Shown here one piece after another: positions 1-64,000 of a stretch of 64,000 nt of DNA. Position 1 is the stretch's first letter, and each line of letters opens with the position of its first letter. The notes under the pieces are model-generated. The model searched no databases, was not told the origin of the DNA, and saw only the letters and a list, made by a program, of their open reading frames with translations. This DNA comes from Bacteroidota bacterium (GTDB lineage: Bacteria > Bacteroidota > Bacteroidia > 2-12-FULL-35-15). Location of the stretch: contig PLYN01000049.1 of the NCBI GenBank assembly GCA_003151815.1, forward strand, positions 16,566 to 80,565, read 5' to 3'. The position numbers and the translations under genes were made by a program.

Positions 1-351
1 ATTGGAAAAAAAGAAGTATTAAAAGCGAATCGCATTATTAATTTTTTTGCTTCCAATGAAAAGGAACATCCGATGGTAATGACTGTTTCTTCACTTTATG
101 GTTTTTTCTGCAAGCTATTAACCTACCAATTTTTAAGTGATAAATCAAAACCAAGTATAGCTTCCGCATTAGGCGTACATCCTTTTTTTGTTGGAGATTA
201 TGAGCGGGCTGCAAAAAATTTTCCGCTGAATAAATTAAAATCAATTTTTAGTTACTTACGTGAATACGATTTAAAATCAAAAGGGGTTGACCGTGGCTCT
301 GCCACCGAAGGTGAGTTGTTGAAGGAAATGGTGTTTAAAATATTGCATTAA
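1..351 (+). CDS. holA: DNA polymerase III subunit delta (C-terminal part)
   Basis: The reading frame is open from the first base of the window, so this is the 3' end of a gene starting upstream; an internal ATG at 73 is not the true start. The visible 116 residues resemble the C-terminal helical domain of HolA, the clamp-loader delta subunit that opens the beta sliding clamp. Supporting features are a run like MTVSSLYGFFCKLL, then GVHPFFVGDYERAAKNF (the HolA 'P..v......A..f' pattern) and the closing segment with KSKGVDRGSATEGELLKEM, where the delta family has its short 'D..lK......ll..l' ending. No N-terminal AAA+ part can be seen. Identification rests on family resemblance of the C-terminal third only. 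Confidence 0.78.
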   Translation: MGKKEVLKANRIINFFASNEKEHPMVMTVSSLYGFFCKLLTYQFLSDKSKPSIASALGVHPFFVGDYERAAKNFPLNKLKSIFSYLREYDLKSKGVDRGSATEGELLKEMVFKILH

Positions 352-414
352 ATAATATTGGCTTATTTTATAACGTGCTTACAACATAAAATGAAAACAA
401 ACACAAATAATTAA

Positions 415-1176
415 ATGATAATATTGAATTCAGAAAATGCAATTATAGAAATCTTAAAAGAATTGCGTAAAGAAGAAGATACAATCCTTCAAGCAATCCA
501 AAGCAAACCTTGGTGGGAAACTATAATTTGCGGAGTTATAATTGCTGGATTATTAACTTTTCTAACACAATTTATAATGTTTTATCTTCTAAAGAAAAAG
601 GATTTGACATTGTTTAATAATAATATGAAAAAAGAGATTGATTTTAAAGTGGCAGAATTGTATGGTAAATTGAATGCATTATGTCCAGAGTATAATATAG
701 GATTTTGGGAATATAATAAAGAAAGTGTAAAATTTCATTTCTATTTATTTTTAGCAGACCATTATCAAAAAATTATCTCTAAAGAAGGATGGGATACGAG
801 TCTTTCTGAAACAGAAAAAAATAATTATATTGAAACAACACAAAAATCCTATTCTGACGATACAAATAAACACGATAAAATTTGCGATGAAGAATTCAAA
901 AAATTAAAGAATCAAAAATTAAAGCTAATGGAAATTTTACATCAAATACATTTTTATTATAAAGAAGATAAAAATTTAGAAAAAATGATAAATGATTTTC
1001 AAGCAATTTTGTCTCACAAGCCCAAATTTGAAAGGTACACCGAAGAAATGGGAAATGAATTATATTTGAATAAATACATTGATGAAAATGTGAAACCACT
1101 AAATGTTAAATTATTAGAATTATCTACTGAAATATTTGCTTGTATAAGAAATTTAAAGCCTAAGCAGAGTGTATAA
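415..1176 (+). CDS. Hypothetical membrane-anchored protein
   Basis: I do not recognise this 253-residue protein. It begins with a short Glu/Lys-rich amphipathic segment, has one clear hydrophobic span at about residues 39-61 (IICGVIIAGLLTFLTQFIMF followed by YLL and KKK), and then a long charged, mostly helical region rich in Lys, Glu and Asn that is likely coiled coil. The positive KKKD after the span suggests the large C-terminal part is cytoplasmic. It is very AT-rich and stands alone between holA and a small ORF. No catalytic motif is seen. An ordinary single-pass membrane protein, perhaps an accessory-region orphan, is the safest description. Confidence 0.6.
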   Translation: MIILNSENAIIEILKELRKEEDTILQAIQSKPWWETIICGVIIAGLLTFLTQFIMFYLLKKKDLTLFNNNMKKEIDFKVAELYGKLNALCPEYNIGFWEYNKESVKFHFYLFLADHYQKIISKEGWDTSLSETEKNNYIETTQKSYSDDTNKHDKICDEEFKKLKNQKLKLMEILHQIHFYYKEDKNLEKMINDFQAILSHKPKFERYTEEMGNELYLNKYIDENVKPLNVKLLELSTEIFACIRNLKPKQSV

Positions 1177-1234
1177 AAATAAAAAGAGGAAAAAACAACG
1201 AAAGCATAACATAGATTTTTAAAAAAAATAGAGT

Positions 1235-1423
1235 ATGAAAAATTTGAAATTTGAAAATACGCCAACCATTTTTACAAATGGCGCTTTTCTAAAGCCGATG
1301 AAAGTCTTTAATAGCAATAGAAAAGAAATATGGGTTTGGTATGTTTCAGAATTTATTGATGATGGTTTTTTAGAAGGAGAAATTTATAATCCACAAGAAA
1401 CTGCAATTCAAAAGACGAATTGA
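1235..1423 (+). CDS. Small hypothetical protein
   Basis: A 62-residue ORF starting with ATG about 60 bases after the previous gene. The product has a mixed composition (for example KEIWVWYVSEFIDDGFLEGE) that looks like folded protein rather than random translation, but there is no known motif, signal peptide or membrane span. It ends just before an inverted-repeat element. It may be the remnant of a longer gene or a true small protein; the call is weak. Confidence 0.33.
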   Translation: MKNLKFENTPTIFTNGAFLKPMKVFNSNRKEIWVWYVSEFIDDGFLEGEIYNPQETAIQKTN

Positions 1424-1461
1424 TTAAAGAATTTGTTTGATAAGATTACAGAATATTAATT

Positions 1462-1588
1462 TGTGCCACAGATTGCACGGATTCGCACGGATTTAATTCA
1501 CAGATTTTTAAAAAAAATTTAAATGGGTCATATTAAGTAAAAAAATCTGTGAAAAATAATCTGCGAAAATTTGTGTAATCTGTGGCAA
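1462..1588. repeat. Intergenic inverted-repeat element, family A (CACAGATT words)
   Basis: The left arm (about 1464-1510) and right arm (about 1541-1587) are imperfect inverted repeats beginning TGCCACAGATT and ending AATCTGTGGCA. Within each arm a word close to CACAGATT or CGCACGGATT recurs every 9-10 bases. The centre is A/T-rich. A second member with nearly the same arm ends lies at 47231-47380. No ORF is carried, so it is described as a MITE-like or REP-like element. Confidence 0.75.
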
Positions 1589-1621
1589 CTATAAAAAAAG
1601 AAACATTAATAATTAGTATCT

Positions 1622-2233
1622 ATGAAAAAAGGCATCTTCTGTTTAGAAGGATTATGGGCACACGATTTAACAAATAAATCCACTGTGCTTCCAATTCTTG
1701 AATTATTACAAAAAGGAAGCGTTTGCAACAACATTTATCACACCTGTGCAACAAGAGAAGAATTAGAATTTTTCTTAAATAAATGGAAACAAAAATCCAT
1801 CAGTACCAAATATCCGATATTGTATTTAGCCTTTCATGGAAAAAAAGGACAAATATACATCACCGATAAAAGCACCTATTCATTAAATGATTTAGCTGTT
1901 ATTCTTGAAGGTTCCGCAAAAGGAAAAGTTGTATTTTTTGCTTCTTGTGAAACACTGAATACTGCCGGAAGAACCATCCAATCCTTTCTTAAAAAAACAA
2001 ATGCAATAGCGGCTATTGGTTATAAGCAAGAGGTTGATTGGATGATTGCAACAGCCTTTGAACTTTTGGTTTTAGACGCGCTTCAACAAGATAAATTCGA
2101 CAGCAAAGGATTTGAAAATATAGAAAGGAAGATAAAATCAGAATACGGCAACCTCCACCAGATACTGGATTGCAGGATTGTTGTAAATAAACACGTTCAC
2201 TTTCCAAGAAAAAGAATTTTAAAACCGGCATAA
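1622..2233 (+). CDS. Caspase-like (DUF6642-type) protein
   Basis: A 203-residue soluble protein. Two short motifs stand out: a hydrophobic strand ending in AFHG (YLAFHGKKG, about residues 74-82) and a second strand ending in Cys (VVFFASCET, about 105-113). Strand-His-Gly then strand-Ala/Ser-Cys is the arrangement of the His-Cys catalytic dyad in caspase/CHAT/gingipain-type (clan CD) peptidases. The N-terminal MKKGIFCLEGLW and overall length fit the DUF6642 family as I remember it. No signal peptide is present, so it should act in the cytoplasm. No partner gene such as a NACHT, TPR or death-like protein is adjacent. Peptidase activity is inferred and has not been shown for this protein. Confidence 0.68.
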   Translation: MKKGIFCLEGLWAHDLTNKSTVLPILELLQKGSVCNNIYHTCATREELEFFLNKWKQKSISTKYPILYLAFHGKKGQIYITDKSTYSLNDLAVILEGSAKGKVVFFASCETLNTAGRTIQSFLKKTNAIAAIGYKQEVDWMIATAFELLVLDALQQDKFDSKGFENIERKIKSEYGNLHQILDCRIVVNKHVHFPRKRILKPA

Positions 2234-2238
2234 ATAAA

Positions 2239-2284
2239 AAATCTGCGAAACTCTGCGAATAAATCTGTGGAACTCTGCGAGAAC
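2239..2284. repeat. Single arm of an iterated-word element, family C
   Basis: Directly after the caspase-like gene the sequence repeats ATCTGCGAAACTCTGCGAAT and then AACTCTGCGAGAAC. It matches the right arm of the complete element at 48316-48421, but no left arm is visible here, so it looks truncated or solo. Confidence 0.6.
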
Positions 2285-2298
2285 TAAAAAAGCATACA

Positions 2299-3276
2299 AT
2301 GAATAATATCCCAATACGCATTGAATTACCAACTATTTACGGAATGAAAACCGTGAATTCATTTCTATTTAAAGAACCTGAACCAATACTAATTGATTGC
2401 GGCGAAAACACCCCGGAAAGCTGGGATGCACTGACAAAAGGATTAGCAGAGAATGGATTAACAATTAGTGATATTAAAAAAGTTTACATTACCCATACGC
2501 ATACCGATCATGTTGGGATGGCTGGAAGAATAGCAATAGAGGGCGGTGCAGAAATATGGGTTTCTGAAAAATCCATAGATTATGTATTGAATCCTCATAT
2601 CTATAATAAAACAATTCGAAAATTAACTATTGATACCACTACAAAACTTTTCGGGGAAGTTTCACCGGATAGTCCTATCAATAAATTTGCTGCATCAATG
2701 GGAAAACATAAAGATGCCTGGGTAGATATTCCTGAACACCTAATTAAAACATATAACGTAGGTGATAAATTAAATTTTGGGAATGAGAACTGGAAAGTAA
2801 TTTTTATGCCGGGTCATTCAAATACTCAAACTATTTATTTGCAAGAAGAAACAAAAAAAATACTAAGTGCCGATATGTTGCTAACGGTTACGCCTACTCC
2901 ATTCTATGAATTGTCTAAAGGATTAACCGGAGATAGAATAAAAGGATTACCTATTATGCTTCAATCGTATGAAGCGTTAAATAATCTTGATTTTTCGCTT
3001 GCTTATCCCGGTCATTATGAAACAATAGAAAATCCAAAAGAAATAATCAGCGGGCAGGTAGCACACATACACAAACGAAAAATTCAATGTTTTGATTTTA
3101 TAAAAAACGGAACAACCAATTATCAGGACTTGTATCAACGAATGTATAACAGATTTACTTTTACAGCAATAACAATGCTTGTAGGGTATTTAGATCTATT
3201 AGTTGAAGAAGGAAAAATTCATTGGATTGAAGATGAAAAATCTATTCGGTTTGAAGCTGTTAAATTGATGTGCTGA
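2299..3276 (+). CDS. MBL-fold metallo-hydrolase
   Basis: A 325-residue cytoplasmic metallo-beta-lactamase-fold enzyme. The zinc-binding signature THTHTDHVG lies at about residues 65-73 (HxHxDH). Further ligands are the His of MPGHS (about 173), the Asp of SADMLL (about 193) and the His of YPGHYE (about 238). The N-terminal strand, with a phrase like ILIDCGEN, is typical of the family. A C-terminal helical extension (about residues 250-325) could form a winged or LACTB2-like substrate domain. The substrate cannot be told from sequence; glyoxalase II-like, RNase-like and lactonase-like members share these motifs. It is preceded by a repeat arm and followed by an EVE-domain gene. Confidence 0.88.
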   Translation: MNNIPIRIELPTIYGMKTVNSFLFKEPEPILIDCGENTPESWDALTKGLAENGLTISDIKKVYITHTHTDHVGMAGRIAIEGGAEIWVSEKSIDYVLNPHIYNKTIRKLTIDTTTKLFGEVSPDSPINKFAASMGKHKDAWVDIPEHLIKTYNVGDKLNFGNENWKVIFMPGHSNTQTIYLQEETKKILSADMLLTVTPTPFYELSKGLTGDRIKGLPIMLQSYEALNNLDFSLAYPGHYETIENPKEIISGQVAHIHKRKIQCFDFIKNGTTNYQDLYQRMYNRFTFTAITMLVGYLDLLVEEGKIHWIEDEKSIRFEAVKLMC

Positions 3277-3401
3277 TTGGAAGATTGCAAATTACAGATT
3301 GAAAGATTAGTTATTATTTTACGACAATTCTTGTCTAATAAAATGAACCTGATTCGTAGAAAACTTTGAACGAACAAACTTTGAACTTTAAATTAAGTTA
3401 A

Positions 3402-3812
3402 ATGAATCATTGGTTAGTAAAATCAGAACCTTTCAAATACAGTTGGGAAAAATTTGTAAAAGATAAAAAAGCCGTTTGGGATGGCGTTCGCAACTATGCT
3501 GCCCGCAACAATATGCGCGCAATGAAAAAGGGTGACCTCGTATTTTTTTACCATAGCAACGAAGGGCTCGAAATTGTTGGAATAGCTAAAGTAATAAAAG
3601 AAGCCTATCAGGACCCAACAACTGATGATACCTCATGGAGTGTTGTTGATATTGCACCTTTCAAGGCATTAAAGCGACCCGTAACATTAGCAGAAATAAA
3701 AGCGGATAAACAATTGGAAGGAATTCAACTTGTTCGTTTAAGTCGCTTATCGGTAGCCTCCATAAAACCTGAGGAATTCGACAGAATTTTGGAATTATCA
3801 GAAAAGAAATAG
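3402..3812 (+). CDS. EVE domain-containing protein
   Basis: A 136-residue protein that is essentially one EVE domain, the PUA-like fold also found in human THYN1 that binds modified bases in DNA or RNA. It opens with the hallmark WLVKSEP (residues 4-10) followed by W-D-G-V-R-N-Y-A-A-R, then the strand GDLVFFYHS and the segment IVGIAKV. Length and motif order match stand-alone bacterial EVE proteins. There is no neighbouring restriction or methylation gene, so its ligand is unknown. The start ATG at 3402 fits the family N-terminus. Confidence 0.92.
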   Translation: MNHWLVKSEPFKYSWEKFVKDKKAVWDGVRNYAARNNMRAMKKGDLVFFYHSNEGLEIVGIAKVIKEAYQDPTTDDTSWSVVDIAPFKALKRPVTLAEIKADKQLEGIQLVRLSRLSVASIKPEEFDRILELSEKK

Positions 3813-3820
3813 CATTTATT

Positions 3821-3990
3821 TACCACGGAGGCACAGAGAACACGGAGGTTCACGGAGAACTTGTTCCATAAAATTATTCAATTTGTGTCATCCCGAGCTT
3901 TTCACGAGAAATCTTCGTTTTACTATACGATATTGCCAATAAAATTTATGTCCTCTGTGTTTCTTTGTGTTCTCTGTGTCTCCGTGGTTA
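3821..3990. repeat. Intergenic inverted-repeat element, family D (CACGGAGG words)
   Basis: The left arm starts TACCACGGAGGCACAGAG and continues with CACGGAGGTTCACGGAGAAC. The right arm ends GTTCTCTGTGTCTCCGTGGTTA, read here in two pieces at 3968-3990. The arms are complementary, and each iterates a CACGGAGG-like word every 8-10 bases. The interior contains GTCATCCCGAGC, a phrase I recognise as common in Bacteroidota intergenic repeats. It fills most of the 313-bp gap before pyrG; short ORFs across it are not real. Confidence 0.75.
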
Positions 3991-4063
3991 TTTTTTTATT
4001 CTCCTTTATTAAATTATCTTCAAACAAATCAACAAAAATATTTCCTGACGCAGATTTTTTTTG

Positions 4064-4071
4064 TACTTTTG
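4064..4071 (+). promoter_or_regulatory. Putative pyrG promoter -7 box
   Basis: TACTTTTG matches the Bacteroidota -7 consensus TAnnTTTG, 54 bases before the pyrG start. No convincing TTG -33 element is visible at the expected 17-23 bp upstream, so only the -7 is called. Confidence 0.55.
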
Positions 4072-4122
4072 CATGACCTCCAAATTTCCTGCGGTCAAGG
4101 AAAAAAAGCAAAAAATAGTTGA

Positions 4123-5746
<1,624 letters not shown>

Positions 5747-5810
5747 CAATATGCCATTAATCAAAAAAATTGAAGGTGTTTTAAACTATATAAAGCATTA
5801 TCTTTACACC

Positions 5811-6128
5811 ATGAACATTCCTGTAAAAACAAAACAAGAACTGATTGAAAAAATCCAGAGCGGACAACAACAAATACGCGATTATGGTGTAAAGCAAATT
5901 GGAATATTCGGTTCCTTTGTACGCAATCAGGCTAGTGAAAGCAGCGACATCGATTTTTTTATTGAATTTTATCCGGAACAAAAAAGCTTTGACAATTTTA
6001 TGGATTTGGCATTCTATCTTCAAAACTTGTTAGGAAGAAAAATAGAAATCGTTACTCCTCAATCATTGAGCAAATACATAGGACCATACATTTTAAAGGA
6101 AGTAGAATATGTTCCCCTCGCAGCCTGA
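5811..6128 (+). CDS. mntA: MntA-type nucleotidyltransferase antitoxin
   Basis: A minimal nucleotidyltransferase of the MNT family, about 105 residues from the ATG at 5811. The signature GSFVRNQASESSDIDFFIEF (about residues 28-47) has the GSxxR and DxD motifs, and IEIVT supplies a likely third acidic residue. MntA antitoxins neutralise a HEPN toxin by adding AMP to a tyrosine. The next gene, hepT, overlaps its 3' end by 20 bp, the usual two-gene operon. The frame is open further upstream (TTG 5742, ATG 5751), but the family N-terminus and a TATCTTTA box at about 5800-5807 favour 5811. Both genes lie between 104-bp direct repeats. Confidence 0.85.
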   Translation: MNIPVKTKQELIEKIQSGQQQIRDYGVKQIGIFGSFVRNQASESSDIDFFIEFYPEQKSFDNFMDLAFYLQNLLGRKIEIVTPQSLSKYIGPYILKEVEYVPLAA

Positions 6129-6450
6129 ATTTTTAAAACATATATTAGACGAATGCAGTTATATATTAAAAGTAACAGCCAAGAAAACAAGTGAAGAAAT
6201 TTTTACAGATGAAACTTTAAGCAAAGCAATAGTCCGCAGTCTTGAGATTATGGGAGAAGCTACCAAGCGATTGGATCCGGATTTTAAAACTATGCATCCG
6301 CATATAGAGTGGAAAAAAATAGCAGCCACTAGAGACATCATGATACATGACTATTTTGGTATCGATTATGAGATCGTATGGAGTATCATCACCGACAAAC
6401 TTCCCGATCTGGAACACTACCTAAAAGAAATCATTAAAGAATCCGAATAA
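6109..6450 (+). CDS. hepT: HepT-like HEPN toxin (DUF86)
   Basis: A 113-residue all-helical HEPN protein. The catalytic and modification motif R-x4-H-x-Y is intact as RDIMIHDYFG (about residues 74-83): Arg and His form the RNase site and Tyr is the residue AMPylated by MntA in characterised pairs. Upstream segments such as SKAIVRSLEIMGEATKRL match the DUF86 helices. It overlaps mntA by 20 bp, so translation is probably coupled. Role: a ribonuclease toxin held inactive by its partner, as stress response or phage defence. Both active sites look complete, so the pair should be functional. Confidence 0.88.
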   Translation: MFPSQPEFLKHILDECSYILKVTAKKTSEEIFTDETLSKAIVRSLEIMGEATKRLDPDFKTMHPHIEWKKIAATRDIMIHDYFGIDYEIVWSIITDKLPDLEHYLKEIIKESE

Positions 6451-6480
6451 AACCAATAACATCATACTCTAAAAACGGAT

Positions 6481-6584
6481 TGTTCAATTCCATCCCGAAT
6501 ATAAAAGTACCGTTGCCAATCCTCATCCTCTTTTTGTAAACTTTGTGAAAGCAGCAATTGAAGTAGGGAAGTTGGTTCATTGAT
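6481..6584 (+). repeat. 104-bp direct repeat, copy 2 (orphan pyrG 3' end)
   Basis: A perfect second copy of the pyrG terminal 104 bp, 30 bp after the hepT stop. It has no start codon of its own and is a fragment, presumably the original chromosomal end of pyrG displaced by the cassette. Just downstream, TGGTTT-TACT-AAACCA forms a small hairpin that may be the old pyrG terminator. Confidence 0.97.
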
Positions 6585-6826
6585 AATTCTGGTTTTACTA
6601 AACCAATATCCATGTGATTAATTTATTTAAGGACAATCCATACATTTCTTAACTCTACCATATAAATTTCAATATTTATACTTAGCTCATTCAGCAAACT
6701 ACCAAATTCACTTTCACCTTTTCGTTCGCGTCCAACACTCACCTACTAGCTGATTTCAAGCTATACACCCTGTATATTTAGCTCATACACAAATACATTT
6801 TGATTAATTTACTACCGTACAATTAA

Positions 6827-6854
6827 TTCACAATCAATTAACACTATCATAACA
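6827..6854 (+). promoter_or_regulatory. Putative Pho box upstream of porin
   Basis: Three hexamers, TTCACA (6827), TTAACA (6838) and ATAACA (6849), are spaced exactly 11 bp apart. That is the geometry of PhoB/PhoP response-regulator direct repeats. The array ends 20 bp before the -7 box. A closely similar array sits before pstC. Confidence 0.65.
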
Positions 6855-6874
6855 CACAACTCTAAATTATAAAA

Positions 6875-6882
6875 TACTTTTG
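6875..6882 (+). promoter_or_regulatory. Porin promoter -7 box
   Basis: TACTTTTG fits TAnnTTTG and lies 37 bp before the porin start. It has no good -33 TTG, as expected if an activator bound to the Pho-box-like array replaces it. Confidence 0.55.
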
Positions 6883-6919
6883 GCGCAGATAATATTTAAT
6901 TAACCAAAAATTTACTAAG

Positions 6920-8311
6920 ATGAACTTTAAAAGAAACTTTTTATTAACCGCAAGCTCCTTATTATTAGGCATAAGCAGTTACGCTCAATTATCCGATAAA
7001 TTAAAAGACGGCATCAGAGTTTATACTGATACCAAAGACAGCTCGCATTTCATTAGATTTAACATGACTAGTCAGGCTTGGGCAAGATATACTCAAAATG
7101 ACCCCGGCACCAACGTTGTGGGGACTACACAATCTAAGACAACTGATTTTAGCATACGCCGAATCCGTTTTGTTGCACAAGGTCAGCTAACAGACAGGAT
7201 TTATTTCTTTACACAATTTGGACAGAATAATGATACGTATTTAGGTGCACGCAAAGCAGGAAGTTTTTTCCATGATGTCACAGCCGATTACGCTTTTATT
7301 AAAAAATATCTTTCTATAGGTATGGGACTTAATGGTTGGAATGGCCCATCACGTTTCTCAAATACATCTGTTGCAAACATTTTAGTACTTGATCCTCCTG
7401 CATATCAAGAGGTAACAAATGATACGTATGACCAGTTTGTGCGCCGACTTGGTGTTTATGCAAAAGGTAAGATTTCCAAATTGGATTACAGGATCTCTGT
7501 CGGTAAACCTTTTGTAAGTCAAACCGGTTCAGGTATTGGTGCTTTAAAAACAACTGTCGATGTTAATCCTAAAAATACAAATACTACTTTCTCTACTTTC
7601 TCTACACTTCCACCACAAATGGTTTATCAGGGATATTTTATGTGGCAATTCCTTGATCAGGAAAGCAACGCTGGACCATCTACAAATGGTACTTACCTTG
7701 GTAAGAAAAAAGTATTCAATATTGGAGCAGGGTTTTATTATCAGGATAGGGCGATGGCTCATTACTCCGATATCGCCAAAAAAGACACTGCATATCAAGC
7801 TATACAGCATTTTGCAGTTGATTTATTTTACGATGTACCTGTAAACAAAGAAAAAGGTACAGCCTTTAGTTTATATGCCTGTTATTCGAATTACAATTAT
7901 GGTACTGATTTTTTAAGGGTTAGCGGTGCTAATAATGGTGCCAGTGCAGCCAACACTCAACCAGGAGTTTTAAATAACAGTATAAATACCAGCAGTTATG
8001 GTAATGCCTATGCGTATTTAGGAACAGGAAGCGTTTATTATGCACAAGTCGGCTATAAATTTAAAGATAATCTTTTAGGAGAACAAGGTACTTTACAACC
8101 TTATGCAAACTGCCAGCTTGCCAATTACGACCGACTTAATCAATCGATGTATGTTTATAATGTTGGTGTTAATTGGCTGATAAAAGGACAAGGTGCGAAA
8201 CTAACTTTTGATTATCAAAATCGTCCATACTTTGTTGATGATGGTAAAGGTACTGTTAAACAACAATCAAGGTTAGGACAATTTGTTGCACAGTTTCAAA
8301 TCGCTTTCTAA
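6920..8311 (+). CDS. Phosphate-selective porin (OprO/OprP-like)
   Basis: A 463-residue outer-membrane porin. It has a signal peptide ending at about SSYA|Q (residues 1-22). After it come alternating amphipathic strands, with FSIRRIRFVAQGQLTDRIYF (about 76-95) matching the OprO/P opening where Arg residues line the pore. The C-terminal residue is Phe (FVAQFQIAF), the beta-barrel export signal. In this family the barrel passes phosphate or polyphosphate across the outer membrane. The Pho-box-like array upstream and pstS immediately downstream fit that role. Substrate specificity is inferred from context and family. Confidence 0.86.
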   Translation: MNFKRNFLLTASSLLLGISSYAQLSDKLKDGIRVYTDTKDSSHFIRFNMTSQAWARYTQNDPGTNVVGTTQSKTTDFSIRRIRFVAQGQLTDRIYFFTQFGQNNDTYLGARKAGSFFHDVTADYAFIKKYLSIGMGLNGWNGPSRFSNTSVANILVLDPPAYQEVTNDTYDQFVRRLGVYAKGKISKLDYRISVGKPFVSQTGSGIGALKTTVDVNPKNTNTTFSTFSTLPPQMVYQGYFMWQFLDQESNAGPSTNGTYLGKKKVFNIGAGFYYQDRAMAHYSDIAKKDTAYQAIQHFAVDLFYDVPVNKEKGTAFSLYACYSNYNYGTDFLRVSGANNGASAANTQPGVLNNSINTSSYGNAYAYLGTGSVYYAQVGYKFKDNLLGEQGTLQPYANCQLANYDRLNQSMYVYNVGVNWLIKGQGAKLTFDYQNRPYFVDDGKGTVKQQSRLGQFVAQFQIAF

Positions 8312-8402
8312 ACAATTTGTTTAATAATTATTTTACATTGAACATGTTTTAATATAATAATTTAGATGCGATTAATTAACACGAAAAAAATTAAAATATA
8401 AT

Positions 8403-8410
8403 TAACTTTG
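8403..8410 (+). promoter_or_regulatory. pstS promoter -7 box
   Basis: TAACTTTG is a perfect TAnnTTTG box only 15 bp before the chosen ATG, predicting a leader of about ten nucleotides. A single TTAACA hexamer at 8376-8381 ends 21 bp upstream of the box, nearly the spacing of the porin Pho-box array, but 11-bp partners are not evident. Confidence 0.6.
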
Positions 8411-8425
8411 CCAAAAATCATAAAA

Positions 8426-9241
8426 ATGAAAACAAATATAATCTTATTGGCATTCGCACTTTATACAAGTGTTAGCTCTGCTCAAAAATTAAAAGGAAGT
8501 GATACTGTTTTGCCTCTCGGTCAAAAAGAAGCAGAAAGTTTTATGAACAAAAACAAATCTGCTAAAGTTACTGTAACCGGTGGTGGCAGTGGTGTTGGAC
8601 TTGCGGCTTTGGTTGATGGCACTACAGATATTGCCATGTCGTCCCGCAAAATGAAGATGGCTGAAAAAATGAAATTACAAGAAGAGAAGAAAGAGAGTAA
8701 AGAAGTTATTATTGCTTATGATGCGTTAGCTGTGATCGTGAATCCTACCAATAAAGTATCTCAACTTACCCGCGAACAATTGGAAGGAATATTCACAGGA
8801 GAAATTAAAAACTGGAAAGAAGTTGGTGGCGATGATTTGCAAATTGTTGTCTACTCCCGCGAATCAAGTTCTGGCACCTATGAATTTTTTAAAGAGCACG
8901 TACTTAATAATAAAAATTATGCATCATCTGTATTAGCGATGCCTGCAACAGGTTCCATCATTCAATCCATCAGCCAAACAAAAGGCGCTATTGGATATGT
9001 TGGCTTAGCATATATGGAAAAACAAGTGAAAGACGTAAAAGTTTCGTATGATAATGGTAAAACGTTTGTTGGCGCATCTATGGCAAATGCGAAAAATAAA
9101 ACATATCCTATTTCCCGTCCTTTGTACTATTATTATTTAACAACATCTGAAAAAGCAGTGAAGCTATTTGTTGATTTTTGCCTTTCAACCGAAGGACAAA
9201 AAATTGTGGAGCAAGTAGGTTATGTGCCATTGGCGAAATAA
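8426..9241 (+). CDS. pstS: Phosphate ABC transporter substrate-binding protein
   Basis: The periplasmic phosphate-binding component of the Pst system (271 residues). After a signal peptide (about residues 1-19, cleaved before QKLKGSD) come the phosphate-loop motif GSDTVLPL, the TGGGSGVGLAAL segment and AMSSRKMK. Later LTREQLEGIFTGEIKNWKEV and YSRESSSGTYEFFKEHV form the second phosphate-contacting loop. The frame is open from a TTG at 8408, but that codon lies inside the -7 promoter box, so the ATG at 8426 is taken. A strong terminator follows, separating pstS from the later pst genes. Confidence 0.95.
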   Translation: MKTNIILLAFALYTSVSSAQKLKGSDTVLPLGQKEAESFMNKNKSAKVTVTGGGSGVGLAALVDGTTDIAMSSRKMKMAEKMKLQEEKKESKEVIIAYDALAVIVNPTNKVSQLTREQLEGIFTGEIKNWKEVGGDDLQIVVYSRESSSGTYEFFKEHVLNNKNYASSVLAMPATGSIIQSISQTKGAIGYVGLAYMEKQVKDVKVSYDNGKTFVGASMANAKNKTYPISRPLYYYYLTTSEKAVKLFVDFCLSTEGQKIVEQVGYVPLAK

Positions 9242-9264
9242 AAAATAATTTATTAGCAATGCTT

Positions 9265-9303
9265 AAATGCGCCCCGATTAGTTTTCGGGGCGCATTTTTT
9301 TTT
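9265..9303 (+). terminator. Rho-independent terminator after pstS
   Basis: AAATGCGCCCCGA and TCGGGGCGCATTT form a 13-bp perfect GC-rich stem around a 7-nt loop, followed by a run of T. It is the strongest terminator in the window. Confidence 0.93.
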
Positions 9304-9314
9304 GATAAATAAAG

Positions 9315-9322
9315 TATATTTG
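9315..9322 (+). promoter_or_regulatory. Promoter -7 box for methyltransferase operon
   Basis: TATATTTG matches TAnnTTTG and lies just after the pstS terminator and about 80 bp before the next start codon. This suggests the following three genes are transcribed independently of pstS. Confidence 0.5.
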
Positions 9323-9402
9323 TGGGGAGATTGAGCGTTGTTCTTCTTTGGCAGTAACATACTTAAAAATTCGTATCATTGTAACATAAACATTTATATC
9401 AT

Positions 9403-10020
9403 ATGGGCTTTTACTCAAAATACATCCTTCCAAGCTTTATTAATTTGGCTTGTAAAATAAATTCTATTACAAAGCAACGTGAAAAAGTAATTCCTTTGGC
9501 ACATGGTAATATATTGGAAATTGGTGTTGGTTCGGGATTAAACCTTCCTTTTTATGATAAAAATAAAATTAGTAAACTCACAGCCATTGACCCTTCGGAA
9601 GACCTTTGGAAAAAAGTGGCAGTCGATCTAAAAAAACTTCCATTTGATTTTGAGTTTATCAAAGCTTCGGCAGAAGAACTACCTTTTGCGGACAAAAGTT
9701 TTGATACAATAGTAGTTACTTATTCCTTATGCACTATTCCAGATGCAAACAAAGCTTTAATAGAAATGCGAAGGGTACTTAAAAAAGATGGCGTTTTAAT
9801 TTTTTGCGAACATGGTAAAGCTCCCGATAAGAACGTTCTTTTGGTGCAACAATTTGTAAACCCAGTATGGAAACAAATGGCTGGAGGTTGTAATCTCCAT
9901 AGAAATATTCCTGAAATTTTAGAAAATAGTGGTTTTAAAATTCAAGATATAAAAAAAATGTACATTCCCGGATGGAGACCAGCTTGTTATAATTATTGGG
10001 GAACAGCAACTGCTATTTAA
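9403..10020 (+). CDS. Class I SAM-dependent methyltransferase
   Basis: A 205-residue Rossmann-fold methyltransferase. Motif I is ILEIGVGSGLNLPFY (about residues 32-46), the acidic end of strand 2 is TAIDPSED, the motif around ASAEELPFADKSFDTIVV carries the adenine-contacting acid, and the post-motif RRVLKKDGVLIFCEHG is typical of UbiE/COQ5-like (Methyltransf_11) enzymes. The short C-terminal region with GGCNLHRNIPEILENSGF and PGWRPACYNYWGTA resembles small thiol or methylase members. The substrate is unknown. It is the first of three genes between pstS and pstC. Confidence 0.85.
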   Translation: MGFYSKYILPSFINLACKINSITKQREKVIPLAHGNILEIGVGSGLNLPFYDKNKISKLTAIDPSEDLWKKVAVDLKKLPFDFEFIKASAEELPFADKSFDTIVVTYSLCTIPDANKALIEMRRVLKKDGVLIFCEHGKAPDKNVLLVQQFVNPVWKQMAGGCNLHRNIPEILENSGFKIQDIKKMYIPGWRPACYNYWGTATAI

Positions 10021-10086
10021 TAGATAATCTCATCTTCGATTTTAAATAAATTGAAAGATAAATTATGAACTAACAAAATAAAAAAA

Positions 10087-10629
10087 ATGACTGGAAAATT
10101 AAAAGTAGGAAGTATAGCACCAAATTTTTCATTTCTAACACCTTGGTCAGAAGAAAAAAATGTTTTTTACAATTTAGCAGAAGGAAAAACCAAAGTAATC
10201 TTTTTTTTAAGGTATTATGGTTGTTTAATTTGTCAACTTGACATCAAAACATTAAGAGATCAAATAGCATTATTTAAAGAAAAAAACATAGAAGTATTTC
10301 TTGTGATTCAAAGCTATAGAGAAACAATATCAAATAATACTCAAGTTGAAGATTGGCCTTTTCACATTGTGTGTGACCCAGATTCTCATATTTATAAAAA
10401 ATATTTAGTGAAAGCAGGAAATGTAATCCAATTTATGCATCCCGCAGGATTATTAAAACTAATCAAAGCACTCAGTAAAGGTCATAAGCATGGGAAGTTC
10501 GAAGGTAAAGAAACTCAACTCCCTGCGGTATTTGGTATAAATTCTAAAAATGAAATCATTTATGCCCACTACGGAAAACACATTAGCGATATCCCCAATA
10601 ATTCAACTATCATAAATAGTATTGCATAA
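10087..10629 (+). CDS. Peroxiredoxin-like (AhpC/TSA) protein
   Basis: A 180-residue thioredoxin-fold protein. After the opening VGSIAPNFSFLTPWSEE come a beta strand, VIFFLRYYGCLICQLDI (Cys-x-x-Cys at about residues 46-49), and later VCDPDSHIYKKYLV. These match AhpC/TSA 'redoxin' proteins that reduce peroxides or disulfides; here the CxxC pair replaces the lone peroxidatic Cys of classical Prx, as in the PRXL2/AhpC-like group. It has no signal peptide. It sits between two methyltransferases, which may indicate a shared detoxification function; that link is inference. Confidence 0.75.
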   Translation: MTGKLKVGSIAPNFSFLTPWSEEKNVFYNLAEGKTKVIFFLRYYGCLICQLDIKTLRDQIALFKEKNIEVFLVIQSYRETISNNTQVEDWPFHIVCDPDSHIYKKYLVKAGNVIQFMHPAGLLKLIKALSKGHKHGKFEGKETQLPAVFGINSKNEIIYAHYGKHISDIPNNSTIINSIA

Positions 10630-10657
10630 AAGAACATCAATTTACATCATATAAATT

Positions 10658-11296
10658 ATGGGAGTAAAAACTTTTTTAGCAAATCAATTAAGAAAACCCT
10701 CAGGGTGGTTTGGAAGAAAAATAGCCGGAATATTTTTAAACAAAGCCAATTCTACCTTAGAAGATATGGGTTTAAAAATTATGAATATCCAACCCTCCTC
10801 AAACATATTGGAGATCGGGTTTGGAAACGGAAGACTAATTTCCCTAATGGGTAATAAACTTACCAGCGGTAAAATTGTAGGGATCGAAATTTCTAAAGAA
10901 ATGATTGCTGCTGCCAAAAAGAAAAATCAACAATTAATTACTTCAGGAAAGTTAACACTAATAGAAGCCTCATTGGATAATATCCCTGCGAAGGATGACA
11001 GTTTTGATAAGGTATTTACGGCCAACACTATTTATTTTTGGCCCAGCATTGATTTAAATATGCAAGAAATTAAAAGAACAATTAAACCCGGCGGTTTATT
11101 TTATTGTGCTATTCGAGCAAAATCTGAAATGCTTCAGCAAAGTGTAATCAGAGATAATCAAGATACCTTTGTGAACCTATTTGAGAAAGAAGAGTTAAAA
11201 ATCTTCCTTGAAAAATCAGGTTTTATAAATGTAAAAGTTCAGGAGGAAAAAGGGAAACCCTTCACGAATATAATAGTACAAGGAACAAAAAAATAA
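10658..11296 (+). CDS. Class I SAM-dependent methyltransferase
   Basis: A 212-residue methyltransferase distinct from the one at 9403. Motif I is NILEIGFGNGRLI (about residues 49-61); VGIEISKEMI ends the second strand; SLDNIPAKDDSFDKVFTANTIYFW and IKRTIKPGGLFYCAI follow. It belongs to the Methyltransf_11/25 type, which includes phospholipid and small-molecule methylases. It starts 28 bp after the peroxiredoxin-like gene and is followed by the pstC promoter region. The substrate cannot be inferred. Confidence 0.85.
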   Translation: MGVKTFLANQLRKPSGWFGRKIAGIFLNKANSTLEDMGLKIMNIQPSSNILEIGFGNGRLISLMGNKLTSGKIVGIEISKEMIAAAKKKNQQLITSGKLTLIEASLDNIPAKDDSFDKVFTANTIYFWPSIDLNMQEIKRTIKPGGLFYCAIRAKSEMLQQSVIRDNQDTFVNLFEKEELKIFLEKSGFINVKVQEEKGKPFTNIIVQGTKK

Positions 11297-11350
11297 CCCT
11301 CGTTCGCCGTAGCGTATCAGAATAAAAAATACGTAGCAGCTGGACAGCCG

Positions 11351-11380
11351 CCTTAACATTTCCTTAACACAACCTTAACA
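11351..11380 (+). promoter_or_regulatory. Putative Pho box upstream of pstC
   Basis: CCTTAACA occurs three times, at 11351, 11362 and 11373, each exactly 11 bp apart. TTAACA direct repeats at this spacing are the known format of Pho-type response-regulator sites. The array ends 31 bp before the -7 box, exactly one 11-bp step further than at the porin promoter. Confidence 0.78.
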
Positions 11381-11411
11381 TTGAGCAATCATTTAAAATA
11401 CCCCACTCTTT

Positions 11412-11419
11412 TAACTTTG
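11412..11419 (+). promoter_or_regulatory. pstC promoter -7 box
   Basis: TAACTTTG, identical to the pstS box, lies 25 bp before the TTG start of pstC. It is the probable promoter of the pstC-pstA-pstB-phoU run under control of the upstream array. Confidence 0.65.
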
Positions 11420-11444
11420 TCCTTCTTTAAAAAAAAGACATCGC

Positions 11445-12653
11445 TTGAAAACATTTTATAAAAAATTTTTAGAAAAATTCATTGAAGGCTTGTTAATGCT
11501 AAGCAGTACCATTACTACATTAACAGTGGTACTCATTGTGTTTTTTCTCTTTAAAGAAGGAATTGGCGTATTTAATAAAAAGCCTATTGAAGAAGGTTAT
11601 GTAATTGCCATTAATAAAAACAATATAGTTACAAAAATTTCCTCTGAACAAATAAAAAATATTTACGATCAAAAAATAAAAAACTGGAAAGAGATTGGCG
11701 GCAAACCCGACTCTATTATTTTATTCAGATTAGAAGATATTTCCAATTATTACAGTGATGCAGCAATTGGCGAGAATTTTGAAGGTCTTCCAAACTGCCT
11801 CAGTCGCTTGATAGATAGCGTACCTAATATCATCGCTTTTTTTCCTGAAAAATATTTAGATAAAAATTTCAAAGGCAGACAACTCGAAATTGATAAAGTA
11901 ACACTCTCCGAATTTTTTGGTGGAAAAGAATGGTTTCCTACTGCACAACCTGCCGCACAATTAGGTGTGATGCCATTAATTTTAGGTACATTATGGGTCA
12001 GTCTGGGAGCTATTTTATTAGCATTACCACTCGGTTTGGCAGCATCCGTTTATATGAGTGAAATTGCGAGTGATAAAGTTCGTAGGATCATGAAGCCCTT
12101 GATCGAGCTGTTAGCAGGTATTCCATCTGTTGTTTACGGTTTCTTTGGCTTAGTAATAATTGTTCCGCTTATTCAAAAAACATTTAATCTCCCCGTTGGT
12201 GAAACCGCTTTAGCCGGCAGCATTATACTTGGTATTATGGCATTACCAACCATCATCACTATTTCCGAAGACGCTATGCGAAACACGCCGCGCGCTATGA
12301 AAGAAGCGAGTTTAGCGTTGGGCGCGAGTAAATGGCAAACCATTTATAAAGTGGTAATCCCCTACTCTATTTCAGGAATTACAGCTGGCGCAATTTTAGG
12401 CATTGGAAGAGCAATCGGCGAAACAATGGCGGTATTGATGGTAACCGGAAATGCAGCCGTAATACCACATTCCATTTTAGAACCTGTACGTACCATCCCA
12501 GCAACCATTGCCGCCGAATTAGGTGAAGCACCAAATGGAGGTTTACACTTTCAGGCTTTATTTGCACTGGGATGTATTTTATTTCTTATTACTTTAGTTA
12601 TCAATCTTACTGTTGAATTTATTTCAAACAGAAATAAATATAATAAGCATTAA
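11445..12653 (+). CDS. pstC: Phosphate ABC transporter permease
   Basis: Inner-membrane permease subunit of the PstSCAB phosphate importer (402 residues). TTG start: no ATG in frame gives a plausible N-terminus, and the TTG falls shortly after the promoter. TM1 is at about residues 15-40. A periplasmic insert (about 45-165) follows, and it contains a stretch strikingly like PstS (SSEQIKNIYDQKIKNWKEIGG). The permease core of five or six helices then carries the EAA-type loop EASLALGASKWQTIYKVV (about residues 288-305). The stop overlaps the pstA ATG by one base (TAATG), so the two are translationally coupled. Confidence 0.95.
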   Translation: MKTFYKKFLEKFIEGLLMLSSTITTLTVVLIVFFLFKEGIGVFNKKPIEEGYVIAINKNNIVTKISSEQIKNIYDQKIKNWKEIGGKPDSIILFRLEDISNYYSDAAIGENFEGLPNCLSRLIDSVPNIIAFFPEKYLDKNFKGRQLEIDKVTLSEFFGGKEWFPTAQPAAQLGVMPLILGTLWVSLGAILLALPLGLAASVYMSEIASDKVRRIMKPLIELLAGIPSVVYGFFGLVIIVPLIQKTFNLPVGETALAGSIILGIMALPTIITISEDAMRNTPRAMKEASLALGASKWQTIYKVVIPYSISGITAGAILGIGRAIGETMAVLMVTGNAAVIPHSILEPVRTIPATIAAELGEAPNGGLHFQALFALGCILFLITLVINLTVEFISNRNKYNKH

Positions 12654-13537
12654 TGGAAGCACCGGACGAAAATAAATTAGCTAAACGTAAAAAACGAAAT
12701 CAATTTATTGCTTTTGGAATTTTAAAACTATTGAGCTATTCCATTGTTGCTATTTTAGTTATCATATTATCTTTCATCATATACAAAGGCATTGGGGTAA
12801 TCAGTTGGGATTTTATAACTCAAATGCCGGAAGAAGGAATGACTAAAGGTGGCATCTATCCTGCTATTATCGGGACATTATGTTTGGTGGGAGGAAGCAT
12901 GATATTTGCATTTCCGATTGGTGTGCTGGCAGCCATTTATATGAATGAATATGTAAAAGATGGCATCATCAAAAAAATAATTAAACAAATGACAAATAAC
13001 CTGGCAGGTATTCCTTCCATTGTTTTTGGCCTTTTCGGAATGTCTCTATTTGTGAATAAATTAGGTTTTGGAGATTCTATTTTAGCAGGTTCACTCACAC
13101 TCGGGTTATTAGCGTTGCCTGTTGTTATCCGTACAACAGAAGAGGCTTTAAAAGCAGTTGACAACACTTTTCGCCATGCCAGTATCGGACTTGGTGCAAG
13201 TAAATGGGAAACGACAAGCAGAGTAGTTTTGCCAATTGCATTCCCAAATATCATCACCGGGCTAATCCTTTCTATTGGTCGTGTATCAGGCGAAACAGCT
13301 CCTATCCTATTTACCGTTGCAGCTTATTTTTTGCCAAAATTACCAACAAGTATTTTTGATCAGGCAATGGCTTTGCCTTATCACTTATATGTAATTTCAA
13401 CAAGTGGAACCAACATTGAAGAATCCCGACCAATTGCTTATGGTACAGCATTGGTACTTATAATAATTGTATTGATAGCTAACTTGCTTGCAAATGGCTT
13501 ACGCAAGTATTTCGGCAACAAAGTTAAAATGAATTAA
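12653..13537 (+). CDS. pstA: Phosphate ABC transporter permease
   Basis: Second permease of the Pst importer (294 residues), with about six membrane spans beginning at LSYSIVAILVIILSFIIY (about 24-41). NLAGIPSIVFGLFGM and the ATPase-contact loop HASIGLGASKWETTSRVVLP are diagnostic. The start ATG overlaps the pstC stop. The 3' end TAAAATGAATTAA is repeated exactly 62 bp downstream around a small repeat element, so the gene end appears to have been duplicated by an insertion without harming the reading frame. Confidence 0.96.
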   Translation: MEAPDENKLAKRKKRNQFIAFGILKLLSYSIVAILVIILSFIIYKGIGVISWDFITQMPEEGMTKGGIYPAIIGTLCLVGGSMIFAFPIGVLAAIYMNEYVKDGIIKKIIKQMTNNLAGIPSIVFGLFGMSLFVNKLGFGDSILAGSLTLGLLALPVVIRTTEEALKAVDNTFRHASIGLGASKWETTSRVVLPIAFPNIITGLILSIGRVSGETAPILFTVAAYFLPKLPTSIFDQAMALPYHLYVISTSGTNIEESRPIAYGTALVLIIIVLIANLLANGLRKYFGNKVKMN

Positions 13538-13599
13538 TCCTTTTTTTTCTTTCTCCTTTTTTAAGGAGAGGGCTAGGGAGAGGTAATAAAATGAATTAA
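13525..13599. repeat. 13-bp direct repeats flanking a family F element
   Basis: TAAAATGAATTAA occurs at 13525-13537 (containing the pstA stop) and again at 13587-13599. Between them is a 49-bp segment with the palindrome CTCCTTTTTTAAGGAG and then AGGGCTAGGGAGAGGT. The same word order, inverted, occurs at 40612-40644. The flanking duplication looks like a target-site duplication. Confidence 0.72.
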
Positions 13600-13600
13600 G

Positions 13601-14353
13601 ATGTATAAAATCGAATCCAAAAATGTTGACTTTTTTTATGGCGCATCTCAAGCTTTAAAAAATATTAATATCGCTTTCAAACCAAATACTGTTACGGCTT
13701 TAATTGGACCATCGGGTTGTGGAAAATCAACTTATTTAAGGCTATTCAACCGCATGAACGATTTGATCGATAATACAAAAATTGGCGGACAAATATTGAT
13801 TGATGGAGAGGACATTTATGCAAAAGGCGTGAATGTAGATAGTTTAAGAAAAAAAGTGGGAATGGTTTTTCAAAAACCCAATCCGTTTCCTAAAACTATT
13901 TTTGAAAATGTTGCTTATGGACTGCGTGTAAATGGAATTACCGATAAAAAATTTATTGAAGAACGGGTGGAAACATCAATCAAACAAGTGGTATTGTGGG
14001 ATGAAGTAAAAGATAAATTAAAAAAATCAGCATTTGAACTTTCAGGCGGACAACAACAGCGACTATGCATAGCGCGTGCATTAGCGATTCAGCCATCGGT
14101 CATTTTGATGGATGAGCCTACTTCCGCTCTCGATCCAATTTCAACTGCCAAGGTAGAAGAACTGATCTATGAATTAAAAGCAAAATATACTATTGTAATT
14201 GTCACGCACAATATGCAGCAAGCTGGTCGCGTTAGCGATACTACAGCATTTTTATACATGGGTGAATTAATTGAGTATGGTAATACAAAAACAATATTTA
14301 CCAACCCGAAAATAGAACGCACACAAAATTACATTACGGGACGATTCGGGTAA
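13601..14353 (+). CDS. pstB: Phosphate ABC transporter ATP-binding protein
   Basis: ATPase of the Pst importer (250 residues, the usual length). Walker A is GPSGCGKST (about residues 36-44), the Q-loop is in [12 protein letters not shown] (typical PstB wording), the signature is LSGGQQQR, Walker B is [13 protein letters not shown], and the switch His is in IVTHNMQQA. It works with PstC and PstA upstream and is followed by phoU, the classical order. Confidence 0.97.
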
Positions 14354-14445
14354 AATAGAATCAAGATATGAGACGCAAGAATCAAGACAAAAAACAGTAA
14401 CAAAATATTTTTTTGACTTTTTAACTTTTAACTTCTTAACTTAAA

Positions 14446-15123
14446 ATGAGCCATTTAGAAATTGAATTACAACAACTTAAAGCGGAAACAATAAAAATGT
14501 GGTCACTTGTAAATTTGCAATTGAGAAAAGGCAAAGATTCACTCATAAATTTGGATAAAGATCTGGCCCGTGAGGTGATGTTAAGCGAAAGACGCGTTAA
14601 TGCTTATGAACTGAAATTAGATAGAGATTGTGAAAATATTTTTGCCCTCTTTAATCCTGTAGCAGTTGATTTAAGATGCGTGTTGGCTATTTTAAAAATT
14701 AACAATAATTTAGAAAGAACAGGTGATATTGTAGAAGGCATTGCCAAATTCGTTACAAATGTGGACAGCACTTTTGATAAAAAACTTCTTGAAATTACAC
14801 GTGTCGTTGAAATGTATGAAGCAGCCATCAGCATGATGGACGAGGTTCTTGAAGCATTTGATAGAGAAAACACTTCTATTGCACGTAAAGTTTTTCAACA
14901 GGATGAATTGTTAGACGATATTAATATAAAAGCTAATGCTGTAATTGCAGACTATATCCGAAATAATCCTGAAAATATTGAAGCTGCATTATATTTACTC
15001 TCCATAATCCGAAAACTGGAAAGAGTTGGAGACCAAGCAAAAAACATGGCTGAAGAACTTATTTTTTATATAGAAGCAAAAGTGCTGAAACATCGTTCAA
15101 TAAAAGAACAAAGCAAAGAGTAG
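14446..15123 (+). CDS. phoU: Phosphate signalling complex protein PhoU
   Basis: A 225-residue all-helical protein of two PhoU repeats that couples Pst transporter state to the phosphate two-component kinase. The repeated metal-binding pattern is visible as ILKINNNLERTGDIVEGIAK (about residues 83-102) and IIRKLERVGDQAKNMAEEL (about 186-204), each with the E-R-x-G-D core. It is last in the pst operon, 92 bp after pstB. No PhoR/PhoB genes are in the window. Confidence 0.95.
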   Translation: MSHLEIELQQLKAETIKMWSLVNLQLRKGKDSLINLDKDLAREVMLSERRVNAYELKLDRDCENIFALFNPVAVDLRCVLAILKINNNLERTGDIVEGIAKFVTNVDSTFDKKLLEITRVVEMYEAAISMMDEVLEAFDRENTSIARKVFQQDELLDDINIKANAVIADYIRNNPENIEAALYLLSIIRKLERVGDQAKNMAEELIFYIEAKVLKHRSIKEQSKE

Positions 15124-15175
15124 GGTTTTTTTAATAGAGCAATTCAAGTCGCGAATGGAACCTGTAAATAATTTA

Positions 15176-15667
15176 TTATGGGGTAATTTCATTTGTTTCA
15201 ACCATATTACTTCTATGCCCCGCCCTATCCGTTAAAACAATATCAAATTTGATAATTGTATGAATTTTATTATAAACGGGTGGAGCTCTTAATTTCATTT
15301 TAATTTCTCCATCCAATGCCTTGTATTTACCAAGGGGAGTTATGTACTGAACCCGATCAGTGTAAAACAAAGTATCAAATTTTATTGTTCCCGGAGTAGC
15401 ATCGTATGGAAGAAAGATTCCTGCGGACCCTTTATATAAATATTTCATTATTAAATCAGACTGTGATACAGTATCTCCAGCAAGAACACCAATATCTCCA
15501 TCGCCATCTTTAAATCCAATGATGCAATCAGCTGAATCTATATTATACAATATAAATTGTTTGAATACAATAACCGGTATTGGTGAAAAACTCTTTTCCT
15601 TCACGCACGATGTCATCGAAGCACCAATAAGGACTAATAAAAATAGTATGTAAATAAAACGTTTCAT
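15176..15667 (-). CDS. Hypothetical lipoprotein
   Basis: A 163-residue secreted lipoprotein of unknown function. The N-terminus MKRFIYILFLLVLIGASMTSC is a lipoprotein signal with the lipid-accepting Cys at residue 21. The mature part carries a FKDGDGDIG motif, a calcium-loop-like phrase frequent in small Bacteroidota lipoproteins, and predicted beta structure (KFDTLFYTDRVQY, IIKFDIVLTDRAGH). It is monocistronic, convergent with phoU and divergent from the LuxE-like gene. Confidence 0.8.
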   Translation of the reverse strand: MKRFIYILFLLVLIGASMTSCVKEKSFSPIPVIVFKQFILYNIDSADCIIGFKDGDGDIGVLAGDTVSQSDLIMKYLYKGSAGIFLPYDATPGTIKFDTLFYTDRVQYITPLGKYKALDGEIKMKLRAPPVYNKIHTIIKFDIVLTDRAGHRSNMVETNEITP

Positions 15668-15758
15668 TAATTATGAATAGAAACATAAAATTAATAATTA
15701 TTTTTGGGCAAAGCAATCGGAAACTACATTTTTATAAAAATCAATCTCATAGTACATA

Positions 15759-16763
15759 TTGAAACCTAACATCGAATCCATTTTTGGTATCACTTCTTCT
15801 GACCAATTTAAAAAAATAGCAATTGCTATTTTTAGATATCAGGCGACTGAAAATATAGTTTACCGACAATATATCAATGCATTAAAAATCAATATTGATG
15901 CAATTACTGAACTTGAACAAATCCCTTTTTTACCCATTGAATTTTTTAAAACACATGAAATAATTACAAATTCTAAACAACAAATTCTAAACAACAAACT
16001 ATTCATAAGTAGCGGAACAACCGGAACCATCCAAAGCAAACATTATGTGAGCGATATAAGTATTTACGAAAAAAGCTATCAAAAAACGTTTGAACATTTT
16101 TATGGAAACATTGAAGAATACTGTGTTTTAGCATTACTTCCCTCCTACCTTGAACGCGAAGGCTCTTCGTTAATCTATATGATGAACGACTTAATTAAAA
16201 AAAGTAAACATCCCGAAAGTGCCTTTTATCTTCATAATTATGATGAGCTGCTTTTAAAATTAAAAGCCCTCAAAAAACAAAAAACAATTTTAGTCGGTGT
16301 AACGTATGCCTTACTGGATTTAGCTGAAATATTACTTCTCCATAAAGGGAGCAAAGAGAATTACAATAACCTAATTGTCATGGAAACCGGTGGCATGAAA
16401 GGGAAACGCGAAGAATTAGTGCGGGAAGAATTACACATCAGATTATGCAAAAATTTTGGACTTGATTTTATTCACAGCGAATACGGAATGACGGAACTCT
16501 TATCACAAGCATATTCAAAAGGTAATGGACTATTTAATTGCCCGCCCTGGATGAAAATATTAATACGAGATACCAACGACCCCTTTACTATTTTACCTGA
16601 TAATAAAACAGGTGGTATCAATGTAATTGATTTAGCTAATATCAATTCATGTTCCTTTATTGCAAGTCAGGATTTAGGAAAATCATTCTCCAATAATTCT
16701 TTTGAAGTGCTTGGACGCTTCGATAATAGCGATATCCGAGGATGTAATTTATTGGTAGGATAA
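15759..16763 (+). CDS. LuxE-like acyl-protein synthetase / AMP-forming ligase
   Basis: A 334-residue adenylating enzyme related to LuxE (PF04443). The phosphate-binding motif LFISSGTTGTIQSKHYVS (about residues 81-98) is the characteristic SSGTTG of acyl-adenylating enzymes, and HSEYGMTELLSQAY (about 242-255) corresponds to the YGxTE adenylate motif. In luminous bacteria LuxE activates fatty acids, but stand-alone homologues in Bacteroidota act on unknown acids. The start is a TTG at 15759; no in-frame ATG occurs before the conserved region. TATTTTTG at 15699 is a possible -7 box. No luxCD genes are nearby. Confidence 0.8.
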   Translation: MKPNIESIFGITSSDQFKKIAIAIFRYQATENIVYRQYINALKINIDAITELEQIPFLPIEFFKTHEIITNSKQQILNNKLFISSGTTGTIQSKHYVSDISIYEKSYQKTFEHFYGNIEEYCVLALLPSYLEREGSSLIYMMNDLIKKSKHPESAFYLHNYDELLLKLKALKKQKTILVGVTYALLDLAEILLLHKGSKENYNNLIVMETGGMKGKREELVREELHIRLCKNFGLDFIHSEYGMTELLSQAYSKGNGLFNCPPWMKILIRDTNDPFTILPDNKTGGINVIDLANINSCSFIASQDLGKSFSNNSFEVLGRFDNSDIRGCNLLVG

Positions 16764-16790
16764 ATAAGAAAAAGACATTCATTAAAAATA

Positions 16791-16827
16791 AAAAGAGTTG
16801 TTCAAATATTGAACAACTCTTTTTTTT
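16791..16827 (+). terminator. Rho-independent terminator
   Basis: AGAGTTGTTCAA and TTGAACAACTCT form a 12-bp stem with a tiny loop, followed by eight T. It ends the LuxE-like gene. The 180 bp between here and metG hold no credible gene. Confidence 0.9.
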
Positions 16828-17010
16828 ATGCTATTTTAGATTATCATTATTCTATGACAATTTTCCTAATAATGCTGCCATTTTCAGATAAGTTACATAA
16901 AATTGCCAAGCCAAATCAAAAGCTTGCAATGGCTATAGTTACAGGGGAAATAGCGTCTCGGAAAAATAATAAATTATGGAATAAAACGGATAACGAAACA
17001 AAGTTTTTTC

Positions 17011-19047
17011 TTATTTTATCTCTCCGCCATTATTAATATCCGGCTTAATAGGTGCAACAAAACGAAGTTCCCCAGAGTTGTTTTCAGCCATCAGAATCAT
17101 TCCCTGACTTTCGATGCCTTTTATTTTTCGAGGTGCGAGGTTTACTAATATAGATACTTGCTGACCGATTATATCTTCGGGTTTGTAATAGGCTGCAATA
17201 CCGGAAACAACAATACGTTTATCAATACCGGTATCTATCAATAATTTTAACAGTTTATCCGCCTTAGGAACTTTTTCCGCTTCCAGAATTGTTCCCACAC
17301 GAATGTCCATCTTACTGAAATCGTCGTAAGTGATTTCGGATTTGGAATTTGGAATTTCGGATTTGGAATTCAATTCATTCATTTTTTTTGAATCTTCTAA
17401 TTTTTGGACCTGAGTAAAAACTGTTTCATCTTCTATTTTATCGAACAATAAACTTGCGGTATTTATCTGATGTCCTGCCAACAATAAATTGGTTCGTGTT
17501 GCATCGTTCCATTTCAAATTCCCACTTAAATTAAGCATTGTACTTAATTTTTTAGAAGTAAATGGCAAAAATGGTTCCATCAAAACTGTTAGGTTAGCGG
17601 AAATCTGTAAAGATATATTCATAACCGTCTGAACTCTTTTTTCATCTGTTTTGATTACAATCCAAGGTTCATTATCCGCTAAATATTTATTTCCTAAACG
17701 TGCTAAATTCATCAGTTCTCCTAGGGCTTCACGGAAGCGATAATGTTCAATGCTTACCGATATTTTAACAGGAAATTTACTTATTTCTTCCAATAATACT
17801 AAGTCTTCCTTTGTGTATTCATTTGGCAAAGGAACTATACCTTGATAGTATTTATGTGTTAACACCAATGTGCGGTTTACAAAATTCCCAAGTATAGCAA
17901 CCAGTTCATTGTTATTTTTAGCTTGGAAATCCTTCCAGGTAAAATCATTGTCCTTTGTTTCTGGAGCATTCGCGCAAAGCGTGTAGCGCAATACATCCTG
18001 TTTATCTTTAAACTCCAACAGGTATTCATGTAACCAAACCGCCCAGTTGCGAGAGGTAGAAATTTTATCGCCTTCCAGATTCAAAAATTCATTGGCAGGA
18101 ACATTCTCCGGCAAAATGTAAGAGCCTTCCGCCATTAACATAGCAGGGAAAATGATACAATGAAAGACAATATTATCTTTCCCGATAAAGTGAACCAACT
18201 TTGTTTCTTTATCTTTCCAATACAACTCCCAATCCGGAGTAAGTTCCTTCGTTGCCGAAATGTATCCGATTGGCGCATCAAACCAGACATATAAAACTTT
18301 TCCTTCAGCGCCATCAACAGGCACTTTTACGCCCCAATCTAAATCGCGGGTCATAGCGCGTGGCTGAAGACCTGAATTCAACCAACTCTTGCATTGACCA
18401 AAAACATTGGCTTTCCACTCTTTATGCGAATCAATATATGCTTCAATTTGCGGTTGCATGGTATCCAAAGGCAAAAACCAATTCTTGGTCTTTTTCATAA
18501 CAGGTTTTTCGCCCGATAATGTTGATTTTGGATTAATTAAATCCGTTGCATTAAGTGTACTGCCACACTTTTCACATTGATCACCGTAGGCATTGTCGTT
18601 CCCGCATTTTGGACATGTTCCAACAATATACCTATCCGCTAAAAACTGGTTCGCTTTTACATCAAAATATTGTTCAGTGATTTCTTCCTTAAAAACGCCT
18701 TTATCATATAAAGTTTTGAAAAATTCAGAAGCTGTTTCATGATGTATTTTAGAAGATGTACGGGAATAAATATCGAACGAAATACCAAACTCTTTAAACG
18801 CATCGCCCATCATTTTATGGTATTTATCCACCACTTGCTGCGGAGTAATGCCTTCCTTTTTTGCTTTAATGGTAATGGGAACACCATGTTCGTCGGAACC
18901 GCAAATAAATTTTACATCTTCCCCTTTCGAACGTAAATAACGAACATAAATATCAGCAGGCAAATAACAACCGGCCAAATGACCAATATGCACAGGTCCG
19001 TTGGCGTATGGCAATGCAGCAGTAACGGTATGTCTTTTATAAATCAA
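17011..19047 (-). CDS. metG: Methionyl-tRNA synthetase
   Basis: Charges tRNA-Met (about 678 residues). It has the HIGH-type motif PVHIGHLAG; the zinc knuckle [18 protein letters not shown]; the KMSKS-equivalent GDKISTSRN, the form usual in this phylum; and a C-terminal EMAP-II/Trbp-like tRNA-binding domain (about the last 110 residues, MDIRVGTI and [13 protein letters not shown]). The frame is open to a TTG at 19092, but that codon overlaps a TATCTTTG promoter box. I therefore take the TTG at 19047, giving (M)[17 protein letters not shown]. Confidence 0.95.
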
Positions 19048-19089
19048 GTTTGAAAGTTTAAAGTTTGAATTCAAAAGTAATAAGCGCGC

Positions 19090-19097
19090 CAAAGATA
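19090..19097 (-). promoter_or_regulatory. metG promoter -7 box
   Basis: On the minus strand this reads TATCTTTG (TAnnTTTG). It lies between the truncated-haemoglobin stop codon and metG and decides the metG start, because the most upstream in-frame TTG begins inside it. Confidence 0.6.
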
Positions 19098-19101
19098 AAA
19101 A

Positions 19102-19455
19102 TTAATCCTTGAGTAATTTCTTTTGCATGATATATGCGATACTAGATGCTCTGTTCTTCGTTATTTCTGCATTTTCTCCATTATAAAACTCATCAACCGT
19201 TTCCAAAAAAAGTTGAAGCCATACTTTAAAATCTTCATTTTTTAGGTTTAAATGAAAATGTCGTTCCATTAAATTTTGAGCATAGGCGTGTTCGGGAAAT
19301 AGGGTTGCGTTCCAAAAACTATCAACTCTTGGCAAATGCTCCTTTAAATTAAGATGAACAAAATGATGTTTTATTGAGCTCACCAATAGCTTGTCATAAA
19401 AAGTTTTGATTAGCTTTGTTACATCAGTAGGCGAAAGTATATCTGTTTTTGTCAT
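19102..19455 (-). CDS. Group III truncated haemoglobin
   Basis: A 117-residue 2-on-2 globin. The family pattern is visible: KTFYDKLLVS near residues 18-27, LPRVDSFWNATLF (about 43-55) with the conserved Trp, the proximal-histidine region LMERHFHLNLKNEDFKVWL, and the closing RASSIAYIMQKKL. Group III globins bind oxygen or nitric oxide, but their physiological role is poorly known. It lies directly upstream of metG on the same strand, though metG has its own promoter, and is divergent from the LD-carboxypeptidase gene. Confidence 0.9.
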   Translation of the reverse strand: MTKTDILSPTDVTKLIKTFYDKLLVSSIKHHFVHLNLKEHLPRVDSFWNATLFPEHAYAQNLMERHFHLNLKNEDFKVWLQLFLETVDEFYNGENAEITKNRASSIAYIMQKKLLKD

Positions 19456-19506
19456 TATTGATTTTTTACAAATATCCGATTAATTTGATAAAATAATATT
19501 TTACCA

Positions 19507-20406
19507 ATGAATTTAATTCAACCATCATACTTGAAAAATGGCGACAAAATTGGCATTGTAGCGTGTGCGAGAAAAATTTCACCCCAAGAAATGAATCCTG
19601 CTATTGAAATTTTTAAAAGTTGGGGATTGGAAGTGGTGTTGAGTAAAAATTTATTTAATGCCGATAACCAGTTTTCGGGAACAGATAATCAACGAACTGA
19701 GGATTTGCAAGCCATGTTGAACGATGCTTCTGTAAAGGCCGTAATTAGTGCCCGCGGCGGATACGGAACAATGCGCATCATTGACAAAATTAATTTTAGA
19801 GAATTTACAAAAAATCCAAAATGGATAATTGGTTATAGCGATATCACTGTATTGCATTCACACATTCATACATTAGGAATTGAAACATTGCATGCAACAA
19901 TGCCCATTAATTTCACTAAAAATGAAGATGCAATTAAAACTTTGCGAAAAGCTTTGTTTGGAGAGATGCTGAACTATGAAGTTGAAACACATTCTTTAAA
20001 CAGAAAAGGTAGTACAGAAGGAGAATTAATTGGTGGAAATTTGTCTTTGCTGTACGCCTTGATGGGCAGCATTTCGGATATCGATACCAAAGGAAAAATT
20101 TTATTCATTGAAGATCTGGATGAATATCTTTATCACATTGACAGAATGATGATGAATCTGAAACGAGCTGGAAAATTAAGTCATTTAACGGGTTTAGTAA
20201 TCGGTGGAATGACGGATATGAAAGACAATGCCATCCCATTTGGTAAAACAGCAGAAGAAATAATTTTAGATGCCGTAAAGGAATACAATTATCCTGTATG
20301 CTTTAATTTCCCAGCCGGACATGTGGATAGAAATTTAGCGCTGTATTTTGGCAGAAAAATAAAACTGGAAATTTCTGAAAAAGTAAATTTGGGCTTCTTA
20401 ATTTAA
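19507..20406 (+). CDS. LD-carboxypeptidase (peptidase S66)
   Basis: A 299-residue cytoplasmic serine peptidase that removes the terminal D-Ala from murein tetrapeptides during cell-wall recycling. Motifs are the ARGGYGTMRI loop (about 78-87), the nucleophile Ser in IGYSDIT (about residue 112), the Glu in IEDLDEYLYHIDRMM and the His in PAGHVDRN near the C-terminus. This gives the Ser-Glu-His triad of the LdcA family. The length is normal. It is convergent with the gene at 20613; the intervening element supplies a terminator. Confidence 0.93.
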   Translation: MNLIQPSYLKNGDKIGIVACARKISPQEMNPAIEIFKSWGLEVVLSKNLFNADNQFSGTDNQRTEDLQAMLNDASVKAVISARGGYGTMRIIDKINFREFTKNPKWIIGYSDITVLHSHIHTLGIETLHATMPINFTKNEDAIKTLRKALFGEMLNYEVETHSLNRKGSTEGELIGGNLSLLYALMGSISDIDTKGKILFIEDLDEYLYHIDRMMMNLKRAGKLSHLTGLVIGGMTDMKDNAIPFGKTAEEIILDAVKEYNYPVCFNFPAGHVDRNLALYFGRKIKLEISEKVNLGFLI

Positions 20407-20410
20407 AATG

Positions 20411-20599
20411 GAACGCGGATGACGCAGATTGTTATGATAAAAACAAGATTTTTTTGTTATTGTATTATAACTTTTCCTATAAATAAAAAAGATATTGAAA
20501 ATGCTTCAATATCTTTTTTAGAAAAATCAAAATTTTCAGTATTCTACCAAGCTTATTTTTTATCCTTTTTAGTCATAACAATCTGCGTCATCTGCGTTC
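20411..20599. repeat. MITE-like inverted-repeat element, family B (GACGCAGATT words)
   Basis: Left arm GAACGCGGATGACGCAGATT and then GTTATGA (20411-20437); right arm TCATAACA and then ATCTGCGTCATCTGCGTTC (20573-20599). The arms are near-perfect inverted repeats of about 27 bp, each built of two ~9-nt words. The interior holds a 15-bp perfect hairpin at 20485-20519. A solo left arm recurs at 47170-47197. The 72-residue ORF across it is not considered real. Confidence 0.85.
20485..20519. terminator. Bidirectional terminator-like hairpin inside the family B element
   Basis: AAAAAAGATATTGAA and TTCAATATCTTTTTT form a perfect 15-bp stem with a 5-nt loop, flanked by A and T tracts. It would work in both directions between the two convergent genes. 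Confidence 0.75.
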
Positions 20600-20612
20600 T
20601 ATTTACACTTTG

Positions 20613-23015
20613 TTATCTGCATTTCGCTTTATTATAATCCTCTTTAACGAAAGGATTATCCAAAACCTGAAAAGTTAAAAATGGCTCACCGAATAATTTA
20701 CAATATCTTTCGTGATTAGCTTTCTCGGCTTTCTGTAAAGCTGTTACAAACAAATGAGTTTTCACCAATTCGGGAACCTTCGCACAATAGGATATGTAAG
20801 AAAACAATAATTGTTCGTTTGGTTTGTCTTGTTTAACAAAGTCGGCTAACAAGTTAGATGCAAATTTATAATCCTTAAAACGAGCAAAAACATATGATAA
20901 TTTCAAATTGTTTTGCCATGTTGCTTCTTTCAAATTGTAAAACGATTTTATTTTTTCATTACACGCCTGAATGATCGGCTCTGAACCACTCACAGTATCA
21001 ACCGCATCGATAACTTTAAACTGCCACTCAATATTTAAAGCATCCACATATTTTTTAGGGATATCACTTTTATAAAGATCGTCAATTTTACTTTGAATGG
21101 CTGCTCTCTCTTTAGTATCACCGATTGAATTATCAAATTTTAAAGCACAATAAATAGAATTAAATCCAACATAATTATTTGCAGGATCAAGTATTGTAAG
21201 CTTTTTCATTTGTTCATAATCATCGCCTTGAGCGGTGTTATTATTTGCCATGTAACGTAATACTATTTGATTATTCAGCAATCCTGAAGATTTAGCATTG
21301 TCAGGAATTTCCATTTTGCCGAATACTTCCGAAGAATATTTTTGTTCCCGAACTTGTTTTCCAATATAATACTGAATTTTGTATGCTTTTGCGATGTCTC
21401 CACTTTTGACCGCCTGATTAAATTTACTTATTGAAAATTTCTCTTCTTTCGCTCCAGATATATCATACGTAACATCCATTTTTATTTCGCCAAAGCGTTG
21501 TTTTGCTAAAAATGGTTCTAATTCAGCAGAAAGCCCTTTGGTATTTATCTCCTGAATAGCCTTTTCTTTAGACATTTTAGCCAAGGTATCGTACTTCCCG
21601 CCTTCCATGCTTAACTTAAAAAGTTCCCATGAATCGCTTGTTTTTACACTGGTAACAGCGCCTTGTTTTTGCATACTTGCCAATGCCTTGATAATACTTT
21701 CGGAACGTTTCTTTTGAAGTTTCACATTTGAAACAGAATCTCCTTCGATGGATGAATAAGCTGTAATGTAAAGACCGTTGATAATAAAATCAGGTTCTTG
21801 CAATGAGTTTAAGAAAGGAAGCATGTCCGCCTCTTTATAGTCTGATTTATTTTTTTCGAAAGGAACAGTAAAACTTAATGAAGCCGAATCCGATTTAGGA
21901 ACAAATGGTGGTTTAAAATAAGCATTGCTATCGGGCATTAAAAGCATGGTGAGTGCTGTGTTTGAGCCTTGATCACCTTGTTCAACATAGGATTTCATTA
22001 ATGTTTTGCATAATTTTCCATCCTGAATAATGAGCAAATTTATTTCATAAACACCTGTCAATTTTTTTGGAAGTTTACCTAATTGCACATCCAGTTCAGA
22101 AACTTTACCACCTTTTTTTTCAGGTACAATACGATTGATGCTTGCAATTTTAGGCTTGGTAACTGTTTTTGATAAAACACCTTTACTCAATAAATTATTA
22201 TCCAAAATATTGTTTTCCGGATTTTCATATTGCACACTTTGAACAACATCTACAGCTAATCCATCCGTTGGTTTTGAAATCAATTGTGAAAAGGCTTTCA
22301 TATTATTATATTTCAGGAAAATTTTATCATCTTCCACATACACGCCTTTTAACAATCCTTCGTAATCCTTGAATTTTTCACAGTTTTTACATGCTTTTTC
22401 ATCGGCAGGTTTTATCTTTTTGTTTTTACGAGTATAACGTGTAGCTAAAGTTTTTCTCTTCTTTTTACCTGCCCCTTTATTAAACGTATTGAAACTCCCA
22501 AAGACAACGGATATGAAAGCTTTCTTTCCGGATTCGTCTATTTTAACACTAGGACTTGCATAAACAAAATTTGCGTTTGTAATAATGGTTAATTCTTTTT
22601 TACCTGTTTGCCATTTTTTAACAACAGCGTCAGCAAGCTCTGCGGGTGTAATAGGGACTTTTCCTTTTAATGCGGATAATGACAATACCAGTTCTTCAGC
22701 TTTTTTAGTTCCACCCATTGCAACCACACGTTTACCGGTAGTAGCGTATTTCCCTTTATTCGATAAATCTGCTTTACCGCTTTCTGCCATACTTTCCGAT
22801 TGTATTTTACTTGCCTTAACCAGCATAGAATCGTATTCGAGAATATCTAAGTCCATTCCGGTTCGGATAGCATTTAAACCTTTGAGAATTAGCATTGAGG
22901 TACTATCAGTATTTACAGTACTTTGAGATTTGGATTCAGATTTGGATTTTTTTTGTGCAAAACTTGTAGAAGTAATAAAGGCAACAAATAAAATGAGAGC
23001 GGATTTTTTCAACAT
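20613..23015 (-). CDS. Secreted multidomain protein: CAP-like plus OmpA-like plus TPR-like region
   Basis: An 800-residue exported protein of unknown function. The signal peptide ends at TSFAQ (about residue 21). Residues of about 45-180 resemble a CAP/SCP domain: LNAIRTGMDLDILEYDSMLVKASKIQ at the start and NFVYASPSVKIDESGKKAFISVVFG at the end. Around residues 365-465 there is a divergent OmpA/MotB-like segment (SLSFTVPFEKNKSDY, ITAYSSIEGDSVSN and KKRSESIIKAL, the 'N..Ls..RA..v...L' pattern). The C-terminal 300 residues are helical and TPR-like. This could be a surface or periplasmic peptidoglycan-associated protein; the domain calls are by eye. Confidence 0.7.
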   Translation of the reverse strand: MLKKSALILFVAFITSTSFAQKKSKSESKSQSTVNTDSTSMLILKGLNAIRTGMDLDILEYDSMLVKASKIQSESMAESGKADLSNKGKYATTGKRVVAMGGTKKAEELVLSLSALKGKVPITPAELADAVVKKWQTGKKELTIITNANFVYASPSVKIDESGKKAFISVVFGSFNTFNKGAGKKKRKTLATRYTRKNKKIKPADEKACKNCEKFKDYEGLLKGVYVEDDKIFLKYNNMKAFSQLISKPTDGLAVDVVQSVQYENPENNILDNNLLSKGVLSKTVTKPKIASINRIVPEKKGGKVSELDVQLGKLPKKLTGVYEINLLIIQDGKLCKTLMKSYVEQGDQGSNTALTMLLMPDSNAYFKPPFVPKSDSASLSFTVPFEKNKSDYKEADMLPFLNSLQEPDFIINGLYITAYSSIEGDSVSNVKLQKKRSESIIKALASMQKQGAVTSVKTSDSWELFKLSMEGGKYDTLAKMSKEKAIQEINTKGLSAELEPFLAKQRFGEIKMDVTYDISGAKEEKFSISKFNQAVKSGDIAKAYKIQYYIGKQVREQKYSSEVFGKMEIPDNAKSSGLLNNQIVLRYMANNNTAQGDDYEQMKKLTILDPANNYVGFNSIYCALKFDNSIGDTKERAAIQSKIDDLYKSDIPKKYVDALNIEWQFKVIDAVDTVSGSEPIIQACNEKIKSFYNLKEATWQNNLKLSYVFARFKDYKFASNLLADFVKQDKPNEQLLFSYISYCAKVPELVKTHLFVTALQKAEKANHERYCKLFGEPFLTFQVLDNPFVKEDYNKAKCR

Positions 23016-23100
23016 AATTACTTTTTTAAATAGGTGTTTTTTATGAGGGACTAAATAATTTAATTCATTTAGAGTATTGACACAACTAAATGATATTTGA

Positions 23101-23108
23101 CAAATATA
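23101..23108 (-). promoter_or_regulatory. Promoter -7 box for the CAP-OmpA gene
   Basis: On the minus strand this reads TATATTTG (TAnnTTTG), about 85 bp upstream of the start. Farther out, TTTTATCAA and TTGATAAAA (23146-23176) form a hairpin that may end P450 transcription, although no T-run follows. Confidence 0.45.
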
Positions 23109-23213
23109 TTTTTTTAGAATTAAAAAGAATAATTAATTAACCATCTTTTATCAACAATATAACAACATTGATAAAATTTACGGGATAGATGTTTTTATGA
23201 TGAAAAAGGTTGC

Positions 23214-24563
23214 TTAAACGATTTCTTTTATTTTCATTGGTAGTCCATCCTTTACTCTTAGGATGGTTGAAGGATAAACCTCAGGGGCAGATTTGCCGGT
23301 ATATTCAAAATCGAAATTCTGAATTACTTTCGCGATAATAATATCAGCTTCAAATAATGCAAAATTATTTCCGATGCACATTCTAGGGCCTGCAGCAAAA
23401 GGGAAATAAGCAAACTTATCCATCTCTTTCACCTCTTCTGTTTCCCAACGATTGGGCTCAAATTTATCTGCATCCTTCCAGAATTCGGGTGATCGGTGAA
23501 CGATGTAAGGGGAAATTAAAACATTGGTTCCTTTTTTTATCAGGTAGTCGCCCATCCAATTGTCTTCAAGTGCTTTGCGGCCAAATATCCATACCGGCGG
23601 GAACAAGCGCATGCTTTCATTGAAACAGGCTTTGGTATATTTTAGTTGCTGTAAATGTTGAAAAGTAATTTCTCCGTTTCCAACAATATCATTCACCTCT
23701 TTTTTTAATTTTTTAAATACTTCGGGGTGTTGCGAAATAAGATAAAAGGTCCAGGTTAAGGCATTGGCAGTGGTGGAGTGGCCGGCAGTAAACACCGTCA
23801 TTATTTCATCACGCAATAATTTGGGAGGCATTGATTCTCCGGTGTCTTCGTATTTAGCCATCATAAGCATGTCCAACAGATCACCCTTTGTATTCCCTTC
23901 TTTTTTTCTGTCGCCAATTATTTTGTAAATGATATCATCCAGCACTTTTCTTTCCGACTTAAACTTTAGATTGGATGAAGTAGGCACCCACAAAGGAAAA
24001 TCAAAGATCCTTTTTGTTTTTACGTTTACCTCGTTACCAATAAAATGTAATGAATTGCGAATGATTTTTGCTTCGGACTTCACCTCGGCTCCCAGCATGG
24101 TTTTGCTGATGATATCCAATGTTACCTGCATCATTTCTTCTGAAAAATCAAGCTTCCCATCCTTTTTGGCAACCACTTTCCACTCGGCGATCATATCATT
24201 GGTAGAAGCAAGCATTGTTTCGAAAAGGTTGAAAATGGTCTGTTTGTGAAAAGAAGGTTGAATTAATTTTCGTTGACGTTTCCACAGATCGCCTTCACTG
24301 GTAACCAAACCTTCGCCTAATATCAATTTTAGTTTATTATATATAGCGCTTTTTACATATTGCTTTTGATTAGTTTGTAAAACAAGGCGTATGTATTTGG
24401 GATCATTAATTATAACAATATTTAAATGCAATGCTTTGATCTGGGTGATGCCCGGAAAGTTTTTGTTCATATTTTCCAAAAACATTAAGGGCCGATCTTT
24501 AATGAGACGAACATCCTTGTTGAAGAGTATATTTTTGGGACCAGGTATTTTTTTGCCTTCCAT
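23214..24563 (-). CDS. Cytochrome P450
   Basis: A 449-residue haem monooxygenase without a membrane anchor. It has the haem-ligand loop FPFAAGPRMCIGNNFA (Cys about 399), the ExxR pair in ESMRLFPP, the PERF-like segment FEPNRWETEE, and the I-helix FTAGHSTTANALTW. The last is notable: most relatives have AGHETT, with an acid next to the catalytic Thr, but here that residue is Ser (codon TCC). The substrate is unknown. It is a soluble class resembling the CYP102/CYP4-like bacterial branch; redox partners are not encoded nearby. It is divergent from sdhC. Confidence 0.95.
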   Translation of the reverse strand: MEGKKIPGPKNILFNKDVRLIKDRPLMFLENMNKNFPGITQIKALHLNIVIINDPKYIRLVLQTNQKQYVKSAIYNKLKLILGEGLVTSEGDLWKRQRKLIQPSFHKQTIFNLFETMLASTNDMIAEWKVVAKKDGKLDFSEEMMQVTLDIISKTMLGAEVKSEAKIIRNSLHFIGNEVNVKTKRIFDFPLWVPTSSNLKFKSERKVLDDIIYKIIGDRKKEGNTKGDLLDMLMMAKYEDTGESMPPKLLRDEIMTVFTAGHSTTANALTWTFYLISQHPEVFKKLKKEVNDIVGNGEITFQHLQQLKYTKACFNESMRLFPPVWIFGRKALEDNWMGDYLIKKGTNVLISPYIVHRSPEFWKDADKFEPNRWETEEVKEMDKFAYFPFAAGPRMCIGNNFALFEADIIIAKVIQNFDFEYTGKSAPEVYPSTILRVKDGLPMKIKEIV

Positions 24564-24619
24564 TGTTCAATAATTAATATAACCTTTTTTTAAAACACTT
24601 AAACTTTCTTTCAGCCTAG

Positions 24620-24627
24620 CAAATATA
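24620..24627 (-). promoter_or_regulatory. P450 promoter -7 box
   Basis: The minus strand reads TATATTTG, about 57 bp before the P450 start, in the 220-bp region shared with the divergent sdhC promoter. Confidence 0.5.
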
Positions 24628-24710
24628 AATAAAATCAGGATTAAAACCTGTTTTTTTATATTTTGAACGCCCTAAATAATTCCAAAATTCGGAATTGTCA
24701 GATAATTTAT

Positions 24711-24741
24711 TTGATAAAAAAGATTAGGAATGTTACATTTG
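24711..24741 (+). promoter_or_regulatory. sdhC promoter (TTG -33, TACATTTG -7)
   Basis: TTG at 24711-24713 and TACATTTG at 24734-24741 are 20 bp apart, a full Bacteroidota sigma-ABfr promoter. It is 41 bp before the chosen ATG of sdhC and lies inside the longer TTG-initiated reading frame, which supports the shorter protein. Confidence 0.75.
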
Positions 24742-24782
24742 CACCCTCAAGCAGAAAAAACGAATTAAAAATAAATCCAATT

Positions 24783-25469
24783 ATGAGTACTACTTCTTCA
24801 ACAAATTTTTTACAATCATCACTCGGAAAGAAATTAATAATGAGCCTTACAGGTTTATTTTTAATTTCTTTTTTAGTTATACATTGTTTATTAAACTCTT
24901 TTATCTTCTTTAATGATGGAGGTTTACTCTTTAACGAAGGGGCAAAATTCATGGCTGAAAATCCAATTATCCGCATTATGGAAATTGTTTTATTTGCCGG
25001 ACTTATTTTGCACATGATTCAGGCTTTAATTTTAACGATGCAAAATAATAAAGCGCGTCCCATAAAATATGCCGTTCAAAAAGGAGCCGCCAACAGCACA
25101 TGGTATTCTCGTTCCATGGGAATTCTAGGAAGTTTATTACTGATATTTTTAGTGGTTCATCTTGCCAACTTTTGGGTTAAATCACGCTTTACGGGATTAC
25201 CGGGATTGGATGCGAATGGTAATGAAAATTTATATGCAGTAATGTTGGAGGAATTTAAAGAACCTTTGATAGTAATTGTTTACCTTTTAGGAGTGGGTTC
25301 TTTAGCCTATCACTTAATGCATGGTTTTCAATCAGCATTTCAATCGTTGGGCTGGAACCATCCTAAATATACCCCTTGTATCAAAGCTATTGGATTGTGG
25401 TTCTCAATTATTATTTCAGTAATTTTTGCTGCAATGCCACTATCAATATTTTTTGGTTGTATAAAATAA
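24783..25469 (+). CDS. sdhC: Succinate dehydrogenase cytochrome b subunit
   Basis: Membrane anchor of succinate dehydrogenase/fumarate reductase (228 residues from ATG 24783). It has five predicted spans, starting SLGKKLIMSLTGLFLISFLV (about 12-31). Candidate haem-ligand histidines are in HCLLNSF, LHMIQAL, VHLANFW and YHLMHGFQSAFQSLGWNHP. The fused single anchor with two haems is the type B arrangement found in this phylum. The frame extends upstream to 24663, but the promoter lies there. It is followed by sdhA and sdhB. Confidence 0.92.
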   Translation: MSTTSSTNFLQSSLGKKLIMSLTGLFLISFLVIHCLLNSFIFFNDGGLLFNEGAKFMAENPIIRIMEIVLFAGLILHMIQALILTMQNNKARPIKYAVQKGAANSTWYSRSMGILGSLLLIFLVVHLANFWVKSRFTGLPGLDANGNENLYAVMLEEFKEPLIVIVYLLGVGSLAYHLMHGFQSAFQSLGWNHPKYTPCIKAIGLWFSIIISVIFAAMPLSIFFGCIK

Positions 25470-25484
25470 AAGTCTTACAAACAC

Positions 25485-25545
25485 AGTCTTGAGTCTTTAG
25501 TATTAAGAACAAAACATACTAAATACTAACGACTAAATACTAAAA
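25485..25545. repeat. Iterated-word repeat between sdhC and sdhA
   Basis: AGTCTTGAGTCTTTAGTATT on the left faces ATACTAACGACTAAATACT on the right; they are imperfectly complementary, and each repeats a word such as AGTCTTTAGTATT/ACTAAATACT. It has the same two-arm design as the larger intergenic elements but lies within an operon. Confidence 0.45.
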
Positions 25546-25552
25546 TTAAAAT

Positions 25553-27532
25553 ATGTCAAAATTAGATTCAAAAATTCCTGAAGGTAATTTAGAGCAAAAA
25601 TGGGATAAGTATAAATCCTCTGTTGCGCTTGTTAATCCTGCAAATAAAAGAAGTTTAGAAATTATTGTGGTGGGTTCGGGTTTAGCCGGGGCTTCAGCAG
25701 CATCTTCTTTAGCTGAAATGGGATACAAAGTAAAAGTATTTTGTTTCCAGGATTCTCCGCGAAGAGCACATTCCATTGCTGCTCAGGGAGGTATTAATGC
25801 TGCAAAAAATTATCAGAATGATGGTGATAGCACTTACCGTTTATTTTATGATACTATTAAAGGTGGTGATTATCGTGCAAGAGAAGCAAATGTTTATCGC
25901 CTGGCTTCTGTTAGTGCAAATATTATTGATCAGTGTGTTGCAATGGGAGTGCCACTAGCACGCGAATACGGTGGTATGTTGAGCAATCGTTCATTCGGTG
26001 GAACGCAGGTGCAACGTACATTTTACGCAGCCGGACAAACAGGACAACAATTATTATTAGGTGCATATAGTGGATTAGAAAGACAAGTAGGTTTAGGAAC
26101 AGTTGAAATGTGTTCCCGTCATGAAATGCTTGATGTTGTTACCATCGAAGGTAAAGCACGCGGCATCATTGCACGTGATTTAGTTACAGGTAAATTGGAG
26201 CGTCATTTTGGTCACGCTGTTTTATTATGTACAGGTGGATACGGAAACGTATTTTATTTGTCAACGAATGCAATGGGTTGCAACGTAACCGCTGCATGGA
26301 AAGCAACTAAAAAAGGAGCTTTCTTTGGTAATCCTTGTTATACACAAATTCACCCTACATGCATCCCTGTATCAGGTGATCACCAATCAAAATTAACATT
26401 GATGAGTGAATCACTTCGTAACGATGGACGTATCTGGGTTCCTAAAAAAGCAGGTGATACCCGCAAAGCAAATGAAATTCCGGAAGAAGAAAGAGATTAT
26501 TATTTAGAACGCAGATATCCTGCATTTGGGAATTTGGTGCCACGTGACGTTGCTTCACGTGCTGCCAAAGAACGTTGTGATGCAGGTTTCGGAGTAGGTA
26601 GCTCAAAAATGGCTGTATATCTGGATTATAAAGCTGCTATTGATCGTTATGGAAAAACACAAGCAAAAAAATTAAACGTTACTAACCCTACTGCTGCCCA
26701 ATTACGTGAATTCGGTAAACAAGTGGTAGAAGAAAAATATGGTAACTTGTTTGAGATGTACAAACAAATTACCGGTGAAGATCCGTATGAATTGCCAATG
26801 CGTATTTATCCTGCGGTACATTATACAATGGGTGGATTATGGGTGGACTATAATTTAATGACCACCGTTCCAGGATTATATTGTTTAGGTGAAGCTAACT
26901 TCTCTGACCATGGTGCTAACCGCCTTGGAGCATCTGCATTGATGCAAGGTTTAGCTGATGGATTCTTTGTTATACCTTACACAATTGGTGCATATTTATC
27001 GAAAGAAATTAGTGTGAAACCTATTTCAACTGATCACGAAGCATTTGTTGCTGCCGAAAAAAGTGTTCAATCGATCATCGATAAATTATTCGCCATTAAA
27101 GGAACAAAATCGGTTGACCATTTCCACAAACGTTTAGGAAAAATAATGTGGGATAAATGCGGAATGGCCCGCAACGAAAAAGGATTAAAAGAAGCTATTG
27201 TGGAAATTCGTCAATTACGTGAAGAGTTCTGGAAAGATGTTCGTGTGTTGGGAACAGCAAATGAACTAAACTCTGAATTGGAAAAAGCAGGCAGAGTAGC
27301 TGATTTCCTTGAACTTGGTGAATTAATGTGCATTGATGCATTAAACAGAACGGAATCTTGTGGTGGCCACTTCCGTGAAGAATCACAAACAGATGAAGGT
27401 GAAGCTTTGCGTAAAGATGATGAGTTTGCTTATGTTGCAGCATGGGAAAATAAAGGGGATTACACCTACGAATTACACAAAGAAGAATTGAAATTTGAAT
27501 CGATTAAAATTGCTGCTAGATCTTATAAATAA
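25553..27532 (+). CDS. sdhA: Succinate dehydrogenase flavoprotein subunit
   Basis: Catalytic subunit oxidising succinate to fumarate (659 residues). The FAD dinucleotide fold is [20 protein letters not shown] (about residues 40-59). The flavin-linking region is [14 protein letters not shown], the substrate site lies around [20 protein letters not shown], and a catalytic Arg is in [13 protein letters not shown]. The [11 protein letters not shown] segment is also typical. Length and sequence style fit the epsilonproteobacterial/Bacteroidota (FrdA-like) group. It starts 83 bp after sdhC, and sdhB follows 8 bp later. Confidence 0.97.
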
Positions 27533-27540
27533 ATAAAAAT

Positions 27541-28299
27541 ATGAGTCAAGGAAATATGAATTTAACGCTAAAAGTTTGGCGTCAGAAAAATGAAAAAGAC
27601 ACAGGTAAAATTGTTGATTATAAAGTAAGCGATATATCTCCTGATATGTCATTTCTTGAAATGTTCGATGTGTTGAATGAACAACTTATCTCAAAGGGAG
27701 AAGAGTCAATTGCATTCGATCATGATTGTCGTGAAGGAATTTGCGGTATGTGTAGCATGTTTATCAATGGTCAGCCTCATGGGCCAAACAAAGGTGTTAC
27801 TACCTGCCAGTTGCACATGCGCTCTTTTAAAGATGGCGATACCATTGTTGTAGAACCATGGAGAGCAGCTGCCTTTCCGGTAATAAAAGATCTTACAGTT
27901 GATCGTTCTGCATTTGATAGAATAATATCTAAGGGTGGTTTTATATCTGTAAACACAGGTAATGCGCAAGATGCGAACAATATTCCTATCCCGAAAACGG
28001 ATGCTGATGCCGCATTCAGTGCGGCTGCATGTATAGGTTGCGGTGCATGTGTTGCCACTTGTAAAAACTCTTCAGCGATGTTATTTGTTGCTGCGAAGAT
28101 CTCGCAATTTGCTTTACTTCCACAAGGACAAGTAGAAGGTATTGCCCGTGCTAAAAACATGGTTGCACAAATGGATGCAGAAGGGTTTGGTAATTGCACC
28201 AATACAGGTGCTTGCGAAGTGGAGTGCCCGAAAGGGATTTCATTGGAAAATATTGCACGCATGAATCGCGAATTTTTTATGGCAAATATTATGGAATAA
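27541..28299 (+). CDS. sdhB: Succinate dehydrogenase iron-sulfur subunit
   Basis: Electron-transfer subunit (252 residues). The [2Fe-2S] ligands are in [16 protein letters not shown] and CQLH (about residues 62-90); the second ferredoxin-like domain has [11 protein letters not shown] (about 163-173) and [15 protein letters not shown] (about 220-234) for the [4Fe-4S] and [3Fe-4S] clusters. Eight bases separate it from sdhA; a strong hairpin closes the operon. Confidence 0.97.
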
Positions 28300-28316
28300 T
28301 TTTATTTTATTAAAGA

Positions 28317-28348
28317 ACCCCATTTGTAAATTACAAATGGGGTTTTTT
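28317..28348. terminator. Terminator after sdhB (also usable from the minus strand)
   Basis: ACCCCATTTGT and ACAAATGGGGT pair around a short AT loop, followed by six T. It lies between convergent genes, and A-residues precede the stem, so it can serve both. Confidence 0.88.
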
Positions 28349-28355
28349 GTTTTTA

Positions 28356-29231
28356 TCAATTACTACGAAAAGTATATGAAACCCTGCCTGACATAACAAA
28401 AAAAGGTGTTGAGGATTCTCCTTCCGGAACATTTTGAGGAATTGTATAACTAGGTGTTAACCCTACAGCAAATTTTTTGATTTTATAATTAACATTCAAA
28501 TACAGAATGTAAGCAGTAAGAGTAAAAGTAGTTACCTGTTTTTGGTATTTTGTATGGGCTGTAGCGTCCAATTTTCCTTTATAGGCCGCATAAAAATTCT
28601 GGGTTCCTAAAAGAACATCCGCTTCCGGTGAAGCGGTGAGTTTCCTTCCTTCTTTAAAATAAAAATAAAAATAATGCGTGTTCGCAAAGGTTAAAGTATA
28701 ATCTTTGGTATGTTTAGGAATCGCTTTTCCTTTATTTGAATTTTTGGGATTGTCTGCATTAATATCAAATAATAATTGTGAGTACAAAATATCCCAATCG
28801 AAACCAACCGAAGTGTTCAGGTCACTTTTTACTGCTGATTTTAAGCGAGCAACACCAGAATCATAAAAATAATGCATATAAGAAATAGAGCCATCCCATT
28901 GATCAGAAAAGTTAAAAATCCATCCGGCTCCTGCATCTAATTCGTCAAATACTTTTTTAATTTTCCCTGTGGGAACATCCACTAAACTCACTTGTGTAAA
29001 GAATCCAGACTTCCCGATGTATTTGAAAAATGGCGAGAGAATGGGAATATTGGTTGTATTTTTTCTTCCTTTAAAAGTATTTTCGCTTGAGTAATCCAGA
29101 GCTATTTTAAATTTCCGATATTTTTTTTCAAAACTGGTTGTGTCAGATGAACTAGTTGTATCTATTATATTACCATAAGAATGCATGATAAAAAAGAAGG
29201 AGAGGTTGAGGAATGATAACGATACTTTCAT
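28356..29231 (-). CDS. Putative outer-membrane beta-barrel protein
   Basis: A 291-residue protein with a hydrophobic N-terminal export signal (about residues 1-20). The mature part has alternating hydrophobic/aromatic strands separated by polar turns, such as YSQLLFDINADNP, TLTFANTHYFYFYFKEG and FAVGLTPSYTIPQN, and ends in a strand FVMSGRVSYTF. That is a small outer-membrane barrel or secreted beta-rich protein. No specific family is recognised. It is monocistronic and convergent with sdhB. Confidence 0.68.
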   Translation of the reverse strand: MKVSLSFLNLSFFFIMHSYGNIIDTTSSSDTTSFEKKYRKFKIALDYSSENTFKGRKNTTNIPILSPFFKYIGKSGFFTQVSLVDVPTGKIKKVFDELDAGAGWIFNFSDQWDGSISYMHYFYDSGVARLKSAVKSDLNTSVGFDWDILYSQLLFDINADNPKNSNKGKAIPKHTKDYTLTFANTHYFYFYFKEGRKLTASPEADVLLGTQNFYAAYKGKLDATAHTKYQKQVTTFTLTAYILYLNVNYKIKKFAVGLTPSYTIPQNVPEGESSTPFFVMSGRVSYTFRSN

Positions 29232-29305
29232 ACAGCATTAAAAATAAACCAAATTTAAACAATCATTTATCCGAATAATTATTTTTTTGATTAAATTTAT
29301 TAAAA

Positions 29306-29342
29306 AAAAGAAGCCCAATGTAATAATTGGGCTTCTTTTTTT
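29306..29342. terminator. Terminator downstream of the small K/E/H protein
   Basis: GAAGCCCAAT and ATTGGGCTTC form a 10-bp stem extended by A/T pairs and flanked by A and T runs, so it could work in either direction. It serves the minus-strand gene at 29355. Confidence 0.88.
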
Positions 29343-29354
29343 GTTTGCAGAAAA

Positions 29355-29543
29355 TTATTTTTTTTCTCCTGCTCCTTTGTGCTCTTCATGTTTTCCTTCA
29401 TGTTTTCCTTCATGTTTCATTTCCTTCTTTTCTTCTTTTTTTCCTTCTTTTTTTTCTTCTTTTTTTCCTTCTTGAGCCAATACAGCAGTTGAAATAAAAA
29501 GTGCAACCGCTAAGGTTGATGCGAAAACTGTTACTTTTTTCAT
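29355..29543 (-). CDS. Small secreted Lys/Glu/His-rich protein
   Basis: A 62-residue protein with a clean signal peptide (MKKVTVFASTLAVALFISTAVLAQ) and a mature part of about 38 residues made almost only of Lys, Glu, Gly and His. The pattern is GKKEEKKE twice and then MKHEGKHEGKHEEHKG. It has no hydrophobic core and must be disordered. The His-containing repeats could bind metal, or the protein may be a periplasmic charge or stress protein; neither is shown. It has its own terminator, which supports a real gene. The poly-purine composition inflates ORFs on the opposite strand, which I reject. Confidence 0.75.
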   Translation of the reverse strand: MKKVTVFASTLAVALFISTAVLAQEGKKEEKKEGKKEEKKEMKHEGKHEGKHEEHKGAGEKK

Positions 29544-29644
29544 GGTTTTGTTTTTTTAGTTAAATTTTAATTAGTTGGTAGCAAAGCAACAATTAAATAA
29601 TACTACTTTCAAATTAATATTGTTAAATAAGGTTAAAACTCCAA

Positions 29645-32600
29645 CTATCTCATCAAATTAATATGACCTTCAGTTACCATTTCTTTATCACGAAATGAAA
29701 GCGCATTGACTTTATAAACATAGGTATCGTTGTTTTGTAACATTCCTTTATAATAACCATCCCATCCTTCTTTCAATTCAGAAGTTTTAAAAACCAACTC
29801 ACCCCAACGGTTGTATATTTCAAAACTCACTAAATCTTTAATTCCCCAACCGTCCACATAAATAATATCATTCACCCCATCTCCATTGGGAGTAAAAGTG
29901 CTGGGTAATTTAACAGTTGTTTCCGGAAAGATATGAATATTAAAAATAGCAGTTGCAGGCGGACATCCAACAATATCATGCATAAATGATGAATAGGTAA
30001 TATCATACAAAGGTTGTTGAACTTGTGGGTTGGAACAGGTCAAACAACTTAAACCTGCTGTAGGAGTCCAATCAAATAATACCATTCCATTTTGATTATT
30101 GATAGGTAAATTAACATATTGTCCGATAACAATTGATGTATCCCAAGTATAATTATGTAAAGGGGCAGGCACTAAAACCACAGCTGTATCGGATGTGGTG
30201 CATCCGCTACTCGCTATTGTAGCAGTTACATAATAATTATTATTACCTGCAGTTGATGCAATAAAGGTTGGATTATAAATATTTGCATTGCTTAATCCAA
30301 CGATTGGTTTCCATGAGTATGTGAAAGCAGGATTCGGAATGGTAACAGATAGCTTGGCTGTATCATTCATACAAACAGAGTCTCCAATTGCCGTTACTTG
30401 AGGCACCGGGTTTACTATCACTACCTTTGTCATCGTATCTTTACAGCCATAGGTGGAATTCCTTACAGCTAATGAAATACTAAAAGTTCCGGTAGTCTTG
30501 TAAAAATGGCTGATAGTTGAAGGGGTAGTTGAAGTTGAATTGTCTCCTAATGTCCATGAATAAACATCGGCACTCTTGGATGAATCTATTAACAAAATAG
30601 GAGTTCCAAAACAAATTGTAGAATCATTATCTAAAACGGAGTTACGTCTAAAATCAGCCTTCACATAATGTATATTAACCAGCTTAGCAACCGGCCAAGC
30701 ACAACCACCCTGACCTTTAACTATTAAAGTAGCCTTTGTATTTCCTGATGGTGGGAGAAAATTATAAACGTGGCTTGTTGGATTGGTGCTAATTACACTT
30801 GTATCTCCATCACCATAAAACCAAGTATAATTTACAACATCTACAAAGTTTTTACCGGTAAACTTAATGGAATCTCCTTTGCAAATACTGGCTGTATCCA
30901 TATCAAAATCCCCTCTGGGAGCAACAACCAAATACGGTTTTACCAAGGTGTCGGCACAACCATTTGTAGTAATTGCAGTTAATGTTACTGAATAGGTTCC
31001 ATGAGTAGCAAATGTTTGTCCATCAGGAGATGCATTTGCAGTATTAATAATAGAATCGTTAGAGGTTGTTATTTTCCAAAGAGTATTTAAAGGCATGCTA
31101 AAAATTCCGACTTTAGAAGAATCATAAAAGCTAACTGAAGTAGGAGCACAAAGAACATTACCAACAATTGGATTTGTATAAAAACCAGCTGTTGGATAGT
31201 CCTGAACAGTTACTGTTTTAGTAGTTGAGTCATTACAACCGGAAGCAATTTCTGTATAATAAAGTTTAACAGTATATGCTCCTGAACTCAAATAAGTGTG
31301 AGTATTATTATTCCCGGTAACATCAGGTCCTTCACTAAAATCCCATTTATAAGAAAGTCCGGAGGCATGCTGAGTAGTGAAATTAGAAGCGCTAAAAGTG
31401 ATGGGTGATCCCAAACAAATGTTGGGCGATGGAGATGCTGTAATAGCACTGACTCCGGAAAGATTATATATACTAATATTTTGACTTGATGTACTCACAC
31501 ACCCTAATGTAGTGGTAAATGTTAGTGAAGTTACTATGGGAGAACTCGGTGCTGAAGGATAAATATGTTTAGGGTTTTGAACACTATCAATCGCTCCATC
31601 ACCAAATGTCCATGCCCACTTTGTTATTGTGGTGTCTGTAGGTCCTGGAGGAATTTGGCTGATATCAGTAAACTGGATGGTATCGGGCGTGCAAATAATA
31701 GCATCACTGATAGTGTATTTAGCAAGTGTTTGATAAACTTTAATTGTATGTATTATTGTATCCACGCAACCGTTAATATCCTTTACAACAAGACCAACAG
31801 TTTGATTTCCGGTTGTCGTAAAACTGATTTGAGAAATAGGCAAAGCCGTTGTAATCGGGCGTACCGTGGAGTCGCTGAATATCCAAGTGTAACCGCTATA
31901 GCAAGCCCCGTAAACATCAGTAGATGCAGAAGCATCGAATTTATATTGCACCCCATAACAAATTGGGGTATCGGATGAAAAATTTGATTTGATTTTTTTT
32001 ACATGAACAATGGCAGTATCTTTTGAAGGAGCGCAAGAACCTGTAGCAGTTAAAATAACCTGATAGTCTCCTGAAGCAGTATATGTATGAGTAAATACAC
32101 CGGTAGTTGTTACAAGTGGTGTACCATCATCAAAATCCCAACTTAAGCCTGTAGCACTTTCGCTTTTATCTGTGAATTGAACAGCGTAAGATGAAACGCC
32201 GCATGTTGTGAGATAATCAAAATGAGCAATCGGACCTTTTACAGTAATATAATTTGTTTTCGTAACAGTGGTTAAACAGCCATTGTAATCGGCAGTTAAA
32301 GTAATAGATTGCAATCCCGTAGAATCGTCAAAAACGAATGAAGGGTTGGGATTTTGAAAGCAATCGGAAAGAAATTCTCCATTCGATGAATAATTCCACC
32401 CTGTAACACCTGTGGTATCCGTAGGATTGAGAGTAAATGCAACAGTTTCTCCGGGACAGATACTTGTTTTATCGGCTGTAAAGCTAAATGTTTTAGGACC
32501 TCCAACAGAAATAGTAATTGCATAGGATGTATCATTGCATCCATGATTATTAGTGGCGATCAGCACTACATTGTATTTTCCCGGTGTTGCGTATGTATGC

Positions 32601-34102
32601 GGATGTGGATTTTTATTTATTCTATGGTCGATAGGTGATCCATCACCATAATTCCAATCCCATGAAACAATAGGTTCTGTAGGTGTATTGGATTTACTTG
32701 AATCATAAAATGTAACCTTGAGCGGAGCGCAACCTTGAGCGGTATCGGGCTGAAATCTTGCCCAAACCAAGTGAATAGTATCCTTGGCTGTATATGTTGC
32801 AATACATCCCGAAGTGGTTGTGATCGTTAAAGTATTGTCAAATACCTTTCTGCCACGTTTGGAGTAAATAGAATCCGGAATAGAGAATATATGATTTGGA
32901 TTTTTAACGATGCTTGTTTTCAAATCGCCAAAAACCCAAAACCAGCTTTGTACTGCACTTGTTGAGGTTCCGGTGAACTGGATGGATCGTGGTTCTGAAC
33001 AACTATAGGTAGGATTTGAAGTGAAGTGTACAATAGGATTTTCTATGAAGATTGAAATGGTATCACTATCAGAACATGATCCACTAGGTGAAAATGTTTT
33101 TAATATTACCTTATGGATTCCAGACGTAGAATAAGAAATATTTGGTTCAAATGCAGTAGAAGAAATTGTGGAAGCGCCCGCATCAAAGGTCCACTGGTAA
33201 TTTCCTGAAACACCTACAGGGGAGGTGTTATTTAATGAAAAAGGTATATTGATACACACAGTGTCAGGCATCGTAAACTTGGCTGTAGGTTTTCCAATTA
33301 CTGTTGTTTGTGTTACTGAACTTGAACAATTATTAGTATCGGTTACGGTAAGTTTGGTTGGGAAATTTCCAACAACACCATACGTTTGTGGATCCGGAAC
33401 AAGCTTATTGGTAACCGGTCCGGTCCAGGCATAGGTTAAAGGAATTGAAGATGGAGAAGAAGAAGTATTTGTAAAAGTAACTGTATATGGAGGATTGCAA
33501 GCAATTGCAGGATTATCGGGAGAAGTAGTAAAAGCTGCTATTGGTGGAATGGATGTTGAAATAAATTTTGGAAAAACCCGAGTAGTATCACATGTAACAG
33601 AACTTGTATTGATACTGAGGGTTACATCAAAAACTCCTCCTGAAGCGTATGAATGATTTTTGGGATTGCCTGTACCACCGCCAGTTCCATCTCCAAAACC
33701 CCAGCTGTATGTATTAACCGTAATCCCGGGAGGAGCAACGACGTTAGCAGTCAAGGAAACATTTAATGGCGCACAGCCCTTGGTGAAAGGACTTGCCGTA
33801 ATATGCATACTCGGCTTATTATAAACATGTATTATGATTGAATTCCCAACAATTGCACCCCCTACACCTTGCCTAAATATAACGGTATACGTGCCGGCAC
33901 TAATATATGGATTGGTTGGGTTTTGATTTGGTGAACTTGTAACGTTACCAAAATCCCAATAATAAGGTCCGGCACCAGCCGCTGCGGGTGCTGTAAAATT
34001 AACCGTCAAAGGAGCGCAACCATCCGTTACGCTGGCTGTTTGAGCGCTTATTAAATTTGTAATTACAAGTGCTAAAAATACAAGAGATAATTTTATTTTC
34101 AT
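29645..34102 (-). CDS. Giant PKD-repeat protein with T9SS type B (CHU_C) C-terminal domain
   Basis: A 1,485-residue secreted protein. The signal peptide is MKIKLSLVFLALVITNLISAQ. A long series of PKD-like beta-sandwich domains of about 80-100 residues follows, marked by WDFG, WGFGDGTG, WVFGD, WNYGDGS, WDFDDGTP and WTFGDG. The last ~90 residues (LPSTFTPNGDGVNDIIYVDG, then IYNRWGELVF and GWDGYYKG) are the gliding-motility-associated C-terminal domain that directs type IX secretion and surface attachment. The likely role is adhesion or matrix. It is divergent from the metalloprotease-PorP-OmpA genes, and the other CHU_C proteins in the window have the same ending. Confidence 0.93.
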   Translation of the reverse strand: MKIKLSLVFLALVITNLISAQTASVTDGCAPLTVNFTAPAAAGAGPYYWDFGNVTSSPNQNPTNPYISAGTYTVIFRQGVGGAIVGNSIIIHVYNKPSMHITASPFTKGCAPLNVSLTANVVAPPGITVNTYSWGFGDGTGGGTGNPKNHSYASGGVFDVTLSINTSSVTCDTTRVFPKFISTSIPPIAAFTTSPDNPAIACNPPYTVTFTNTSSSPSSIPLTYAWTGPVTNKLVPDPQTYGVVGNFPTKLTVTDTNNCSSSVTQTTVIGKPTAKFTMPDTVCINIPFSLNNTSPVGVSGNYQWTFDAGASTISSTAFEPNISYSTSGIHKVILKTFSPSGSCSDSDTISIFIENPIVHFTSNPTYSCSEPRSIQFTGTSTSAVQSWFWVFGDLKTSIVKNPNHIFSIPDSIYSKRGRKVFDNTLTITTTSGCIATYTAKDTIHLVWARFQPDTAQGCAPLKVTFYDSSKSNTPTEPIVSWDWNYGDGSPIDHRINKNPHPHTYATPGKYNVVLIATNNHGCNDTSYAITISVGGPKTFSFTADKTSICPGETVAFTLNPTDTTGVTGWNYSSNGEFLSDCFQNPNPSFVFDDSTGLQSITLTADYNGCLTTVTKTNYITVKGPIAHFDYLTTCGVSSYAVQFTDKSESATGLSWDFDDGTPLVTTTGVFTHTYTASGDYQVILTATGSCAPSKDTAIVHVKKIKSNFSSDTPICYGVQYKFDASASTDVYGACYSGYTWIFSDSTVRPITTALPISQISFTTTGNQTVGLVVKDINGCVDTIIHTIKVYQTLAKYTISDAIICTPDTIQFTDISQIPPGPTDTTITKWAWTFGDGAIDSVQNPKHIYPSAPSSPIVTSLTFTTTLGCVSTSSQNISIYNLSGVSAITASPSPNICLGSPITFSASNFTTQHASGLSYKWDFSEGPDVTGNNNTHTYLSSGAYTVKLYYTEIASGCNDSTTKTVTVQDYPTAGFYTNPIVGNVLCAPTSVSFYDSSKVGIFSMPLNTLWKITTSNDSIINTANASPDGQTFATHGTYSVTLTAITTNGCADTLVKPYLVVAPRGDFDMDTASICKGDSIKFTGKNFVDVVNYTWFYGDGDTSVISTNPTSHVYNFLPPSGNTKATLIVKGQGGCAWPVAKLVNIHYVKADFRRNSVLDNDSTICFGTPILLIDSSKSADVYSWTLGDNSTSTTPSTISHFYKTTGTFSISLAVRNSTYGCKDTMTKVVIVNPVPQVTAIGDSVCMNDTAKLSVTIPNPAFTYSWKPIVGLSNANIYNPTFIASTAGNNNYYVTATIASSGCTTSDTAVVLVPAPLHNYTWDTSIVIGQYVNLPINNQNGMVLFDWTPTAGLSCLTCSNPQVQQPLYDITYSSFMHDIVGCPPATAIFNIHIFPETTVKLPSTFTPNGDGVNDIIYVDGWGIKDLVSFEIYNRWGELVFKTSELKEGWDGYYKGMLQNNDTYVYKVNALSFRDKEMVTEGHINLMR

Positions 34103-34124
34103 TATTACATGATAAAGAATAGGT

Positions 34125-34132
34125 CAAATTTA
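34125..34132 (-). promoter_or_regulatory. Promoter -7 box for the PKD/CHU_C gene
   Basis: The minus strand reads TAAATTTG, about 23 bp before the start codon, in a short divergent intergenic region facing the box at 34204. Confidence 0.5.
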
Positions 34133-34203
34133 AACCATTTTTGCTAATAGAAATAATAAAAATAAACTTTTTAAGTATATCATAAAAATTACAATGTATT
34201 TAT

Positions 34204-34211
34204 TACATTTG
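34204..34211 (+). promoter_or_regulatory. Promoter -7 box for metalloprotease operon
   Basis: TACATTTG lies 22 bp upstream of the ATG at 34233 and inside the longer open frame from 34194, so the upstream ATG cannot be the start of the main transcript's protein. Confidence 0.6.
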
Positions 34212-34232
34212 CTTATTCTAAAAAAAGATGAA

Positions 34233-34988
34233 ATGAAAAATACAATGTATTTATTGATCTTTCTTGCAGGATTTTCAAATTTGGTTGTTGCCCAAACAAC
34301 CGACAGATTGCCCTGCATTGAAAAAAAATTTTCCATTGTTGCTCATATTGTAAAAGACAGCTTGGGTATCCCCGGATATACAAAAGCTGACATATTAAAA
34401 GATGTCGATTCATTAAATAAAAATTTTGCTCCCATATGCGTTTCTTTTGAAGTTTGTGAATTTCAATACATTGATAATTTTGAGTATCTAACAGTAGATT
34501 CGGCAAAAGAATGGAAAGAAATGCAAGTACTCTATAATTTAAAAGACAGAATAAACATCTATTATGTAAAAACAATAATTGCTCCTGCAGGTACCGGATT
34601 TTCCACACAAAGCGGTATTACCGATTTTAATAATGGTGGAATTGTTATTGGTACCAAAGGAGAAAGAGTTCTATCACATGAAATGGGACATTATTTTGGA
34701 TTGTATCATACTTTCGAAACCAAATTTGGAAACGAATTGGTGAATGGTTCTAATTGTGCAACTACGGGAGATAAAATTTGTGATACTCCCGCAGACCCTA
34801 ATGGCACTATTGATGGTTCTTGTAATTTTACTTCCATGCAACAAGATGCCAACGGTAAATATTATAGTCCGATGGTAAATAATATAATGTCATACTATCC
34901 TGATATTTGTGCATGCAAACCAGGATTTACGCACGACCAATATAAAAAAATGGCGAATATTTATCTTGGTAAAATTGGAATGTGGTAA
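34233..34988 (+). CDS. Secreted zinc metalloprotease (M43/pappalysin-like)
   Basis: About 251 residues from ATG 34233, with a signal peptide ending LVVAQ (residues 1-21). The extended zinc site SHEMGHYFGLYHTF (HExGHxxGxxH) is the metzincin signature and continues towards a Met-turn (NNIMSYYPDIC). Cysteines in CATTGDKICDTP match pappalysin-type (M43B) proteases. Unlike typical members it has no C-terminal sorting domain. The stop overlaps the next gene's ATG (TAATG), coupling it to a PorP/SprF gene. Confidence 0.86.
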   Translation: MKNTMYLLIFLAGFSNLVVAQTTDRLPCIEKKFSIVAHIVKDSLGIPGYTKADILKDVDSLNKNFAPICVSFEVCEFQYIDNFEYLTVDSAKEWKEMQVLYNLKDRINIYYVKTIIAPAGTGFSTQSGITDFNNGGIVIGTKGERVLSHEMGHYFGLYHTFETKFGNELVNGSNCATTGDKICDTPADPNGTIDGSCNFTSMQQDANGKYYSPMVNNIMSYYPDICACKPGFTHDQYKKMANIYLGKIGMW

Positions 34989-35989
34989 TGAAAAAACTTT
35001 TTACTTTAATATTAATTAGTGTAGGTTTTTATAATGTTTTAACTGCTCAGGACATTCATCTTTCGCAGTTTTACAATTCCGACCAATTATTAAATCCTGC
35101 TAAAGTGGGTGATTTTGATGGTGATTACCGCGTTACCGCCAATTACAGAAATCAATGGAATACTCAAACTTTACAACCTATCACTACCTCTATTCTTTCT
35201 TTTGATAAAGGGTTTCATTATTATTCGCATCAAATTGATGGTGGAATTTTAGTTGCCAGAGATGGGTTTTCAGGTTTCCAAACTGTAACTACAAAAATTC
35301 TTTTGTCAGCCGGTTATAGTTACCAATACAAAGAAAATAAATTCAGGTTCGGCATTCAACCGGGAATCGTTTTTAACAGTACTGACCTATCCAGGCAAAC
35401 ATACCCTGATTCATGGAACTTCGGAACAGGTAATTTCGATATTCAAACTAAGGAAAGTAAAAATGCATCTGCAAAATATTTCGACTTAAATATTGGAACT
35501 CAATGGAGCAGAAAATTTAAAAAATTTGAACCTAAGGTTGGTTTTGCAATAAATCATATTAACCGCCCAAAAGACACTTACTTTTCAGCCACTTCAGAAC
35601 GAATGAGAGCAAGAAAAGTTTTTCATGCTGAAGCTAATTACCCGCTTACTGACAAAATTACCTTGCAGCCAAAATTACTTTTTATGTGGACAGACAATGC
35701 CAATGATATGGTTTTCGGAGCCAACGTTAAACATGCTATCAATAATAAAAGCATCCCAAGTGTTTATTGGGGAGCTCATTACCGCCATGGTATAAACCGC
35801 TTGGTGGATGCAGTAATTCCAACTGCCGGTTTTAAATATAAAAAATTTGATTTTGGTTTTAGTTATGATGTAAATGTTTCATCACTTAGTAGAAATACAG
35901 AACTCAAAACTACATTTGAGTTTTCATTAATATACATTGCTGCCAGTTCAAAATCAAGATACATAACCTTACCTTGCGATAGGTACTAA
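34988..35989 (+). CDS. PorP/SprF family type IX secretion protein
   Basis: A 333-residue outer-membrane barrel protein of the PorP/SprF family, needed for secretion or anchoring of T9SS surface adhesins. It has a signal peptide ending LTAQ, the hallmark opening DIHLSQFYNSDQLLNPAKVG (where members share 'QFY..P...NPA..G'), and repeated strand motifs such as YRNQW, GAHYRHG and FDFGFSYDVNVSSL. The ATG at 34988 overlaps the protease stop; an upstream GTG in frame is not needed. It is followed by an OmpA-family gene, a common partner arrangement. Confidence 0.93.
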   Translation: MKKLFTLILISVGFYNVLTAQDIHLSQFYNSDQLLNPAKVGDFDGDYRVTANYRNQWNTQTLQPITTSILSFDKGFHYYSHQIDGGILVARDGFSGFQTVTTKILLSAGYSYQYKENKFRFGIQPGIVFNSTDLSRQTYPDSWNFGTGNFDIQTKESKNASAKYFDLNIGTQWSRKFKKFEPKVGFAINHINRPKDTYFSATSERMRARKVFHAEANYPLTDKITLQPKLLFMWTDNANDMVFGANVKHAINNKSIPSVYWGAHYRHGINRLVDAVIPTAGFKYKKFDFGFSYDVNVSSLSRNTELKTTFEFSLIYIAASSKSRYITLPCDRY

Positions 35990-36055
35990 ATTAAGTTTAA
36001 AGTTCAAAAGTCAAAAGTTCAAAATAATTTATATCAATAAAGAGCAATTAAGGTT

Positions 36056-38128
36056 ATGTTAAAACAATTTTTTACTTTCTTATTTTTTTTAATCACAATC
36101 TTCAGTTTTGCTCAGGAAAAATCCATTGATGTGGATAATAAAAAAGAAGGTCAACTAAGAAATTTAGCTAAAGAAGCTGAACGAACAGGAGAACCTTACC
36201 TCGCTTTAGAATACTATAAACAAGTAGCTATTCTGGATACCTCAGATATTAAAAATCAGTTACATTTAGCCGATCTATACAGATATACCAGAAATTATAT
36301 TGAAGCTGAAATATATTATCAAAAAGTTTGCAATAAACATTCGGATGATTATCCTGATGCGCTCTTTTATCTTGCAACCATGCAGAAGGCAAATGGCAAA
36401 CATAAAAAGGCAATCGAAACATTAACAAAATTCAAAAAGATTGCTAAAAAAGCAGAAAATCAAAGTTTAAAAAGACTTGCCGCTACGGAATTAGAAGGGT
36501 GTAATTTAGCTATTTCATATAAGGATTCAGTTGTAAAGTCTGTAGTAGCTTCACTGGGTAAAAAAGTAAATAATCCTCATATTGATTTTTCACCAATTCC
36601 TTTAACAGACGACAGAATAATTTTTGGTTCATTAAGAGAAAAAGAAGAAAAATTTTATAAGGTTGAAGAAAAAGATAGTCTGAAACTTCCGACCAGAAAA
36701 TTTTATGTAGCTGAAAAAAACGATGACAATTGGGAATTTTGGGGAGAATGGGAAGGTCCTTTTAACTCCGACAATGTTGACGTTGGAAATGGAACTTTTT
36801 CTATTGACCGAAACAGATTTTATTTTACAAGATGCGCTCCCAACTGGCAATATAAAGTTATCTGCAAAATTTATTATTCGGACAAAGTAGGTGAGAATTG
36901 GGGGGAACCTCAATTAATGAACGAAGACATAAATGTCCCTGACCACACCTCTTCACATCCTACAATAGGAAGAGAATCAAAAAACAATCAGGAAGTAATT
37001 TATTTTTCTTCCGATAGAGAAAATGGCAGAGGAGGTTTGGATATTTGGTATTCCGAATATGACAAACGCAAAAAAGTTTTTAAGACACCTAAAAATGCAG
37101 GCGCTAAAATAAATTCTGTAGGTACTGAAACTACACCTTATTTTGATTTGAAAACAAAAACATTGTATTATAGTACCGATGGCAAACCAAATATTGGCGG
37201 ATTGGATATTTATAAATCGCAAGGAGAAACTAATAAATGGCTACCTTCTGTGAATTTAGGTACACCTATTAACTCCTATGCTGATGATCTTGATTTTGCA
37301 TTAAAACCATCCGCAAAAGGCGGATATTTAGTATCTAATCGTGCGGGAGGACAAACTCTATACAATGCCACATGTTGTGATGACATTTACGAATTTCTTT
37401 ATTCCGATTTTATTGAGTTGGTTTATTCAGGAAAAATTCTTGATAAAGAAACCAAAGAATGTATAACCGGAGATGTCAACCTAAATGTTTATATTGTTAG
37501 TGAAGATGACAAATATTTATCCGAAAGTGTAAATATGAAAGATTGTAATTATTTATTAAAATTAAGACCCGGATTCAAATATTTAATTGAAGTTAACAAA
37601 GACGGCTACTTCAACAATAACATGGAAGTTTCTACCTTAAAAGCTCTTAAATCGGATAGCATAAAACGTAATATGGATATAGAAAAATTACCTGAAAAAC
37701 CAATGGTTATTCAAAAACTAACTTATGACTTTAATAGCGCTCAACTGTCTCAGGATTCAAAAAATATTTTAGACACAACACTTGTAATATTATTGAAAAA
37801 AAATCCGGATATAATGATAGAAGTATATTCACATACCGACAATAAAGGTTCCGATGAATATAACATGAAACTTTCTCAACAAAGAGCTGAAAGTGTTGTT
37901 AACTATCTTACTGCGAAAGGCTTCAATAAAAACCGTTTCAAAGCCATCGGTTACGGTGAAACATTGCCTCTCGTACCAAATGAAAATCCGGATAAGAGTG
38001 ATAATCCTTCAAACAGACAAATAAACAGAAGAACAGAGTTTAAAATTACCGGTAAAATTGATCCTAACTCGATTGATTATGATTACGAAGAAGCGGGCGA
38101 TAAAGAAACAAAAAAAGATAAAAAATAA
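36056..38128 (+). CDS. OmpA-family protein with TPR and PD40-type repeats
   Basis: A 690-residue envelope protein. The signal peptide (about residues 1-20) precedes TPR-like helices (about 30-155, YYKQVAILDTSDI, AEIYYQKV). Next come WD40-like PD40 segments (about 185-435: FSPIPLTDDRIIF, YFSSDRENGRGGLDIWYSE, YYSTDGKPNIGGLDIY), then a CarboxypepD-reg-like beta domain (about 455-545). The C-terminal OmpA domain (about 560-670) has SHTDNKGSDEYNMKLSQQRA and FKAIGYGE, which bind peptidoglycan. This domain order is found in proteins that anchor T9SS-related complexes to the cell wall. It is adjacent to PorP/SprF. Confidence 0.92.
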   Translation: MLKQFFTFLFFLITIFSFAQEKSIDVDNKKEGQLRNLAKEAERTGEPYLALEYYKQVAILDTSDIKNQLHLADLYRYTRNYIEAEIYYQKVCNKHSDDYPDALFYLATMQKANGKHKKAIETLTKFKKIAKKAENQSLKRLAATELEGCNLAISYKDSVVKSVVASLGKKVNNPHIDFSPIPLTDDRIIFGSLREKEEKFYKVEEKDSLKLPTRKFYVAEKNDDNWEFWGEWEGPFNSDNVDVGNGTFSIDRNRFYFTRCAPNWQYKVICKIYYSDKVGENWGEPQLMNEDINVPDHTSSHPTIGRESKNNQEVIYFSSDRENGRGGLDIWYSEYDKRKKVFKTPKNAGAKINSVGTETTPYFDLKTKTLYYSTDGKPNIGGLDIYKSQGETNKWLPSVNLGTPINSYADDLDFALKPSAKGGYLVSNRAGGQTLYNATCCDDIYEFLYSDFIELVYSGKILDKETKECITGDVNLNVYIVSEDDKYLSESVNMKDCNYLLKLRPGFKYLIEVNKDGYFNNNMEVSTLKALKSDSIKRNMDIEKLPEKPMVIQKLTYDFNSAQLSQDSKNILDTTLVILLKKNPDIMIEVYSHTDNKGSDEYNMKLSQQRAESVVNYLTAKGFNKNRFKAIGYGETLPLVPNENPDKSDNPSNRQINRRTEFKITGKIDPNSIDYDYEEAGDKETKKDKK

Positions 38129-38157
38129 AACCAAAACCCTTTAGGGTTTAATTTAAA

Positions 38158-38192
38158 AAAAAGCCATTCTTCAATTAGGATGGCTTTTTTTT
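38158..38192 (+). terminator. Terminator after the OmpA-family gene
   Basis: AAAGCCAT and ATGGCTTT pair around a loop, with A's before and eight T's after. A second small hairpin (AACCC/GGGTT) is just upstream, at about 38136-38149. Confidence 0.85.
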
Positions 38193-38227
38193 AAGAACAA
38201 TAAAAAAATATTACAGATTTTTAAATT

Positions 38228-39661
38228 ATGAAAAGAACGAAAGTAAAAGAACTGTTAAACTCAACAACGTATGGTGCCGAAATAAAATTGCAAGGCTGGG
38301 TGCGGACCTTTCGCAATAACCAGTTTATAGCTGTGAATGATGGTTCAACAATAAATAATATACAGGCTGTTGTAGATTTTCAAAACATGGATGAAGCCCT
38401 GTTAAAAAGACTTACAACAGGTGCTGCTATTTCTATCACTGGAGAATTAATTGAATCGATGGGTAAAGGTCAGAAGGTGGAGGTTAAAGTAAAACACTTG
38501 GAAATATTAGGTGATAGCGATGCTGAGATTTTTCCATTACAACCGAAGAAACACAGCCTGGAATTTTTGCGTGAGATCGCTCATTTACGTTTTCGTACCA
38601 ATACCTTCAATGCAGTTTTTAAAGTGCGTCACGCCCTCGCATTTGCCATCCACCAGTTTTTTAATGAGAGGGGTTTTGTTTATTTACACACTCCGATCAT
38701 CACTGCATCCGATGCGGAAGGAGCCGGAGAAATGTTTCGTGTTACAGCGCTCGATTTTGATAATCCACCACGAACAGAGGATGGCAAGGTGGATTTTAAA
38801 CAGGATTTTTTTGGTAAATCCACCAACCTTACTGTTTCCGGTCAATTAGAAGGAGAATTAGCTGCTATGGCACTGGGAGAAATTTATACTTTCGGTCCTA
38901 CATTCCGTGCCGAAAATTCAAATACTACCCGCCATTTGGCTGAATTCTGGATGATAGAGCCGGAAGTGGCTTTCAATGATTTGCATGATAATGCTCAACT
39001 CGCAGAAAGTTTATTACAATATGTTATTCAATATGCTTTAGAAAATTGTGCGGATGAAATTGAATTTTTAAAGAACCGATTGCTGGAAGAAGAAAAATCA
39101 AAACCGCAAGACGAACGTTCTGAAATGGATCTGATCACTAAGCTGCACTTCTGCTCTACAAGCGACTTTGAAAGATTAACGTATACGGAGGCTATAGAAA
39201 TTTTAAAAAATTCAACTCCAAACAAAAAGAAAAAATTCAAATATATCATTGAACATTGGGGTGCTGATCTGCAAAGTGAACATGAACGTTATTTGGTGGA
39301 AAAACATTTTAAAAAACCGGTTATCTTAACCGATTATCCGAAAGATATTAAATCGTTTTACATGCGCTTGAACGATGATGGAAAAACTGTTAGAGCGATG
39401 GATATTTTGTTTCCCGGTATTGGAGAAATAATTGGTGGTTCGCAACGTGAGGAACGTTTAGATTTTCTGGAAAAACGTATGGAAGAAATGCACATTCCAA
39501 AAGATGAATTATATTGGTACCTGGATACACGCCGTTTCGGAACCGCGCCACATGCTGGATTTGGTTTAGGTTTCGAACGATTGGTTTTGTTCGTTACCGG
39601 AATGACTAACATACGCGATGTGATACCATTTCCAAGAGCACCCAAGACAGCTGAGTTTTAA
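38228..39661 (+). CDS. asnS: Asparaginyl-tRNA synthetase
   Basis: Charges tRNA-Asn (477 residues, normal length). The N-terminal OB-fold anticodon domain starts [19 protein letters not shown] (about 22-40). The class II core has motif 2 [20 protein letters not shown] and motif 3 [16 protein letters not shown] followed by [10 protein letters not shown] at the C-terminus. An insertion of about 70 residues (around 290-360) between motifs 2 and 3 is usual for bacterial AsnS. It ends three bases before meaB, forming a probable operon. Confidence 0.97.
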
Positions 39662-39663
39662 AC

Positions 39664-40575
39664 ATGACCTCTACAAAAACCCTTATTCAACAATTGCAAC
39701 AAGGCGATAAAAAAGCGCTGGCACGTTGCATTACCATTGTTGAAAATGAATTAGATGGCTACAAGGAAATTTTAACATCGCTAAAATTCGATCACAACAT
39801 TCCTGTTATTGGCATCACCGGTCCTCCGGGTGCAGGTAAAAGCACATTGATAAATGGTGTCATTAAAAAATTGACAGATCAGGGCAAATCAATTGGCGTT
39901 ATAGCCATTGACCCTACATCCCCTTTTAATTATGGCTCTTTGCTTGGCGATAGATTACGCATGGCCGAACATTTCACCAACGAAAAAGTATTTATCCGTT
40001 CTATTGCAACACGAGGTTCACTGGGTGGATTATCGGCAACCATCATTGAAATTGTAGATGTGATGCGCGCTTTTGCCTTTGATTATATTATTGTAGAAAC
40101 AGTAGGTGTTGGTCAAAGTGAAGTAGAAATAGTTGGTTTAGCGGATACAACTATTCTTGTATTGGTTCCTGAATCGGGCGATGAGGTGCAATCTATAAAA
40201 TCAGGTGTGATGGAAATAGCCGATATATATGTTATAAATAAATCGGATAGAGATGGCGCAAATACATTTATGAAAAATATAATTCAGTTGGCTCATTCCA
40301 AACCAATAAGTGATTGGAGCATTCCGGTAATAAAAGCTGTTGCGACAAAAAACATTGGTGTTGATGAATTGATTGCTGCGATTAACAAACATCATTCTCT
40401 GGGAATGAATGTAAAACGTCCGTATCTATTGACTGAAAAAGCATTCCGCATTATTCAAAATCAGATGATGAAAAGTGTTTCGAAAAAAGAATTGAAACAA
40501 CAAATTGAAAAGGAATATAAAAAAGCGGGTTTTAATTTATATCGTTTTGTAGAAGAAAAATTCATAAAAAAATAA
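39664..40575 (+). CDS. meaB: Methylmalonyl-CoA mutase-associated GTPase
   Basis: A 303-residue G3E-family GTPase that loads or protects B12-dependent methylmalonyl-CoA mutase. It has the P-loop GITGPPGAGKSTLING (about residues 50-64), a switch region with DPTSPFNYGSLLGDRLRM, the Walker-B-like IIVETVGVGQSE and the guanine-specificity motif NKSD. The mutase subunits are not in this window. It follows asnS after 2 bp. Confidence 0.95.
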   Translation: MTSTKTLIQQLQQGDKKALARCITIVENELDGYKEILTSLKFDHNIPVIGITGPPGAGKSTLINGVIKKLTDQGKSIGVIAIDPTSPFNYGSLLGDRLRMAEHFTNEKVFIRSIATRGSLGGLSATIIEIVDVMRAFAFDYIIVETVGVGQSEVEIVGLADTTILVLVPESGDEVQSIKSGVMEIADIYVINKSDRDGANTFMKNIIQLAHSKPISDWSIPVIKAVATKNIGVDELIAAINKHHSLGMNVKRPYLLTEKAFRIIQNQMMKSVSKKELKQQIEKEYKKAGFNLYRFVEEKFIKK

Positions 40576-40611
40576 GACATAAATTTCACGAATAATTTCT
40601 GATTTCATTAT

Positions 40612-40644
40612 TAATCCCCCTAGCCCCCTTTAAAAGGGGGAATA
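40612..40644. repeat. Family F short palindromic element (inverted copy)
   Basis: TAATCCCCCTAGCCCCCTTT is followed by AAAAGGGGGAATAG. The reverse complement reads ...CCCCCTTTTAAAGGGGGCTAGGGGGA, the same word order as the pstA-pstB insert at 13551-13583. It lies between convergent genes, inside a longer, weaker inverted repeat (ATTTCACGAAT at about 40583-40594 against ATTCGTTAAATTCG at about 40676-40689). Confidence 0.65.
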
Positions 40645-40712
40645 GACTCCCATACGATTTTACAAACACCACAATTCGTTAAATTCGTTTCAAGACTTTT
40701 TATTTTAAGCGA

Positions 40713-41666
40713 CTACTCAATACCAATATGCATCAACGCATCGCCTTGATTAATTACTGCCTGATTATTAATACCTAAAATATATCCGTCGGTAGGCGAA
40801 ATTAATTTCTCTTCATGCTCACCATAAGGATCGCAGATCATTCCAATAATTTCATCTTTTAAAATGCGTGAACCATTTATTTTAGAAGTATGAAACAAAC
40901 CAGATGTTCTTGCACGAACCCATGTTGATCTGTTCAACAATATTGTCGGATTTTTAGGCAAGTTTAATTCAATCATTTTTAAATGTTTCATAAGGCGCAA
41001 ACAACCATTCATGCCTTCGCTGATAGACACATAATCAAAACGAGAGGATTCCCCTCCTTCAAAAACCAAGATAGATTTTCCTTTTTTAGCTGCTTCATTT
41101 CGTAATGTTTTTTCACGGAAGGGAGAATTTAAAATAAATGTAGGAGAGAATTTTTTTCCCAATTCCAGATTGGTTTCGTTATTAAAAACACAACGTAGTT
41201 GAGGGAAATTATTAATTTTTGCACCACCTGTATGGAAGTCGATACCGAAATCAATTTGTGGAAAAATTTTATTCATTAAGTCGTATGCTATCCTGCCACC
41301 CAATGAACCATTTTTTTTACCGGGAAAACAACGATTCAAATCTCTGCCATCCGGCAGATCGCGGGTACCGGATAAAAATGCAATAATATTAATGACCGGA
41401 ATAGCAATGATACTACCGCAAATCGGATTTCGCACATCTTCTCTTGAAATAAGTTGTCGGACAATTTCGATACCGTTAATTTCATCCCCATGCATGCCTG
41501 CCAGCAATAACAATACAGGTCCGGGTTTTTTAGATCGGTATATATAAACAGGGATCTCAATGATGGTTTTTGTGGGAAGTTGATACAAATTCAAATTCAA
41601 TGTTGCAGAACTTCCGGGTTCAATATCGATTCCGTTTATTTGAATTGTTTTGTGTTCATAGATCAT
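40713..41666 (-). CDS. Aspartoacylase/succinylglutamate desuccinylase-like zinc hydrolase
   Basis: A 317-residue M14-type zinc enzyme (AstE/AspA superfamily). Zinc ligands are in LLLAGMHGDEINGIEI (His and Glu, about residues 52-67) and the later His in IDFHTGG (about 146); RDLPDGRDLNRCFPG is the family's substrate-binding segment. It is predicted to hydrolyse an amide bond at an N-acyl amino acid. The genomic partners are rimK and a RimB-type protease, so a role in processing glutamate-modified protein or a related peptide is plausible but unproven. Confidence 0.85.
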   Translation of the reverse strand: MIYEHKTIQINGIDIEPGSSATLNLNLYQLPTKTIIEIPVYIYRSKKPGPVLLLLAGMHGDEINGIEIVRQLISREDVRNPICGSIIAIPVINIIAFLSGTRDLPDGRDLNRCFPGKKNGSLGGRIAYDLMNKIFPQIDFGIDFHTGGAKINNFPQLRCVFNNETNLELGKKFSPTFILNSPFREKTLRNEAAKKGKSILVFEGGESSRFDYVSISEGMNGCLRLMKHLKMIELNLPKNPTILLNRSTWVRARTSGLFHTSKINGSRILKDEIIGMICDPYGEHEEKLISPTDGYILGINNQAVINQGDALMHIGIE

Positions 41667-41685
41667 GCGCCATCACTTAAAAAAT

Positions 41686-41823
41686 TTAACCACATAGAAA
41701 CATAGGTTTTACGCTTGTTATAGTTTTTAATTAAGTAACACAAAGATCATTGAAGCCGTGCTTCAATGCTATGATTTTCTATTAAAACTTTATTAAATTT
41801 TTTCTATGCAACTATGTGGTTCA
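41686..41823. repeat. Intergenic inverted-repeat element, family E (CACATAGAAA words)
   Basis: The left arm AACCACATAGAAACATAG and right arm CTATGCAACTATGTGGTT are complementary with few mismatches. They are separated by about 100 bp of AT-rich sequence. The same arm is found in the element at 61061-61181. It sits between the aspartoacylase-like gene and rimK. Confidence 0.75.
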
Positions 41824-41829
41824 AAAATA

Positions 41830-42717
41830 TTACACACCAAAATTAAATTCATTACGCTCCACATATTCAATAATTTTTTCAGCAATGTCAATGCCGGTAG
41901 CTCTTTCAATTCCTTCTAATCCGGGCGATGCATTTACTTCCATAACCAAAGGCCCGCGCGATGATCTCAACATATCAACACCTGCAATTGCCAAACCAAG
42001 TTTTTTAGCTGATTTTATTGCTGTTTCCCTTTCTTCTTTTGTTAACTCAACAACCTCTGCACTTCCGCCACGATGTAAATTACTACGAAATTCGCCGGGT
42101 AATCCTTGACGTTTCATTGCACCAACAACTTTTCCATCTACTATAAATGCTCTGATATCAGCGCCACCGGCTTCTTTTATAAATTCCTGAACTAATATAT
42201 TTGCTTTTAATGAAAGGAATGATTCAATAACAGATTTTGCAGATTTTTGCGTTTCTGCTAAAATTACACCAATGCCTTGCGTACCCTCTAATAACTTAAT
42301 AACTACCGGTACACCCCCTACCTGATCCAATACAATATCCACATTTTTAGGTGTGGATGCAAAAGCTGTTTTAGGCATCCCGATTCCTTCTCTGGCAAGC
42401 AATTGCAGACAACGCAATTTGTCGCGTGAACGTACCAATGCTTGTGATTCAACAGACGAAAATACCTGCATCTGTTCAAATTGACGAACAACAGCAGTTC
42501 CGTAAAATGTTACAGATGTGCCTATGCGCGGTATGATCGCATCCAGACCGGTAACCTCTTTACCAAAATAATAAACCTTTGGTTTGTTTTTTTCAATCAC
42601 CAAAACGCACTTCAAGTGGTCTAATACAATTATTTCATGCCCTCTCTTTTCAGCTGCTTCAACCAAACGCCTGGTGGAATACAATTTCGAATTCCGTGAT
42701 AAAATCGCTATTCTCAT
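41830..42717 (-). CDS. rimK: Ribosomal protein S6 glutamate ligase-type ATP-grasp enzyme
   Basis: A 295-residue ATP-grasp ligase that adds glutamates to ribosomal protein S6 in known RimK members. Motifs are [25 protein letters not shown] at the N-terminus, the [12 protein letters not shown] region, the ATP-grasp strand [16 protein letters not shown] (about 140-155) and [14 protein letters not shown] (about 260-273). It lies in a cluster with a RimB-like protease gene upstream (about 50 bp) and an aspartoacylase-like gene downstream, all on the minus strand. Confidence 0.95.
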
Positions 42718-42770
42718 AGTAAATAAGTATAAACTATTTTGTTATTTTTTTGGCAATTGTCGTTCAAAGT

Positions 42771-43211
42771 TTAATCATCAATATCTTCGGATAACAAATT
42801 GTTTTCTAAAGAAACATCAACTATAAAACGTTTTTTTAATAATTTCCGTCCGATCAAAACAGGATATCTCATCGTACCTCTGTCGGTTAATGAAATCAAG
42901 GTTTTTATGTGTTTTCCACCAATGGTAACACTTGTTTTTATTACAAAACGTTTTTCTATTTCACCGAATGAATTTTTAATATTTTTCTGAGAATATTCGG
43001 AGAATTTTTGATCTTGTACTTTAAATTCCGCTTGCGGTGCATCCAATAATTTGAAGTATAACACGCCTTTTTCTTCACGTATGTCATAGCAATGCAATGA
43101 AGAGGTGTAGGCGCCTGTATCAATTTTTGCAGTAATGCCGTACAATCCCAACTCCGGAAAATCAACTTCCTCCCTGCGACCAATAATTAATTTATCTTCT
43201 ATGGTTTTCAT
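42771..43211 (-). CDS. RimB-like retropepsin-fold ('ATP-dependent zinc') protease
   Basis: About 146 residues from the ATG at 43211 (a TTG at 43223 is also open). The motif KIDTGAYTSSLH (about residues 27-38) is the DTGA aspartyl-protease-like active site of the PF05618 family, called ATP-dependent zinc protease or RimB. The strand TSVTIGGKHIKTLISLTDR and the closing YPVLIGRKLLKKRFIVD fit a one-domain retropepsin fold. It is first in a cluster with rimK; in Pseudomonas rimABK this family partners S6 glutamylation. Confidence 0.88.
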   Translation of the reverse strand: MKTIEDKLIIGRREEVDFPELGLYGITAKIDTGAYTSSLHCYDIREEKGVLYFKLLDAPQAEFKVQDQKFSEYSQKNIKNSFGEIEKRFVIKTSVTIGGKHIKTLISLTDRGTMRYPVLIGRKLLKKRFIVDVSLENNLLSEDIDD

Positions 43212-43318
43212 TTTACCACTCAACTTTTATAGATGTTATTTTGAATCTAAATCCTAACGCAAGATAAAAATTTTTAATCAAACTTTTAATTCTAATTTTA
43301 CAGAATGCGTAAAAATGG

Positions 43319-43402
43319 TCTCGCGGATTGCGCAGAGTTTCGCAGATAAAACAAACAGAAAAAAAGCGAAATATCCGCGAAAATCTGCGCAATCTGCGAG
43401 AA
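43319..43402. repeat. Inverted-repeat element, family C (CGCAGATT words)
   Basis: The left arm TCTCGCGGATTGCGCAGAG plus TTTCGCAGAT (43319-43347) and the right arm ATCCGCGAAAATCTGCGC plus AATCTGCGAGA (43373-43402) are near-perfect inverted repeats of ~30 bp built of 10-nt words, with ~25 bp between. It extends the open frame of the following gene upstream and misleads start choice. Confidence 0.8.
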
Positions 43403-43423
43403 ACAATTCTACGAGAAACAAAA

Positions 43424-44503
43424 ATGGAAAATACAATTCAAAAAAATTATATCATCGTTGGTCAGGGTTTGGCGGGAACAATGCTTGCACAAACTTTTAT
43501 AAAACAAGGAAAAACTGTTCTTGTAATTGATGAACCAGGTTTGTCAAAAGCTTCTAAAATTGCAGCCGGACTATATAACCCTGTTGTATTTAAACGTTTG
43601 GTAAAAAGTTGGATGGCTGATGAATTGATCGCATTTATGGATGATTTTTATTTTGGATCAGAAAAATTACTCGGCACAAATTTCTATTTCAAAAAACAAA
43701 TCGTAAGGCTGTTTGCAGAAGAACAGGAAAAAACATTGTGGTTAAAAAAAACAAATGAAGATGTCGGAAAATATTTGAGCAAAACAATCGAAGATGATTT
43801 TTTAAGTGATTTGATCTACAATCCTTTAGGATCAGCTGAAGTAATAGATGCTGGAAATTTAGACACTCGTTTATTTTTAGATGCATTCCGAAATTATTTT
43901 AGAGAACAGAACAATTTGCTGGAAGAAAAATTTGATTATGATCAACTAATAATTTCCAAAAATTCTGTCACTTATAAAAACTATACAGCTGATAAAATTA
44001 TTTTTTGTGAAGGATATAAAACAACTGAAAATCCTTATTTCTCTTGGTTACCCTTCAAGCTTACAAAGGGTGAAATAATTACCATTAAGCTTCTTGGAGA
44101 CACAGAAGTAGGTTTTGACAAAGTGATCAATAAAGGAGTTTTTATTTTACCTGTTGGCGATAACACTTATAAAGTGGGTGCTACTTATGAATGGACTAAT
44201 TTAACAGACCTTCCAACTGAAAAAGGAAAAACAGAATTGATCGATAAATTACAAAAAGTGTTGAAAGTTCCATTCAAAATTATTGACCATCAGGCAGGCA
44301 TTCGTCCTACCGTTATTGACCGCAGACCAATTATTGGTTTGCATCCAAAACACTCTGCAATGGCTGTATTTAATGGGATGGGAACTAAAGGTGTAATGCT
44401 TGCCCCCTACTTTGCAAAACATTTTTTCGACTTCTTGGAAAAGAATATTCCTTTGGACAAGGAAGTGAATATTGTGAGATTCGGTGCTACGTTTAAACTT
44501 TGA
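43424..44503 (+). CDS. FAD-dependent oxidoreductase (DAO family)
   Basis: About 359 residues from the ATG at 43424 (longer in-frame translations run through an intergenic repeat and are rejected). The FAD fold is YIIVGQGLAGTMLAQTFIKQGK (about 8-29, with GxGxxG). GLYNPVVFKRL follows, and the C-terminal FAD/substrate region IDHQAGIRPTVIDRRPIIG has the R-P pattern of glycine/D-amino-acid oxidases. NGMGTKGVMLAPYFAKHF closes the Rossmann part. Substrate unknown; possibly a D-amino acid or tRNA-like modification oxidase. Confidence 0.82.
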   Translation: MENTIQKNYIIVGQGLAGTMLAQTFIKQGKTVLVIDEPGLSKASKIAAGLYNPVVFKRLVKSWMADELIAFMDDFYFGSEKLLGTNFYFKKQIVRLFAEEQEKTLWLKKTNEDVGKYLSKTIEDDFLSDLIYNPLGSAEVIDAGNLDTRLFLDAFRNYFREQNNLLEEKFDYDQLIISKNSVTYKNYTADKIIFCEGYKTTENPYFSWLPFKLTKGEIITIKLLGDTEVGFDKVINKGVFILPVGDNTYKVGATYEWTNLTDLPTEKGKTELIDKLQKVLKVPFKIIDHQAGIRPTVIDRRPIIGLHPKHSAMAVFNGMGTKGVMLAPYFAKHFFDFLEKNIPLDKEVNIVRFGATFKL

Positions 44504-44520
44504 ACCTTCAACCTTTAAAC

Positions 44521-46425
44521 TTAATACGCTCTCACATTTTTACCTTCCATATAATTAATGAAAGATTTATTCACCACTTTATTTCCTCCGGGAGTTGGGT
44601 AATTTCCTGTAAAGTACCAGTCGCCCGTGTTGTTCGGACAAGCATTGTGCAGACCGGCAATGGATTGATAAATAATTTCTACTTCAGCTGTAATGCCTGT
44701 TGGGCGGACAAGTTCTGCAATTTTATTTGAAATTTGTTCGGCAGTAAATAACTTATATATTTCTGTTACCACATTGGTAATCTTTTCTTTTGGTAAACTT
44801 TCTTGTGCTTTGGCTTTTTCATAAAGTTCCTCTAACAGGTTTTCTTTAAAATTATCTTTCAATAATTGTATTGCTGCCTGAAAAGCAATGAAATCACCTA
44901 ATTTGGCCATATCAATACCGTAGCAATCCGGGTAACGAATTTGTGGTGCTGATGAAACTACTACTATTTTTTTGGGTCCTAAACGATCTAATATTTTTAA
45001 AATACTTTGTTTTAATGTGGTTCCGCGAACAATAGAATCATCAATAATTACCAAATTGTCGATGCCCTTATTTATCACTCCATAAGTAGTATCATATACA
45101 TGCGCTACCATATCGTCACGCTGATTGTCATTGGTAATGAACGTGCGTAATTTGGCATCTTTAATGGCAATTTTATGAACACGGGGATGAATGGAAAGTA
45201 TCTCACTTAACTCCGGGTCGCGAACATTGTTTCCCATCATTAAAATCTGATGCCGCTTAATGGTATTTGCATAATGATTTAAACCTTCCACCAGGCCACT
45301 AAAAGCGACTTCCGCGGTACTTGGGATGTAGGAGAAAACAGTATTTACTAAATCGTAATCAACGGACTTTAAAACAGCGGGACAAAGTTGACTTCCCAGC
45401 TTCTGACGTTCTTTATAAATATCCGCATCACGTCCTCTGGAAAAATAAATACGTTCGAAAGAACATGCTGTTTTTACCCGTGGTTTTATTACTTCGAACT
45501 CCCCAAATTTGCCGTCTTTCTTAATAATTAAGGAATGTCCGGGTTGAAGTTCTTTAATCTTTTCAATTGAAACATTAAACACCGTTTGGATAGCAGGGCG
45601 TTCAGATGTTACCACCACTACTTCGTCATCAGAATAATAAAACACAGGGCGAATGCCATTGGGATCACGCAGCACAAATGCATCGCCGTGTCCAAATAAA
45701 CCAGCCATTGCGTAACCGCCATCCCATCTTTTACTGGCATTTTTTAAAATCCGTTGAACATCCAGATCTCTTGCTATCAAGCCTGAAATATCTTCATGTG
45801 AATGTCCGCCTTCCTTTTTAAATTTTTTGAATAGGCGTTCGTTTTCTTCATCCAAAAAGTGTCCGATCTTTTCCATCACGGTAACGGTATCGGTCTTCTC
45901 TTTCGGGTGCTGCCCCAGATGAACTAATTCATCAAAAAGCTCATCTACATTAGTTAAATTAAAATTACCTGCAACTACTAAATTTCGCGTCATCCAATTA
46001 TTCTGACGCAAGAACGGATGACAATTTTCAAGACTATTACCCCCGAAGGTGCCATAACGCAAGTGGCCTAAAAATAATTCTCCAGTGTAAGCAACATTTT
46101 TTTTAAGCCATGCGGCATCTTTAAATCTGTCAGGATTTTTTTTATAAACGTCTTCGAACTTGGTATTTATTTTTCCGAATATTTCTTTGATCGCTGCGCT
46201 ACCTATTGCGCGGGTGCGGCTGATATAACGATTTCCGGGCTGAACATCAAACTTTATATTTGCAACACCTGCGCCATCTTGCCCGCGATTGTGCTGCTTT
46301 TCCATAAGCAAATACAATTTATTTACTCCATACAATGGAGTTCCGTATTTTTCAATGTAATAATCCAGCGGCTTCAGCAAACGAATCATTGCTATTCCGC
46401 ACTCATGTTTTATTGCATCGCTCAT
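44521..46425 (-). CDS. purF: Amidophosphoribosyltransferase (long Bacteroidota form)
   Basis: Catalyses the first committed step of purine synthesis (PRPP plus glutamine). At 634 residues it is well above the ~500 of the Escherichia coli enzyme, as is usual in this phylum. The N-terminal glutaminase nucleophile is Cys9 in KHECGIAMI; QHNRGQDGAGVA and GHLRYGTFG follow. The phosphoribosyltransferase domain has the PRPP loop VIIDDSIVRGTT (about residues 458-469) and VVSSAPQIRYPDCYGID. Insertions in the glutaminase half account for the extra length. Confidence 0.93.
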   Translation of the reverse strand: MSDAIKHECGIAMIRLLKPLDYYIEKYGTPLYGVNKLYLLMEKQHNRGQDGAGVANIKFDVQPGNRYISRTRAIGSAAIKEIFGKINTKFEDVYKKNPDRFKDAAWLKKNVAYTGELFLGHLRYGTFGGNSLENCHPFLRQNNWMTRNLVVAGNFNLTNVDELFDELVHLGQHPKEKTDTVTVMEKIGHFLDEENERLFKKFKKEGGHSHEDISGLIARDLDVQRILKNASKRWDGGYAMAGLFGHGDAFVLRDPNGIRPVFYYSDDEVVVVTSERPAIQTVFNVSIEKIKELQPGHSLIIKKDGKFGEFEVIKPRVKTACSFERIYFSRGRDADIYKERQKLGSQLCPAVLKSVDYDLVNTVFSYIPSTAEVAFSGLVEGLNHYANTIKRHQILMMGNNVRDPELSEILSIHPRVHKIAIKDAKLRTFITNDNQRDDMVAHVYDTTYGVINKGIDNLVIIDDSIVRGTTLKQSILKILDRLGPKKIVVVSSAPQIRYPDCYGIDMAKLGDFIAFQAAIQLLKDNFKENLLEELYEKAKAQESLPKEKITNVVTEIYKLFTAEQISNKIAELVRPTGITAEVEIIYQSIAGLHNACPNNTGDWYFTGNYPTPGGNKVVNKSFINYMEGKNVRAY

Positions 46426-46495
46426 ATTAAAGGAATATTAAAAGAATATTAAACTTTGAAAAAAAACCATTGTCTGGCTTGTTTACAAATTTACA

Positions 46496-46503
46496 ATTTT
46501 TGT
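46496..46503 (-). promoter_or_regulatory. purF promoter -7 box
   Basis: The minus strand reads TAAATTTG (TAnnTTTG), about 70 bp before the purF start; no -33 TTG is obvious. Confidence 0.45.
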
Positions 46504-46581
46504 TACGATAAATTCGATTTTGTGGAAGAACAATTGGTAGGGATAAATATATAATTCGTCGTTTAAATAATTGCGCCCATT

Positions 46582-47151
46582 TTATTTCTTTGAAAGAAAA
46601 TCCGAAACGGCTTTTTCAGCTTCAGCGAATGCATTTTCTAACTTATCGTTCATTATTATTTTATCGAACAACTCTGCAGTTTGTAATTCATTTTCCGCCT
46701 TGCCAATTCTACGTGCAATACTTTCAGGTGTTTCCGTTTCCCTTGATCTTAAACGCATTTCAAGGTCCTTAATAGATGGAGGCATTACAAAAATTGCCAA
46801 AGCAAGATCACCAAATTGTTTTTTTAAATTTAAACCTCCAACCACATCGGTATCAAAAATAATATGTTCACCCTTTTTCCAGATACGTTCAATTTCTGTT
46901 TTTAATGTACCGTAGAAATTATCCTTGTAAACTTCTTCCCACTCTACAAATTCGTTATTTGCTATTTTTTGCTTGAATTCCTCTAAAGATAAAAAATAAT
47001 AATCCACTCCATGTGTCTCATCTTTACGAATTGGTCTGCTGCAGGCCGAAACAGAAAATTCTAATTGAGGGAACACTTTTAGTAAGTGATGCACAATGGT
47101 AGTTTTACCTGCGCCTGAAGGGGCTGAAAATATGATGAGTTTACCTTGCAT
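46582..47151 (-). CDS. gmk: Guanylate kinase
   Basis: Converts GMP to GDP (189 residues, normal length). It has the P-loop IFSAPSGAGKTTIV (about residues 7-20), SVSACSRPIRKDETHGVDYYFL with the GMP-binding Ser/Arg/Tyr, and IIFDTDVVGGLNLKKQF. It is encoded downstream of yicC on the same strand, a neighbour pair seen in many bacteria, separated here by two repeat elements. Confidence 0.96.
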   Translation of the reverse strand: MQGKLIIFSAPSGAGKTTIVHHLLKVFPQLEFSVSACSRPIRKDETHGVDYYFLSLEEFKQKIANNEFVEWEEVYKDNFYGTLKTEIERIWKKGEHIIFDTDVVGGLNLKKQFGDLALAIFVMPPSIKDLEMRLRSRETETPESIARRIGKAENELQTAELFDKIIMNDKLENAFAEAEKAVSDFLSKK

Positions 47152-47169
47152 TGTTTAAATCAAAGAATA

Positions 47170-47197
47170 GAACGCTGATGACGCTGGTTGTTATGAT
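47170..47197. repeat. Solo arm of a family B element
   Basis: GAACGCTGATGACGCTGGTT followed by GTTATGAT matches the left arm at 20411-20437 with about three differences. The right arm is missing; the sequence runs into a family A element 30 bp later. Confidence 0.7.
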
Positions 47198-47230
47198 TTA
47201 ATAAGTTTTAAAATACTATACACTTTTTGG

Positions 47231-47380
47231 TTGCCACAGATTACACAAATTCTCACAGATTGGTCAACACACCTGTGTGCCGAAACGCACTTCGGTGTGC
47301 AGGCACAGATTCTTTTGTTGAGATTTATAAAATAATAATCTGCGAAAAAAATCTGTGTAAATTTGTGTAATCTGTGGCAT
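47231..47380. repeat. Intergenic inverted-repeat element, family A with internal hairpin
   Basis: Left arm TTGCCACAGATTACACAAAT, right arm ending ATTTGTGTAATCTGTGGCA. The interior contains a GC-richer hairpin, GTGTGCCGAA and then TTCGGTGTGC, unlike the AT-rich centre of the copy at 1462-1588. It separates yicC from gmk. Confidence 0.8.
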
Positions 47381-47396
47381 TTCTATATAAATTAAA

Positions 47397-48272
47397 TTAC
47401 AAAACATTTAACAATTGTTCTTTTATTTTTTCCAATTCATCTTTCATCTGAACCACTAATTTTTGAACTGTAGCATCATTTGCTTTAGAGCCAATTGTAT
47501 TAATTTCCCGACCTATTTCCTGAGAAATAAAACCAAGTTTTCGTCCGCAAGAAGGCTCCTGCATTGTTTTTGTAAAATAATCAAGATGGGTTTTTAAACG
47601 CAACTTTTCTTCGGTAATATCCAACTTCTCAATATAATAGATCAACTCCTGCTCGAAACGATTTTCGTCAATTTTTTCTTTTTCAACCAATTCGGCGATA
47701 TTGTTTTTAATACGTGTCCTTATATTTTCAATACGTGCTGCATCACTATTTAAAACTTCCTCCAACAACTTCGATATGATCCCGATTCGTGTTTGAAATT
47801 CATTTTCAAGAATTCTTCCCTCATCAGAACGAAATCCCTGAAATGCTTCGATCGCCTTATCAACAGCAATTTTAACCTGCTTCCATTCCGCTTCATCCAA
47901 TACCATTACTTCTCTTTCGGCTTTCATTACCTCCGGCATTTTCAGTACCAACGCTAATAAATTAGTAGTGCTTTCATTCAACTCTTCCGATAAGCTTTTT
48001 AATTCTTTATAATATGTTTTTGCCAATGTTTTATTAATTGCGATTGGCATGGTCTCTTGAGTTGACTCTGTAAAGACTGTTAAATCTATTTTACCGCGCT
48101 CTATTTGTTTTGAAACATCACTGCGTAGTTCAAGTTCTTTTTCTTTGTAGGTGTATGGTATACGCAAATTTAAATCTAACGATTTGCTATTCAGAGAACG
48201 TACTTCAACGGTAATTTTTTTACCGGGTATTTCAGTAACAGACTTCCCGAAACCGGTCATTGATTTAATCAT
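47397..48272 (-). CDS. yicC: YicC-family endoribonuclease
   Basis: A 291-residue YicC protein. It begins with the diagnostic MIKSMTGFGKS and ends with GREINTIGSKANDATVQKLVVQMKDELEKIKEQLLNV. RGKIDLTVF and RIKNNIAELVEKEKIDENRFEQE are further conserved blocks. YicC members are endoribonucleases implicated in small-RNA turnover and stationary-phase fitness. The position upstream of gmk, on the same strand, fits the common yicC-gmk pairing. Confidence 0.95.
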   Translation of the reverse strand: MIKSMTGFGKSVTEIPGKKITVEVRSLNSKSLDLNLRIPYTYKEKELELRSDVSKQIERGKIDLTVFTESTQETMPIAINKTLAKTYYKELKSLSEELNESTTNLLALVLKMPEVMKAEREVMVLDEAEWKQVKIAVDKAIEAFQGFRSDEGRILENEFQTRIGIISKLLEEVLNSDAARIENIRTRIKNNIAELVEKEKIDENRFEQELIYYIEKLDITEEKLRLKTHLDYFTKTMQEPSCGRKLGFISQEIGREINTIGSKANDATVQKLVVQMKDELEKIKEQLLNVL

Positions 48273-48290
48273 AATTTTTTTTATTTAAAA

Positions 48291-48298
48291 CAAATGTA
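48291..48298 (-). promoter_or_regulatory. yicC promoter -7 box
   Basis: The minus strand reads TACATTTG, 18 bp before the yicC ATG and adjacent to a family C repeat, implying a very short leader. Confidence 0.5.
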
Positions 48299-48315
48299 AG
48301 GGTTTTCCATTAAAG

Positions 48316-48421
48316 TTTTCTCGCAGATTTGCGCAAATTATTCGCGGAGTTTCGCAGATAAAATAATATAATAAAATCTGTGAAACTCTGCGAATTTCAA
48401 TCAGCGATACTCTGCGAGAAC
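48316..48421. repeat. Inverted-repeat element, family C (larger copy)
   Basis: The left arm TTTTCTCGCAGATTTGCGCA and the right arm ending ATACTCTGCGAGAAC are complementary at their ends. Each arm repeats CGCAGATTT- or CTCTGCGAA-like words several times. It lies between yicC and the EamA gene, two bases from the EamA stop. Confidence 0.78.
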
Positions 48422-48423
48422 TT

Positions 48424-49326
48424 TTAAAAGTCCGGCTTTGCAGATCTAAAAGGCTGGCTTACCAATATAACACCAATAACGATAAGTATTCCGGAAACAA
48501 TTTTACGTGTATCCAAAGCATCATTATGATAAAAAAATACTGCTATCAATGTTGTTAAAAATGGTTGGAAATAAGTATAAATACTCACCACTGAAGGACT
48601 CAATGCCCGTAATGCATAAGTATTTAAAAGATAAGCTAAAAAGGTGCTTCCTAAAACGACAAACAAAATATCCCTCCAAACGGTAATCGGCATTGAAGCC
48701 CAATTTATTTCCTTGAATTCCTGAAATCCGAAAGGGAACACATAAATAAAACCAAATAGAAATACCCATTTTACTATTGTAAATGCATTGTACTTTTGCA
48801 TTAATGGTTTTACTAAAACGATGTAAGCGGCCCATGACATGGAGTTGATCAATACCATTACATCACCTTTTATAGTTTCGGATCCGAATGAAAAGTTTTT
48901 GTTGAATAGCAATAGCAATAAGGCTCCTGCAATACCAAAAGCAATGCCTGCAATTTTACTGAAGGATATTTTTTCTTTTAAAAGTATTGCCGCTATCAAC
49001 AATACAAAAACAGGATTGGAGACCATGATGATGGATGCATTGATTGGTGTGGTCTGGCTTAATCCATTCAAAAACAAGATTTGGTTTACAGCAACGCCAC
49101 ATACTCCAAGAAGAGCCAAACGAGGAATGTCTTTTTTATCTACTTTTTCTTTGACAAAAAAAACACTGACCAACCAGAACAATAACATTGCGCTACCGGC
49201 ACGCACCAATACAAACGCGAATGGAGGCACATAAACGGGCATAACTTCTTTTGCAATGGAAAAGGTTGCCGCATAAATAAGACTTACAATAACTAATGAT
49301 AAATGTGCCCTGATTATTTTATTCAT
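48424..49326 (-). CDS. DMT-superfamily transporter (EamA)
   Basis: A 300-residue inner-membrane protein with ten predicted spans in two EamA repeats. It begins HLSLVIVSLIYAATFSIAKE (about 8-27), with the P-x-x-F-x-x-x-R-x-G pattern PPFAFVLVRAGSAML at the end of the second helix. The second half starts about residue 150 (VMVLINSMSWAAYIVLVKPL) and contains SPSVVSIYTYFQPFL. It is an exporter of unknown metabolites. The C-terminus is cytoplasmic and positively charged. Confidence 0.9.
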   Translation of the reverse strand: MNKIIRAHLSLVIVSLIYAATFSIAKEVMPVYVPPFAFVLVRAGSAMLLFWLVSVFFVKEKVDKKDIPRLALLGVCGVAVNQILFLNGLSQTTPINASIIMVSNPVFVLLIAAILLKEKISFSKIAGIAFGIAGALLLLLFNKNFSFGSETIKGDVMVLINSMSWAAYIVLVKPLMQKYNAFTIVKWVFLFGFIYVFPFGFQEFKEINWASMPITVWRDILFVVLGSTFLAYLLNTYALRALSPSVVSIYTYFQPFLTTLIAVFFYHNDALDTRKIVSGILIVIGVILVSQPFRSAKPDF

Positions 49327-49352
49327 CTTTTTTCCGCATCAGTGATTGTTAT

Positions 49353-49388
49353 TTCGTGCAAAGGACGCAAAGTTTTTTTCGCAAAGCA
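49353..49388. repeat. Iterated GCAAAG words upstream of the EamA gene
   Basis: TTTCGTGCAAAGGACGCAAAG is followed by TTTTTTTCGCAAAG: the word GCAAAG appears three times, the first two 9 bp apart. It resembles one arm of the two-armed elements elsewhere; no complementary arm was found. Confidence 0.4.
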
Positions 49389-49446
49389 ATGTCATTAAAA
49401 AAAGTTTTAATGACTTTTTTTTAAAATAAACATCAAAGCTCATTTA

Positions 49447-49474
49447 TTGTTTATGAATTATTGTACTATATTTG
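49447..49474 (+). promoter_or_regulatory. Promoter for the 49543 gene
   Basis: TTG (49447) and TATATTTG (49467-49474) are 17 bp apart, within the Bacteroidota range. The box lies about 70 bp before the ATG. Confidence 0.5.
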
Positions 49475-49542
49475 GTCAATAAAACCTGATGATACAAGGA
49501 TTTAAGATCTATAAGCAAGGCGACGATAGAACAACATAAGAT

Positions 49543-50055
49543 ATGAAACAACATTATACAATACTACTTCTGACTTTTACTATGTGTATAAATTTTTCTG
49601 GATTCGGACAGATGGACCAAATAAAATTGCAAGTAGATAGCTTAAAATATTTGAAGCAAAATACGTTCGATTGCAAATCTGTTACCTGGAGAATAATTGC
49701 AAATAAAAAGGCGGCAATTCCATTTCTTATCGACAAACTTGACGACACAACAATTACAGCAGCGAAGGACAAGTGTAAAAAGACCAACTTTAGAGTTGGC
49801 GACTTAGCTTATTTGACTTTGGCAAAGATCTTACCATTACCCTTTTCTGCTGTGACAGGTGTGCAATGTGACGTTATAAAAGACGCCTGTCAACTTGGAG
49901 TTTTTGAATATATTGAAACGAACAGACAAAAGTTTAAAGCGCAAGTGCAGACCTATTACAATAAAAAAAGTGAAAATTTAAAATGGGTTCCAATTCACAG
50001 CAACCATCTAACACCATGTCAGCTTAAAAACAACATAAAGGGACGATACGAATGA
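49543..50055 (+). CDS. Hypothetical secreted protein
   Basis: A 170-residue protein, not recognised. A signal peptide (about residues 1-22, ending SGFGQ) precedes a helical domain. IPFLIDKLDDTTIT and later FRVGDLAYLTLAKILPLP have the rhythm of a HEAT-like repeat, where a protein with 'a.p.Li..L.D' and 'vgd.A...L..i' alternates helices. Three or four cysteines in the mature part could form disulfides. It stands alone between an EamA gene and an ArsC-like gene on the other strand. Confidence 0.62.
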   Translation: MKQHYTILLLTFTMCINFSGFGQMDQIKLQVDSLKYLKQNTFDCKSVTWRIIANKKAAIPFLIDKLDDTTITAAKDKCKKTNFRVGDLAYLTLAKILPLPFSAVTGVQCDVIKDACQLGVFEYIETNRQKFKAQVQTYYNKKSENLKWVPIHSNHLTPCQLKNNIKGRYE

Positions 50056-50079
50056 CAAAATATCTTTCAAAATAAATTC

Positions 50080-50433
50080 TTACAACTCCTCTTTCACAGC
50101 CGCAACAGTACTTTTAGAGTTCCCGATAAATATTTTATCGTTCACAATGATCACAGGACGTTTCAAAAAAGTATACTCTTCTAAAATATATTTCTTCTGA
50201 TCATCTTCCGTCAATTTTATTTTATCAAGTCCTAAAGCTCTGTACTTCATGGCAACCCGACTAAATAACGCATCGTAACTGCCGGCAATTTTTTTCATTT
50301 CAGCTAATTGTGTTCCAGTAATTTTTTCCGTTTTGATATCCTGAAATTCAAACTTTTTATTTTTTAATTCCAACTCATTAATTATTCTAACACAAGTGGA
50401 ACATGAACTTAGGTAATATATTTTTTTCATCAT
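50080..50433 (-). CDS. ArsC/Spx-family thioredoxin-fold protein
   Basis: A 117-residue ArsC-like protein. The active-site motif is CSTCV (about residues 11-15), followed by EFQDIKTEKIT, the switch helix with YDALFSRVAMKYRALGLDKI (about 54-73) and the cis-Pro segment TFLKRPVIIVND. Many such proteins are arsenate reductases and some are Spx-type transcription regulators; the CxxC pair here suits either. No ars genes are adjacent. Two ATG codons overlap at the start (ATGATG). Confidence 0.82.
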   Translation of the reverse strand: MMKKIYYLSSCSTCVRIINELELKNKKFEFQDIKTEKITGTQLAEMKKIAGSYDALFSRVAMKYRALGLDKIKLTEDDQKKYILEEYTFLKRPVIIVNDKIFIGNSKSTVAAVKEEL

Positions 50434-50471
50434 CTATTAACTTTGTACTTGTACTTTCCAAAATGAACTTA

Positions 50472-53400
50472 TTACCGTCCTCTAATAACCGTAACGGTTC
50501 CGGTATAATTATGTTTTTTAGTAAATATATCTGTGATTGCTACTTTCCAAACATACACATCTTGTTGTGATGCATCAGTCCCTCCATTTGCTTTGCCATC
50601 CCATGCTTTTTCTATTTTATCAGTTGTGAAAATGAAATTACCCCATCGGTCAAATATCATTAATTCATATTCCAAAATACCCACTCCTTTCCCAAAGAAT
50701 ACGTCATTAATACCATCTCCATCGGGCGTGAAAGCGTTAGGGATGTAGAAGGAATATTCAGGACCAATTAGTATTAAATGTTTGATACTATCGTAACAAA
50801 AACCTGCGTTGTGCACAATTAACTTTGCATAGTAGGAAGCGGTATCACCGGGATAGGCATGTGTTGGGCTAGGTGTATTATTTGATAAGCTATCACCATC
50901 TCCAAAACTCCAAAACCAATAATTTACATCTGCTGACGATTGATTGTTAAAAGTAACAACAGGGTCAAATACGCCAGCTGGGTTTGGGGAAGCATCGAAA
51001 TTTGCTCCCGGTTTAGGATATACCTTAACAGTAGCAGCAGCAGGTGCCGAACATCCGTTAGCATCGGTACCCGTAACAGTGTACGTAGTGGTATTATTCA
51101 GAGCTATAATGTTTAATGGATCAGAGGTCGAATTGTTTGACCAAAGATACGAGACGGCACCACTGGCTGTTAATATAGCGTTAAGTCCCGCACAAATAGT
51201 ATCCGGGTTAACGGTAACAACCGGTGGTTGATTAACATTAATTGTTGTAGTAGCCGTGTCCTTACAACCGGCAGCATTGGTACCAATAACCGTATATGTA
51301 GTTGTAGTTGGCGGCGAAACAGATAAAGGATTGGTAACCGATCCGGTTGACCAGACATACGCGACTGTACCTGTAGCCAATAACGATGCGGGTTGCCCTA
51401 AACAAATAGTAGCTGAATTAGCGCCAATAACGGGTGGTTGATTAACAGTAACCATACCGGTTGCAGATCCGGAACATCCCGAAGTATTGTCTGCAACAGT
51501 ATAAGAAGTTGTTGCATTGGGTGATACCGTTATTGATCTGGCGGTTACCCCATTTGACCAGGTAAGTGTTGCACCACCGGTAGCGGTGAGTGTTGCCGCT
51601 TGTCCCAGGCAAATAACAGGAGCATTAACAGTAATAACGGGCAATAAAGTAATAGAAACATTGGCAACCGCTGTTCCGGTACATCCTGCTGCAGAAGTTC
51701 CGGTAACAGTATAATTTGCAGCTACCGCAGGATTAATTACTAATGGATTAGCAGCAGAACCCGTGTTCCACAAATAAGAAACAGCACCGGTAGCGGTTAA
51801 TGTAGCGGCTAATCCCTGGCAAACAACCGGAGAATTCACACCGATAACCGGCAAGGGATTAACCGTAACAGTAGCTAAAGCAGTTGAGGAACAGCCTAAA
51901 GAAGTTCCTGTAACCGTATATGAAGCAGCAACTGCCGGGTTAATTATTAATGGATCAGCATTAAAACCTGTAGACCATGAATAGCTTGTTGCACCGCTGG
52001 CAGTCATTGTTGCCGCAATTCCTGCACACACTGTCGGATTGTTAACAGTAACGGTTGGTATCAGATTAACCGTAACAGTTCCTATAGCTGTAGAAAAACA
52101 ACCTGCACTGGAACCTGTAACAATATAGGGCGTTGTTGTTCCCGGACTAACAAGCAAAGAATCTAAAATAGAATTATCCGCCGCCCACACGTATGAAACA
52201 GCGCCACTGGCTGTTAATGCAGTAGCACTTCCGGAACAAATAGTTTTGTTGTCCACTGTAGTTACCGGCACCGGATTAATTATTATTGTATTGGTTGCAA
52301 CCGCCGGAGAACAACCTCCTGCTGCCGCAATGGTATTGGTAACAGTATACGTACCGGGAGTACTTGCTGCCAGATCAATTTCACCCGGTGTAGTAATCGG
52401 ACTTATGAACTTCAAACCTCCTGTTGTTTCACTAAAAACACCTGCACTGGAGCCGAACGGAAATGTTGGTGCAGGATTGGGAACATCATTCTGGCAATAA
52501 ATGCCATAAGAAAAATTGGCATCAGGAATGTTCGTTATTGTTATCGTTTGATCACTTGAACTTGGACATCCACCACCGAAACTATACGTTATTGTATAGG
52601 TACCTAAAGTACTCAATGACAAATCAACCAATCCGCTAGAGCCATTAATACTCAATCCTACAGGAGTGAATATAAAAGCTCCTCCCGCTGATACAATAGT
52701 TGGTGCCGGATCTGCGGCGCCGGCTGATTTACAAAAAGTGGAGGACGAAAAATTAAATGTGGGATCGAACGATGGATTAACAGTTACAATTACTTCATCT
52801 GTTGAAAAACATCCTGCCGGTGAGGTAGTGACAGTATAGGTTGTAGAAATAGTACCGGCAGTAAAATTAGTTGTATTTACAGTTGGATTGGCCACTGTAG
52901 TGCTACTTAAACCTGAAGCAGGCAGCCAGTTGTATACATACCCCGCTGTTGGAAGAGCGCCAATATTACCCGTTACTCCTGAACAAACAGTAATATCAGG
53001 GCCGGCATGAGAATCAGGCGTCGGGTTGATCGTTACCGTAGAAACAGCAGTGCCAACACAGCCTCCCGAAGTACCAGTAACAGTATAAGTAACATCAGCA
53101 GTTGGCGTACAAACAACACTTTCTCCTGTAGTGGAAGATAATGCGGTAGCAGGAGACCAGGAATAAGTGGATGCGCCGCTGGCTATTAAAGTTGCCGATT
53201 GTGCAAAACATAATGCTGCCGAATTCACTGTAACGCTTAACACATTATTCACTGTTACGATTCCTTCTACCGGAGGTGCAGCGCAACCATTCCCGTCAGT
53301 AACATTAACGGTATAACCGGAAGTAATAACAGGGGAAACCGTTACGGATGCTGTTGTACCTGTTCCTGCAGGGGACCAAACATAATTGTATGTCCCATTA

Positions 53401-55055
53401 CCACCGGATGGAACAGCAGTAAGAACTGCATTTCCATTGGCGCAAATAGTAGAAGGAGTAATGGGTGCCACAGCAATAGAAGGTGCTGTGATAATGGCAA
53501 TTGCTGTATCCTCACAAGCTGGAACACATAACTTAAATGATATATCATCCAATCCAAAATCATTGCCATTAGTTACAGTATTTTGATTTACTACACAAAT
53601 ATTGACAGATGTATTAACACCCGAATTCCATGATGCGAAAAAATTTATCCACGAGCCTGTGGTTGCAGGAGCAATTAAAGCGTTTCCAGCGGTAACTCCA
53701 TTGAATGAAAACAGTAAAGATGCCGGATTTCCTGTATGGACAGTACTTAACCAACTCGAAAACACATAATCAGTATTAGTAATAACATTGATTGTTTGAC
53801 ACCAAACATTTGTAACGGAGCTAGCGCCATTGACCACCATAAAATTGCCTCCTCCTCTACCGGCTCCTGTAAATTGACTATGCACAGTAGTTGCATTGGA
53901 ACCAACATAATATCTCCCTTCCGACATATCACCTGCTGTTCCTGAGGGCCAATAAGTATAGGTGCTTGAAAAGCCTGTATTCCCTGCACTGAAATCTCCA
54001 TTGGTAACTAATTCAGCACCTGAAGCAACGCAAGCTCCTTTGGTAACGGTACAAGTATATGTACCAGCACACAATCCTGTTGCCGTTGCTGTGGTCTGAA
54101 CTGGGGAGGTACTCCACGAATACGCATATGCTCCTGCACCCGTGCCACCGGAAGCACTTGCCGTAGCAGTACCATTACACATAGTGGTACAACCTGCAGA
54201 AGTAACTCCTGAAATTACTGCAACAACTGGAATTACTTGAATTAAAACACTTGCTGTCGAAGTACAGCCATATCGATCGGTTGCAGTGACACTATAGGTT
54301 GTATTAACCGAAGGTGATGCTGTTGGGCCGGAAGATGTAGATGTAAATCCTGCAGGACTGGATGTCCAGCTATATGTATAAGGCGCTGAACCTAAAATAG
54401 TGCTTGCCGGAAGGCTTACGCTGCCACCTCCACATATTGTTGTTGCGCTGGGATTAATTGTTGTTGCCGGACAAAGGTTTACTTCTACAACTGAAATACT
54501 GGAGGTATTACAAGGCAAATCATTCCATGTACCGGCTGAATATATCTGGGTGCACTGTTCACCATTCGTACAAGCATATCCACCAAAACAAAAAGGGCCT
54601 GGTGCGTAACCTGAATTGTTGGGTTCCCCGGCTGCCCAATTTTGATAAAGACCGGCAGTTGCTGCCCCGGGTGTAAAATTTCCTGTTGTACCATCCATCG
54701 CATAAAATGTAGATGCACCTGTTCCGCTTCGCTTATAACCTACCCATATTGCGCCTGAATATGTTGCATAGATAGCAGTTGTCACAGCAGAATTTTCAGC
54801 TGCATTATTAAAAACAGCCATATTGGCTCCAAGAGTTTGTGCCTGCTGTTCACTAAGATCGGCATCCTGAGAAGTTGTATTGACAAAATACATGCTGCAC
54901 GGTTGGCCACTTACGGTCAATTCGGTATAATGGCCTGGTGCTGCAAAGGCGGCACGTATTGCGGCAAAGTCACAGCCTGTTTGGCTTTTTGTAATATTAA
55001 TATTGCAAAAGGGGAAGGAAAAGATAAAAAAAGATATTAAATAAATTTTTTTCAT
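50472..55055 (-). CDS. Giant CHU_C adhesin with C-type lectin and beta-sandwich repeats
   Basis: A 1,527-residue type IX substrate. The signal peptide is MKKIYLISFFIFSFPFCNIN. An N-terminal C-type lectin domain (about 28-195) has the calcium/sugar motifs EPN (WAAGEPNNS) and WND (GTWNDLPC). Ig-like and SprB-like beta repeats follow, with a carbohydrate-binding-like module (about 350-510: ELVTNGDFSAGNTGF to GLDDISFKLC) in between. Then come six ~70-residue Ig-like repeats (around 925-1345: ICLGQAATLTATG-type openings), a PKD domain with FWSFGDGDS, and the CHU_C sorting domain (IPNAFTPDGDGINDVFF, FDRWGNFIF). Role: surface adhesion to glycans. Confidence 0.93.
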   Translation of the reverse strand: MKKIYLISFFIFSFPFCNINITKSQTGCDFAAIRAAFAAPGHYTELTVSGQPCSMYFVNTTSQDADLSEQQAQTLGANMAVFNNAAENSAVTTAIYATYSGAIWVGYKRSGTGASTFYAMDGTTGNFTPGAATAGLYQNWAAGEPNNSGYAPGPFCFGGYACTNGEQCTQIYSAGTWNDLPCNTSSISVVEVNLCPATTINPSATTICGGGSVSLPASTILGSAPYTYSWTSSPAGFTSTSSGPTASPSVNTTYSVTATDRYGCTSTASVLIQVIPVVAVISGVTSAGCTTMCNGTATASASGGTGAGAYAYSWSTSPVQTTATATGLCAGTYTCTVTKGACVASGAELVTNGDFSAGNTGFSSTYTYWPSGTAGDMSEGRYYVGSNATTVHSQFTGAGRGGGNFMVVNGASSVTNVWCQTINVITNTDYVFSSWLSTVHTGNPASLLFSFNGVTAGNALIAPATTGSWINFFASWNSGVNTSVNICVVNQNTVTNGNDFGLDDISFKLCVPACEDTAIAIITAPSIAVAPITPSTICANGNAVLTAVPSGGNGTYNYVWSPAGTGTTASVTVSPVITSGYTVNVTDGNGCAAPPVEGIVTVNNVLSVTVNSAALCFAQSATLIASGASTYSWSPATALSSTTGESVVCTPTADVTYTVTGTSGGCVGTAVSTVTINPTPDSHAGPDITVCSGVTGNIGALPTAGYVYNWLPASGLSSTTVANPTVNTTNFTAGTISTTYTVTTSPAGCFSTDEVIVTVNPSFDPTFNFSSSTFCKSAGAADPAPTIVSAGGAFIFTPVGLSINGSSGLVDLSLSTLGTYTITYSFGGGCPSSSDQTITITNIPDANFSYGIYCQNDVPNPAPTFPFGSSAGVFSETTGGLKFISPITTPGEIDLAASTPGTYTVTNTIAAAGGCSPAVATNTIIINPVPVTTVDNKTICSGSATALTASGAVSYVWAADNSILDSLLVSPGTTTPYIVTGSSAGCFSTAIGTVTVNLIPTVTVNNPTVCAGIAATMTASGATSYSWSTGFNADPLIINPAVAASYTVTGTSLGCSSTALATVTVNPLPVIGVNSPVVCQGLAATLTATGAVSYLWNTGSAANPLVINPAVAANYTVTGTSAAGCTGTAVANVSITLLPVITVNAPVICLGQAATLTATGGATLTWSNGVTARSITVSPNATTSYTVADNTSGCSGSATGMVTVNQPPVIGANSATICLGQPASLLATGTVAYVWSTGSVTNPLSVSPPTTTTYTVIGTNAAGCKDTATTTINVNQPPVVTVNPDTICAGLNAILTASGAVSYLWSNNSTSDPLNIIALNNTTTYTVTGTDANGCSAPAAATVKVYPKPGANFDASPNPAGVFDPVVTFNNQSSADVNYWFWSFGDGDSLSNNTPSPTHAYPGDTASYYAKLIVHNAGFCYDSIKHLILIGPEYSFYIPNAFTPDGDGINDVFFGKGVGILEYELMIFDRWGNFIFTTDKIEKAWDGKANGGTDASQQDVYVWKVAITDIFTKKHNYTGTVTVIRGR

Positions 55056-55349
55056 TTGTGATGGTCAAACCAAATTTGAATCAAAAAAATAACGATTTCA
55101 TGGATGATTCGTAATTAGCGAAAATAGGCTAAACTCAATAATAATAAAAATTTATTTTCATCGCTTCGCACTTTTTTTACCTGTAATTTTCCAAAATGTT
55201 CGCTATACGTTATTTAGAAAATTGGTATTTGCCTGAGTTTGCTAATTGAATACGAAATTATTATAATTAAGATACATTAATTATTCGAAAGGTTGCAATT
55301 TCCAATTAGCCATTTTGAGGGGAATCGCCTATTTTAAAGGTATTTTATT
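55056..55349. other. 294-bp AT-rich intergenic region
   Basis: No gene, hairpin or repeat of the families seen elsewhere is evident. It separates the two large CHU_C genes, which are co-oriented on the minus strand. A promoter for the gene ending at 50472 is expected here, but no exact TAnnTTTG box was found. Confidence 0.4.
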
Positions 55350-58300
55350 TTACTTCACTAAGGCAATAGTTCCTTTGTAATTATGAGTCTTTCCTTTAAT
55401 ATCAACAATGCTAATTGAATACACATATACATCGGACTGTGCTATCTCACTGCCTAAATTTGCTTTGCCATCCCAGCCTTTATTGATATCATCCGAATAG
55501 AAAATAAAATTTCCCCAACGATCAAATATCATCATCGCAAACTCCCTGACACCTTCCCCTTTGGCCATAAAAATTTCGTTTTTCCCATCTTCATTTGGTG
55601 AAAATGCAGTTGGAATAAAAAACAAAAAAGGAGTCTCTATCGAAACTATATGAGAAACTGTATCCTTGCAGCCATACTGGGAAGATATCATCAAACGGAT
55701 TATATATTTACCTGTATCTGCATAAAAATGTGGGTTCGGATTGGAAACAAAAGCAGAATCAAAATCACCAAAATCCCAAGTCCAAAAACTAGCTCTGACA
55801 GAAGCATCCGTAACTGAAATTCTAGGGTCAATAGTAGTTGTCGTTGATGGCTGAACAGCGAAATTAGCAGAAGGTTTTGGATTCACAGTAACGAATGCAT
55901 TGCTATTGGCATTGTTAACACAAGTTGCTGCCCCTGCATCGTGTAAACTTACCATAGTATAGGTATATGTACCTGCTGTATTTGTTGGTACTGAAACTCT
56001 TGTACTGTCTCCGACAATAGTACTTATTGTTTGGAGAGTGCCGCCATTAATTCTGTATGTAAAAGTGTATGGTGCAGTTCCATTGGCTCCTATAAATATC
56101 ATATTCGGCGATGGATCATGAATACAAACTGATTGTGTTGGACCTACTATTGCTGTTGGCAAAGGGTTTACTGTGAAATTTAGCGATGTTTCAACTAAAT
56201 TGCTAATACAGGAAGCGGCACTGCCATCCTGAACCGAAACTAACGAATAAATGTATGGTCCCGATACATTTGTTGGCGCAGAAAAAGCCACCATATCTCC
56301 GTTAACGGTTGTTATCGTTTGAGGAGTCCCATTATTAATTGTATAAGTGAACGTAAAGGGTGCTATTCCAGATGCTCCTGTAAAGATGATTGCCTCTGGA
56401 GAATTTTGACAGACCGATGGAGAACCACTAATACTTGCGGTTGGGTTTGGATTTACAGAGACTGTTGCAATCCCATTTGCATTATTGCTGCAAGTTGTGG
56501 AGCTGGCATCCTTTACACTTACTAAGGCATATACAAACGGACCAACAATACCGGTAGGCACAGGAATGTTTATGCTGTTTCCAACTGTTGTATTTATTGT
56601 CTGGTTTATACCACCATTTATTTTATAAGTAAAAGTATAAGGTGCTAATCCATTTGATCCGGTAAAAGTGATATCAGGTAAGGGGGCATTTTGGCATACA
56701 GCAATCGTCCCATTAACTATAGCTATAGGAATTGGATTGATCGTTACGATCGCGGTTCCGTTTTGTGTTTGAGAACATGCAGTTGTACTTCCATCTTTCA
56801 CACTTACCAATGAATAGCTAAACACACCTGCTGGAGTTGTTGATACAGGAATAGTTACGGTGTTTCCAATTATTGTACTTATAGTTTGGTTCACACCATT
56901 ATTAATTGTATAAATAAAAGTATAAGGGGCTATACCATTGACTCCTGTAAAGGTAATGTTGGGTTGAGGATCATTTTGACAAACAGTAGTAGAACCGCCG
57001 ATAGTTGCCGTAGGTAAGGGATTTACGGTTACCGTTGAACTCCCAACTGCAATATAACATGTTGAATTACCGGCATCCTGAATACTTACCAAATTATAGG
57101 TAAATGAACCGGCTGTATTGGTGAGTACCGGGATAGTTATATTATTCCCATTGGTTGTGCTGATAGTTTGATTCGGTCCGTTATTAATTGTATATATAAA
57201 CGTATATGGGGTAGTTCCATTGGCTCCCGTAAGCGTAATACCTGGTTGAGGATCATTTTGGCATACCGCAGTTGTTCCGCTTATACCAGCGATTACCGAT
57301 GAAGCCACAGTTATAATTGCGTTACCATTTGCAGTATTGCTGCAAGTGGATAAACTTCCATCCTGCACACTTACCAATGCATAAGTATATGTCCCTATCG
57401 AACTTGTTGAGGCAGACAGAGTAAAAGTATTTCCAGTGGTGGTAGTAACTGTTTGATTCGGCCCGCCATTGATTGAATAAGTAAAAGTAAAAGGCGCTGT
57501 TCCTACTATACCTGTGAAGGTTATATCCGGGGCGACATCATTTTGACATACTGTAACTGTTCCTGCAATTGTGGCTGTAGGCAATGGGTTCACGGTTACT
57601 TTAGCAGTATCGCCACCAATATTACTGCAACTGGCTGAACTTGCATCCCCATTTACATAGATAAAAGCACCCAATGAATTGGTCGGTACCGATAAAGTTA
57701 CTGTATTTCCACTTACTGAATTTATTGATTGATTTACCCCGCCATTCACTGAGTAATTGAAAGTAAATGGTGCTGAACCTATTAATCCGGTAAAGGTGAT
57801 ATCCGGTTTTGGACCATTTAAACAAACGGAAGTTGTTCCACTAATTCTGGAAACAGGCAAAGGACTTACAGTAATTACCACGCTGTTATTAGCCGAACCG
57901 CAAGGCATCAGACTTGCATCCATAACACCTACTACGGCATACGTAAATGTGCCTGCAATGTTTGTAGGAGCAGGTATGATTATACTGTTTCCATTTGTTG
58001 TACTGATTGTTTTATTTGCCCCACCATTGATGTTGTATGTGAAAGTATATGGCGCTGTACCGGCTGAACCTAGTAAGGTGATAATGGGAGATGGGTCATT
58101 TACACATACGGTTGCTGTACCGCTGATACTCGCAACAGGTGGTGCATTTATAGTGATAACTGCGCTTCCGGTTTGCAGTTGAGAACACGTTGTGACACTT
58201 GCATCTTGCACACTTACCAAATCATAAGTGAATACACCCAACGCTGTTGTTGGAACAGTCAGTGTTGCAATATTTCCACTGGTAGAAGTTATTGTATGAT

Positions 58301-59399
58301 TTGCGCCACCATTAATTGTATATATAAAAGTGTAGGGTGCTGTCCCATTTGCCCCAGTAAATGTAATGTTAATGCCACTTGTATTCTCACATACTGTTGT
58401 ATCACCGTTTATGCCAGCGGTAGGCAATGGAGTTACATTTACTACAACATCATCAGTTGTGCTGACACAACCCGGAGAAGACGTAGTTACTGTATAAGTA
58501 GTGCTACCAATAGTAGTTAATGTTACCGTAGGATTTGATATCGTTGAATTACTCAGTCCGGTACTTGGAGACCAAAGATAAGAAATGCCTGTAATAGACG
58601 CTGCACCTAAATTACCCGGCGTATTTGACGGACAAGTAGAAATTGATGATCCTGCATTCGAAACCGGAGGTTGACTAATGGTGATAGCGACTTCATTGGA
58701 AATAAGAGTGCCGCAATCTCCAACCACTACTGCTTGATAATAAGTAGTAGCAGTTAACGCTCCTGTTGAAAGTGGCGCAGTAGTTGCACCTGGAATATCA
58801 GTCCAGGGTCCTCCACTTGTTGATGCTGACTGCCATTGTAGATTACCAATAAAATTTGCAAGGTTAACGCTTGCATCATTTCCGGAACAAATAGTTTGGT
58901 CTGGACCTGCAGTAGGAGCAACTTGGAGTGGGATTACAAAAGTAGGTGTAGTGGCCGGGAACATACCGCAACCGTCTTGAGTAAAAATATCGTTGCCTTG
59001 AATTATTGTTATCGTAATAGGTACCCCACGTTGAACATTAGGAAAATCGTAGGCTACCCAATAATTACAGGTATTTGCTCCACACTCTATTAAGGTTGGA
59101 GCGCAAGTTCCAAAAGTGGTAATTAGAGTTGCACAATCGGGTAAATTTGATTTAACTGTATCGGACACATAACGAGCCGGAGACCCGGTTATAGTTGTAG
59201 AAACACCATTTACAGTCAGTTGAATCTGCATAGTGGAAGCACCAACAGCCAGTCCATGCCAATGCTCTACGTATATTCTCAAATTTCCAGCACAATTTAC
59301 GCAGTAACCAACCTGCACAGAATGTGCATAAATATTAAAACTTAAGTTTAATAGAAAAAAAAAACAAATGCAGAGTTTTAAATTGAACAGTTTTTTCAT
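55350..59399 (-). CDS. Giant CHU_C protein with nine ~94-residue repeats
   Basis: A 1,349-residue type IX substrate. The signal peptide ends about NIYAHSV. An N-terminal unique domain has paired Cys (VGYCVNCAGNLRIYVEHWHG), then come two Ig-like domains. From about residue 330 to 1175 there are nine consecutive repeats of ~94 residues, each opening with a phrase like VCQNDPQPDITFTG, a central TINNGPNQTIST, a hinge TAGTFTYALVSVQDGS and a Cys pair (VCQN/STCS) that could be disulfide-bonded. A PKD domain (WTWDFGDFDS) and the CHU_C domain (IPTAFSPNEDGKNEIFM, FDRWGNFIFYSDD) follow. A -7 box TATATTTG (minus strand) lies at 59463-59470. Confidence 0.92.
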   Translation of the reverse strand: MKKLFNLKLCICFFFLLNLSFNIYAHSVQVGYCVNCAGNLRIYVEHWHGLAVGASTMQIQLTVNGVSTTITGSPARYVSDTVKSNLPDCATLITTFGTCAPTLIECGANTCNYWVAYDFPNVQRGVPITITIIQGNDIFTQDGCGMFPATTPTFVIPLQVAPTAGPDQTICSGNDASVNLANFIGNLQWQSASTSGGPWTDIPGATTAPLSTGALTATTYYQAVVVGDCGTLISNEVAITISQPPVSNAGSSISTCPSNTPGNLGAASITGISYLWSPSTGLSNSTISNPTVTLTTIGSTTYTVTTSSPGCVSTTDDVVVNVTPLPTAGINGDTTVCENTSGINITFTGANGTAPYTFIYTINGGANHTITSTSGNIATLTVPTTALGVFTYDLVSVQDASVTTCSQLQTGSAVITINAPPVASISGTATVCVNDPSPIITLLGSAGTAPYTFTYNINGGANKTISTTNGNSIIIPAPTNIAGTFTYAVVGVMDASLMPCGSANNSVVITVSPLPVSRISGTTSVCLNGPKPDITFTGLIGSAPFTFNYSVNGGVNQSINSVSGNTVTLSVPTNSLGAFIYVNGDASSASCSNIGGDTAKVTVNPLPTATIAGTVTVCQNDVAPDITFTGIVGTAPFTFTYSINGGPNQTVTTTTGNTFTLSASTSSIGTYTYALVSVQDGSLSTCSNTANGNAIITVASSVIAGISGTTAVCQNDPQPGITLTGANGTTPYTFIYTINNGPNQTISTTNGNNITIPVLTNTAGSFTYNLVSIQDAGNSTCYIAVGSSTVTVNPLPTATIGGSTTVCQNDPQPNITFTGVNGIAPYTFIYTINNGVNQTISTIIGNTVTIPVSTTPAGVFSYSLVSVKDGSTTACSQTQNGTAIVTINPIPIAIVNGTIAVCQNAPLPDITFTGSNGLAPYTFTYKINGGINQTINTTVGNSINIPVPTGIVGPFVYALVSVKDASSTTCSNNANGIATVSVNPNPTASISGSPSVCQNSPEAIIFTGASGIAPFTFTYTINNGTPQTITTVNGDMVAFSAPTNVSGPYIYSLVSVQDGSAASCISNLVETSLNFTVNPLPTAIVGPTQSVCIHDPSPNMIFIGANGTAPYTFTYRINGGTLQTISTIVGDSTRVSVPTNTAGTYTYTMVSLHDAGAATCVNNANSNAFVTVNPKPSANFAVQPSTTTTIDPRISVTDASVRASFWTWDFGDFDSAFVSNPNPHFYADTGKYIIRLMISSQYGCKDTVSHIVSIETPFLFFIPTAFSPNEDGKNEIFMAKGEGVREFAMMIFDRWGNFIFYSDDINKGWDGKANLGSEIAQSDVYVYSISIVDIKGKTHNYKGTIALVK

Positions 59400-59462
59400 T
59401 CAAAATTTAAACTTAAAAGGGATTCATAAAATATAAAAAAATTACTTCTAAAAGCAATGATA

Positions 59463-59470
59463 CAAATATA
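59463..59470 (-). promoter_or_regulatory. Promoter -7 box for the 94-residue-repeat gene
   Basis: The minus strand reads TATATTTG about 64 bp upstream of the ATG at 59399. The remaining 205-bp gap to pyk holds no gene. Confidence 0.5.
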
Positions 59471-59604
59471 AAACAGGTAAAACAAGATTTTACACGACCT
59501 AAATTTCAATACAAATTATGGTATAAAATGGCAGAAATTATTCTATTTTCTTTCTTGAAGTAAAGATGCGTTTAACCTGAAAAAGGTTGCTGTAATGGAA
59601 GGTT

Positions 59605-61038
59605 TTAATCAACAGCACTAAGTTTGATCATATTTGATTTTCCTTTTTCGCTTAAAGGAACACTTGAGATATTAATGATTAAATCATTTAGTTTTATGAA
59701 TCCGGTTTTCTTTAAAATAAATTTAATATCTGCAATCGTGTGGTCGGTGCTAATATTTTTATCGTAATAAAAACCTTGAACGCCCCATACTAAATTTAAC
59801 GTTGTAAGAATATTATAATTATCCGTAAACACATAAATATTTGCTTTGGGACGATGACTCGATAATTTAAAAGCGGTATATCCTGAATGTGTAATTGTTA
59901 TGATAGCTGAGGCTTTTGTGCTTTCCGCCATTTTTGCCGCTGAATAACAAATCGAATTAGAAATATATCGATCATTATGAACATCAACTTCCGGCAAAGC
60001 TGTATCACGATTGTAATTGTAACTTTCTTGCTCAACGTGTTCAATTATTTTGGTCATTGCCTCCACTACTTTTGCAGGATGTTTTCCTACTGATGTTTCT
60101 GCGCTCAACATCACTGCATCCGCTCCATCCATCACACTATTCGCAACATCATTCACCTCTGCACGCGAAGGACTGATATTCGTAATCATACTCTCCATCA
60201 TCTGTGTGGCTATAATCACGGGTTTCGATGCTTCCAGACATTTTCGTACCAACATTTTTTGTATCACCGGAACTTCCTGCATCGGCACCTCAACGCCTAA
60301 ATCACCACGAGCAACCATCAACGCATCCGTTTCAAAAATGATATTATCAATATCTAAAATTGCTTCCGGCTTTTCAATTTTAGCGATCACTTTTGTTCTC
60401 ACTTCACTGTTGAACCTTTGAATCAAATGTTTTAACTCAATAATATCTGTGGCCGAACGAACGAATGAAAGCCCAACCCAATCTACCTTCTGCTCTAAAG
60501 CAAAATCCAGATCTTTCAAATCTTTCTCCGTTAAACAAGGCAATGAAATTTTTGTATTGGGCAGATTTACTCCTTTTTTTGAAGACAAAAGTCCACCAAA
60601 ACTAATAATTGCTTTCACCTCATCTTTGCCATTCGTCTCCACCACATTCAATAAGATTTTACCATCATCAATCAAAATATTTTCACCCACTTTTACATCT
60701 TTCGGAAACTGTGGATAGGTAATATAAATACGATCTGCTGTACCAATGCACTCGACAGTTGTAATAATAATTTCCTTGCCGGCAACCAATTGCACTCCAT
60801 CATTTTCCACTTTACCAATACGCAATTTAGGACCTTGCAAATCGGCAAGTATAGCTGTGTGTGTCCCTAATTTTTTATTTATTGTGCGAATATTTTTTAT
60901 CTGCTCCAACACATTTTCATAAGAGCCATGAGAAAAATTAATACGGCATACATCAGCTCCTGCCTTTACCATTTCTTCAATCATTTCAACTGATGATGAT
61001 GCAGGTCCAAGTGTTACCACAATTTTTGTTCTTTTCAT
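59605..61038 (-). CDS. pyk: Pyruvate kinase
   Basis: Last step of glycolysis, phosphoenolpyruvate to pyruvate (477 residues, normal). It has the N-terminal RTKIVVTLGPASSS, ADLQGPKLRIG, AKIEKPEAI with the catalytic Lys, MVARGDLGVEVP, SAETSVGKHPAKVVEAM and a C-terminal alpha/beta domain (SAKMAESTKASAIITITHSG). It has no C-terminal extension. It is downstream of the IPExxxVDY gene and dnaG on the same strand, with a family E element in between. Confidence 0.97.
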   Translation of the reverse strand: MKRTKIVVTLGPASSSVEMIEEMVKAGADVCRINFSHGSYENVLEQIKNIRTINKKLGTHTAILADLQGPKLRIGKVENDGVQLVAGKEIIITTVECIGTADRIYITYPQFPKDVKVGENILIDDGKILLNVVETNGKDEVKAIISFGGLLSSKKGVNLPNTKISLPCLTEKDLKDLDFALEQKVDWVGLSFVRSATDIIELKHLIQRFNSEVRTKVIAKIEKPEAILDIDNIIFETDALMVARGDLGVEVPMQEVPVIQKMLVRKCLEASKPVIIATQMMESMITNISPSRAEVNDVANSVMDGADAVMLSAETSVGKHPAKVVEAMTKIIEHVEQESYNYNRDTALPEVDVHNDRYISNSICYSAAKMAESTKASAIITITHSGYTAFKLSSHRPKANIYVFTDNYNILTTLNLVWGVQGFYYDKNISTDHTIADIKFILKKTGFIKLNDLIINISSVPLSEKGKSNMIKLSAVD

Positions 61039-61060
61039 AATTTCAATATAATCAATTTTT

Positions 61061-61181
61061 TAACCACATAGAAACATAGTTTTTTTACTCTATGTTAAAA
61101 ATTTATCTTTTTCTATGTAGTACTAATTTCATTTTTTTTTATAACTATTTTTGACAGCTTAGCTATGTTTCTATGTGGTTA
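61061..61181. repeat. Intergenic inverted-repeat element, family E (second copy)
   Basis: Left arm TAACCACATAGAAACATAGT, right arm GCTATGTTTCTATGTGGTTA, nearly perfect over 19-20 bp. Two inner copies of CTATGT-like words lie between them. It is the sister of 41686-41823 and sits between the IPExxxVDY gene and pyk. Confidence 0.82.
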
Positions 61182-61201
61182 AAAGATTACATAGAACGTC
61201 T

Positions 61202-61690
61202 TTAAAAAATCAAATTTTGTTTTGATTTTAATGATTCAACATCAATGCTAACAGCTGTAAGTACCAAATCTATTTCTTTTATTTTTCTGATTGTTTCTTT
61301 CACTTCATCTGCATCCACCTCTCCTTTAATAACAAAAAAATAATTCATTTGTTTATATTCAGGGATCAAAAATTCGTTTTCACTCGATGGTGACTCTTTA
61401 CCATTTTCTCTGAACAAGGTATATTTTTTGGCTTCAACCGACTTACTTTCACTTAGATTTGCAAGAACAAAATACTCTAGAAACTCTTCCTGATTTTCAT
61501 AATTGAACAAAGAAAAAAATGAAGGCGTATCTTGTTTTTTACCTTTAATTTCAAGCGAATCAATTTTTTTAAACTCGAAATTAAATTTATTATTCAGCGC
61601 CCAGCAAATACGATATTCTTTTTCATGCGATGAAATACCTATCAACACAAAATCGAAATCGTCTGCTAATTTAAGAATGTGTTTTGCCAA
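61202..61690 (-). CDS. IPExxxVDY family protein
   Basis: A 162-residue protein of a Bacteroidota-restricted family named for the motif here present as LIPEYKQMNYFFVI (about residues 109-122), with Asn in place of the usual Asp of VDY. N-terminal LADDFDFVLIGISSHEKEYRICWALN is also typical. The function is unknown. The family's usual place is near pyk, as here; it starts 25 bp after the dnaG stop, suggesting a dnaG-IPExxxVDY transcript. Confidence 0.88.
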   Translation of the reverse strand: MAKHILKLADDFDFVLIGISSHEKEYRICWALNNKFNFEFKKIDSLEIKGKKQDTPSFFSLFNYENQEEFLEYFVLANLSESKSVEAKKYTLFRENGKESPSSENEFLIPEYKQMNYFFVIKGEVDADEVKETIRKIKEIDLVLTAVSIDVESLKSKQNLIF

Positions 61691-61715
61691 TTTCTATTTA
61701 AATTTTATCACTGAT

Positions 61716-63734
61716 TTATTTTACAACAATTCTTCCTAAAAAAGCATTCAAAGATATCTTCGCTTTATCGAGTTGATATTTCGTTTGTTGCAATTGAATG
61801 ACTTCATCATCGGAGGTGCTCTCTTTCATTCTTTTTTCAACATCATGAACCATCATTTCTAATCTGCGGCTTTTTAGTGTATATACCGCTTTTAAAGAGG
61901 ATTTTTTTAGATCATCGTCCTCCATATTTGTATAGATACTGTGCCTTTCCCAATTAGCCAATGCATATGGACTGCTTATCAGATCTATCGTAAGTAGACT
62001 AATTGCATTATCCTCATGGTTCAAAAAATATTTATTATCCGGAATATTATTCTTTTCCAAGTGTTGAATAAATTCGTTGTAAATATTGTTGTAAAGTATA
62101 TTTTCCAATACAATATTATCATGTTGCAACTCTGCAATTATTAAATGTGCTATACTGCTTTCTACTTGTATCACATTTCCTTCCTCATCTTCACTGTCAA
62201 CCATTATATTTTTATTCCCATAATTGATCAACAACTCAATAATTTTTCGCTCCTGAGGTTCTGTACTTGCAACTGTAGATTCTTTTTTCTGCTCGACTAG
62301 AAAGTCTATATCAGCACCTAAATTTTCAGGTGATTGGATGGGTTGATTTCTTTTTTCATTAAATTTTTTGTTGCGAATTTTATTCAATTCACTCAACAAA
62401 ATTTGTTCATCCATATCCATGATACGGCTACACTCCTTAACATAAACAGAACGATAAATCGCTTCAGGGATCAATGCAATGCTTTCAACAATTTCTTTGA
62501 TCAACTCCGCTTTTTTAATGGGATCGTTTTTTACTTCGCCCATTAATAAATTTGTTTTGAACGAAATAAAGTCTTTCGAATTCTCTTTTATAAATGTTTT
62601 CAACTCCTCGCTGTTTACCCGTTTCGAATAGGAATCAGGGTCTTCGCCATCAGGAAACAACAAAACTTTAACATTCATTCCCTCTTCCAAAATCAGATCA
62701 ATACCTCTGAAACTGGCTTTAATACCGGCACTGTCGCCATCGTATAAAATGGTAATGTTACTTGTAAACCTGCGAATGAGTTTAATTTGTCCTACTGTAA
62801 GTGATGTTCCGCTGCTGGCCACCACATTTTCAATACCGGCCTGATGCATGGATATTACATCGGTATAACCTTCCACCAAAAAGCAATTGTCCTGATTGAT
62901 AATTTCTTTTTTCGCGAAATATATTCCGTACAACACATCACTCTTGTGATAAATATCCGTTTCCGGAGAGTTGATGTATTTGGCAACTTTTTTATCCGTG
63001 CGCAACGTACGACCGCCAAAGGCGATCACACGCCCTGTTGCATTGTGGATCGGGAACATGACGCGACCCCCAAAACGATCCAATAATTTCGCAGGAGTTT
63101 TGGCTAACGGCGAAGAAATTATATCTGCATTGGTGTTAGTTTCTGTTTGTTCTTGTTCATTTTTATATTCGATAGTAAGCCCTGCTTTTACAAGATATTC
63201 CAGCTTATAGCCTGTTGCCAAAGCGATATCCGTAAATGCACTGCGGTTATTCAGATTATAACCTAATTGAAATTTCTGAATGATATCATCCCTGAATCCG
63301 CGCTCTTTGAAATAACCCAATCCAACAGATTTGCCTTCATCGGTATTGTATAAGTTTTCTGAGAAATGTTTTTGAGCGAAAGAAGAAACAACGAATAAAC
63401 TTTCGCGGTCGTTCTGTGATTGAAGTTGTTCAGGCGATTGTTCCTCTTCAACAATTTGTATGTTGTATTTTTTTGCAAGATGGCGCAGCGCGTCAGGGTA
63501 TGACATCAACTCTTTCTCCATCACAAAATTTATGGCATGTCCGCCTTTGCCACATCCGAAACACTTATAAATACCCTTAACAGGAGAAACGTAAAATGAG
63601 GGAGTTTTTTCATCGTGAAAAGGACAAAGACCGATGAGATTGGCTCCGCGTTTTTTAAGCGTAACATAATCAGCAACCACTTCCTCTACTTTGGCTGCTT
63701 CAAATATTTTATCTATGTCTTCCTTGTGTATCAA
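61716..63734 (-). CDS. dnaG: DNA primase
   Basis: Synthesises RNA primers at the replication fork (672 residues). TTG start: (M)IHKEDIDKIFEAAKVEEVV fits the family N-terminus, and no suitable ATG precedes it. The zinc-binding CHC2 domain is CPFHDEKTPSFYVS and CFGCGKGG (about 38-68). The Toprim domain has VEGYTDVISMHQAG (about 285-298) and ILYDGDSAGIKA (about 326-337). The C-terminal helicase-interaction region (about 430-672) is mostly helical and divergent. Confidence 0.96.
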   Translation of the reverse strand: MIHKEDIDKIFEAAKVEEVVADYVTLKKRGANLIGLCPFHDEKTPSFYVSPVKGIYKCFGCGKGGHAINFVMEKELMSYPDALRHLAKKYNIQIVEEEQSPEQLQSQNDRESLFVVSSFAQKHFSENLYNTDEGKSVGLGYFKERGFRDDIIQKFQLGYNLNNRSAFTDIALATGYKLEYLVKAGLTIEYKNEQEQTETNTNADIISSPLAKTPAKLLDRFGGRVMFPIHNATGRVIAFGGRTLRTDKKVAKYINSPETDIYHKSDVLYGIYFAKKEIINQDNCFLVEGYTDVISMHQAGIENVVASSGTSLTVGQIKLIRRFTSNITILYDGDSAGIKASFRGIDLILEEGMNVKVLLFPDGEDPDSYSKRVNSEELKTFIKENSKDFISFKTNLLMGEVKNDPIKKAELIKEIVESIALIPEAIYRSVYVKECSRIMDMDEQILLSELNKIRNKKFNEKRNQPIQSPENLGADIDFLVEQKKESTVASTEPQERKIIELLINYGNKNIMVDSEDEEGNVIQVESSIAHLIIAELQHDNIVLENILYNNIYNEFIQHLEKNNIPDNKYFLNHEDNAISLLTIDLISSPYALANWERHSIYTNMEDDDLKKSSLKAVYTLKSRRLEMMVHDVEKRMKESTSDDEVIQLQQTKYQLDKAKISLNAFLGRIVVK

Positions 63735-63802
63735 AATAGCGAGAGTCTGTACTGAAAATACGGAACGCTAATTTACGAAAAAATGGGATTGGAAAATAAT
63801 AT

Positions 63803-64000
63803 TTATTTAATCGACAATCGTGTAATACCTCTAAGACTGCCCTCGTTATTCGGATTGAGTAATAACGATTTTTTATAGTTGACCAACGCTAGATCTTTTT
63901 GACCCATTAAACGATAGGTTTCTCCCAAACCCTGATAAACAGTCCAGGAATCAGGGTAACTTGTTTCACTTAATTTAAATGCTTTGTAAGCGGCTTCTAT
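63803..64000 (-). CDS. TPR-containing protein, C-terminal fragment
   Basis: An open minus-strand frame runs off the window edge; the stop is at 63803-63805. The 65 visible residues form a TPR pair with the pattern SWTVYQGLGETYRLMGQKDLA and YKKSLLLNPNNEGSL, like the C-terminal tail of many Bacteroidota serine hydrolases and alpha/beta hydrolases. The upstream catalytic domain, if any, lies outside the window, so the full identity is unknown. Confidence 0.72.
   Translation of the reverse strand: MEAAYKAFKLSETSYPDSWTVYQGLGETYRLMGQKDLALVNYKKSLLLNPNNEGSLRGITRLSIK

Follow-up and report, generated by a model that had tools for sequence, protein, structure and literature searches.

An inverted pair of repeats, termed here the D element, lies at positions 3822-3860 and 3950-3988 of the stretch of DNA analyzed (64 kb, referred to as the window). 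Its arms are 39 nt long and 79% complementary and enclose a loop of 89 nt without a gene (3861-3949). Both arms are strings of short words such as CCACGGAG, GCACAGAG and AACACGGAG: the left arm, on the + strand, contains four words of the type designated class 1 below (ACCACGGAG GCACAGAG AACACGGAG GTTCACGGAG), and the right arm contains the left-arm words read on the - strand. Folded as single-stranded DNA the element reaches a z-score of -6.4, and a search of the whole window against Rfam returned no matches. The left arm (3816-3858) is identical at 42 of 43 positions to an arm of an element that carries a gene for a GxxExxY protein and is located at another locus in a related species (G028). 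Furthermore, the D element is common to the genome under study (G000, 2.53 Mb, 76.6% complete) and its nearest relative found (G030), with arms that can be aligned and a loop that cannot.

Several other repeats of this kind are found in the window, and we compared their positions with G030, the sole close sister genome available for comparison, which with about 76-83% identity in the best aligned genes is too distant to bring exact insertion points within reach. A gene-less class-1 element with A words (CACAGATT) is located at 1464-1587, and G030 lacks the words at the corresponding place. At two sites the genomes carry different elements between the same genes. In detail, a lone C-type arm at 2239-2285 with its words on the - strand corresponds to a complete A-word element in G030, and the site at 3277-3402, which judged by eye probably holds a decayed class-2 element (its right end shows 7-nt words on the - strand, e.g., AGTTCAA), is occupied by a class-1 element in G030. 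Class-1 elements with E words (CACATAG) and no gene are present at 41685-41824, where G030 has an empty site, and at 61054-61188, as detected by the inverted-repeat search. Two gene-less elements consist of C words: the one at 43319-43401 apparently has a decayed homologue in G030, and the one at 48318-48420 is not present there as such (76 nt versus 134 nt between the aligned flanks). The B-type element at 20406-20604 (GAACGCAGATGACGCAGATTGTTATGAT) is likewise gene-less; in relatives, elements with arms of this type contain a GxxExxY gene. A run of class-1 words on the + strand at 49356-49386 (GTGCAAAGGACGCAAAG...CGCAAAG) stands alone, as no second arm was seen by eye. Family F at 25486-25548 is a gene-less class-2 element with arms of 7-nt words (AGTCTTG AGTCTTT AGTATTA) and is flanked by the two ORFs that had been named sdhC and sdhA in the preliminary description of this DNA. 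A side observation from G030 concerns a gene for a 329-aa protein (L300, 4151-5140), which by our reading may be a DUF1016/YhcG-type nuclease; the gene comes immediately after a class-1 element, and the same site in G000 is taken by a probably decayed class-2 element.

The region between yicC and gmk, two genes whose names were assigned from sequence, also differs between the sister genomes. In G030 this site is occupied by a B element that includes a GxxExxY gene (C60:11950-12415). In G000 an orphan B arm on the + strand (47166-47205), which is homologous to one arm of the G030 element, is found without the gene, and a gene-less element with A words (47232-47379) takes the place of the rest of the B element. 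Mobility of the elements is strongly suggested by such differences in presence and absence. A related copy of this A element is located elsewhere in G000 (C54:121072-121218). Each of the two copies has in its loop a different private hairpin insertion of about 32-36 nt (CCTGTGTGCCGAA...TTCGGTGTGCAGG and CCCGCCCGAACGACTGA...TCAGTCGGGCAGG). More generally, the arms of gene-less copies match and their loops are mostly unrelated, so that the unit of spread may be less than the whole element. The borders are unsettled as well, because in the one pair of copies whose loops are alike the similarity continues for about 25 nt past one of the arms. With this uncertainty, by which short duplications could be missed, no target-site duplication was found outside the arms (direct-repeat score of 4.51 versus 4.21 for cross-paired flanks).

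To place these elements in a wider frame, 460 kb of the genome, consisting of the window, contigs C54 and C11 and part of C58 and chosen without regard to repeats, yielded 31 inverted pairs with a score of at least 18, whereas two dinucleotide shuffles both yielded none. The inverted repeats between the genes are thus real, and the D pair as well as the families A, B, C, E and F named before were all recovered. The preliminary description had assigned one design to all families, two inverted arms of iterated words of about 9 nt. Word-built inverted arms are indeed common to families A to F, but of the 22 strongest pairs in the 460 kb only 8 belong by eye to class 1 and 5 to class 2, and the other 9 are unrelated repeats. 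The latter (C54:66863, 93761, 113822, 133122, 155757 and 223392; C11:3362, 35654 and 96708) are of the kinds CGACTCCGCTCGAACTGACA and CTCCCCACAGGGGAGG or are paired palindromes such as GGTCGCAATTTGCGACC.

Nor do the word-built families form the single class of element that had been proposed: families A to E are class 1 and family F is class 2, and each class is tied to its own gene family. When 106 class-1 arms from beside GxxExxY genes were pooled, self-matches were in excess at lags of 8, 9 and 10 nt (z of 6.7, 9.4 and 9.6), and in 38 pooled class-2 arms from beside S23p genes they were raised only at lags of 7 and 14 nt (0.68 and 0.65 versus 0.32-0.33; z of 28 and 24). The best lag was 7 for 35/38 arms beside S23p genes and for 1/106 arms beside GxxExxY genes. 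The assumed word length of about 9 nt falls within the 8-10 nt of class 1, but does not apply to family F with its period of exactly 7 nt. Periodicity at 9-10 nt had also been suggested as a check for each arm; it appears in the pooled class-1 arms, but in the D arms taken singly a fixed-lag periodicity is not significant, as the variable spacing of the words masks the period of a single class-1 arm. The idea that an iterated word rather than a fixed sequence characterizes the elements holds insofar as the word varies among families, but the variation is not free, since nearly all class-1 words fit C[AG]CNNA[GT] with a spacing of 8-10 nt. These words point inward from both ends at 70 loci, outward at 1, and are unclear at 12. 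Class-2 arrays have a median length of 32 nt, which is between four and five words.

All four GxxExxY genes of G000 are located between class-1 arms, whose words (CACAGAG; CGCAGAG/CGCAGAT; CACGGAG; CACAGATT, respectively) are shared with gene-less families. One of these arm pairs is perfect over 41 nt, and an internal stop interrupts one of the genes. The sole S23p ("23S-IVS") gene of G000 lies between 7-nt arms with the words AGTTCAA/AGTTTAA. At the loci read, only GxxExxY or S23p was found between the arms. GxxExxY is a PD-(D/E)XK domain (TIGR04256/PF13366), as indicated by a profile match and an E...D...ExK active site, and consists of this lone domain of about 125 aa. The active-site residues E31, D71, E81 and K83 are invariant in 60 proteins from many phyla. 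A predicted model (pLDDT 96.6) has Cas4 and lambda exonuclease as its nearest structures with E-values > 0.001; searches by sequence against solved structures and in the phages covered gave no matches. The protein would thus resemble the Cas4/lambda-exonuclease group in its modeled fold and its active-site residues, and it differs from this group as a lone domain that is encoded inside a repeat element. S23p (PF05635) is a four-helix bundle similar to 2GSC, and S23p/IVP has been reported to form a homopentameric ring (PMC4990558).

The link between gene and arms extends across phyla. At GxxExxY loci from named genomes, 42/75 have arms scoring at least 20, compared with 4/300 cross-locus pairings, and for all loci the numbers are 83/144 versus 34/864 cross-paired for GxxExxY and 27/45 versus 24/270 for S23p; cross-pairing is a strict control because the loci share words. 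A score of at least 18 is reached at 95/144 GxxExxY and 34/45 S23p loci, so that about a third of the GxxExxY loci are without clear arms, whereas none of 21 control loci with a HigB-like toxin (PF05973) reaches even a score of 16. Hosts of class 1 are found in Bacteroidota, Ignavibacteriota, Chloroflexota, Planctomycetota, Verrucomicrobiota, Pseudomonadota, Acidobacteriota and Gemmatimonadota and include some archaea, e.g., Methanosarcinales (L142). All nine plasmid loci opened have arms, five of them around S23p (two in Nostoc and one each in Pseudanabaena, Riemerella and Azospirillum) and four around GxxExxY (Bacteroides finegoldii, Sphingomonas, Gemmatirosa and Bernardetia). On the Pseudanabaena galeata plasmid pPg_01 (L306) the S23p gene sits between cas6 and cas4 of a CRISPR locus, and the 7-nt words have grown into long arrays on both sides of it.

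The number of words in a genome also depends on the gene. GxxExxY is present in 78 and S23p in 84 of the 99 genomes searched, with up to 23 S23p genes per genome. The tandem pattern CRCNRAGNCRCNRAG has 2496 matches in the 99 genomes compared with 326 for the reversed pattern; these divide into 2442 versus 275 in the 78 genomes with GxxExxY and 54 versus 51, i.e., no enrichment, in the 21 genomes without it. Class-1 words correlate with the number of GxxExxY genes (Spearman 0.67; partial 0.54 given genome size, control and S23p number), and the S23p number adds nothing to the class-1 word count in these genomes. The reversed pattern is a poor control for the 7-nt pattern because 7-nt arrays match it too, and total counts were therefore set against S23p number: the median is 8 arrays in 15 S23p-free genomes and 124 in the rest, and the correlation (rho 0.64) remains at 0.43 given GxxExxY and size. 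As the genomes are not mutually independent, the P values of these dose correlations are too small, and more weight belongs to the absence of words from genomes without the gene. Words far outnumber genes in many genomes, and therefore most elements are gene-less. In one genome (G036) the 7-nt pattern and its control each match about 2600 times, far above the others, with four S23p genes only; very long arrays are probably the source of this excess.

Gene and arms furthermore seem to be inherited as a unit. On a tree of 145 GxxExxY proteins the arm word type changes 18 times, compared with 30 times when shuffled within kin groups (0/300 shuffles as low), and within the genus 7 times compared with 13.3, a fit that is in part due to orthologous copies. 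At two conserved sites arms are closer to their own partner than to the arms of other species (4/120 permutations; 178/5000 samples), and in one S23p element (L233) the words are unlike those of its orthologues and alike on both arms. This is modest evidence for a concerted change of paired arms.

Taken together, we consider it probable that the inverted repeats between the genes belong to minimal selfish elements of two superfamilies, of which they are the MITE-like forms that have no gene. A complete class-1 element would consist of one GxxExxY gene between two inward-pointing arms with about 3-4 words C[AG]CNNA[GT] spaced by 8-10 nt, and a complete class-2 element of one S23p/IVP gene whose flanking arms have about 4-5 words each, repeated at exactly 7 nt; the 23S rRNA intervening sequences (IVS) would be members of class 2 that are inserted into rRNA genes. 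Each protein most likely recognizes the iterated word of its own element, and gene-less copies would have been moved in trans. How the movement proceeds can only be outlined speculatively. In class 1 the predicted nuclease might cut DNA at the word arrays, probably where the arms are folded back into a hairpin or cruciform, and host repair might then copy the element, or the arms alone, into another intergenic site; host repair has to be assumed because a lone PD-(D/E)XK domain cannot join DNA. Cutting of folded arms followed by repair copying would fit both the lack of a detected target duplication and arms that are shared without loops. Class 2 is without a catalytic domain, and any way of moving is here likewise a matter of speculation. 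One 7-nt word per subunit of the S23p ring is possible, as the array median lies between four and five words. Somewhat more doubtful than believable is, in our opinion, the far-reaching version of this idea, according to which a lone PD-(D/E)XK nuclease and a pentameric ring protein would each have founded a widespread mobile superfamily without transposase, integrase, recombinase or reverse transcriptase, would read iterated words in fold-back arms and spread gene-less arms in trans, and would together be the source of a large part of those 7-10-nt intergenic repeats in bacteria and some archaea that have so far had no explanation.

An unlikely explanation, but the best of those that compete with selfish elements, is that the arms act at the level of RNA as a transcript hairpin, which is removed by RNase III or insulates neighboring genes, with spread occurring via RNA or being incidental. 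The Coxiella 23S IVS, with an S23p gene, inverted ends and tandem heptamers (GACAGAT) at its 5' end beside the RNase III cut site (PMC4990558), points in this direction, as do the weak similarity of S23p to Avd of diversity-generating retroelements and the frequent location of elements within operons (thiG-thiH in G000, fabD-fabG on the Sphingomonas plasmid, cas6-cas4). However, a hairpin selected on the coding strand predicts more G-U than A-C mismatches between the arms, and G-U mismatches are the fewer ones in both classes (112 versus 150 for GxxExxY and 24 versus 47 for S23p). Selection for a coding-strand RNA hairpin is thus unsupported, with a mismatch skew that is slightly opposite, and Cas4 and lambda exonuclease, the closest structures to the class-1 nuclease model, have DNA as their substrate. 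We give a slightly lower chance to repeats that are not mobile at all but are kept by the host as regulatory or structural sites; GxxExxY or S23p would then be the regulator that binds them, with its own gene among its targets. The better conservation of the arms than of the loop in the D element of both genomes would fit, and some gene-bearing elements occupy the same site in several species; on the other hand, elements turn over fast between the sister genomes while adjacent genes persist, word matches range from none to hundreds among species of one genus, and a strictly conserved nuclease active site would be odd for a pure regulator.

It is very improbable that polymerase slippage and snap-back copying generated words and arms without a dedicated protein, the genes being passengers. 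Slippage has been offered for heptamers in literature known to us through its citation in PMC4679880, and some arrays are long and variable (Pseudanabaena, G036), but the words are missing from gene-free genomes, the two periods sort cleanly by gene and the word type follows the nuclease tree. The least probable origin of all, REP/RAYT elements or MITEs from the ends of a known insertion sequence, shares the outline of a gene with flanking inverted repeats and dispersed gene-less pairs, but only GxxExxY or S23p lies between the arms read, and the RAYT-like partner gene that had been envisaged is excluded in G000, barring a transposase with word ends in the quarter of the genome that is missing from the assembly: both Y1/RAYT genes of G000 have flanking repeats of a quite different kind, without the words. 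These two genes (L313, C14:1044-1382; L314, C34:60926-61270) have their own inverted repeats (AAAAGCCCTGAAAGGG... and GCTCCGTAGGAGCGACCTGT...) and represent a separate REP-like system within G000.

Selfish elements of two classes, the reading we prefer, resemble several known systems in part. Like class 2, the 23S rRNA IVS of Leptospira and Coxiella have a PF05635 protein, inverted ends and a gene that can be lost, but class 2 sits between ordinary protein genes and has 7-nt words on both arms; class 1 differs from the IVS by an unrelated protein and 8-10-nt words. Class 2 thus extends the 23S rRNA IVS, and family F is related to IVS but is not a 23S IVS, because the elements read lie between protein genes. 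REP/BIME sequences with RAYT (REPtrons) share with both classes inverted repeats around a gene and many dispersed gene-less pairs, whereas our elements are without a Y1 transposase and have iterated degenerate words instead of one palindrome. The gene-less elements are short, intergenic and dispersed and have inverted ends like the MITEs of insertion sequences, but have no parent transposase, no target duplication was found, and arms but mostly not loops are shared. Heptamer repeats have been described in Xanthomonas and Nostoc (GGGAATC, intergenic, often about four units, with 70-75 convergent, i.e., inverted, pairs per Xanthomonas genome; PMC4692102) and in Beggiatoaceae (TAACTGA, intergenic, with a 7-nt unit), for which a binding protein of unknown identity was suggested as the possible mobile element (PMC4679880). 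Unlike class 2, these repeats were described as G-quadruplexes or regulatory repeats, and neither paper (PMC4692102, PMC4679880) contains the terms S23 or four-helix. We predict that both would turn out to be class-2 arms.

The preliminary description knew of no named class that covers all families, and this agrees with the searchable literature, i.e., without subscription papers and preprints: no paper ties these repeats genome-wide to either gene, class 1 is not described, the sole paper naming GxxExxY lists it in a viral gene table, and no named system was found that pairs these proteins with word arms outside rRNA. GxxExxY and S23p ("four helix bundle") genes are common in bacteria but, to our knowledge, have no established function. 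Word and heptamer repeats have so far been treated piecemeal as products of slippage, as G-quadruplexes or as regulatory sequences. A link between gene and repeat gives both a testable role, offers a candidate cause for long-known bacterial repeats and suggests where else DNA mobility without a known transposase might be sought.

For annotation, a simple rule follows: a small gene for GxxExxY or S23p and the word arms on both of its sides are to be treated as a single element. The link also explains odd protein tails as translated arms. In L301 (1375-3165 and 3576-4319), and likewise next to other elements, the arms extend into adjacent reading frames, where they show up as the end or the start of a protein (GGTENTKKHGDK, MIFSVKLRVLCASVV), and such arm-derived tails and heads in public databases are likely annotation artefacts.
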